NCBI GenBank assembly: GCA_945787445.1
Contig: CALZHT010000048.1
Location: 1-37,805 of the forward strand
DNA: 37,805 bases
Origin: an uncultured Desulfobulbaceae bacterium
Lineage (GTDB): Bacteria > Desulfobacterota > Desulfobulbia > Desulfobulbales > CALZHT01
Direction of reading: 5' to 3'
This document shows positions 1-37,805 of the stretch, in pieces (within the stretch, counting starts at the first letter, position 1; each line of letters begins with the position of its first letter). The notes beneath the pieces are model-generated. The model searched no databases. It had not been told where the DNA came from and saw only the letters and a list, made by a program, of their open reading frames with translations. The translations under genes and the position numbers were made by a program.

Positions 1-1
1 C

Positions 2-724
2 AATAAACGCCACCGGCGGCACGGGCATCTTTTCCAGAATCGATACAAATCCATTGTCTGCCAAGAGGAAACTTATTTTCTTGAACTGGTCCGGTATATC
101 CATCTCAATCCCTTGCGGGCTGGTCTTGTAAAAAGCCTACCCGGCCTCGATCGCTACCGGTGGAGTGGACATGGCATACTGATGGGCCGTTATCCAAACG
201 ACTGGCAGGCTCGGGATTATGTGTTGAGGCGGTTTAGCAAAAAACAAAAAGCAGCGCGGGATGCCTATCGACAATATATATCAGATGGAGTGGAACAAGG
301 CAGAAGGCCCGAACTTGTCGGCGGCGGCTTAATCCGCTCGCTTGGCGGCTGGGCCGAAGTGAAGGCTTTGCGACGGTTGGGTGTCCGAGATCCTAGCGAT
401 GATCGGATATTAGGGAGTGGCGAATTTGTTGAGCAGATTATTAATGAAGCTGATACCAGGTTACGGAGCCGCCTTTCACCTAAGGATTACCGCAGTAAGA
501 TGGAGAAAGTGATTGCCACAATCTGCAAAGAAGAGACGGTTAACATTAAGGAACTCCTATCCGGCAGCCGACGGCGGCCAGTAACTGCCGCAAGGCTGCG
601 GATAGCGCAAATACTGGTTGAAGAATTAGGCGTGCCCCTTGCTGAAACCGCTAGACAGTTGGGTGTCTCCACCTCTGCCATTTCATTATCACTGGACAGA
701 GCAGCCAAGAGAAAAGTTAGTTAA
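2..724 (+). CDS. REP-associated tyrosine transposase (RAYT, IS200/Y1-like), 5' end outside the window
   Basis: The reading frame is open from base 2 without a stop, so the gene begins upstream of the window; the TTG at 113 is internal. The visible part includes a stretch typical of the Y1 transposase / REP-associated transposase family: GHLFQNRYKS, then VRYIHLNPLRAGLV and YRWSGHGILMG. The HUH metal-binding motif, expected nearer the N-terminus, is not in view. The C-terminus (last ~45 residues) is a helix-turn-helix with LAETARQLGVSTSAIS. Family members are single-copy, domesticated-looking transposases associated with REP palindromes rather than with self-mobilising insertion sequences. The last 34 bases of the gene and 16 bases downstream recur nearly identically at 2144-2193, beyond the Fic gene. 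Family assignment is secure; activity and target are not known. Confidence 0.88.
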   Translation, partial: NKRHRRHGHLFQNRYKSIVCQEETYFLELVRYIHLNPLRAGLVKSLPGLDRYRWSGHGILMGRYPNDWQARDYVLRRFSKKQKAARDAYRQYISDGVEQGRRPELVGGGLIRSLGGWAEVKALRRLGVRDPSDDRILGSGEFVEQIINEADTRLRSRLSPKDYRSKMEKVIATICKEETVNIKELLSGSRRRPVTAARLRIAQILVEELGVPLAETARQLGVSTSAISLSLDRAAKRKVS

Positions 725-740
725 TTGTGTAAATAACGTT
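691..740 (+). repeat. 50-bp direct repeat, left copy (RAYT 3' end)
   Basis: This segment covers the last 34 bases of the RAYT gene, including its TAG stop, plus 16 bases downstream. It matches 2144-2193 at 48 of 50 positions (differences G/A at 704/2157 and G/A at 727/2180). The pair flanks the Fic gene. Homology stops sharply on both sides. Confidence 0.9.
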
Positions 741-861
741 TGTCCCTTTGTCCTTTGTCCCCAGGAAAAAAGAGAGGGAGTAAAATGCAGGAAAGCCAGT
801 TTATTTAAGTAGCTCTTTTGGGTGTATTTGGGTATATTTATGGGTGTGGAGGGATCATAAC

Positions 862-1932
862 GTGAAAGAACCTGACGTAAATATTACAAAAGAAATCCTT
901 CGGTTGATTGCCGAAATCGATGAGTTCAAAGGGCAGTGGAAAGCGTTGGGAAATCTCGCCCCCGAGCGGCTGGATGCTTTGAAAAAAGTGGCGACCGTTG
1001 AATCCGTGGGCTCTTCAACCCGTATTGAAGGCGCTAAATTGACGGATCGAGAGGTGGAACAACTCCTTGCAGGTCTTGATATAGGATCCTTTCATTCCCG
1101 CGATGAAGAAGAGGTCGCCGGATATGCCGAGGTCATGAGCCTTGTCTTTGGTTCGTTTCGAGAACTACCGGTTACGGAAAATCATATCAAGCAGTTGCAC
1201 AGCATCCTGCTCAATTACAGCTCCAAGGATGTCCGGCATCGCGGTGAATACAAAAAACTGCCGAACAACGTTGAAGCTTTTGACCGTAACGGTAAAAGCT
1301 TAGGCGTTATTTTTGAGACAGCGACTCCATTTGATACGCCGAAGGAGATGACGGCACTGACAGACTGGACCAATCGCAGCCTGCATGCGGGAGAGTTGCA
1401 TCCGCTGTTGATCATCGCTGTGTTTATTGTTTGCTTTCTGACCATTCACCCCTTTCAGGACGGGAACGGCAGACTTTCCAGAATCCTGACCACCTTGCTT
1501 CTGTTGCAATGCGGATACGCATACGTTCCTTATTGTTCCTTGGAGAGCATTATTGAGCAGAATAAAGACAGATATTACCTGGCCTTGAGGAAGGCCCAGA
1601 AAACCTTGAAAACCGACGACTCCGAACTTGAAGCCTGGCTAGCTTTTTTTCTCCGGTGTCTGAAAACGCAGAAAGACAACCTGACAAAAAAAATCAAATG
1701 GGAAAAGATAATGCTCAATCTTCCTGAACTCTCTGAGCAGATTCTTTCTATCGTGAAAGAACATGGGCGGGCGACGATATCGGATATCGGGGCGATCACC
1801 CGGGCCAACCGCAACACAATAAAGGTGAGACTTCGAGAGCTTGTCACAGACGGCTTTCTGGAAAAGCACGGCAAGGCAAAAGGAACGTGGTATACACAAA
1901 CAGTAGGAGAGTATGGCAATCGGCACAGATAA
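862..1932 (+). CDS. Fic family protein (class II, with C-terminal winged helix)
   Basis: Predicted adenylyltransferase that transfers AMP from ATP to a protein hydroxyl. The Fic motif HPFQDGNGRLSR is complete, with the catalytic His at residue 196. Upstream lies the autoinhibitory helix signature SSTRIEG (S52...E56-G57), as in class II Fic proteins that carry their own antitoxin helix. The last ~70 residues look like a winged helix (ISDIGAITRANRNTIKVRLREL), common in Fic proteins that resemble regulators. The GTG at 862 is chosen because GGAGGG lies about 9 bases upstream (847-852); a longer frame from GTG 844 has no such site. The gene sits alone between two copies of a 50-bp repeat derived from the upstream transposase gene, which suggests acquisition or rearrangement. 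No separate antitoxin gene is visible. The target is unknown. Confidence 0.93.
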   Translation: MKEPDVNITKEILRLIAEIDEFKGQWKALGNLAPERLDALKKVATVESVGSSTRIEGAKLTDREVEQLLAGLDIGSFHSRDEEEVAGYAEVMSLVFGSFRELPVTENHIKQLHSILLNYSSKDVRHRGEYKKLPNNVEAFDRNGKSLGVIFETATPFDTPKEMTALTDWTNRSLHAGELHPLLIIAVFIVCFLTIHPFQDGNGRLSRILTTLLLLQCGYAYVPYCSLESIIEQNKDRYYLALRKAQKTLKTDDSELEAWLAFFLRCLKTQKDNLTKKIKWEKIMLNLPELSEQILSIVKEHGRATISDIGAITRANRNTIKVRLRELVTDGFLEKHGKAKGTWYTQTVGEYGNRHR

Positions 1933-2143
1933 ACAAGGAGGGTCTTCGGCTGACGGTTCCACCCGCTAGGCGTCTGGAATTTATGCCCGAATGGATGCGA
2001 CGGCATCCTCCAGCCAGTCTTTATCGGATGGCGGCAGCCGGATGGTCTTTGGTTGTTGCGACCTGATGAGGGTAATCCTTCCTACCATACAGAATGAGAT
2101 TTACACATCATCATTGGCGGGCACATTCCGCCCTACGGGTAAA
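1933..2143. other. Spacer after Fic, no convincing gene
   Basis: Between the Fic stop and the second 50-bp repeat there is about 210 bp. The plus strand has a short open frame (1991-2173) with no recognisable protein features. The minus strand has a 35-codon frame ending RLPPSDKDWLEDAVASIRA that looks protein-like but has no ribosome-binding site and no long open extension. It may be the tail of a displaced gene. Confidence 0.35.
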
Positions 2144-2193
2144 ACTGGACAGAGCAACCAAGAGAAAAGTTAGTTAATTATGTAAATAACGTT
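2144..2193 (+). repeat. 50-bp direct repeat, right copy
   Basis: Near-identical (48/50) to 691-740. It repeats the RAYT C-terminal coding sequence and stop codon with the bases after it, but no RAYT coding sequence precedes it here. It lies between the convergent Fic and receiver-domain genes. Confidence 0.9.
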
Positions 2194-2216
2194 GATGAAA
2201 TTATTTTTTCACAATC

Positions 2217-2579
2217 CTACAAAACCTCTTTAATTGCCCTGAGAATGGCCTTGCGGTCTAAGGGTTTTCTGAAAGTTCGGATAGCACCGCTTTTTCTTGC
2301 CACACTTAAATAATCTTCAGGACCGATTCTTCCGCCTCCGGAAATGGCAAATATTTTGACGTCCGGATTGACTTTGCGAAGATCCGAGATGGTCTCAATA
2401 CCTTCTTTTTCCGGCATAATAAGGTCCGTGATCACAAGATCGATAGAATCAGTAAGAAAACATTTTAAGGCTTCTTCACCATCGGGTGCTTCGGCGACCG
2501 CATAACCGGAACGTACCAGAGTTTCGCGGAGCATCGCTCTTCCTTGATGATCATCATCTACGACAAGAATGCGTTTCAT
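2217..2579 (-). CDS. Stand-alone response regulator receiver domain protein
   Basis: A single CheY-like receiver domain of 120 residues with no output domain. The acidic pocket is VDDD (residues 7-10), the phospho-acceptor is D52 in ITDLIMPEKEG, the switch Ser is S80 (AISGGG) and the conserved Lys is K105 (FRKPLD). The ATG at 2579 is preceded by AGGAG about 11 bases upstream; the longer GTG frame from 2609 is less likely. It is a monocistronic gene, divergent from the lipoprotein at 3213 and convergent with Fic. No histidine kinase is adjacent, so its partner is unknown; the hybrid kinase at 6645-9260 is the nearest candidate. Confidence 0.9.
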   Translation of the reverse strand: MKRILVVDDDHQGRAMLRETLVRSGYAVAEAPDGEEALKCFLTDSIDLVITDLIMPEKEGIETISDLRKVNPDVKIFAISGGGRIGPEDYLSVARKSGAIRTFRKPLDRKAILRAIKEVL

Positions 2580-3212
2580 GTTATTTTTTTCTCCTAGATT
2601 TCTAGCCACGCTGAGGAATTCATAAAATAGTTTTGTGTCAAAGTTTCCGGCTCAAAGCGTGCATACGATTGCGAGCGTTTATATCCATAAGGAGTTAAGG
2701 TACAAGTGCCTTTGTGCCTCCTGGCGATGTGCTCCATGTGCAATCCCCTCTTTAATCAGAGCCTAGCGGAGATCGCTTTCAAGTAGGGCTTTGGGGAGTT
2801 TCAATTTTCAAGGTTTGCCAAGTAATTTCAAAAAATCCAATACAAACTGAATACGAGGCAACTCACCTTTTTGACAAGGACTTGTATGCGATACTAATCA
2901 AGTACAACGCCAAAAATTTTGCTTTCCCGCTGAAACTTTCCATACCCATAATAAAGGGTAAAAAGGATTTATATTATTTATATATTGCCTAATAAAAAGC
3001 AAGAGTAAAATGTGCATGCCAGTCTTACCTTCATTCTGTACCGGCTGATTATCGTCCTGATTTAACTCATATTATTTTAAAAGATGATTTACGTATTTTT
3101 TTTAGAATGAAGTTTAGATCACTTTGTAGAAGCATCAATTTCTATTTCACGATGGTGCTGGCAATCGAAATATTTTTCTTTTTTCCAATTTGCGGTTGTG
3201 CAACTATAGAGC
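2580..3212. other. Divergent intergenic region
   Basis: About 630 bp separating the receiver gene (minus) and the lipoprotein gene (plus). It is AT-rich from about 2930 onward and should hold both promoters, but I could not assign -35/-10 boxes with confidence. An open frame from 3107 gives a hydrophobic leader and then runs into the lipoprotein gene in another frame; I do not regard it as a gene. Confidence 0.4.
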
Positions 3213-3731
3213 ATGGAAATCACCCATCGTATTCAAAAAATCGTCTTGAGCGGCCTCCTTCTGTTAACAGTATCCTGCACCGGGGGCACGGTGCTGCGCA
3301 CCGATTATGTCAAACCGCCTGTAGCGGATGCAGGATTATTCAGCTTAATTCTTTACGGCGGCCAGAACATCCATGACCTTGAGACCGTTACCATCCTGGA
3401 TAAAGAAGGTGACATGTACCACGTACAACCTTATTCCCCTGAATTTAATTACAGGATCAACAAGAATCTCAAACTCGACGAGGCTCTTGAACAGGCAGAA
3501 AACTTTCTCGGCAATCTGCATTTCTTCCACCAAACAGGAACCAGAGTTATTAAGGATCCCAATGGCGAAATAATAGGATATGAACTGCGGCCGCTTTTCA
3601 TGTCCGTACACTTCAGCGTTACTGATCCAGTTGAGACTTCGTATGTTCTCATGGAGGATAATTCAGTAAGAGTGTACGTTAGCCATCAGGGACCGAGAGG
3701 ACCTTCCCTCTTTAAATCGCGTAAAAGATAA
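3213..3731 (+). CDS. Putative lipoprotein of unknown function
   Basis: 172 residues. The N-terminus has a positively charged stretch (HRIQK), a hydrophobic core (IVLSGLLLLTV) and a lipobox-like LTVSC with Cys near residue 22, so export and lipidation are predicted. The mature part has no motif I recognise. It is acidic to neutral with alternating polar and hydrophobic strands and a basic C-terminal tail (KSRKR). The ATG at 3213 has no strong ribosome-binding site. A frame starting at 3107 overlaps its first 160 bases and also shows a hydrophobic leader followed by Cys, but its downstream part is compositionally poor, so the 3213 frame is preferred. It is followed 50 bp later by the CMD-like gene on the same strand. 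Confidence 0.72.
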   Translation: MEITHRIQKIVLSGLLLLTVSCTGGTVLRTDYVKPPVADAGLFSLILYGGQNIHDLETVTILDKEGDMYHVQPYSPEFNYRINKNLKLDEALEQAENFLGNLHFFHQTGTRVIKDPNGEIIGYELRPLFMSVHFSVTDPVETSYVLMEDNSVRVYVSHQGPRGPSLFKSRKR

Positions 3732-3781
3732 TTGATTTAGGAATTTCGAAGTCTAATTAAAAATGGCTGGAGGTGGAAGAT

Positions 3782-4099
3782 ATGAAAGTGAGTAAAATTC
3801 CCAAACATTACAAATCGATCAAAGAACGATTCCCGGAAATCTCAGTTGCGCTGGAAGAACTTGGTAAGACCCTACGCAAGAAAAGCTCTCTGGATGACAA
3901 GACCGCCCATCTGGTCCAACTTGCGGCTGCCGCTGCCATCCACTCCGAGGGTTCAGTCCATAGCCATGCCAGACGGGCACTGCAAGCTGGAGCAACGACT
4001 GATGAGCTGTATCATGCCGCCCTGTTATTAATCAGCACTATCGGTTTTCCCAGGGCTGCTGCGGCAATCAGTTGGATCGATGAAACCGTGGGGAGGTGA
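3782..4099 (+). CDS. Carboxymuconolactone decarboxylase (AhpD-like) family protein lacking the CxxC cysteines
   Basis: 105 residues. The fold signature is EGSVHSHARRALQAGATTDEL (residues 56 onward), matching the AhpD/CMD core ExCxxCH...A...GAT. Both redox cysteines of the AhpD type are serines here (S58 and S61), while the following His (H62) is kept. A disulfide or peroxidase-reductant role is therefore unlikely. Members of this family are small all-helical proteins that oligomerise. The ATG at 3782 is preferred over the in-frame GTG at 3773, because GGAGGTGG lies just upstream of 3782. It lies downstream of the lipoprotein gene and may be co-transcribed with it. The downstream region contains a terminal-inverted-repeat element. 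Confidence 0.85.
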   Translation: MKVSKIPKHYKSIKERFPEISVALEELGKTLRKKSSLDDKTAHLVQLAAAAAIHSEGSVHSHARRALQAGATTDELYHAALLLISTIGFPRAAAAISWIDETVGR

Positions 4100-4117
4100 A
4101 TGACAAAAAAATATTTG

Positions 4118-4327
4118 ACCTAAATTGTGCGTTTCAAATTTCGAAAAGGAATTTATTTTGCTTTTTTACACTGTACTTATACTGATATGAGCTTTCAAAA
4201 TTGAAACCCTCCGGGCTTTTCGATTTCATCGAATCTGCTTTGTCAGAGAACATCCCGCATAGCTCACTATAGCGAAAAGTCCTCTTTCGCGCATCTTCGA
4301 CAAACTCGAAAATCGCTCAATTTAGGT
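4118..4327. repeat. Putative 210-bp element with 14-bp terminal inverted repeats (MITE-like)
   Basis: The left end acctaaattgtgcg (4118-4131) and the right end cgctcaatttaggt (4314-4327) are inverted repeats with one mismatch in 14. Inside, both ends continue with loosely complementary TTCGAAA-rich sequence. There is no open reading frame. It fills the gap between the convergent CMD-like and CBS genes. No second copy was found in the window, so its mobile nature is an inference from structure alone. Confidence 0.5.
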
Positions 4328-4481
4328 TTGATTTATTAGTTTGAAAAAATGACCGTGTTTTTCCCTTCCCGATTGCAAAAGCTTGTTCAGCAGGGCTTCA
4401 TTGTTTATCTGTCACATGGTGCGCTATTCAACACGCAAGTCAAGGACTCCCCTGCTGTCCATAACGGCGCCCGTCCAACGA

Positions 4482-4898
4482 TTATGATTCGGCCAGTTCC
4501 AAAAGGTCCCGAACCGTCACAATCCCCGAACACTTATCATCTTCACCCGAGACCACGAGATTGTGGAGTCCAGACACGTCAAGAATCCCAAGCGCATTTT
4601 CCACCGTCTCCCCTTGATGCAACTGCACACATGGATTCTTGGCAGGCTTTTCAGTGATGAGTTCGCAACCGGTCATGAATTCGGAGACCATGGTTGTATC
4701 AAGATTTTTTTTCTCAACAACGCTTCGCATCAAATCCATGTCGGTAACCACTCCAATCACCACATCATTCAATTTCACAAGAAGGGCTGAGGATTTGCTC
4801 TGTGCCATTTTTCGGATTACAGCCCGCAAACTGTCTTCAATATCCACGCTTGGGGCATCCCAGTTCACCGCTTTTTTGATTTCGTCTTTGAGTCCCAT
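4482..4898 (-). CDS. CBS-domain pair protein
   Basis: 138 residues made of two CBS motifs in tandem (about 14-75 and 78-137). They show the typical patterns SSALLVKLNDVVIGVVTDMDL in the first and HNLVVSGEDDKCSGIVTVRDLLEL in the second. Such stand-alone Bateman modules bind adenosyl ligands and regulate partner proteins. The ATG at 4898 is preceded by GGAGGAG about 7 bases upstream, a strong site. It is followed by no co-directional gene. The transporter at 5218-6417 lies upstream on the same strand with a 319-bp gap, so a functional link to molybdate uptake is possible but unproven. Confidence 0.9.
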   Translation of the reverse strand: MGLKDEIKKAVNWDAPSVDIEDSLRAVIRKMAQSKSSALLVKLNDVVIGVVTDMDLMRSVVEKKNLDTTMVSEFMTGCELITEKPAKNPCVQLHQGETVENALGILDVSGLHNLVVSGEDDKCSGIVTVRDLLELAES

Positions 4899-5217
4899 AT
4901 TTTTCTCCTCCGCGCTTGAATAATTACCATATCTTCATTCCCCTTAATGATATCCCGGCGGCAATTTCACAATACCCTTCAGCACCATACCGGCACCTCA
5001 AAGTTGGTTATTTTTTTGAAGTTTCGTCTCTTATACCTAAAATCTAGGCAATACCCATGTGCCTGTCAAGAGTCTTGCCAAAATCAACTTTTGTCACAGT
5101 TCATTAGGAGATGGAGGGAATTGTTACCTCTGTTCACAACACACACACTTTTGCACCCTGAACAGCAGGGTACTTGTGCCCCTTGTGGGTATAAATTCCG
5201 GTGTCTGCGACATGGGT
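4899..5217. other. Intergenic region between transporter and CBS gene
   Basis: 319 bp on the minus-strand path from the transporter to the CBS gene. It contains one small hairpin, accctg/cagggt around 5156-5172, without a following T-run on either strand. Nothing else was recognised. The CBS promoter is presumably here. Confidence 0.35.
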
Positions 5218-6417
5218 CTATACCGTCAACTTATCAGATTTCAGGGCGTAGGCGAGAACGATACCTATAAGAAAGCCTATTGCCAGATTCGAGGCAAGGG
5301 TGATCCCCAGCATTACCAGACAGACAAAAAGGTCTTTGCGCTCCCGCATGTCTATGATGGTCAGGGCCAACTGGCAACCGGCGAACAAAAGCAGCACTCC
5401 CAGAATGGACATGGGTATGAGATAGATGACAGCCAGGCTGTGTATCCCAAAAAACAGAGCGAACAACACAAAAACAATGCCGATCATAAGATTGGATCCT
5501 GCGGTACGGGCTCCGAACCGGTAATGGGCTGCTAATCCTCCGGCGCCATGGCACAAGGGCATGCCGCCGACAAGAAAGCAGGCAAAATTAGCCATGGCCA
5601 TGCTGATGCAGAGGCTTTTATAGGTAACCCTGGCTGACATCTCACCGAAATATTCCCTGGACAGATCCGCATTGGCAATCACCGCATTTCCTATGGTCAT
5701 CGGTATCTGGGGCAGGACCAGAACCAGCAGAACAAAGCTGAAATCTGCGCCTGTAGGAAATCCGAAGGGAAGCAGCTCCGGCAGATTGAATCCTAAGGTA
5801 AAGTTGTCAAAGCCTTTATGGCTTCCCAGGAGAATCCCCGTGCAAAGGCCGCCAAGTATAACAAACAGGCCGGCAGGAAATGATTTATTATCCAGCAGCA
5901 TGAAAGTCATTATGCCGCCGATCCCGCCGATAAGCAGTCCAATTGGGATGGGCCCCACCATCTGCAAGTTCAGGTAGGGTTCGGCCGCAGCCAGCAGAGT
6001 CTGGAACTTCGAGGTGCCGGCAATAAACCTCACACCCTGCGCCATGAGCAGGGTGCCGGTGGAAATTTGCACCCCTCTCACCACCGGCTTGGGAATGTAC
6101 CTGCCTATCACGGACATGGCGCCTGTCACACCCACAATAAGCAGGAAAAAAGCAATCAGCGCCCCTGACGCCGATATCTGCGGAGCGCTCAAACCGGTGG
6201 CAATGGCATAGGCGCCTATGACTTTCATGGGCTGAACCGGGGCCGGCACACCATAATAGATGCCTGACAGGATATAAAACAGACCGATAGAGAGAAAAAG
6301 ACCGGTGGGATGAAGGCCGTTGATCAAGATCATGGCAATGGCCATGGGCAGAAGCGTGCCAAGATCACCCAGGGAACCTGCCAATTCCATCCGGTCAAAT
6401 CTGTAACGCTTACCCAC
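5218..6417 (-). CDS. Putative molybdate/sulfate transporter (MOT1-like, SulP-related)
   Basis: 399 residues, highly hydrophobic with roughly ten to twelve membrane segments, predicted in the inner membrane. The N-terminus ELAGSLGDLGTLLP, the motif PVQPMK (60-65) and the block GGMPLCHGAGGLAAHYRFGART are hallmarks of the MOT1 family of high-affinity molybdate transporters. These keep the SulP core but lack the C-terminal STAS domain, and none is present here. The likely role is oxyanion uptake for molybdoenzyme cofactor synthesis. The GTG at 6417 is chosen, with a GGGGAAGG stretch just upstream; an ATG ten codons in is the alternative. It is transcribed divergently from the hybrid kinase at 6645. 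No Mod ABC genes are nearby. Confidence 0.9.
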   Translation of the reverse strand: MGKRYRFDRMELAGSLGDLGTLLPMAIAMILINGLHPTGLFLSIGLFYILSGIYYGVPAPVQPMKVIGAYAIATGLSAPQISASGALIAFFLLIVGVTGAMSVIGRYIPKPVVRGVQISTGTLLMAQGVRFIAGTSKFQTLLAAAEPYLNLQMVGPIPIGLLIGGIGGIMTFMLLDNKSFPAGLFVILGGLCTGILLGSHKGFDNFTLGFNLPELLPFGFPTGADFSFVLLVLVLPQIPMTIGNAVIANADLSREYFGEMSARVTYKSLCISMAMANFACFLVGGMPLCHGAGGLAAHYRFGARTAGSNLMIGIVFVLFALFFGIHSLAVIYLIPMSILGVLLLFAGCQLALTIIDMRERKDLFVCLVMLGITLASNLAIGFLIGIVLAYALKSDKLTV

Positions 6418-6644
6418 ACCTTCCCCTTTCCTGCAAAGTGAATCAATAGGATACGAACGTATATTCTTTTTACACTATATCAATACAAACATAGCCAACT
6501 TTCAAAAAGCAACCGATATTATTGTTGATAACCATTCAGAGACAGTGGGGTTAATTCGCATGACAACTTGACAATTTTCCCTGTTTTTCAGATGATTTAA
6601 AGAGTTGCTCTCTACTTTCAGCGCCATGCTTTTTTATTTGAATA

Positions 6645-9260
6645 ATGAATATACGAAATAAACTCAATATCATAACCGTATTTATTGTTTGCCTTATAAG
6701 TATTGTCGCTTATTCCGGTTTCAGTGTTTCCCGCACTTCCCATAAAACATTTCATCTTGTCGTATCAGAAATACTTCCAATAATTGAAGCCCTTGACGAC
6801 CTAAAGTTGGCCTGCCTGAGAATTGTATCCTCCACCAGTGAATACGCACTTCTGGCGGCAGAATCAGCAACTGAAGATGGAAAAGGGGCAAAGGAAGAAG
6901 AGCAAGAGCTAATCAATAAGGGCCAACCTTCATTTAATGAAGCCATGCGCCACCTTGAAGAACTGACAGGCATCCCCTCCATACCAACCGAATTGGAACT
7001 GGAAAAGATAAAAAAAACAGGAAGACACCTTATACAGACAAGCGAGGAACTTATTTCCTTAAAAAAACAAAAAATTTCCGGCCAACCGGTTATCGACATA
7101 AAAGAAGAATTCGAACAGTATGAGATCCGATTCCTGGCTGTGGTTAATAAGGTTCTGGCCAAGCTCAATCTGCGCTTGACCCAAACAACAGAGAAAGCGG
7201 AACAGAGTATACAAAGAGCCATTACTGCTATCACCATAATAAGCGCGGTAACTTTACTCGTGCTGATTCTGATCCGTTGGTTTATGTCCCGATCCATAAC
7301 CATTCCCATTCTAAAGCTTGAGGGCGCCGCCCACAAAATCGGCAATGGTCAACTGGACACCAGGATAGACATTCAATCCAGGGATGAAATCGGCAGCCTT
7401 GCTCTGGCTTTTAACAAGATGGCTGATAATCTTGCCATATCTCTGCGGAAAGAGAGGGAATTGGCCGCCCATGCCGCTGTTGCTGCTGAAGCAGAAAAAA
7501 GGCGTGAAGAGCTTGAGAGTGTGATTCAATCTCGAGACCAGGAAATCCTTGAACGGAAAAAAGCAGAGGAAAATCTGCTTGACGCAAAAAGAAAGACAGA
7601 GGCCCTTAATCTGGAATTGCAGTTAATGAATCAACGACTTGGCATGACGGTAGTTGAAGCAGAAAAATCGGCCCACCAGGCGGATTTGGCCAATAAAGCC
7701 AAAAGTGACTTCCTGTCCACCATGAGTCATGAGATCAGAACCCCGATGAATGCCATCATCGGTTTGAACGAATTGCTTCTCGACACCCAATTGACCAACG
7801 AACAGCGCGATTTTATTGAGACCATAACGGACAGTGCGGATATTCTGTTAAAAATCATAAATGACATTCTTGATCTATCAAAAATCGAGGCAGGAAAGTT
7901 TGAAATAGATGCCATCGATTTTAATCTTCAAGCCACGATCGAAAGCATGGCAGAACTTATTGCACCAAAAGCCCATGAGAAAGGCCTTGAATTTTTCTAC
8001 TCCATAGCTCCTGAAGTGCCGAGATTGGTTAGTGGCGATCCGGGACGATTACGACAAATCCTCCTGAACCTTTCATACAATGCTGTCAAATTTACAGAAA
8101 AAGGAGAAATACTTCTCAATGTGTCCCGAGACAGTGAGAATGATAACCAGGCAATAATCCGTTTTTCTCTCAAAGATACAGGGGTAGGCATAAAAACTGA
8201 CCAGATGGATCGACTTTTTGAACCCTTTTCCCAGGTAGACCAATCCTCCACCCGCAAGTTTGGCGGCACAGGTCTGGGACTTGCGATTTCCAAACAACTT
8301 ATTGAACTTATGGACGGATATATCAAAGTTGAAAGTGAAATAGGTAAAGGATCCACATTCTGGTTTACCATAGTGCTGGAAAAACAACCTACCCCCCAGG
8401 AAAAACCAAACCTGCAACACCTCAAAATACAGGATAAACACATTCTGGTGGTCGATGACAACGAGACAAGTCTGTCCATCCTCGTAAACCAACTCAATCT
8501 TTTGAGCTGTCAGCATCAAACAGCAAAAAACGGCGACGAGGCTTTGACTTTGCTCAAACAGGCGGCCAAATCAGGCACACCTTTTCATGTCGCCATCATT
8601 GATCACTGGATGCCGGAAATGGATGGGGAAGTGCTCGGCAGAAGGATTAAAAGCGATCCAGACCTGAAAGAAATCCATTTAGTCATGCTTGCCACCTTAG
8701 GTCAAATTGGAGATTCGATGCGACTGCGGGAGATGGGTATTGCCGCTCATCTCACAAAACCGATCAAAGAGTCTCAGCTCCATCAATGTTTACTGACACT
8801 GTTCGGCCTGGCTTCATCCGCAAAAGGTGCAGATGAAAAACCTCAGCTCATAACGCCCCATTCTCCGGCTGAAGCAATTAAAGAGGAAATTCATATCCTG
8901 GTGGTTGAAGACAATCCGGTTAACCAAAAAGTGGCTTTACATATACTTGAAAAAATCGGGTACCAGGCTGATCTCGTGTCGAACGGCCTTGAGGCAGTCA
9001 AGGCGCTTGAAAAGGATAATTATGATCTCGTATTTATGGATGTACAAATGCCTGAAATGGACGGCCTTGAAGCAACCAGGGTTATCCGTGATCCCAAATC
9101 CGCTGTCCATAGGCATGATATTCCGATCGTCGCCATGACCGCCAATGCCATGAAGGGGGACAGGGAGCGTTGTCTCGAAGCAGGGATGGATGACTATGTG
9201 GCAAAACCCATCAGGTCAAATGAGCTTCAGGATATGATTAATAAGTGTTTAGCAAACTAG
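6645..9260 (+). CDS. Membrane hybrid histidine kinase: sensor-HAMP-HisKA-HATPase-REC-REC
   Basis: 871 residues. Membrane segment 1 is at about 8-28, a ~160-residue helical periplasmic sensor follows, and membrane segment 2 is at about 192-214. Then come HAMP (215-268), a coiled coil (~270-350), HisKA with phospho-acceptor His362 ([14 protein letters not shown]), HATPase with DTGVGI and [13 protein letters not shown], receiver 1 with D653 ([11 protein letters not shown]) and receiver 2 with D799 ([11 protein letters not shown]). This is the BarA/GacS-like architecture but without a C-terminal Hpt domain. Phosphate must therefore leave through a separate Hpt protein or act internally. The ATG at 6645 lacks a clear ribosome-binding site. 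The gene is monocistronic, divergent from the transporter; the orphan receiver at 2217 is a possible partner. Confidence 0.93.
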
Positions 9261-9376
9261 TGTCGTGCCAAGAGCCAACTGACGCATCTTGCTCGTCCTT
9301 TGGCGCACCCACTGTGTTGCACCTTCAGTCATATAGCGCTGTTATGCTCCTTCAACCGCGCCTTGTTGGCACGGCA
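9261..9376. repeat. Segment bounded by 11-bp inverted repeats
   Basis: Directly after the hybrid kinase stop, tgtcgtgccaa (9261-9271) and ttggcacggca (9366-9376) are inverted copies with one mismatch. The 94 bp between them have no gene. The block may be a small palindromic element or an RNA. No second copy is in the window. Confidence 0.4.
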
Positions 9377-9580
9377 AATTACTTCGCAAACTTTTTACTT
9401 GCCAGAATTCCGGTAATCTGCAACTATCATTTGATCCCCTGAGGGGATACCCCTCTTTGAGACAAACATTTGGCGTAAATATTCCAGCAGCTGCGTGCGG
9501 CCACCGCAGCCCCTTCTAGGTAGAATAAGATCGAACATCATCATTGCCTTGTCCCTTTATCAGCCCACTACATATAAGAA
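9377..9580. other. Intergenic region with two alternative hairpins
   Basis: At 9434-9448 ATCCCC-TGA-GGGGAT and at 9441-9455 GAGGGG-ATA-CCCCTC can each form a hairpin; they share the same G-run, so only one can form at a time. Only a short TTT follows, so this is a poor terminator. The ygiQ-like promoter should lie between here and 9580. Confidence 0.35.
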
Positions 9581-11290
9581 ATGTTTCTACCCACCACACG
9601 AGAAGAACTGATCAGTCTGGGTTGGGATGAACTTGACATCATCCTGATCACCGGCGACACCTATATTGACAGCCCCTTCTGCGGCGTTGCCCTGATCGGC
9701 AAAGTCCTGCTGGCCGGAGGGTATCGTGTCGGCATCATTGCCCAACCGGACTGCTCTTCCGGTCAAGATATCAGCCGCCTTGGCGAACCCCTTTTGTTCT
9801 GGGGAGTGACGGGCGGCTGCGTTGACTCGATGGTTGCCAACTATACGGCAAGCGGCAAAAGGCGCAAAAGTGACGACTTTACCCCGGGAGGCCGGAACAC
9901 TCTGCGCCCGGACCGTGCTGTTATTGCCTATACCAATCTGATCAAAAAATATTTCAAGAACACCAAGCCTATTGTTCTGGGCGGCATTGAGGCCAGCCTG
10001 CGTCGTATTGCCCATTACGACTTCTGGTCGGATAGGGTGAGGCGCTCAATACTTCTTGACAGCAAAGCCGATTTCCTTCTCTACGGAATGGCCGACAAGA
10101 CCGTGGTAGAATTTGCCGCAACTCTTGCGGCCGGTGGCGCCCCACACTCTCTCCGGGGAATCTGCTACCTTGCCAAGGAACTACCTGCCAACGGCGATTT
10201 TACTGTTTTACCCGCTTTTGAAGAGGTAAAGGCTGATAGAGAGGCCTTTATACGCATGTTTCATCTTTTTTACCGGAACAACGATCCGCTTAGCGGCACC
10301 GGTCTTGTCCAGCAATACGGCACCCGCTTTCTGGTCCACACTCCACCGCCTTTTTCCCTTACCGAAACAGAAATGGATACCGTGTACGGGTTGGAATTCG
10401 AGCGGGAAGCGCACCCCTATTACCTCCGCATGGGCGCGGTGAAAGCACTGGAAACCATCCGCTTTTCCATCATCACCCACCGGGGCTGTTACGGTGAATG
10501 TAATTTCTGTGCCATTGGTGTGCATCAGGGAAGAACGATCCAGAGCCGCTCCATCCCCTCCATTGTTGCAGAAGCAAAGGGTTACGCCCGCCACCCAAGC
10601 TTCAAAGGAATCATCCACGACGTTGGCGGCGCCACTGCCAACATGTACGCAATCGAATGCACCAAAAAGAAGCGGCGCGGTTGTTGCCACGATAAAAGAT
10701 GTCTGTTCCCGAAGGTGTGCCCGACCCTGAAGGTTGATCATCAGCAACAACTGCGATTGCTGCGGGAACTGCGAAAAATCAAGGAAACCAAAAAGGTTTT
10801 CATTGCCTCCGGTATCAGATACGATCTGCTGCTGCACGACCGGAAGCATGGCAAGGAATATCTCCTCAATGTTATACAACATCATGTTTCGGGGCAGATG
10901 AAAGTGGCGCCGGAACATTCGGAAAAGGAAGTTCTGAAACAAATGGGCAAACCAGCCATCGATGTGCTTTTACAATTCAGGGACCTATTTCTTGCTCTTT
11001 GCAAAGACGTGGGCAAAAAGCAGTTTCTTACCTACTATTTCATTGCCGCGCACCCGGGATGTTCTGAAGGGGATATGGAAGGGCTCAGGGATTTCGTGCG
11101 TCGGGAACTGAAATTGCGCCCGGAACAGGTACAGATTTTCACCCCGACTCCGTCAACATACTCGACTCTCATGTATTACACGGGCAAGGATCCTTTTTCG
11201 GGGAAAAAACTTTTTGTCGAGCGGACTACGCGCCGGAAGGAGCACCAGAAATCAGTGATCACCGGTGGAAAAACACCCAAAAAGGACTGA
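9581..11290 (+). CDS. ygiQ: YgiQ-family radical SAM protein (UPF0313)
   Basis: 569 residues. The N-terminus FLPTTREELISLGWDELDIILITGD matches the YgiQ family start, which supports the ATG at 9581. The radical SAM cluster motif is C303-x3-C307-x2-C310 (CYGECNFC), and the family block GRTIQSRSIPSI follows. Further Cys residues (RGCCHDKRCLFPKVC) are typical for this family. The reaction is unknown; a 4Fe-4S cluster and S-adenosylmethionine chemistry are expected. It is shorter than the E. coli protein, which has a longer C-terminus. The last codons and the TGA stop fall inside a dispersed repeat (11284-11445), so the C-terminal tail may have been altered by that element. Confidence 0.93.
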   Translation: MFLPTTREELISLGWDELDIILITGDTYIDSPFCGVALIGKVLLAGGYRVGIIAQPDCSSGQDISRLGEPLLFWGVTGGCVDSMVANYTASGKRRKSDDFTPGGRNTLRPDRAVIAYTNLIKKYFKNTKPIVLGGIEASLRRIAHYDFWSDRVRRSILLDSKADFLLYGMADKTVVEFAATLAAGGAPHSLRGICYLAKELPANGDFTVLPAFEEVKADREAFIRMFHLFYRNNDPLSGTGLVQQYGTRFLVHTPPPFSLTETEMDTVYGLEFEREAHPYYLRMGAVKALETIRFSIITHRGCYGECNFCAIGVHQGRTIQSRSIPSIVAEAKGYARHPSFKGIIHDVGGATANMYAIECTKKKRRGCCHDKRCLFPKVCPTLKVDHQQQLRLLRELRKIKETKKVFIASGIRYDLLLHDRKHGKEYLLNVIQHHVSGQMKVAPEHSEKEVLKQMGKPAIDVLLQFRDLFLALCKDVGKKQFLTYYFIAAHPGCSEGDMEGLRDFVRRELKLRPEQVQIFTPTPSTYSTLMYYTGKDPFSGKKLFVERTTRRKEHQKSVITGGKTPKKD

Positions 11291-11445
11291 AAGTCCGGAT
11301 ACGGGTCAAATAGACCCGTTTGTATCGTGATCGTGCTCGTGCGCGTAATCGTAATCTATTTTCCTTGTATTCATAATCAAACACGAAATGCTTCCTTTTC
11401 GATTACGGTTACGAGCACGAATATAACAAATACGAGCTAAAGCTG
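11284..11445. repeat. Dispersed palindromic repeat family 2, copy 1
   Basis: About 162 bp that align along their full length with 35749-35909. Shared blocks include gaaagtccgga, gtgatcgtgctcgtg, cttccttttcgattacg and acaaatacgagctaaagctg. Within each copy the blocks gatcgtgctcgtg...cgtaatcg and cgattacg...acgagcacga are inverted repeats, so the transcript folds into a long stem. It lies between the convergent ygiQ (plus) and the nuclease-fold gene (minus), and contains the ygiQ stop codon. Confidence 0.8.
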
Positions 11446-11539
11446 TCTGCCTGAAAGGCAGGAGTATTAACCTTAACTGAGATTAATAAAACAGATAACT
11501 CATTGATCTCGGTGTGATAATTCTTTTTTCACCAAGGAA

Positions 11540-12367
11540 TCAGCACTTGTTTCTGAAATACCATTGCAAGGCTTTTTCGATATTTGCAACAATACTCCCT
11601 GCGGCATTGATGATAAAAATTCTGTCCGCAATGTGAAAAAGCTCTTTTTCCATCCGCACAACATGGGAAGGCTCCTTATTCCTTTGTTTCATTTCCTCTT
11701 CAAAGAATGGCACGATCTTGTCTTTCATGCGCAATTCCGTATCCATGAAAAAAATGGCCAGGGCTGGATGTAAATCTTCAATACGGTTGAGAAACGCTGC
11801 TATTTCCCGGTCGTAAACCTGCTTGGGGGGTGATGATTTTGCCTCCATGTAGAGGATGGAGCCGTTAATTTTAGCAATGAGATCATAATCGCCCCCGGAC
11901 TCTATCTTACGGAATTTCACGCCCCAGAGAGCTTCTGTTAGAAACTCCCTTTTAAAAACCTCGGCAAGGAACCATTCCAAGGTTGTGCCGAAGCTGCGGA
12001 CGGGCCTGCGTTTGAGCCTGAAACCTTCACCGATCTGCTCCACCAGACCATGGGTCCGGAGAAATTTGGTATATTCCTTTGTCACCTCTGGGGTTGCGTA
12101 TCTGGCCAGCCGCTCAATCGTGAATCCATCCTGGAATTTGATCACATCCCGCAGAAACAACCGGAAGGAATATTTCTTCATCCTCCGGAAGAATTCCTCA
12201 ATGGCGCCAAGCTCAGGCAGAACAAGATCATCTTCAGGCTCTTTCTTATAAATTCTAAACCCTCTTTGTTTGAGAAGACTTTCAAGGCCAGGCGCACCTT
12301 GAGCAACAAGCTTTCGCAAACGTTTGATCTCCTGCTTCAGATCAGCTATGTCTTCTCGCTCAGTCAT
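11540..12367 (-). CDS. Putative nuclease-fold protein (PD-(D/E)xK-like), function unknown
   Basis: 275 residues. The first ~22 residues form a coiled coil (DLKQEIKRLRKLV). Residues ~60-130 look like a winged-helix region (FTIERLARYATPEVTKEYTKFLRTHGLVEQIGEGFRL cut at several helices). The C-terminal half has D160-Y-D162 followed by E175-A-K177 on a predicted strand (ILYMEAKSS), which fits the PD-(D/E)xK restriction-endonuclease-like core. This is a motif-based inference, not a family match. The ATG at 12367 has no evident ribosome-binding site. It is convergent with ygiQ, and a palindromic repeat of family 1 lies just upstream. No methyltransferase or partner gene is adjacent, so a restriction system is not indicated. 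It might act in DNA repair, like its neighbour the PHP-UvrD protein. Confidence 0.72.
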   Translation of the reverse strand: MTEREDIADLKQEIKRLRKLVAQGAPGLESLLKQRGFRIYKKEPEDDLVLPELGAIEEFFRRMKKYSFRLFLRDVIKFQDGFTIERLARYATPEVTKEYTKFLRTHGLVEQIGEGFRLKRRPVRSFGTTLEWFLAEVFKREFLTEALWGVKFRKIESGGDYDLIAKINGSILYMEAKSSPPKQVYDREIAAFLNRIEDLHPALAIFFMDTELRMKDKIVPFFEEEMKQRNKEPSHVVRMEKELFHIADRIFIINAAGSIVANIEKALQWYFRNKC

Positions 12368-12436
12368 GGGGACAGTTTACAACAACTTGCATTTGATAAA
12401 TTCCTAAACAGGTATCAATCTCTGCTAAAATAAGAA

Positions 12437-12607
12437 CCTGTTTACCAGGAAGCTCAGCTATTTTTTTACTCGCGCTATAGAACCCTTTGTCATTTCGAGC
12501 ACAGCGAGAAATCTCAGTGCCCCAAGAGAAGATTTCTCACGTTCGTTCGAAATGACAGACATATCAAAAGTCAACAGGTTATGCATCGTTTCGTTAAGGT
12601 AGCTGGG
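12437..12607. repeat. Dispersed palindromic repeat family 1, copy A
   Basis: The 70-bp core (12488-12557) starts tgtcatttcgagcacagcga and ends with the near reverse complement cgttcgttcgaaatgaca. The extended element, with flanking ctcagcta and aggtagctg, aligns with copies at 17624-17760 (inverted) and 24248-24417. It lies between the minus-strand genes at 13011 and 12367, so it could end transcription of the first or provide untranslated leader to the second. Confidence 0.85.
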
Positions 12608-13010
12608 AAATGATGGTAATCAAAAAAAGAATGCCAAATCTTTTAGGTTTCTTCCTTGTCAAGGAGTCGGCAGGAGACTGCGGCAGACTACTTAAAGGCT
12701 ACGCTGACTTTCCCGGTTTCACTCCTTGCAACGAAAGATGGAGATTGTTGATTTACAGTATCATCCCGATTTCTTTTTCATTTTCCTGAATCCGTGAGCG
12801 TTCGTCAGCGGTCCGAATGCGCGAAGGGAACGAATTCGATTATCCTTGTGTGATATCGAAGAGTTCCCGACAGGTAAGCGAGCCTGCGAGACTCCGAAGC
12901 AGGCGGGCCGCTGACGGTACCGATAGCAATTGAAAGCATGGGATAGGTGGTGTCATCACTATATCCTTCCATAATATAGATTGGTTACATGTGAAATGTA
13001 TAGTTTGCCG
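12608..13010. other. About 400 bp non-coding block with an inverted repeat
   Basis: No protein-like frame. cgtcagcggtcc (12803-12814) and gggccgctgacg (12905-12916) are inverted repeats with one mismatch, separated by 90 bp that include further short GC-rich repeats. It could be another palindromic element or a structured RNA. It is unlike the two dispersed families. Confidence 0.4.
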
Positions 13011-13238
13011 TCACGGATTCCGGATTTTGTCAATGGTGGATGGTGTTTGACGAAAGGGGGAAGGCGTTTTCTCGCCATTAAGGATATTCCGCATGACCTG
13101 CCATTCTGCTTTTGCCTTGCGCAGCCGGTCCTTGATACCATCCTGTTCTCTATACGGCGCTGCCGCAAGTTCCTTTTCCAGCTTTTCCACTTCTCTTTGC
13201 AGGCGATACAGCTCTTGGGCAATTGCCCGAATTGACAT
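13011..13238 (-). CDS. Small coiled-coil protein, function unknown
   Basis: 75 residues, highly charged, with a heptad-like helix over most of its length (IAQELYRLQREVEKLEKEL and KDRLRKAKAEWQVMRNIL). It has no membrane segment or signal peptide, so it is probably a cytoplasmic coiled-coil protein. The start is well supported: AGGAGG lies 7 bases upstream of the ATG at 13238. An overlapping longer frame (12959-13285) on the same strand has poor composition and is rejected. It follows the flavoprotein gene 13361-14278 with a 122-bp gap on the same strand. Confidence 0.72.
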   Translation of the reverse strand: MSIRAIAQELYRLQREVEKLEKELAAAPYREQDGIKDRLRKAKAEWQVMRNILNGEKTPSPFRQTPSTIDKIRNP

Positions 13239-13360
13239 ATATATCCTCCTGATATTTTAAAGGGAAACATCCCATCGCCAGCCAAGGGGGCAGACGGTTA
13301 AATTACTGCGAGAAAATCCTGGAGCTATCCATCTTCTGCCTTCTGCTTCTGTGCCTTTCT

Positions 13361-14278
13361 TTATTCATGTTCATGCTTTTTCTGGCGGTTGGCATAGATA
13401 GCCGCCTGCATGCCGGCCACACAACCCTCACCCACCGCCTTGGCCATCTGATAAGGATGGCCGGCAATATCGCCGGCCGCATAGATTCCGGGCATGTTGG
13501 TCTGCTGTTTTTTATTGGTCTGGATATGGGTGAAGGTCTCGGTATCCAGCAGGACGCCAATGGTGTTGGCCAGCTCCATGGCGCCTTTTGCGCCAAGTTC
13601 AATAAAAACTCCTTCCACGGCGATCTGCGCATCGTCTTCGAGCAAAAGCCCTTCCACGCCGTTTCCCCCCAGGATCTCTTTGACCCAGGTGCCCTCCTTG
13701 AGCTGCACCTTGCTTGTTGCGAGTTTCCTGCGCAATTCCTTGGAAACATTGAGTTCCTTGGCGATCAAATATACCTCGGAAGTGTATCCCAGCATGGTCA
13801 AGGCCCCATCAACCGCGGCGCTTTCGTTGCCCACCACTGCCACTTTGGCATTGCGGAAAAAATTGGCATCACAATCCACACAGTAACTGACTCCTCTGCC
13901 CAACAGCTCTTTCTCACCCTTCACTTTAAGCTTCTTCCTCGAGGTGCCGGTGGAGAAAATAAGGGATCGTGCCTGAATCTCCCTGCCGCTTTCAAGACGA
14001 ATTTGATAATGGTCGTCATTTCGCTCAATGTGCAGAACATCCTCCTCCACAATATCAGCGCCAAAACGTTTGGCCTGGGAAAGAGCGACCCGCAGGAGTT
14101 CGCTTCCTTCGGTCACCCCGTCAACACAGAGATAATTTTCCACATGGGCCCAGTAGATGCTGCTTTTTTTTGGTTTGCCGGCAACCAAAACCGACGCCTT
14201 TTTGCGGGTGGCATGGAGCGCTGCCTGCAGTCCGGCCGGGCCTGCGCCGATAATAAACACATCAATTATATTATCCAT
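13361..14278 (-). CDS. Thioredoxin reductase-like FAD/NAD(P)-dependent oxidoreductase
   Basis: 305 residues, the size of bacterial thioredoxin reductase. The FAD-binding motif is GAGPAG (11-16), the redox pair is C133-V-D-C136, and the C-terminal FAD motif is GIYAAGDIAG. Two features differ from typical TrxB. The active-site sequence is CVDCDANFF rather than CATCDG, and the pyridine-nucleotide loop reads VVGNESAAV, where TrxB has GGGDSA. It may use NADH or a different electron donor, or a partner other than thioredoxin. The thioredoxin-like protein at 17774-18277 is a nearby candidate partner. The ATG at 14278 has AGGAGA about 9 bases upstream. It is divergent from the PHP-UvrD gene, with about 95 bp between starts. 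Confidence 0.9.
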   Translation of the reverse strand: MDNIIDVFIIGAGPAGLQAALHATRKKASVLVAGKPKKSSIYWAHVENYLCVDGVTEGSELLRVALSQAKRFGADIVEEDVLHIERNDDHYQIRLESGREIQARSLIFSTGTSRKKLKVKGEKELLGRGVSYCVDCDANFFRNAKVAVVGNESAAVDGALTMLGYTSEVYLIAKELNVSKELRRKLATSKVQLKEGTWVKEILGGNGVEGLLLEDDAQIAVEGVFIELGAKGAMELANTIGVLLDTETFTHIQTNKKQQTNMPGIYAAGDIAGHPYQMAKAVGEGCVAGMQAAIYANRQKKHEHE

Positions 14279-14373
14279 TTACTGGTCTCCTATTCCTTGG
14301 TATCTTGACGATCCTAATTGACTCAACTATAAACGATTTCAAATCCGTTCTCCAAGACCTAAACTACGAAATA

Positions 14374-17300
14374 ATGAAATACATTGCTGATCTTCATATC
14401 CACTCGCCGTACTCCAGGGCAACCAGCAAGAACAGCAACCTTCAGGGTTTACATGCCTGGGCCCGCATCAAGGGAATTAACGTTGTCGGCACTGGTGATT
14501 TTACCCATCCCGGCTGGTTCAGGCAACTCAAAGAAAACCTCATAGAAGCGGAACCCGGTTTTTTCAAGCTTAAAGAGGAAAAAACACCAACCGACCTCGA
14601 AACCATTGGGCCTGAGCCTATCCAGGTCCGGTTTGTGCTGAGCACGGAAATAAGCAGCATATATAAGCGCCACGACAAGGTGCGCAAGGTACACAACGTC
14701 CTATTCGCGCCGGACTTTGCATCGGTCGAGCGGCTCAACGCAAAGCTTGCCGGAATTGGTAATATCGAATCAGACGGTCGCCCCATCCTTGGTCTTGATT
14801 CCCGCGACCTGTTGGAGATCCTTCTGGAACAGGCTCCAGAAGGATTTCTGGTTCCCGCCCATATCTGGACTCCCTGGTTCTCCCTGTTTGGTTCCAAATC
14901 CGGTTTTGATACCATGGAGGACTGTTTTGGTGATCTCACCGAACATATCTTTGCCCTGGAGACCGGGCTTTCATCGGATCCGGACATGAACCGCATGGTT
15001 TCCGCCCTGGATCGCTTTGCCCTCATTTCAAACTCTGACTGCCATTCCCCCGGCAAACTTGGCAGGGAGGCAAATATTTTTGATACATCATACGATTATT
15101 ATGCCATGCGGGATGCCCTTAAAAACCATACTGCAGGAGGATTCCAGGGCACCATTGAATTCTTTCCCGAGGAGGGCAAGTATCATCTCGACGGCCATAG
15201 AAAATGCCGGGTATGCCTCGAACCGCGGGAGACAAGGTTGCTCGGTGAACTTTGCCCGGTATGTCAACGTCCTTTGACCGTTGGCGTGGCGCATCGCGTC
15301 CTGGAACTTGCCGACCGACAGCAACCGTATTATGAACCAGGGACTCCCCCATACAAAAGCATAATCCCGTTACCGGAAGTTCTTGGTGAAATCTTGGGAT
15401 TAGGACCGAATACCAAGGGAGTCATGATCCAATATGCCAAGATTATTTCCCTGTTCGGATCTGAATTCAACCTGTTCCTCAAAACACCCATTGAAGATAT
15501 AAACCAGCAATTTTCAAGCGTCCTTGGCGAGGCCATACAAAGAATCCGCACGGGAAAAGTGATCAAAAAAGGCGGTTATGACGGCGAGTTCGGCATCATC
15601 AGAGTGTTTGAGGAAGGGGAGCTTGCTTCCCTTTCTGGCCAGATCAGTCTTTTCTCCGGGAAAAAGGCGGCACGGGGAAAAAAGAAAAAAGTTGCAGACA
15701 ACAATCCCTTGCCGCTCCTTAAAGAAAAAAAAGAGGCCAGGCTCACAGCAAAAACATTGAATTTTGAACAGGAAATGGCCGTCAACTCTAATGAGCGGCT
15801 CATAGTGGTGGCAGCCGGACCCGGCACCGGCAAAACCCATACCCTTGTCAACAGAATGGGAAAACTTCTTCTCGCGCAAAAGACATCCCCCGGCAAAATC
15901 ACTGCAATTACCTTCACCAACCGCGCAGCCGATGAAGTCAAGGAACGCCTAATAAAGGAAGCCGGACAGCAGGCTGAAGGGATCTTTGTAGGAACCTTCC
16001 ACAGGTTCTGCCTTGAATGGCTGCGGAAGGACCACCCTGACTTGGAAATAGTAGGTGATGAATCACGTGTTCTTATTATCAAAAAACTGTTTCCCGACTG
16101 GAACCGTACCCGGATCTCGGAATTTGTCGGTCAGTTGCATGATTATTTTCACCAACTTAGCACCGGCTCTGAAACCTATAAAAATTCCCCAGAAACTATT
16201 CAGCAATATCTGGAAGAACTCTACCATCTTCAAGCGCTTGATCTTGACGCGGTCATTCCTTGTTTTGTCAAGCGACTGGAAGAGGAGCCGGATTTTCGCA
16301 CCAAAGTGCTCGATTCGGTCAGCTATCTTTTTGTCGATGAATTCCAGGATCTGAACAGAGCCCAATATGAGCTTGTGTATATGTTCTCTGAAAAATCACA
16401 CGTCTTTGCCATCGGCGATCCGGACCAGGCCATTTACGGATTCCGCGGCAGCGATCTCAATTTCTTTTTCCAGTTAGCGCAGCAGGAGGGGACCACGCTT
16501 CTCACCTTAAGCAGAAACTACCGGTGCGCCCGCCATATAATCGAAGCAGCCTCTTCTGTAATCAACCATAACCCAAAAAAAGGAGCTGTAAAGCTTGTCC
16601 CCCACCGAGAGGAAAAAGGACGGATCGAACAATACCGGGCAGCGACAACCAAGGCCGAGGCGGAATTTGTTGTACGCCGCATTGAAGAACTGATGGGCGG
16701 CATCAGCCATTTTTCCATAGACTCAGGCCGTGGGGGTGCTTTTGGCAAGACCGGAATCAGTTTCCGTGACATTGCCGTCCTCTACCGCCTTACCCGGCAG
16801 GTGGACGATCTCAGGGAAGCATTGGAACGGAGAGGCATCCCTTTCCAGTTGGTCGGCGCCAAGCCGTTTTTCAAGGAGCCGACCTTGCGGGCAGTATATT
16901 ACTGGATCGTGGTTGCTGCAAACAGAGGAGGTGCAGCGGAACATCTTGCCCTGTTGAAGGAGATCAAGGGCATTGGCCAGATAGCCATAAAACGACTGGA
17001 GAAAATCTCTTTTACTTGCAAAGACTTTTTTGCTGCTGCCTTGGAAACCAATCTGCCCGCGGAAGCAAAAAACAGGCTCAGAGTAACGCAAGCCGCCCTC
17101 AAGATCTTTTGGGCAGCCTGTGACCGGAACGGTCTCAGACCAGCCCTGGAAGAAGCTATGGATTTCCTCTCCATGGATAAAGACAACAAAGAAGCGCTGA
17201 GATTCCTTGAACTGGCCACTGCCTTTGGCCATGATATCCAGGCTTTTGCCCATCATTTAGAACAAAATTCCGCTGCCACTGTCTATGATGACAGGGCTGA

Positions 17301-17631
17301 GTCTGTAGCTCTTATGACACTCCATGGAGCAAAGGGGCTGGAGTTTCCTGTGGTATTTATCACCGGCACGGAAGAAGGGCTCATACCCTATGACTTTCCC
17401 GGCCGGATCTGTGATATTGAAGAGGAAAGGCGGCTCTTTTACGTGGGTGTCACCCGTGCCGCTGATGCGCTGATCCTCTCGTCAACCGCGACCCGGACCA
17501 TGTTCGGCAAAACTACGATCCAAGAACCTTCCCGTTTCATCAAAGAAATCCCTCAGCATCTCATATCAATAATCAAGCCGACAGGGAGAAAACGTAAAAA
17601 ACCGAAATCCGCCCAAATGAAACTCTTTTGA
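14374..17631 (+). CDS. PHP-domain / UvrD-family helicase fusion protein
   Basis: 1085 residues. The N-terminal PHP phosphoesterase part (~1-400) begins MKYIADLHIHSPYSRATSK and has further metal-ligand motifs TGDFTH and SNSDCHS. A zinc-ribbon-like CxxC...CxxC (CRVC and CPVC) is embedded in it. From about 460 on it is a superfamily 1A helicase: Walker A GPGTGKT (482-488), Walker B FVDEFQDL, GDPDQAIYGFRGSD, LSRNYRC, LHGAKGLEF and FYVGVTRAAD. It is predicted to unwind DNA, and the PHP domain may be a nuclease or phosphoesterase. The ATG at 14374 is chosen because the family starts with this motif; the frame extends upstream to a TTG at 14305 with no support. The 3' end is overlapped by palindromic repeat family 1. 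Confidence 0.93.
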   Translation: MKYIADLHIHSPYSRATSKNSNLQGLHAWARIKGINVVGTGDFTHPGWFRQLKENLIEAEPGFFKLKEEKTPTDLETIGPEPIQVRFVLSTEISSIYKRHDKVRKVHNVLFAPDFASVERLNAKLAGIGNIESDGRPILGLDSRDLLEILLEQAPEGFLVPAHIWTPWFSLFGSKSGFDTMEDCFGDLTEHIFALETGLSSDPDMNRMVSALDRFALISNSDCHSPGKLGREANIFDTSYDYYAMRDALKNHTAGGFQGTIEFFPEEGKYHLDGHRKCRVCLEPRETRLLGELCPVCQRPLTVGVAHRVLELADRQQPYYEPGTPPYKSIIPLPEVLGEILGLGPNTKGVMIQYAKIISLFGSEFNLFLKTPIEDINQQFSSVLGEAIQRIRTGKVIKKGGYDGEFGIIRVFEEGELASLSGQISLFSGKKAARGKKKKVADNNPLPLLKEKKEARLTAKTLNFEQEMAVNSNERLIVVAAGPGTGKTHTLVNRMGKLLLAQKTSPGKITAITFTNRAADEVKERLIKEAGQQAEGIFVGTFHRFCLEWLRKDHPDLEIVGDESRVLIIKKLFPDWNRTRISEFVGQLHDYFHQLSTGSETYKNSPETIQQYLEELYHLQALDLDAVIPCFVKRLEEEPDFRTKVLDSVSYLFVDEFQDLNRAQYELVYMFSEKSHVFAIGDPDQAIYGFRGSDLNFFFQLAQQEGTTLLTLSRNYRCARHIIEAASSVINHNPKKGAVKLVPHREEKGRIEQYRAATTKAEAEFVVRRIEELMGGISHFSIDSGRGGAFGKTGISFRDIAVLYRLTRQVDDLREALERRGIPFQLVGAKPFFKEPTLRAVYYWIVVAANRGGAAEHLALLKEIKGIGQIAIKRLEKISFTCKDFFAAALETNLPAEAKNRLRVTQAALKIFWAACDRNGLRPALEEAMDFLSMDKDNKEALRFLELATAFGHDIQAFAHHLEQNSAATVYDDRAESVALMTLHGAKGLEFPVVFITGTEEGLIPYDFPGRICDIEEERRLFYVGVTRAADALILSSTATRTMFGKTTIQEPSRFIKEIPQHLISIIKPTGRKRKKPKSAQMKLF

Positions 17632-17760
17632 TTTGTCTGTCATTTCGAACGAACGTGAGAAATCTTTTCCTGGGGCAATAGGAATTCTCGCTGTGCTCGA
17701 AATGACAAAGAATTCTGAAGCACGAATAAAAAAAATAGCTGAGTTTCAGTGGTAATCAGG
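17624..17760. repeat. Dispersed palindromic repeat family 1, copy B (inverted)
   Basis: The reverse complement of copies A and C. The 70-bp core is 17638-17707; the left flank overlaps the last codons and TGA of the helicase gene, and the right flank continues to 17760 (tcagtggtaatcagg). It is the only copy lying between two genes in the same direction. Its right end supplies an AGGA about 12 bases upstream of the next start codon. Confidence 0.85.
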
Positions 17761-17773
17761 AAAACAAATTACA

Positions 17774-18277
17774 ATGGCAACCGATGTCCCGCAAGAACGA
17801 ACAATCAGAATAGGCAAGGTTAATGTTGGCCTTCTCGGATTCGATTACGCCCTCAACCTGGTTCTGCAGCAGGAAAACATTTCCGATACAGAGGCCATGC
17901 ATTTCCTCTATGAAACAGTAAAAAAACAAAACTATATCCCGCCGGGATCGGAAGAGCTTTACAAAGAAGCGCTCCGCAACGAATACCTTCGAGCCAAGAA
18001 CCAGAGCGGCAAAACCATGCAGGAACTGACGATCCGCGTCCTCGGCAAGCCCTGTGTGAGCTGCAGCAAGCTTGGCACCATCGCCATTGAAGTCCTACAA
18101 AAAATGAACATCGCCGCGGATGTTGAGAATATCCATGACCCGGATGAAATCTACCGTTTCGGCATTATTAACGCACCGGCCCTTATCATCAATAACCAGG
18201 TGAAATGCGCCGGCCGCCTGCCTTCTGAGTCAGAAGTGGAACAATGGATCAAGGATGCCCTTGACGGAAACGGTTAA
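17774..18277 (+). CDS. Thioredoxin-like redox protein with N-terminal extension
   Basis: 167 residues. The C-terminal ~80 residues are a small thioredoxin/glutaredoxin-like fold with active site C94-V-S-C97 (GKPCVSCSKLG) and the conserved cis-proline region (NAPALIINNQVKCAGRLPS). The N-terminal ~75 residues (starting RTIRIGKVNVGLLGFDYAL) form a separate module I do not recognise in detail. It contains a conserved-looking NYIPPG and no Cys. A thiol-disulfide or metal-thiol role is likely. No signal peptide is seen, so it is probably cytoplasmic. The ATG at 17774 has a weak AGGA upstream inside the palindromic repeat. A hairpin terminator follows at 18328. The flavoprotein at 13361-14278 may be its reductase. 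Confidence 0.85.
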   Translation: MATDVPQERTIRIGKVNVGLLGFDYALNLVLQQENISDTEAMHFLYETVKKQNYIPPGSEELYKEALRNEYLRAKNQSGKTMQELTIRVLGKPCVSCSKLGTIAIEVLQKMNIAADVENIHDPDEIYRFGIINAPALIINNQVKCAGRLPSESEVEQWIKDALDGNG

Positions 18278-18327
18278 ATTTACCAGCGAGACCAAACACT
18301 TCACACCTGATGAGGATACGGGAACTC

Positions 18328-18370
18328 CGGATGGTCGATCAGCTTGGCCATCCGTTGTCTTTTTTCCTTT
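18328..18370 (+). terminator. Rho-independent terminator after the thioredoxin-like gene
   Basis: The stem CGGATGG (18328-18334) / CCATCCG (18348-18354) has a 13-base loop and is followed by ttgtcttttttccttt. It lies about 50 bp past the stop of the preceding gene on the same strand. Confidence 0.65.
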
Positions 18371-18528
18371 GCGCCATACTATTAGTACTCCTTTATTGTA
18401 AAAATCTTTTTAGGCAATACGTGTAATTTATCTTTCACTTTACATATTTTTCTTGTATCTATCCGATTGAGACCTAAAGAAAAACTGAATCGATGCTAAA
18501 AAACATTAACACATGCAAGGGGTGAAAC

Positions 18529-18954
18529 ATGGGACATCACGCCCACAATCCATACGGCGCGGACGACAGAGCGTCCAGAGCCATTGACCGCAAGCGCGAA
18601 AAGGAAAGACAATATATGCTTCATGAAGCCTCAAAAAAGGCTGAAGAACTTTCCTTAAAACTTGTCCAGAAACTCATTGACAAGCACATTATCGAAACCA
18701 CATCGGACAGTGCCATTCGGGAACTGTTCACCAAGCTCCTCAGAAAGATAGCCGACATGGAAGAATTTGACATAAATTTCAAAATCGCCCCCATCCGGAA
18801 CATTACTGCCGATGCTAACTTTATAAGCCTTTATCTCACCCAATATATTACTGAAGATCTGATCGACCATCCCAAAATTCAGGATATTTTCGGCGACGAC
18901 GAAGAAATATACAAAGTTGTGGATTCAGTGATCTCGACGATCAGGCCGCGGTAA
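18529..18954 (+). CDS. Conserved-looking hypothetical protein, His-rich start and helical
   Basis: 141 residues. The start is MGHHAHNPYGADDR, then a strongly basic/acidic helix (DRKREKERQYMLHEASKKAEELSLKL) and a helical body that ends in an acidic patch (FGDDEEIYKVVDSV). There are no Cys residues, membrane segments or signal peptide. The His-rich start could bind metal, but that is only a suggestion. The ATG at 18529 has GGGGTG about 7 bases upstream. It is a single gene after a terminator and is convergent with speA, with only 12 bp between stops. No family recognised. Confidence 0.8.
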   Translation: MGHHAHNPYGADDRASRAIDRKREKERQYMLHEASKKAEELSLKLVQKLIDKHIIETTSDSAIRELFTKLLRKIADMEEFDINFKIAPIRNITADANFISLYLTQYITEDLIDHPKIQDIFGDDEEIYKVVDSVISTIRPR

Positions 18955-18966
18955 TTACCTATTCGA

Positions 18967-20883
18967 CTAATCTAAATCAAGGTACGTATATCCCTTCAGA
19001 GCCTGCTCATATTGATGTAAAAGCCTCATCGCCTCTGTGGGTTTCAGACGGTCTTCCTTGATGGCTTTATCAAACTGGGCCTTCATCCTGCGGCCCAGGT
19101 CATTTTCCGCATACTGTACCAGGCTGAGAACCTTGGCCATGGTGGTTCCCGGAATCGTTTCCTCAATGTAATATCCCGACTCCTCATCCTCTTCCAGAAA
19201 CACATGCGCCTCGTTGACCCTGCCGAACAAGTTGTGCAGATCACCCATTATATCCTGGTACGCGCCGGTTAGGAAAATCCCCAGATAATACGGCTTGTCG
19301 TTCAGGTTGTGGAGTTGGAGGGTATCCACCCCTTCCTCATAGAGATTGATAAACTTGGATACCTTGCCGTCCGAATCGCAGGTGATATCAACTAGAGTCC
19401 CCCGACGGGTGGGTTCCTCATCCAGACGGTGCAGAGGCATGATGGGAAACAATTGCCCGAAGCCCCAGTGATCGAGGAGTGATTGGAACACGCTGAAGTT
19501 ACAGAGGTACTGGTCACTGAACCTGCTTTCCAGTTCCACAATCTCATCCGGAACATACTCAGCGCCGTGGAAATGTTTCAGCACCGCGGCGCTTATCATC
19601 CAAAAAATCTTTTCCACCTCAGCCTTAATGGGAAGATCAATCAATCCAAGGCCGAACCTGGTCTGGGCCTCCTCGTAAATGTGTTGGCCATCATGGTAGG
19701 CTTCCATTGGGTTGTTTGGATTGATGCTGGTATAGGCATCCCATGCCTCCTCGACAAGCTTGTGATCAATTTTCGGCTCGGTTACCAGCATGTTTTCCGG
19801 CATTTTTTTACTATGGCCGAATGTCTCAACCACCAAAACCGAGTGGTGGGCAACTACGGCCCGGCCGCTTTCACTGATAATTATCGGGTGGGGAACAGCT
19901 TCCGCATCACAGACATCCATGATATTATAAACGATATCACGGGCATATTCGTTTAAGGAATAATTGACCGAGGAGTGAAACGTGGTGCGGCTGCCGTCAT
20001 AATCAACGCCAAGACCGCCGCCCACATCCATATATTCCAGTTCATAGCCGCTTTTTCGCAGCTTGGCGTAAAACATGGCCCCTTCCCGGACTGCCTTTTT
20101 AATGGCGAGAATGTCGGAAATCTGGGAGCCGATGTGAAAATGGATGAGCTGGAGGCAATGCCCCATATCCGCCTCATCGAGAAGCTTGGTGGCTTGCAGG
20201 ATCTCATGGGTGCTGAGACCAAATTTTGCGCCCTCTCCTGCGCTGGTCGCCCATTTACCATACCCGCCGGAAACAAGCCGCACCCGAAATCCTAAGATGG
20301 GTGCCACGTTCATATCTTGCGCGAGTTTGATGATGGTCTTGACTTCTTCCACCTTCTCGACGACCAGTATCACTTTTTTGCCGAGTTTCCAGCCAAATAT
20401 GGCGGCCCTGATGAATTGCTCATCCTTGTAACCATTGCAAATAATTAAGCTTTCGTTATCTTCATGAAAGGCCAAAGCCGCATAAAGTTCGGGCTTGGAT
20501 CCGGCCTCCAGGCCAAAATGAAATTCCCTGCCCGCATCAACGATCTCTTCCACAACTTCCCGCAGTTGATTCACTTTGATGGGATAAACGCCCCGGAATG
20601 TGGATTTGTATGTCAATTCTTCTATAGCGCCCTGGAAAGCCTCGTTGATCCGGACAACACGATCACGCAACAAATCCTGGAAACGAATCAGAATCGGAAA
20701 ATGGAGCCCCTGGGCCAGAGCTTCCTCGATCACATCAATTATCGGGATGGCATCCCCTTTCTCTTTGAGCGGGGCAACCGTTACTCTTCCGCGGTCATCA
20801 ATATCAAAATATCGTAAACCCCAGCGGTTGATGCCGTATATTTCCTTGGCCTTGTCAATGGACCAGGATTCTTTTTTCTTCAC
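18967..20883 (-). CDS. speA: Biosynthetic arginine decarboxylase
   Basis: PLP-dependent decarboxylase converting arginine to agmatine, the first step of the agmatine route to putrescine and spermidine. 638 residues, the usual SpeA length. The PLP lysine is K103 in YPIKVNQ. The alanine-racemase-like barrel shows FHIGSQ and DVGGGLGVDYDG, the C-terminal active-site cysteine is in ITCDSDGKV, and the tail carries the typical SpeA extension (GAYQDIMGDLHNLFGRVNEAHV cut by turns). The GTG at 20883 is chosen because AGAGGAGAA lies 7-10 bases upstream and the protein then starts MKKKESWSIDKAKEIYG. The longer ATG frame (20937) has no supporting site. It is monocistronic, divergent from the radical SAM gene. 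Confidence 0.97.
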   Translation of the reverse strand: MKKKESWSIDKAKEIYGINRWGLRYFDIDDRGRVTVAPLKEKGDAIPIIDVIEEALAQGLHFPILIRFQDLLRDRVVRINEAFQGAIEELTYKSTFRGVYPIKVNQLREVVEEIVDAGREFHFGLEAGSKPELYAALAFHEDNESLIICNGYKDEQFIRAAIFGWKLGKKVILVVEKVEEVKTIIKLAQDMNVAPILGFRVRLVSGGYGKWATSAGEGAKFGLSTHEILQATKLLDEADMGHCLQLIHFHIGSQISDILAIKKAVREGAMFYAKLRKSGYELEYMDVGGGLGVDYDGSRTTFHSSVNYSLNEYARDIVYNIMDVCDAEAVPHPIIISESGRAVVAHHSVLVVETFGHSKKMPENMLVTEPKIDHKLVEEAWDAYTSINPNNPMEAYHDGQHIYEEAQTRFGLGLIDLPIKAEVEKIFWMISAAVLKHFHGAEYVPDEIVELESRFSDQYLCNFSVFQSLLDHWGFGQLFPIMPLHRLDEEPTRRGTLVDITCDSDGKVSKFINLYEEGVDTLQLHNLNDKPYYLGIFLTGAYQDIMGDLHNLFGRVNEAHVFLEEDEESGYYIEETIPGTTMAKVLSLVQYAENDLGRRMKAQFDKAIKEDRLKPTEAMRLLHQYEQALKGYTYLDLD

Positions 20884-21195
20884 CGTTCGGTTCTCCTCTT
20901 TGCCAACAAACACTAGACTGGACCAGCATCTTCCCATATTCGTGAGGGGCGTTACAATACTAAATTACCAATGAAATTTAAAGAAAGATTTATATTGTAC
21001 CTGAAAGGTGGAGCAATAGATCAATCATTCAACATAACCAACTGTTTTATTGTACTTGTTGTACCATATCCCTTGCGTCAACATCGGAGTAGTTCCGGCA
21101 GGTCACTAGCATAGTTGGTTTTATTTATCTCCAAAATGGGCTATATAAGCAAAGTTTATAATGGTATTCAATTACACTGCCCATAGCATATAGAG
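20884..21195. other. Divergent promoter region of speA and the radical SAM gene
   Basis: 312 bp, AT-rich. An 8-bp inverted repeat aaccaact (21036-21043) / agttggtt (21113-21120) could be an operator but is weak. No confident promoter boxes were assigned and no riboswitch was recognised. Confidence 0.35.
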
Positions 21196-22491
21196 ATGAA
21201 ACCGGATCCACATCCCCCTGGCAGGCCCTGTCTTGTCTATGCCAACAAACACGGAGAAATTAAGGATTTCCCCGGCCTTGACATGGCGGGACGTAGCGGC
21301 ACGCGGTATTTCAGACCAGAGACGGAAGACCTGATTCCTTTACCTGAGGGCAGCGAACTATTTATCCTGCCGGACCGTTTCCCAATAGGGATTGACCAGA
21401 CCGGCAAAAAACCAATAGTACTTGATCAGAGCCCTGATGATCCGGAAGAATCCATTCAGGCGGTTGCCGCATTCATGGCCCCTGCCTATACTGCTATTTA
21501 TTCGGCGGCTTGCCAGGAAAGCGGCCCGGAATTGCCGCCTTTACCGCTTTTCGCCTATACCGCAGTCGGCTGGTACCGCGGCAGATTTTGGGTGAGCGGT
21601 TTCCGCAGCGATCCTGATATCAGGCAGGATTTACGAGGATTCAATCTCGAAAAAATCCAAAACCGCACCCAAAAATCCCTTCTTGCCAACAAAAGGAATC
21701 GTCTCATCCAACACCTTGGCAAATGCTGTCTCACTTACGGCTGCCCGGCAGCGAGGAACTATTTTCTCGGCAGATATGAAGCGCCGTTGCCGACGTCACC
21801 AGCCTGTAATGCTGATTGTGTCGGTTGCATTTCCCTGCAGACGTCAGGATGCTGCCCGGCAACCCAGGACAGGATATCATTTGTCCCCACCGCGCGAGAG
21901 ATCGCCGAGGTAGCGGTCCCACATCTCAAAAACACCCGAAAAGGGATTGTAAGTTTCGGTCAGGGGTGCGAAGGTGAACCCTTGCTCCAGGCAAAAACCA
22001 TTGAAAAAGCGATTCATCTGATCCGCAGGCAGACGGAGAAAGGCACTATCAATCTTAATACGAATGCCAGCCTGCCCACTGTTGTAGACCAGCTTTCCAA
22101 GGCAGGCCTGGACAGTATTCGTGTGAGCATGAACAGTGCCCGTAAAGAATACCACCGCAGATATTACCGGCCTAGAGGTTTCAGCCTCGACAATGTACTG
22201 GAGACCATTTCTGTTATGAAGTCTGACCACAAGTTTGTTTCGCTTAATTATTTCATTCTGCCCGGATTCACCGATGATCCTGATGAATTTGAAGCGTTCT
22301 GCACCATCATTGAGCAGCGCCGGCCGGACCTCATCCAGCTTCGCAACCTCAATATGGATCCGGACTGGTATTGTGAAACCGTAGGTCACCGACCGGATAA
22401 AAATCCCCTGGGTATGCGGATCTGGCTCTCCCAGCTCAAAAAACTCTTTCCGTTCCTTAAGTTCGGTTATTTCAATCCGCCATTACGTTAA
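21196..22491 (+). CDS. Radical SAM protein of unknown function
   Basis: 431 residues. The cluster motif is C204-x3-C208-x2-C211 (CNADCVGC), followed by another Cys group (CCPAT). SAM-binding features include GQGCEGEPLLQ and NTNAS. The first ~190 residues form an extra N-terminal domain with CCLTYGCP just before the core. The C-terminal part (LNYFILPGFTDDPDE) resembles the barrel end of MoaA/PqqE-like proteins. The overall layout is not that of a named enzyme I can identify. It stands alone and starts without a strong ribosome-binding site, so no substrate can be inferred from neighbours. Confidence 0.85.
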   Translation: MKPDPHPPGRPCLVYANKHGEIKDFPGLDMAGRSGTRYFRPETEDLIPLPEGSELFILPDRFPIGIDQTGKKPIVLDQSPDDPEESIQAVAAFMAPAYTAIYSAACQESGPELPPLPLFAYTAVGWYRGRFWVSGFRSDPDIRQDLRGFNLEKIQNRTQKSLLANKRNRLIQHLGKCCLTYGCPAARNYFLGRYEAPLPTSPACNADCVGCISLQTSGCCPATQDRISFVPTAREIAEVAVPHLKNTRKGIVSFGQGCEGEPLLQAKTIEKAIHLIRRQTEKGTINLNTNASLPTVVDQLSKAGLDSIRVSMNSARKEYHRRYYRPRGFSLDNVLETISVMKSDHKFVSLNYFILPGFTDDPDEFEAFCTIIEQRRPDLIQLRNLNMDPDWYCETVGHRPDKNPLGMRIWLSQLKKLFPFLKFGYFNPPLR

Positions 22492-22703
22492 ATCATATCA
22501 ACACCATCCACATATCGACTTGCGCATAGAAAAAAACACGCACAAACCTCTGGCCCATCTCTGCTTTTTGCCGTAATTTCGTTATTTTACCCTTGCCTTT
22601 TCACTCCGTCTGCCAGTAAAATAGTATAATATTTTCTTTTTTCCTATCAGCGACAACCTATACATTCAAACCAATCGAGTCGTATCATCGAGGAGAAGGC
22701 TAA

Positions 22704-24239
22704 ATGAAATATACCAACCACTTGTATACTAAAATACTGGGTTTGATATTTTTTATGGGCATTATATTTGCCGCCCCTGATTCGTTTGCTTTGGACACCT
22801 TCATGGTCGGACCGAGAGCTACAGGCATGGCCGGAGCCAATGTCGCTTCAGTGTGTGACACCACAGCACAGTATTACAATCCTGCAGCCTTTGGTTTTTT
22901 TGATCGCAAGCATAAAGATGAAGATAAAAAAACAAAGCATGATAACAATAACATGGGTCGTAAAAAATGGGGTGTGGACATAAACACAAGTGCCGGCATG
23001 CGGCTCCATAATGAGTTCGGTGAATTTATCGATGAACTCGCTGACATTGATCACACCCTTCTCAGCCAAAACGGTATCCAAAATGACTCTGACTTAAGAA
23101 ATTTACTTAAGCTTACCGATGCCCTGCAAGGATTGGACGAACCCGGCAATGCCGTGTCGGTCGATGCCAATGCCGGCCTCGGTGTGCGGGTCATGCATTA
23201 CGGCATCGGGATAAGGGGATACGCCCAGGCTGCGGGAGCAGTGCCCAATGTCGATACCACGAATCTCGGCCTCAATGTGGCCACCGATTTTACAACCGAT
23301 GTAAACAGTACCCTGCCCACTTTTAATCCTGTTGCCTATACACCTCAAGTTTTCTCACCAACCCAAATCCAGCAATTGCGAACCTCTATGGGCGACCCAG
23401 CCGGCACTGATCCTGCCACAGAAGCAGCGGCCTTCAGGCTTGACTTTATGGCCAACCAAGAGGGTATCACCTCCGACGATGCGCAAGGGACTGTAGACCT
23501 GCTTGCCAATGTTGCCGGTCAGAGCGGCTCCTCTTCCCTGGAGTCCAACACCACAACCGTTGTTCTTAACGGGATCGGCATTGTCGAAATCCCCTTTACC
23601 TTTGGATATGCCATCAACGATTGGATCGCTGTTGGGACCAACATCAAAATCATGAAAGGGCGGGTCTATGGCAACCAAGTGCTGGTCTTTGATGACGATT
23701 CAGGAGATATCATCAAAGAAACCGATGAATTTTATCAAGAAACCACAACATTCGGTTTCGATCTCGGCATAATGGCCCGTTTAAAAAAATTCCAGTTCGG
23801 ACTCATGGGGCGCAATCTTAACTCCCCTAAATTTGATGGCCCAACCGTAACAGTGAACAGCGTCAATAGAAAATTCGACGATGTCACTGTTAATCCGCAA
23901 GTCACAGCTGGGGTGGCTTTCATTCCCATTGAAACCCTTACTCTTGAGGCAGACATAGATCTGACTCAAAATGAGACAATGTTCGCCAGCTACGACACCC
24001 AAAACCTTGCCTTTGGCATAGAATGGGATGCCTTCAGGTTTTTGGCATTACGAGGCGGCGCCTATAAAAATCTTGCCGAAAATGATATTGACTGGGTGTA
24101 TACTGCCGGACTCGGCCTGAACTTCTGGGCTATGCGGCTCGATGTCGCAGGTGCCATGGCTGGAGAAAAAGACCAGTTCGATGATGAGGATTTGCCCAAA
24201 GAGACTCGGGTAAGCGCCCAATTGAGCGTTGATTTTTGA
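22704..24239 (+). CDS. Outer-membrane beta-barrel protein, TraF/OMPP1-like
   Basis: 511 residues. It has a signal peptide (~1-29, FAAPDSFA|LDTF) and an N-terminal motif PRATGMAGANVASVCDTTAQYYNPAAFG typical of the FadL/OMPP1 and TraF-like (PF13729) porin group (the motif is longer than shown in any single run). The C-terminus ends in alternating strands and a terminal Phe (SAQLSVDF), the signature for BAM-dependent barrel assembly. The middle has Ala/Thr/Asp-rich loops. Despite the TraF name of the Pfam family, nothing conjugative is nearby. Likely role: outer-membrane channel for hydrophobic or small solutes. GAGGAGAAGG lies just upstream of the ATG at 22704. Palindromic repeat family 1 copy C follows. 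Confidence 0.88.
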   Translation: MKYTNHLYTKILGLIFFMGIIFAAPDSFALDTFMVGPRATGMAGANVASVCDTTAQYYNPAAFGFFDRKHKDEDKKTKHDNNNMGRKKWGVDINTSAGMRLHNEFGEFIDELADIDHTLLSQNGIQNDSDLRNLLKLTDALQGLDEPGNAVSVDANAGLGVRVMHYGIGIRGYAQAAGAVPNVDTTNLGLNVATDFTTDVNSTLPTFNPVAYTPQVFSPTQIQQLRTSMGDPAGTDPATEAAAFRLDFMANQEGITSDDAQGTVDLLANVAGQSGSSSLESNTTTVVLNGIGIVEIPFTFGYAINDWIAVGTNIKIMKGRVYGNQVLVFDDDSGDIIKETDEFYQETTTFGFDLGIMARLKKFQFGLMGRNLNSPKFDGPTVTVNSVNRKFDDVTVNPQVTAGVAFIPIETLTLEADIDLTQNETMFASYDTQNLAFGIEWDAFRFLALRGGAYKNLAENDIDWVYTAGLGLNFWAMRLDVAGAMAGEKDQFDDEDLPKETRVSAQLSVDF

Positions 24240-24247
24240 TGTATTTC

Positions 24248-24417
24248 CCTGATTACCACTAAAATTTGGCTGATTTTTTTGTGCTTTAGAACTCCTTGTC
24301 ATTTCGAGCACAGCGAGAAATCTTATTGCCCCAGGAAAAGATTTCTCACGTTCGTTCGAAATGACAGACAGATCAAAAGTCATCAGGTTATGATTCTTAA
24401 CATTAAGGTAGCTGAGA
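24248..24417. repeat. Dispersed palindromic repeat family 1, copy C
   Basis: The 70-bp core is at 24297-24366, nearly identical to copy A and to the reverse complement of copy B. Flanks cctgattaccact and aggtagctgaga are shared. It fills the gap between the convergent outer-membrane protein gene and sensor kinase gene, and probably acts as a bidirectional terminator. Confidence 0.87.
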
Positions 24418-24424
24418 TATGACG

Positions 24425-26284
24425 TCAAACGGATTCATTCTCCACATCGCCCACCGGCAAAAGCACGGTTACCTTGGTGTATTCCCCTTCCTTGCTTTCC
24501 AAAAGGAGTTTGCCGTCATGGTCGGCAATAATGCCATGGCTGATAGCCAAGCCAAGGCCGGTGCCGGTACCTGCCGGCTTTGTTGAAAAAAACGGATTCA
24601 TTATCTTATCAATAATGCTTGCCGGTATACCGGTTCCCTGGTCATGGAAATCAAAAGTAATAAAAGGCCGACCATCAATGCTTTCCTGCCGGGCCGTCAC
24701 CATAAGAATCTTGTCAGGACTGACACCATCGAATTTCTTGTTGAGGGCATACCGCGCGTTGTTGAGGATATTTAGAAACACTTGCTGGATCTGCTGGGAC
24801 TGGGCCAAAATCGGCGGCAATTCCGCCGGTATATCAAGCCTTAGGTCAATACCTTCTTTTTTGATTTGCGTTTCTGCCAAGGCAAGAGTGTCAACCAAAA
24901 TATCCTTCACCGTCACCAGATCTTTATCCGTATCACTTTCACGGGCAAAGGAAAGGAGGCTGCTGACAATGGTTGATACCCTGTCACCCTCCTTGATTAT
25001 GCGCTGAGGAATCTCATCGGTAATCGTTCCGCCACTCTCGATTTCATCAATTAAAAGCTGGGAAAAGTTGATAATGCCATTTATGGGATTATTGATCTCA
25101 TGGGCAACACCGGCGGCAAGTTCACCGAGAGAAGCGAGGTGTCCGGCACGAACCGCCTCTTCCTGGAGGGTGATATCCTGGGCAACACATACTATTCCCT
25201 CGATCTCACCCGTATCATTGTGCATCACCGAGCTTGAAAAAAGAACGCGAATTTCCCGGCCGTCACTGGCAAGAAACGTTGTTTTCAAATTGCTGGTGAA
25301 TCCACTTCTGATCAATTTGTCGAGCCCGATTTCGGTAAAAAAACCTGCGGCAAAAAGGGTGGATACCGGATTACCGATCAAATCCTCTTCCCGATAACCA
25401 AGCAGATCACACGTTGCCCGGTTGACCGTCTTTATTTTTGAATCAGGCCCCACTACCACCAAAGAGTTGGTCATGGACCGGATTATATTATCGGCATAGG
25501 TCTTGGCAGCCAGAATCTCGTTTTGTGATTTCTTAACCCTTTCCGCCATGGTATTGAATGCATTAGCCAACTGGCCGATTTCATCATCCGATTCCACCTT
25601 AACCCTTACGGCCAGATCACCTTCCGCCACCCTCTTGGTCCCTTCAACCAAATGTTTAATCGGTTTTTCCAACGCCCTGGCCATGAAAACGGCAACAACA
25701 ACCGTGGCGATCACGGCAAGCAATAGGACCGCAGCGAGCAATTTTTGTGACAAATACGATATTTTTAATATGCCATGGTTTTTTTCGGCAATGCGGTTGC
25801 TAATATAGGATGCAGCGCCTCGCCCCATTTCGGCGATATCTTCTACGGTCTGAATAACTATTTCTTCCATCTCCTTGGCGGATGCCCCGCCTCTATACCC
25901 TTCCCGCACTTCCGACTCAAAGGCATAGATTGCATGGCGCAGTTTTTTGGCGGTATCGGAAATTTCAGCGATGGTGGCAAGCTCTTCTTCATCGTTTGTG
26001 ATTTTCTTAATGGAATCAATTTCTCTGATCAGTCTGTTAATCAGGAGATCTACGGGCGCGACCACTTCGCTTCTGCCTAACCTGTAGTCATATAGACTGT
26101 CTTTGGCATCCGAGACAATTTCAGCGATGTCGTACCATTTCCGTAATTTCACCTGATCAGAAGTAATGATGCTGGAAAGCTGCCTGGAGCTTCGGGACAT
26201 GATATCGAACGCAAAAACACTCTCCAGAAATATGATGGCCAACAGAATGAACAGACCGGTATTTCTTATTGCGCGATAGGACAT
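24425..26284 (-). CDS. Membrane histidine kinase: sensor-HAMP-PAS-HisKA-HATPase
   Basis: 619 residues from the ATG at 26284. A TTG frame 4 codons longer is possible; neither has a strong ribosome-binding site. It has a membrane segment at ~8-25, a helical periplasmic region of ~150 residues, a second membrane segment at ~175-195, HAMP (~196-250), and PAS (~265-370, with SLVVVGPDSKIKTVNRATCDLLGY, partly shown). HisKA has H395 (GVAHEINNPINGI) and the ATPase has DQGTGIP and [14 protein letters not shown]. There is no receiver domain, so it needs an external response regulator; none is adjacent. It is the last gene of the minus-strand sensory cluster, 33 bp after the second PhnD-like gene, an arrangement that mirrors the [PhnD + kinase] pair upstream. 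Confidence 0.92.
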   Translation of the reverse strand: MSYRAIRNTGLFILLAIIFLESVFAFDIMSRSSRQLSSIITSDQVKLRKWYDIAEIVSDAKDSLYDYRLGRSEVVAPVDLLINRLIREIDSIKKITNDEEELATIAEISDTAKKLRHAIYAFESEVREGYRGGASAKEMEEIVIQTVEDIAEMGRGAASYISNRIAEKNHGILKISYLSQKLLAAVLLLAVIATVVVAVFMARALEKPIKHLVEGTKRVAEGDLAVRVKVESDDEIGQLANAFNTMAERVKKSQNEILAAKTYADNIIRSMTNSLVVVGPDSKIKTVNRATCDLLGYREEDLIGNPVSTLFAAGFFTEIGLDKLIRSGFTSNLKTTFLASDGREIRVLFSSSVMHNDTGEIEGIVCVAQDITLQEEAVRAGHLASLGELAAGVAHEINNPINGIINFSQLLIDEIESGGTITDEIPQRIIKEGDRVSTIVSSLLSFARESDTDKDLVTVKDILVDTLALAETQIKKEGIDLRLDIPAELPPILAQSQQIQQVFLNILNNARYALNKKFDGVSPDKILMVTARQESIDGRPFITFDFHDQGTGIPASIIDKIMNPFFSTKPAGTGTGLGLAISHGIIADHDGKLLLESKEGEYTKVTVLLPVGDVENESV

Positions 26285-26317
26285 AAGGGTAAACAATTAC
26301 GAGGGAAGAATATAGCG

Positions 26318-27232
26318 TTAATAAGGATAGCTCTTTAAATCAATATTGAGGTCTTTCACCATTTTGTAAAGGGAATCGTAATCCTCATCTTTTGTTGCAA
26401 TAAATTTCCGGGCGCCAAACTGCTTGAGCACCTGTCTGCCCTCTTTGGTGGCATCAAGATTTAACAGGAGATCACGCAGGTGAAGCTTCAATGTCGGGTC
26501 CAGATCCTTTCTGACGGCAAGGCCATTGGATGGCACCTGGGGAGATTCCGCCAGGACCGCCATCTTGTGCTTAAAATCCGGATACTCTTTTGCCAAGGCG
26601 TTAAAGATATGATTTTTCCCGCCGCCGACATCCGCCTCCCCTATATAAACGGCCCAGGCCGATGCATCATGGCTGCCGGCGTAATAAATATCCGAAAAAA
26701 AACCATCCAAATTTGTAATACCGTGATTCTTGAAATAAGCGAGCTGGAACACATAACCCGCTGTTGTTGCCTTATCGACCAGGACCAGGCATTTGTTGCG
26801 CATGTCCTTAACAGACTGGATGGCGCTGTCTTTTCTGACAAAAATATAGCCGCTGTAAGTGGAACTGCCGTCCGGCCAGACAGGACGGGCAACAGGCTCG
26901 ACATGTGCCTTGGCATTGGTAAGAACATAGCTGAAGCTGCCAAAGAATCCCATATCCGCCGAACCCTCGGTAAAGGCATCGCTTATTTTCCCGTAACTCG
27001 ACATGATGTCTATCTTGATAGCGGTGTTGAGATTTTTGGACAGATATTCAGTAATATACCTGTATCTTCTTTTTTGCTCGAAAACGTTCTTTTCCGGAAC
27101 CAGGGCCAGATGCAACTCTTGTGCGCCTGCAGAGGTTTTGTCATATTGCCGGGCAAGGCTATCTGAACATGGGATAAGGGAACTGCTGAAGACAAAGAAA
27201 AGTATCGATAATGTGCCGAATAACCGGATCAT
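26318..27232 (-). CDS. PhnD-like periplasmic substrate-binding protein (sensory, copy 1)
   Basis: 304 residues with a signal peptide (cleavage after ~28, SLARQ). The PhnD/phosphonate-binding family is recognised by LHLALVPEKNVFEQ, STYSGYIFVRKDS, VDKATTAGYVF and AGSHDA. No ABC transporter permease or ATPase is nearby. Instead the gene overlaps the upstream heme-domain gene by 3 bp (ATGA type) and is followed 33 bp later by a histidine kinase. By analogy with AioX, a PhnD-family arsenite-binding protein that works with the kinase AioS, it is probably a ligand-binding co-sensor. The ligand cannot be told from sequence; phosphonate, phosphite or another oxyanion are all possible. Confidence 0.9.
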   Translation of the reverse strand: MIRLFGTLSILFFVFSSSLIPCSDSLARQYDKTSAGAQELHLALVPEKNVFEQKRRYRYITEYLSKNLNTAIKIDIMSSYGKISDAFTEGSADMGFFGSFSYVLTNAKAHVEPVARPVWPDGSSTYSGYIFVRKDSAIQSVKDMRNKCLVLVDKATTAGYVFQLAYFKNHGITNLDGFFSDIYYAGSHDASAWAVYIGEADVGGGKNHIFNALAKEYPDFKHKMAVLAESPQVPSNGLAVRKDLDPTLKLHLRDLLLNLDATKEGRQVLKQFGARKFIATKDEDYDSLYKMVKDLNIDLKSYPY

Positions 27233-28143
27233 GGTGCATTTCCTTTCAGGCTGTCAACGAAATGCAGAGACAAACTTTCCCCAACATCTCCCCTGCCGAA
27301 TAAGGGTTGGGTCAGGGCGGGATTACTCTTACGGCCTGCTATTTCATACCTGGAAACACCGAACTGATATGTAATATCCGTATCAAACTGGATGTCGTCA
27401 ATATTGCCGGTATGAAGGGCCCGGGCAAACTCAATAGTCCAGAAACCGCCTTGCCACACGCCCTTGGCCTGCACATCGGCACGGCTTCCTAAAGGTGTCC
27501 GGTGCTTATAACGGGGGATTTTGTCACCTGCATGTTTCACTTGTAAATTAATGTAATACGCCCCTCTTCCACCATCTTCCTGGCGTACCAGATACATCGT
27601 TTTACCTGTTCTGCTTGAAAGCACGTTGGCATCGTGAATCTCGGTTGCCCCAAGAGTATGCATTTTATCGTCGGCATATCCCATGGGATCTGTTCTGCAG
27701 GCCTTCCAATACCAGATATCTGCCACATAGGGCTCATCACCGTAAATACTCAAATCAACGGGTTTTGATTGCATATTCCATTTGAAAATAAACACATCTT
27801 CCCGCTCATTACCCATACCATATATTTGCCTGCCTTTGTCCCAGGTCCATGATTTATGTTCTCGGGATTCATCCGGGTCAGGGAAACGGACCAGAAAAAA
27901 TACTTGATCAGCGGTATAAACACTTGCGATGGATATATCCATATCTGCGACCGGGTCACGGACGTTTATCGGCAAGGCATCTTGCCAAACAGGCTCCGTG
28001 CCTCTGCCGTCAATTACCGGCGTATTGGGTACTTTGACTGACTGCAGGTTCTGCCCGGCTCGGCAATTGCCTGAAAAAACTTGCGCAACAGATAAGAGAG
28101 CAGCCAACACCCACCCATATGTAACAAACCTGTTATGTTTCAT
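27229..28143 (-). CDS. Ethylbenzene dehydrogenase-type heme-binding domain protein
   Basis: 304 residues from the ATG at 28143; in-frame ATG 28152 and TTG 28179 are alternatives and none has a clear ribosome-binding site. A signal peptide (~1-29) predicts periplasmic location. The mature protein resembles the EB_dh family (PF09459, gamma-type heme b subunit of DMSO-reductase-family enzymes): VPNTPVIDGRGTEPVWQDA, then AVYT/FFLVRFPDPDE, a DKMHTLGATEIHDANV block, GVWQGGFWTIEFAR and FGVSRYEI. It has no CxxCH, so no covalent heme. It stands within the sensory cluster, with no molybdopterin or iron-sulfur subunit beside it. A role in redox sensing or electron transfer is likely but not proven. Confidence 0.8.
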   Translation of the reverse strand: MKHNRFVTYGWVLAALLSVAQVFSGNCRAGQNLQSVKVPNTPVIDGRGTEPVWQDALPINVRDPVADMDISIASVYTADQVFFLVRFPDPDESREHKSWTWDKGRQIYGMGNEREDVFIFKWNMQSKPVDLSIYGDEPYVADIWYWKACRTDPMGYADDKMHTLGATEIHDANVLSSRTGKTMYLVRQEDGGRGAYYINLQVKHAGDKIPRYKHRTPLGSRADVQAKGVWQGGFWTIEFARALHTGNIDDIQFDTDITYQFGVSRYEIAGRKSNPALTQPLFGRGDVGESLSLHFVDSLKGNAP

Positions 28144-28266
28144 ACCGGACATGGTATCTATTGGATTACTAACAAACAAGGAAATAATAGAAGTACACTG
28201 GGCGGGAGGATGGAATTCATCCTGATTTTTTCTTAAAAGTTACGGATTAACAGCAGCTTCGTACTG

Positions 28267-30696
28267 CTAGTTTATGTCCCCCAAAACCTCAACGATTTTA
28301 AGGGTTATATCCTCAAGGCTGAAAGGTTTCAACATGTATCCATCGGCGCCGCTTTCTACCAATTCGCTTGCCGCGCCGTTAAATCCATAGCCGGTGGCAA
28401 CAAGAACTTTTAGGCCCGGCTTAATTTCCTTCATGCTGCTGAATGCATCTCTGCCATCCATAATCGGCATGTTTATATCCAGGATGGCGAGATCAATATC
28501 CATGTTCTCTGAAAGTGTATTTATGGCCTCTTCGCCGTTGGCAGCCACTAAGACTCTGCACCCCATATTCTGCAAATGCTCCTTGAGCATAGTGGTGATG
28601 ACCACCTCATCATCAATAATCATTATTTTTTTTCTGATTTCCTGGCCGGATGAAATGGAGATCATTTTTTCTTTAAATGATTCCTCATACACCGGAAGAT
28701 AAATGGTAAAGGTGGTCCCCTTTTCAGGTGTACTTTCAATATCGCAAACCCCATTATGACTCTTTATGATCCCGTAGGCGATGGCAAGACCCAGACCGGT
28801 TCCCTTGCCAAACTCTTTTGTTGTGAAAAAGGGCTCAAAAATCCGACTGAGAACTTCATCGCTCATACCGGTACCCTCGTCTGAAACTTGCAGTACTATA
28901 TAGTCTTCCGGCATAGCATCTGGGTGGGATAAGCAAAATTCATCATCCAGCGTTTGCAGATCAGTCTTAATTGTTAAAGTTCCGCCCTTGGGCATGGCAT
29001 CACGGGCATTGACGCATAAATTCATCACTACCTGTTCAAGCTGGGTGGTGTCTCCCTGAACAAATGGCAATGACTCGGGAAGTTCCAGTTTAATAGTGAT
29101 CAATTTGCTGATGGTATTTTCAAAAAGTGCGATAACATTATTAACCACTTCATTAATATTCACCGGTTCAATGGCCAGTACATTGCGGCGTGCAAAAGTG
29201 AGCAGCTGTTTTGTAAGGTTGGCAGCCCTGAATCCCGCTTTTTCAACAGTATCAAGCATTTTATAGGCTTTTTCGTCGGTAGAATGTCCTCTTTTCAGCA
29301 GGGAGATGTTTCCTATCATGCCGCACAAAATATTATTGAAATCATGGGCAACGCCGCCTGCCAAAGTGCCAAGGGCAGTGAGTTTTTCCGCTTCAAAGAG
29401 CTGCTGCTGGGTCCTTTGCAGCTCTTCCATCTGGTTGTGAAGACTTTTATATAACTCGGTATTATCAAGGGCTACGGCAATATTATTTGCGATGATGCCG
29501 AAAATGTTGCGGTCCTCTTCATGAAAATCACCCTGTTTTTTATTGATTACTATCAAGGCGCCGGTAAGTTCGTTCTCATGCCGCAACCAGGCTATGAGAT
29601 AATTCTTGAGGGACACTTCCTCAAATTTCACCCCAAAAGGCCAGCCAATATTCTCGGCTTCGTTGACCATTATGGGAAGGCCTTTATTTTTATGATACAC
29701 ATTCATGACCTCATGGATCGGAACCTCAGTGGTTGCAGAAAAAGCAGACGATCCTTCCAACGAACCGGAACAATTCAAGACAAAATGTTGAAGGGTATCA
29801 TGGAGCATCATGATGCCCTGTATTTCCACCTCAATAAGGTCATTTACCGACCTGCCAAGATTCTGAAGAATGCTGGTCCTTGAATGGGAAGCATGGAGCG
29901 GCAGGGTCAAATAGTTTAATTGGGTCAGCCTTTCCAAGGTGTTCTGTATTCTTCCATCCTTGTCTGCCAAGGAGGTGCTCATTCTGTTAAATGATTCTAT
30001 CAATTGACCGAACTCGGCCTTTGCTTGATAGTGGGATCTATAGCCCAAAGCGCCCTCGGTTATTTTTTGGGCGGCTTTCAGAAGTTCAAAAATCGGTACT
30101 GTAACAGCTCTGGTCAGAAAACGTGCCGCCAACAGAGCTATGAGAAAGGTTGACAGGAGAGTAAGCCCAAGAACCCTGTAAGACCTATCAATTTTGCGCA
30201 TGGCATCGGAGGTTCTTTTCTGGAGAGTGGCAGCGGCCCTGTTCACCATTTCCTCGGTTCGCAAAATAATCTCTTTTCCCGTCCGCCCAACCGCTTCCTT
30301 ATACTCCTCGCGCCATGCTCCCGCACTGACCGTGGTGATCAAATTGGAGAGTTGTTGCTCAAATAATGCGATAGACGCTTCGGCTTGGTCAATCTCCTCC
30401 ATCACCGGAGGTTCATGGTGGCATTGATGACACTCATCAATCGTGCTATTGACCCGTAGAGCGCTTTCAATTATTTCATCCAGCCGGTCTGCAAATACCT
30501 GGGGAGAGGCAAAGGTATACGCTTCAATTTTCTGGACGTTGTAGCTCAGTTTCTGACGGATATCTTCTATCTCGTGCAGACTGATAAGGTCGTGCAACTC
30601 GGAAGTGGTTACCAGGAGATTGAAAACCGTCACCCCGGCGCCAATGGAAAAAAGGCTAAAAATGAGAATTATCGTGGTTATAATCTGTTTCTTCAT
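28267..30696 (-). CDS. Hybrid histidine kinase with a c-type heme motif in its periplasmic sensor domain
   Basis: 809 residues. Membrane segment 1 is at ~6-28. The periplasmic helical domain (~30-180) contains C89-H-Q-C92-H93, a CxxCH covalent heme site. Membrane segment 2 is at ~182-201, followed by HAMP (~200-252), a GAF-like domain (~270-420), HisKA with H451 ([17 protein letters not shown]), HATPase ([20 protein letters not shown]) and a C-terminal receiver with D740 ([12 protein letters not shown]). Its start shares one base with the stop of the PhnD-like gene 30696-31601 (TAATG), so translation is coupled. The heme suggests sensing of redox state or a gaseous or oxidised ligand, integrated with the periplasmic binding protein. 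No Hpt domain or DNA-binding regulator is nearby. Confidence 0.93.
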
Positions 30697-31601
30697 TAAT
30701 TGGTGTAGCGATACTCATCCAGACTGATACCTGCTTCATCAGCCATATCAATTACCGGTTGATAATCTTTAACAGCAGTTTCAACAAACCGGTGCGCCCC
30801 GAATTTTTGCAGGACATTTTTCCCCTTGGGATCGTTATGAATAGTAAGGAGAGCTTCTTTAAGTTTTGACTTCAGATCAGAATTCATGGAAGAAATAACA
30901 CAAAGCCCGTTAGAAGGAACGCGTGGTGAACTTTCCAGAATGACTACTTCTTTTTCTAGCCGGGGCTCGTTTTCTTTAATCCTGTCATAGATCGTGTTTT
31001 TGGCGGCTCCCACATCCGCCTTGCCGTTAAGAACGGCAAAGATGGCGGCATCATGGCTGCCTGAAAAATAGTGGTCCTTGAAATAGGTATCAATATCTTT
31101 TACACCATTCCTTTTAAAATAGGCGCTGGGGAAAATATATCCTGCGGTGGTGGCGCGCTCAACCATAACAAGAATCTTGTCTTTCATGTCGGCAACATCC
31201 TTGATTCCACTGTCCTTTCGCACAAAAATATGGCCGAAATATGTTGAGGTGCCGTCAAGATTTATCGGCCTGGCAATGGGCTCCACCTTAAGCTGATGGA
31301 TGGCCAGGGTTCCGGTGAATGATCCCAGAAAAGCGCCATCCACCTTTTCTTTTTTTAGCCGGTCAATTATGTTGCCATAGCGACTCAGCATGGTGAGTCG
31401 CACCTTCACTCCTATTTTTTCAGAAAGATACTGCGCCAAGGGATCAAAACGCTGCCGCTGCTTGAATACATTCATTTCAGGAAGCAGGCCAATACGGATC
31501 TCATCCATGGCAGCAGCTGAAATTTGCGGCAGCAGCAGTAAAAAAATAACAGCGGCTGCTGAAATCCATCTAAAGAAATATTTTGTAAGTCTTGACTGCA
31601 T
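30696..31601 (-). CDS. PhnD-like periplasmic substrate-binding protein (sensory, copy 2)
   Basis: 301 residues with a signal peptide (~1-31, LPQISAAA). PhnD-family motifs are IRIGLLPEMNVFKQ, STYFGHIFVRKDS, ERATTAGYIF and SGSHDA. It is a paralogue of the protein at 26318-27232, with the same motif order. The ATG at 31601 has AGGGAGA about 8 bases upstream. It is the first gene of the sensory cluster, translationally coupled to the heme-c hybrid kinase. No transporter partners are present. As for copy 1, an AioX-like co-sensor role is inferred. The promoter should lie in the 450-bp upstream region shared with the YcaO gene. Confidence 0.9.
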   Translation of the reverse strand: MQSRLTKYFFRWISAAAVIFLLLLPQISAAAMDEIRIGLLPEMNVFKQRQRFDPLAQYLSEKIGVKVRLTMLSRYGNIIDRLKKEKVDGAFLGSFTGTLAIHQLKVEPIARPINLDGTSTYFGHIFVRKDSGIKDVADMKDKILVMVERATTAGYIFPSAYFKRNGVKDIDTYFKDHYFSGSHDAAIFAVLNGKADVGAAKNTIYDRIKENEPRLEKEVVILESSPRVPSNGLCVISSMNSDLKSKLKEALLTIHNDPKGKNVLQKFGAHRFVETAVKDYQPVIDMADEAGISLDEYRYTN

Positions 31602-32053
31602 AACTATTCTCCCTGAATAAATAAACCTACATCAATTATCACTCAAAATGACATTTTTATCTATAAAAAATAAACATTTATAAGTACTTCTTACACTGAC
31701 AAAAAACGTTTTGCCGTATTACCAAGTCAAACAAAGCAAAATTTTTTTTAAGTATAAACAATTTTTTAAAGGATAGTGCGAACTTTTAATTGTTATCAAT
31801 ACATCGCGAAAATTCAGGGACTTGACAATATGACCCGATGTTGGTAAGTGAAACTTTTCTCTACATGTATAGCACTTGAGGCTTTTTTAAAGACCTCTAA
31901 ATATAAATATAAACATTTCTTTAATAATCAGCTAGTTTTCCGTTTTTCGCAATTCTGCAAAGGATTGGTTTGTTCAAAACAAAATATCCGAACATACTGG
32001 GCAGAACAATCCAACTGAATGATGAAAAATCAAAGCAGTAAGAGGGTAGAACA
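31602..32053. other. Divergent intergenic region, sensory cluster / YcaO gene
   Basis: About 450 bp, very AT-rich, with several T- and A-runs. TTGACA occurs at 31822-31827, but the matching -10 position (taagtg) is poor. No gene, riboswitch or tRNA was recognised. Promoters for both directions are expected here. Confidence 0.4.
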
Positions 32054-33802
32054 ATGAAAAAAACACCAATACGCCTGCAGGACTCCTTCAAAACGTACAC
32101 CTATGATCAGGATAAGGTCTGCACACCGGTTGAAACCGTTGCAAAGTTCAAAGAACGCCTCAAAACAGTGGATCTGGACATCCTCAAAGAAGTACGCCGT
32201 ATTGACAACGGCCGCCTGGATATCCCTATTTATTTCAGTGTATGCGGTAAAGACGCTCTTGAAACCATCGGCAATAAAAAGCAAATGGGCAAAGGAAGCA
32301 CCCCTGAACAGTCGCAGGCCAGTGCATGCATGGAACTGGCAGAGCGTTTCAGCTTTTTCAGCTTCAAGAAAAATCCCGACAATTTTATTACCGATACGTA
32401 CGCCAATTTAAAAGCTGCCGGGCAACCGCTCATGCCCCTTGAGCAGATTCTCCAATCGGTGCATGATGAATCCACCAGCGTCGAAGTCCTTGAAAAACTC
32501 CTGGCTGACATTCCTATCCAGTGGACCTGGGCTACCAACCTGAACAGGCAGGAGGAATTCCTCATCCCCTTCAGCTGGTTCTATGCCATTAATGAGTTTA
32601 ACGGGCCCTCGGCCGGTAACACCTATGAAGAAGCGATCGTACAGGGCATCTGCGAAATTATCGAACGACATGTCTGCGCCCTGGTTAGCCACAAAAAAAT
32701 CAAAGTCCCTGCCATTGACCTTGCCACGATCAAGGACCAGGTGGCCAGACAACTTCTTACCAAATATACCAAGAATGGTGTGGCGATGTATCTCAATGAT
32801 TTCACCTTGGATACCGGTATCCCTACCATTGGCGCTCTTGCCATTGATTACAGCACATTCCCTGAAACCAGTGAAATAGTGTACACGGCCGGCACCACCC
32901 CCAATCCCGACAAGGCCTTGATCAGGGCGCTTACCGAAGTGGCCCAGCTTGCCGGCGATTTCAACACAAAGGCTAACTATGTTGCCAGTGGATTACCTAA
33001 ACCCTTAAGCATGGATGAAGTGGACTATCTGACAGACCCGGGCTCCGCGGTGCAGATCGACCAATTACCGGATGCCGGCGACCACAACTTGAAGAATGAG
33101 ATTGAAAACTGTCTCACCGCCCTCGAAAAAATCAATATGGAAGTTTACATTGTCAATACAATGCACCCTGATCTGCAGGTAGCGACAATTTACACGATCA
33201 TTCCAGGGGCGCACTTCAGGGAACGTTCCATGATCCAGAATGTCGGCCTTTTTGCCGCAAAATTGGTCGCAGAGCGCATTACCGATCCTGTTGAGTCCAC
33301 CCAAAGGCTACGGGATATGGAAAAGATTCTCCCTGATGCCTACTACATCGAATTCTACCTGGGCCGCAATCTCATTGCCCTTGGATCACATGAAGAAGCA
33401 TTGGCACATTTACAGAGGGCGCTGCAGCTCAATCCTGAAGAGGAGGACATCCCCTACATCTATTCCTTCATGGGTGATTGTCTCAAGGATTTGGGGAAAT
33501 ATGATGAAGCCATCACTATCCTCAAAAAAGGTACGGATTTGGATGAAGAAAGGCCTGACCTCCACAACTTGCTTGGATTCTGCAATTTCAAGCTCCAGGA
33601 CTATGAAACAGCGGTCAAACATTTCACCCGGGCAGTGGAGTTGACCCCTTCATCCGCTATTGATTATGCAAACCTTGGGGTGAATTACAAATACCTTGGC
33701 AAGAATGAGGAAGCCATAAAAAATTTCGAACTGGCCCTGGCCTTGGACAAGTCCCTGGATTTCGCCCGCTCACACCTTGAACAGCTCACGGCAAACGGCT
33801 GA
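32054..33802 (+). CDS. YcaO-family protein with C-terminal TPR repeats
   Basis: 582 residues. YcaO proteins use ATP to activate amide backbones, giving azoline or thioamide groups. The predicted nucleotide-binding helices are MGKGSTPEQSQASACMELAER (from 78; shown here as a family landmark) and EEAIVQGICEIIERH (192-206). A third conserved block is IIPGAHFRERSMIQNVG. From ~430 to 575 there are about four TPR units (ALAHLQRALQLNP, EAITILKKGTDLD, TAVKHFTRAVELTP, EAIKNFELALALD), which probably bind a partner protein. No TfuA, precursor peptide or dehydrogenase gene is adjacent, so a RiPP cluster is not indicated. A GAGGG site precedes the ATG at 32054, and a strong bidirectional terminator follows. 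Confidence 0.92.
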   Translation: MKKTPIRLQDSFKTYTYDQDKVCTPVETVAKFKERLKTVDLDILKEVRRIDNGRLDIPIYFSVCGKDALETIGNKKQMGKGSTPEQSQASACMELAERFSFFSFKKNPDNFITDTYANLKAAGQPLMPLEQILQSVHDESTSVEVLEKLLADIPIQWTWATNLNRQEEFLIPFSWFYAINEFNGPSAGNTYEEAIVQGICEIIERHVCALVSHKKIKVPAIDLATIKDQVARQLLTKYTKNGVAMYLNDFTLDTGIPTIGALAIDYSTFPETSEIVYTAGTTPNPDKALIRALTEVAQLAGDFNTKANYVASGLPKPLSMDEVDYLTDPGSAVQIDQLPDAGDHNLKNEIENCLTALEKINMEVYIVNTMHPDLQVATIYTIIPGAHFRERSMIQNVGLFAAKLVAERITDPVESTQRLRDMEKILPDAYYIEFYLGRNLIALGSHEEALAHLQRALQLNPEEEDIPYIYSFMGDCLKDLGKYDEAITILKKGTDLDEERPDLHNLLGFCNFKLQDYETAVKHFTRAVELTPSSAIDYANLGVNYKYLGKNEEAIKNFELALALDKSLDFARSHLEQLTANG

Positions 33803-33826
33803 TCGTTTGGCACCATAAACAAAAAT

Positions 33827-33860
33827 AACAGCCCGGGCAGAATCCGGGCTGTTATTTTAG
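33827..33860. terminator. Bidirectional rho-independent terminator
   Basis: A perfect 10-bp stem AACAGCCCGG (33827-33836) / CCGGGCTGTT (33844-33853) with a 7-base loop. ATTTTAG follows on the plus strand, and the preceding A-run gives a T-run on the minus strand. It lies between convergent YcaO and cytochrome genes. Confidence 0.85.
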
Positions 33861-33880
33861 ATTCACACGGAAAATGGAAA

Positions 33881-34297
33881 TCATTTCTTTTTTTTGGGGT
33901 GACAATCAGTGCACTTGGCAGGCCCTTTCTTGCCTTCAACCCCTTTTTTGTGACAGTCCTTACAATTCGCGTGGAATACGGACATAGCCTTGTTCAGTTT
34001 TGCATTGCTGAAACTTTCATTATGGCAGCTTACGCACTTCAAGGCTCCTTTATTTTCCATTGATACGATGTCTTCTTTAGTAAGTTCCTTGTGATCCTTG
34101 TCATGGTGACACGTTCCACAGGCAAGTCCAAGTTTTTGATGTTTTTCGTGATTAAAGTGCGCCGGCTTTTTTCCCTCGATGACCATCTCGCCCGGCGGAT
34201 ATCCCGGACTTTTCTCATCTGACCCATATGACAGCCCTGCTCCTGCTGCCAACATCAAGCTGAGACACAGACAACCAATAATTACATTTTTTCTCAT
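33881..34297 (-). CDS. Tetraheme class III-type cytochrome c (cytochrome c3 family)
   Basis: 138 residues with a signal peptide (~1-25), predicted periplasmic. Four CxxCH heme motifs are at 60-64 (CGTCH), 88-92 (CVSCH), 112-116 (CKDCH) and 129-133 (CTDCH). Upstream His residues in AHFNHEKH could be distal ligands for bis-His hemes. It is an electron carrier between periplasmic dehydrogenases or hydrogenases and membrane complexes, typical of sulfate- and metal-reducing bacteria. GGAGG lies about 9 bases upstream of the ATG at 34297. The C-terminus is very lysine-rich (HPKKKK), usual for c3-type proteins. It is a single gene, convergent with YcaO. Confidence 0.93.
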   Translation of the reverse strand: MRKNVIIGCLCLSLMLAAGAGLSYGSDEKSPGYPPGEMVIEGKKPAHFNHEKHQKLGLACGTCHHDKDHKELTKEDIVSMENKGALKCVSCHNESFSNAKLNKAMSVFHANCKDCHKKGVEGKKGPAKCTDCHPKKKK

Positions 34298-34744
34298 TTT
34301 TTTTACCTCCTTTTTTGGGGTGAATTAAGGTGTTTGTGCCTTCAGTATACGGCCTGTATCCCTTGAAAACAGCCGACATCGGGCGGCATACAGGTAGATG
34401 TCTGGTTCTCTGTCACCATTTTTTATTGACTCCCTCCTCGCAAAACTCGTCCTCTCCCTTTATATTGCTCTTTAGCTCCCCAGCTTATTTTGTTAGTATG
34501 CCTGGATCGTCCGCTTTGATCATGGTGCTCTAATTGGACAATCTCACTTATACCAAGTTGCCTTCAAAGAAGTAACGAGGCGGTAAGGAGGAGGCTCTGG
34601 AGGCGTATATGAAATACGTCGAGGAAGCCGACGACGCAGCCAATTCAGTTCAATCCCCCCTTGAGGGGGACAAAGTTAGAATTTGCATGCGACATGGTAT
34701 GAAAGAGATAATGGAGTGTCTTGTCATAACCAGGAAAATTGTTG
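34298..34744. other. Divergent intergenic region with a possible small ORF
   Basis: About 450 bp between the cytochrome (minus) and the XRE regulator (plus). An ATG at 34609 follows a GGAGG-rich stretch (taaggaggaggctctggagg) and opens 60 codons, but these overlap the next gene in another frame and look unlike a protein family. A short hairpin, tcccccc/gagggggac, is at about 34655-34671. Promoters were not assigned. Confidence 0.3.
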
Positions 34745-35689
34745 ATGAACGAAACAACTATGATGGGCGGCAGCCCCATGGAAAAAATTGATGGAGCCAG
34801 GATTCGCCGACTGCGGGAAGAAAAAGGTCTGACCCAGCTTTATATGGCCACTGCCGTGGGTGTTACGGCAGACACCATATCGCGGTGGGAAAACCGGAGA
34901 TATCCGAGCATTAAAAAAGAGAATGCCCTGAAGCTTGCCGAGGCCCTTGAAGTACCTCTCCTCGAGATTCTGGAGCAGCAGGTCCCTGAAGATTTTCCCA
35001 CCCCTGACCAGCAGGATGAATCATCACCTCCTGTCCAGGTAATGGTCACCAAGGACAGAAAATGGCTGTCCTATGGAGTTTTGACCCTGCTCGTTGTTTT
35101 TTTGCTGGCCTTCCTCTTTTGGCAAAGTTCAACCCAAGAGCAGCCGATTCTGATTTCAGCTCGGAGATTACTCCCGGACCATATTCCCGGCGGGCAAAAA
35201 TTTCCGGTGATGATATCTGTTACTTTCCCTACAGAAATGAAGCCTTTTTCTTTTATGCTTAAAGAAAAACTGCCTGATGGCTGCACCGCGGTTGCGGCTG
35301 ATCCGCCTTTTTCTTCCTATGATCGAAAAAACGGGATTATTAAATGGATAAACAAAACGGATGACGGAATAGATCGCTTTTCATATCAGGTTCAGGTCTC
35401 TCCGAAACTCAAGAATGGCGGTTTGTTCACCTTTCAGGGTTCAATCACTCCCGGAAAAGTGAAAGGTGCGAAAAATGAGACGGCGGGACCGAACAACATC
35501 AGCATCAACCCCTACCATTGGGCAGACGTAAACCTGGATACAATGATCGATGACGAGGAAATCCTCGCCGTCTATGACACCTACTCCATTATAGAAGATC
35601 TGGTTGACATGAACCTTGTTGAAGAAATCTGGTCAGGACAAGGTTACCGCTTTGACCAAAACAGCTTGAAGTATGTTGTGATCCCGTAA
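34745..35689 (+). CDS. Membrane-anchored XRE-family regulator with EF-hand/dockerin-like tail
   Basis: 314 residues. The N-terminal XRE helix-turn-helix is at ~17-70 (LREEKGLTQLYMATAVGVTADTISRWENRR, partly shown). A linker is followed by one membrane segment (~105-125, LSYGVLTLLVVFLLAFLFW). The ~190-residue C-terminal part is predicted outside the cytoplasm, with a beta-rich region (~135-240) and a canonical 12-residue calcium-binding loop D261-x-N263-x-D265-x-x-I268-D269-x-x-E272, as in dockerin or EF-hand motifs. Such one-pass regulators (RodZ-like layout) can link envelope signals to transcription. ATG 34745 is chosen with AGGA about 10 bases upstream; ATG at 34781 is an alternative. Palindromic repeat family 2 follows. 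Confidence 0.82.
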   Translation: MNETTMMGGSPMEKIDGARIRRLREEKGLTQLYMATAVGVTADTISRWENRRYPSIKKENALKLAEALEVPLLEILEQQVPEDFPTPDQQDESSPPVQVMVTKDRKWLSYGVLTLLVVFLLAFLFWQSSTQEQPILISARRLLPDHIPGGQKFPVMISVTFPTEMKPFSFMLKEKLPDGCTAVAADPPFSSYDRKNGIIKWINKTDDGIDRFSYQVQVSPKLKNGGLFTFQGSITPGKVKGAKNETAGPNNISINPYHWADVNLDTMIDDEEILAVYDTYSIIEDLVDMNLVEEIWSGQGYRFDQNSLKYVVIP

Positions 35690-35748
35690 AAACCGCTGGA
35701 GCCGGCAAATTCAACAACCTCCGTCAAAAACGATGGATTGAACGATAA

Positions 35749-35909
35749 GGACCGAAAGTCCGGATTCAGATCAAATAATCCGTTTGTATCCGTGATCGTG
35801 CTCGTGTTCGTAATCGACCTTCCTTTTATTCATGATCAAAACCGATTACTATGTTTCCTTTTCGATTACGAGCACGAGCACCAAAAGAAACAAATACGAG
35901 CTAAAGCTG
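35749..35909. repeat. Dispersed palindromic repeat family 2, copy 2
   Basis: Aligns with 11284-11445 over its full length and has the same internal inverted arms (gatcgtgctcgtg...cgtaatcg / cgattacgagcacgagcac). It lies between the convergent XRE regulator and TrmN6-like genes and ends 11 bp before the latter's stop. Confidence 0.8.
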
Positions 35910-35919
35910 CCCCCCTTTT

Positions 35920-36660
35920 TTACGGTTCATACAATTTTGCCATCTCAAGAGTGTATTTTCCGCCCTGCTCCTCATAAACATACATGGGGGGCATGATCGT
36001 AAGTTCCTCACCGCCCCCTTTTACCGCTTCCACCAGAATTAATTTACCCGCACTGCCTGGATAACTATAAATAATCTGCATTCGTTTGGGCTCAAGCCCA
36101 TGTTTTCGGAGTTCTGCAAATAAAGAAGTACTGCGTTCAGCAGGATACACCAAGGAAGCCCGCCCTCTGTTCTTCAGGCCATATACCACGGCCTTGATAA
36201 TCCCCGGCAGATCTGCCTTTACTTCATGTCTTGCCACGGCCTGCTCCTTACCGATATTTCTGCGGCCGCTTTCCGCTTTGCGATATGGCGGATTGCATAC
36301 CACCACGTCATAGGATTCAGGCGCCAGAAGGTCCCGAATTTGATTTACGTCTCCCTCGATGACCGACAGTCTCCCATCAAGGCTGTTCAACTTGATATTT
36401 CGCCGGATAAGCTCAGCTAAAGCAGGCTGCACCTCGAGAGCAGCAAGAAAGATATCGCTCCATCTGTAGGCTATAATCAGAGAAACAATCCCGCACCCGG
36501 CGCAAAGGTCCAGGATTTGGTCCCCCGGCTTTGGATGGATGAAATGACCAAGCAACACAGCGTCGATGGAAAAGCGATAGCCTTGCTTGTGTTGGACACA
36601 TTGCAGCTTGCCGGAGAACAAGGAATCAAAGGTATACTCATTGCGTTCCGTGATAACCAT
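35920..36660 (-). CDS. TrmN6-like tRNA adenine-N6 methyltransferase
   Basis: 246 residues. S-adenosylmethionine-dependent methyltransferase with motif I DLCAGCGIVS (51-60) and the amino-methyltransferase motif NPPY (123-126). The start, with FSIDAVLLGHF, fits the tRNA1(Val) A37-N6 methyltransferase family (YfiC/TrmN6). The likely substrate is adenine 37 of a tRNA, but related enzymes modify other RNAs or proteins (HemK/PrmC also have NPPY), so the exact target is not certain. The ATG at 36660 lacks a clear ribosome-binding site. It lies downstream of the DUF1015 gene on the same strand with a 315-bp gap containing palindromes. Confidence 0.88.
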   Translation of the reverse strand: MVITERNEYTFDSLFSGKLQCVQHKQGYRFSIDAVLLGHFIHPKPGDQILDLCAGCGIVSLIIAYRWSDIFLAALEVQPALAELIRRNIKLNSLDGRLSVIEGDVNQIRDLLAPESYDVVVCNPPYRKAESGRRNIGKEQAVARHEVKADLPGIIKAVVYGLKNRGRASLVYPAERSTSLFAELRKHGLEPKRMQIIYSYPGSAGKLILVEAVKGGGEELTIMPPMYVYEEQGGKYTLEMAKLYEP

Positions 36661-36975
36661 TTTTATTAATGAGTGAGGCTCCTCCCATAGAGCGGGAGGC
36701 CTCAGGAAGCCCCCTTAAAGGGGGCATTAAACAGCCGTCTTATTTCAATAAAATTAAAAACGAATATCGAATGTCGAACAAGAAACTTCGAATGATGAAG
36801 GATTATTATCGAATATTAAAATCCCTCGATCATCTTAATCGCGCTGTAAAGGGTAGGTAAAGGAAGCGACAAATTTAATTCTACTCAATTGTAGTTCACT
36901 TCAAAATTCGACATTCCTTGTTCGATATTCTGCGGTTCTATTAAAATCTGAATTTCCCGCCGGATCAGTCCGATT
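36661..36975. other. Intergenic region with several palindromes
   Basis: It contains an imperfect hairpin (gaggctcctccc / gggaggcctc, 36675-36703) and a perfect one (GCCCCC-ttaaa-GGGGGC, 36709-36725) close to the TrmN6-like start, in its leader. Further on, gaatatcgaatgtcgaa (around 36762) and ttcgacattccttgttcgat (36907-36926) form an AT-rich inverted pair. A 63-codon frame (36669-36860) is made of these repeats and is rejected as a gene. Confidence 0.45.
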
Positions 36976-37805
36976 TCAGGAAACTCGCTCGTCAGCAATT
37001 ATTTTATTCATAACCAGGCCGGTGAGAATCTTCGGGTAGAAATATGTAGACTTATGGGGCATAACCAGACCGCGGTCAGCCACTCTTTGTACTTGAGTTA
37101 CAGGGGTTGGATTCATAAAGAACAAGACCGGCGTCTTATCCTGGGAAGCAATACTTTCCTTCACAGCAATATCAAGTCCTTCATCCGGATCACTGAAGTA
37201 ATCGATAAGCTTTTCTTCTGCGCAGCGTTCATTGCCAAGACCAAAGAGGTGATCGAGAACATACTCGGAGAGTACTACCACATCAAGCTCCTGCAACTCC
37301 TCCGGTTGTGTTTCTGTTAAAACTTTTTTTGCCACATCACCTATGCTGTTTAAATAGAACCCTCTATCTTCACCCGGGTGATACAGGCAATACTTCGTGT
37401 TATCACCAGAAGATTCGTCCATATGAGCCAAGAGTTCACCGATGAGGACTTCCCTGGAGGCGCCTTTGATTTCCTCAATATCAAAACCTTGGGAAAGTTC
37501 TTTGGTCAATTCGGCAACACTAACCGAACCTGGAAAACGTACCAATCTGTGGGTCGGGAGCACGGAAAGACCCGGATCTTCCATACTGGTCAGACACATC
37601 ATAGTAAAGTTGACCGGACTTTCAGGGGAAACGGAGCCGATTTGTTTAGCCATCAATTCACGGTACTGCAAAGCAGTGGTGTAGCGATGATGGCCATCGG
37701 CAATATAGAGCGATTTATCCCGGAACAGGTCTTTGACTTTATTAAGGGTGCTCCTCTCGGTTATTGCCCAGACTGTATGGAGATTTCCGTCATTATCAGC
37801 TAATG
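36976..37805 (-). CDS. DUF1015 family protein, 5' end outside the window
   Basis: The frame is open to the right edge on the minus strand, so the N-terminus lies beyond base 37805. The conserved DUF1015 motif ADGHHRYTTAL is read just upstream of the TTG at 37671, which proves that this codon is internal. Further family features include MMCLTSMEDPGLSVLPTHRLV (cut) and FFMNPTPVTQVQRVADRG near the end. About 275 residues are visible out of an expected ~400. The function of this widely distributed family is not established. It is followed by the TrmN6-like gene on the same strand. Confidence 0.92.
   Translation of the reverse strand, partial: LADNDGNLHTVWAITERSTLNKVKDLFRDKSLYIADGHHRYTTALQYRELMAKQIGSVSPESPVNFTMMCLTSMEDPGLSVLPTHRLVRFPGSVSVAELTKELSQGFDIEEIKGASREVLIGELLAHMDESSGDNTKYCLYHPGEDRGFYLNSIGDVAKKVLTETQPEELQELDVVVLSEYVLDHLFGLGNERCAEEKLIDYFSDPDEGLDIAVKESIASQDKTPVLFFMNPTPVTQVQRVADRGLVMPHKSTYFYPKILTGLVMNKIIADERVS

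Follow-up and report, generated by a model that had tools for sequence, protein, structure and literature searches.

The window, a 37,805-nt stretch of contig CALZHT010000048.1 from an uncultured Desulfobulbaceae bacterium (assembly GCA_945787445.1; 4.46 Mb, 227 contigs), contains five consecutive genes on the minus strand, in the order PhnD1, HK1, EB_dh, PhnD2 and HK2 (Table 1). ORF reading and Pfam showed all five frames to be intact, in agreement with the order and coordinates given in the original prediction. The heme c motif of HK1 reads CHQCHH. HK2 has a periplasmic four-helix bundle of about 150 aa and lacks a receiver domain (REC). EB_dh is the only PF09459 protein of the whole assembly, with a score of 68.3 bits against the curated cut-off of 33.3; likelier ATG starts of its gene lie 27 or 36 nt downstream of the TTG, at about 28152 or 28143.

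The genes PhnD1 and HK1 overlap by 1 nt and EB_dh and PhnD2 by 4 nt, while PhnD2 and HK2 are separated by 21 nt. The sole long gap of the cluster, which extends to 114–123 nt if counted to the likelier ATG starts, coincides with the boundary between module A (PhnD1 and HK1) and module B (EB_dh, PhnD2 and HK2).

Table 1. Features of the sensory gene cluster, in window coordinates
Feature	Position	Strand	Description
PhnD1	30696-31601	-	301 aa; PF12974, E 3.4e-61; periplasmic binding protein of module A
HK1	28267-30696	-	809 aa; hybrid histidine kinase of module A; periplasmic helical region with CxxCHH heme c motif, HAMP, weak GAF, HisKA, HATPase, REC (Pfam)
HK1/EB_dh gap	28180-28266	-	87 nt; boundary of modules A and B; short palindrome at 28207-28223
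EB_dh	27229-28179	-	316 aa from TTG; PF09459, E 1.3e-18; exported; putative input protein of module B
PhnD2	26318-27232	-	304 aa; PF12974, E 1.4e-60; periplasmic binding protein of module B
HK2	24425-26296	-	623 aa; histidine kinase with HAMP, PAS, HisKA, HATPase (Pfam)

A gene for a YcaO-TPR fusion protein (32054-33802) is located divergently from PhnD1, and this neighbourhood is kept in the related genomes G001 and G002. Loci L045 and L046 represent further PhnD–kinase pairs; in the latter (L046:4697-6470, contig C62 of the same genome, G000), a tandem of PhnD domains, which a frameshift appears to have split, is encoded upstream of another kinase.

Independent conservation of modules A and B

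The cluster consists of two neighbouring sensory modules, each conserved on its own. Adjacency of modules A and B was seen in this genome only, apart from the decayed remnant of HK2 that occupies this site in G002, a genome of the same family; accordingly, the five-gene order, whose conservation in related genomes was checked as the original prediction proposed, is not conserved. Both modules are present in G035, G050 and G010, on different contigs. The genome G001 contains YcaO-PhnD1-HK1 without module B, and in order relatives (L029, L030, L032, L033, L034 and L037) EB_dh is followed by PhnD and then by an HK2-type kinase.

In a tree of 49 PhnD proteins, all 17 EB_dh-linked sequences form one clade (support 98/91), and all 29 sequences linked to heme c receptors form a separate one (support 89/85). 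PhnD1 belongs to the latter, whose genes lie upstream of the receptors, and PhnD2 to the former, whose genes lie directly downstream of EB_dh. A recent tandem duplication of a PhnD–HK pair within the cluster is ruled out by this tree. The description of the locus as a doubled module therefore had to be abandoned, since the two PhnDs belong to separate clades and the modules occur apart in other genomes.

The site in G002 is flanked as in the window, by genes of arginine decarboxylase, a radical SAM protein and TraF_2 on one side and YcaO on the other. HK1 and PhnD1 are kept there, EB_dh and PhnD2 were not found at this site, and in their place lies a 76-aa open frame corresponding to the C-terminal end of HK2 (71% identity). 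Accordingly, HK2 was formerly present at this site and was lost while module A stayed; presumably, G002 once held all of module B there.

Two independent periplasmic-protein-coupled receptor modules, standing side by side, is the reading preferred here, with a probability of about 0.7. One integrated five-gene sensor of redox state and solute, in which both kinases and EB_dh cooperate, appears improbable. The collinearity of the five genes, the pairing of a PhnD with a receptor in both modules and the relic in G002, according to which the arrangement predates this genome, speak for such a sensor, but the modules are located on different contigs in three genomes, module B has gone from G002 with module A kept, the two PhnDs belong to different clades, and the longest intergenic gap falls exactly between the modules. 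Far less probable still is a role of PhnD1 and PhnD2 in a phosphonate/phosphite ABC transporter encoded elsewhere, with the adjacency to kinases arising by chance. Both proteins belong to PF12974 and TIGR01098, and their nearest solved relatives include PtxB; however, no PhnE permease (TIGR01097) above the cut-off is encoded in the genome (best weak hit 1.6e-8), and adjacency of PhnD and receptor genes is conserved in both PhnD clades. Against the equivalog TIGR03431, the two proteins score 196 and 166 bits, below the cut-off of 261. The sensory, not transport-related, assignment made in the original prediction is thus retained, and, of the PhnCDE transporter named there as contrary evidence, the permease PhnE was searched for and gave no match above the cut-off.

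PhnD proteins and the heme c kinase of module A

Residues Y46, Y91, T121, T122 and H152 of the ligand pocket (PtxB numbering) are present in both window PhnDs, with S123 replaced by Ala. Judging from these residues, the ligand is likely an oxyanion or a phosphonate-like compound. Similar to the systems AioX/AioS, ArrX and ArxX (PMC5908839), a PhnD-fold periplasmic protein is encoded here together with a histidine kinase and without a transporter; the analogy with AioX/AioS drawn earlier is apt. The window differs from these systems by Gly at the equivalent of AioX Cys106 in both PhnDs (placed via PhnD Gly65), by Ala at that of Ser163, by the additional EB_dh in module B and by the predicted covalent heme of the module A receptor. 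An AioX-type arsenite site is unlikely. The window PhnDs are also comparable to the PhnD-like module of TtrS and ThsS (PMC5408782), which senses a respiratory oxyanion; there, the PhnD domain is part of the kinase, whereas the window PhnDs are separate proteins.

Homologues of the HK1 sensor region were found in 41 of 96 relatives, and at 29 of the 30 loci read, the window included, a PhnD gene is located directly upstream of the CxxCH receptor gene. The outputs of these receptors are kinase, hybrid kinase or GGDEF-EAL. The CxxCHH motif and the histidine of an LH[EKQ] motif are present in every aligned HK1-type receptor; the latter histidine could be the other heme ligand. Within the cluster, covalent heme is supported by motif for HK1 only. 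The sensor region of HK1 gave no Pfam match, DUF3365 is absent from the Pfam hits of HK1 with E of at most 0.1, and the region appears helical from its sequence. DcrA, GSU0582/GSU0935 and sCache_heme sensors (PMC8396549, PMC12889525) likewise have a periplasmic receptor domain with covalently bound heme c, but these are PAS-like or Cache folds by description, whereas the HK1 region looks helical and is paired with PhnD.

One branch of module A loci (L147, L148, L151-L153 and L157-L160) has a second gene of a periplasmic protein, which overlaps or abuts the PhnD gene; in L147, where it was tested, the product is ABC_sub_bind (PF04392), which places two different binding proteins ahead of the heme c kinase. 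In five related genomes, a gene for a protein of about 600–630 aa with five CxxCH motifs and weak cytochrome matches is located divergently from PhnD-HK1 (L163:4472-6307, L165:11254-13056, L171, L172 and L173). This protein may be a regulated target of module A.

EB_dh and its linkage to membrane receptors

The scan of 84,980 species genomes yielded 80 EB_dh loci, making 91 distinct genes together with those of the order relatives; these sequences are related by descent and were picked by similarity to the window EB_dh, and the counts cover its clade, not all of PF09459. The loci belong to Desulfobacterota, Omnitrophota, Nitrospirota, Proteobacteria, Magnetococcales, Gemmatimonadota, Campylobacterota, Rokubacteria, Planctomycetota and others. 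A gene of a transmembrane receptor on the same strand follows EB_dh immediately, after an intervening PhnD, or as second gene at 74 of approximately 84 loci with readable downstream sequence: among the 91 genes, 54 have the receptor next, 16 have PhnD and then the receptor, and four have the receptor second. HAMP/MCP genes make up 13 of the 672 remaining genes of these loci. The outputs of the receptors include histidine kinase, hybrid histidine kinase, MCP, GGDEF(-EAL) and HD-GYP. Among named isolates, Desulfosediminicola flagellatus IMCC35005 (L096) has the arrangement EB_dh-PhnD-hybrid kinase, and Malonomonas rubra DSM 5091 (L112) has EB_dh-GGDEF/EAL.

On the EB_dh tree, whose bootstrap had not fully settled, the class of the receptor periplasmic domain changes 6 times with three labels (compact 3, large 3; shuffled mean 22.4), the large class being heterogeneous, and the output class changes 13 times with four labels (shuffled mean 28.6). 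The EB_dh tree thus tracks the periplasmic class better than the output, as expected if the periplasmic domain is the target of EB_dh. Linkage and tree signal mark EB_dh of the sensory clade as a probable dedicated periplasmic input protein of membrane receptors; gene linkage does not prove contact of the products, which we infer from it. No paper on a link between EB_dh and receptors was found in the open-access literature (titles, abstracts and term counts).

Roughly ten EB_dh homologues lack a neighbouring receptor gene. Such orphan genes occur at L093, L107, L108, L117, L119, L121 and L129, where neighbours include RecQ and RadA-like genes (L093) and hydrogenase-maturation genes (L121). 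The wider PF09459 sample of the phylum consists mostly of other subfamilies, with some proteins fused to cytochrome c and some encoded beside MCP or sigma-54 regulator genes; the latter adjoin PF09459 genes at L190, L192 and L193. In Nitrospirota, a 1656-aa fusion of PhnD, PAS, kinase and receiver domains is encoded a few genes from module B (L058:574-5544).

In most EB_dh-linked receptors, the periplasmic region comprises some 150 residues and HAMP is found around residue 200; in others, HAMP is located near residue 320. For the compact periplasmic domain, no Pfam model was matched besides HAMP, with 4HB_MCP_1 reached by 4 of 45 members. An HMM trained on kinase members alone recognized the periplasmic domains of MCP members with E-values of 1e-28 to 1e-46, those of the HD-GYP protein of L062 and two similar proteins with 1e-23 to 1e-40, and that of one GGDEF member with 1e-25; the best value for the heme c bundles of module A was 2.5e-7, and large-class members score in between, partly via a shared N-terminal segment. 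The periplasmic domain of HK2, at about residues 30–185, is modelled as a four-helix bundle (pLDDT 92.9). Among solved structures, LytS-N from the XylFII-LytSN complex ranks first as a match to this domain (Z 17.9, 1.5 Å over 121 residues), a result to be read with caution, since four-helix bundles resemble many structures.

Among the 96 relatives, all strong hits of the HK2 domain (E < 1e-50) with enough upstream sequence have EB_dh-PhnD upstream. The genome G011, with a weaker hit, contains a PhnD/HK2-like pair without EB_dh; accordingly, EB_dh may be dispensable. At L029:4284-6218 and L030:13838-15751, another HAMP-PAS kinase, containing a single CxxCH motif, follows module B; its cytoplasmic part is 56–57% identical to that of HK2.

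The predicted structure of EB_dh (pLDDT 93.5) matches EbdC (2ivf_C; Z 19.1, 2.3 Å over 187) and NXR-C (7b04_C; Z 18.7, 3.2 Å over 206), with further matches to sugar-binding CBM9 modules (Z 13.4) and a domain of dopamine beta-hydroxylase (DOMON). Matches among PDB sequences came from profiles only; phmmer with the single EB_dh protein gave none. In EbdC and NXR-C, heme b is bound by Met and Lys (PMC8840923; PMC8387239), the axial ligands of NXR-C being Met155 and Lys305 (PMC8387239). The equivalent of the axial Met, position 146 according to hhalign, is F, Y, S, T, H or L in the 82 sequences of the sensory clade, and any Met in the loop 140–153 occurs in five of them. Lys305 corresponds to Gly297 (77/82) by motif comparison with enzyme-type members, in a stretch beyond the hhalign alignment with basic residues nearby in many sequences. 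Conserved in the clade are H108 (79/82) and M136 (74/82). M136 was rejected as the heme Met of EbdC and NXR-C, since hhalign puts that Met at 146; His108 and Met136 could provide another heme ligation. EB_dh thus shares fold, Pfam family and export with these gamma subunits (PMC8840923, PMC8387239) and differs from them in that the Met ligand and, as placed by motif, the Lys ligand are not conserved, and in adjoining a receptor. Genes of molybdoenzyme alpha and beta subunits are not adjacent to EB_dh, the neighbours of which in the window encode PhnD and kinases.

Two variants of the module B reading follow from the role given to this protein. As a periplasmic heme b protein of the EbdC/NXR-C kind, EB_dh would report redox state to HK2. 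The PF09459 hit and the fold matches to both heme proteins favour this, and the conserved H108 and M136 may offer another route to ligation, but the position of Met is variable, that of Lys, as placed by motif, is a conserved Gly, the fold is common to sugar-binding CBM9, and the neighbours are receptors and not molybdoenzyme subunits, so this variant is doubtful. As a non-heme solute-binding protein similar to CBM9 or DOMON, EB_dh would present a small molecule to the receptor; this variant, for which the odds fall somewhat short of even, is consistent with the CBM9 and DOMON matches, the apparent loss of the known heme ligands and the invariant residues W113, Y120, W156, W158, K159, R162 and D171, although the W-x-W-K motif is largely common to enzyme-type members of the family and may therefore be structural. 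On balance, heme binding by EB_dh is slightly less probable than its absence, and the earlier designation of EB_dh as a non-covalent heme protein is left unsupported, as the Met ligand and, by motif placement, the Lys ligand are not conserved in the clade.

The name of the EB_dh family (ethylbenzene dehydrogenase) points to hydrocarbon metabolism or electron transfer, whereas linkage and tree point to a sensory input clade. The sensory reading would give a testable role to many genes of uncultured anaerobes and a candidate input protein to orphan receptors; the set of EB_dh loci also allows one input family to be traced over kinase, chemotaxis and cyclic-di-GMP outputs.

Proposed mechanism and output of HK2

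With two independent modules, PhnD1 of module A would bind an oxyanion-like solute and dock on HK1 at its helical periplasmic domain; the predicted covalent heme c of HK1 would add redox or gas input, and HK1 would relay phosphate via its own receiver domain. In module B, the four-helix bundle in the periplasmic part of HK2 would be the target of both exported EB_dh and PhnD2, similar to the action of XylFII on LytS or of TorT on TorS. Receptors of this class would have EB_dh as their constant partner from phylum to phylum, and PhnD2 would be a lineage-specific addition. A tentative extension, held with less than even confidence, is that the EB_dh-fold clade represents an undescribed input class driving all main kinds of HAMP receptors via a matching periplasmic domain, with EB_dh and PhnD2 acting jointly on one bundle and HK2 reading two signals at once.

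In XylFII-LytS, TorT-TorS and LuxP-LuxQ (PMC6321045), a periplasmic binding protein works through the periplasmic domain of a kinase, as proposed here. Genes and models show that a helical-bundle receptor domain is encoded beside a periplasmic binding protein in the window, as in the XylFII-LytS type. In contrast to that type, the constant partner here has the EB_dh fold, and the same domain class is also found on MCP, GGDEF and HD-GYP outputs.

No response regulator gene adjoins HK2 in the window; the earlier observation that an output regulator is missing thus holds locally, but a candidate is encoded on another contig. In G035, a gene of an NtrC-type regulator adjoins EB_dh, alone and without Hmc-like genes. 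The best match of this regulator in the genome studied is G000:C30:26829-28595 (60% identity), the next best having 42%. In G050, G018, G057 and G062, module B is wholly or partly syntenic with this NtrC-type regulator and HmcA/B/C-like genes, being located downstream of some or all of the genes for the regulator, a pentaheme cytochrome, the HmcB-like and HmcC-like proteins and a kinase with PAS and GAF, the term Hmc-like denoting likeness only, as Hmc matches are below curated cut-offs. G011 has the same arrangement of regulator and Hmc-like genes with a PhnD–kinase pair, without EB_dh.

The NtrC-type regulator family is found in 59 of the 96 relatives. A regulator of so common a family was rejected as a specifically co-occurring partner; co-occurrence gives no support to the pairing, and it is synteny that does. 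On the strength of gene order, the partner of HK2, which would signal to a response regulator encoded elsewhere, is likely the NtrC-type sigma-54 activator on C30. In this genome, the regulator and Hmc-like genes are located together on C30, unlinked to module B, and the regulator may control these Hmc-like electron-transfer genes.
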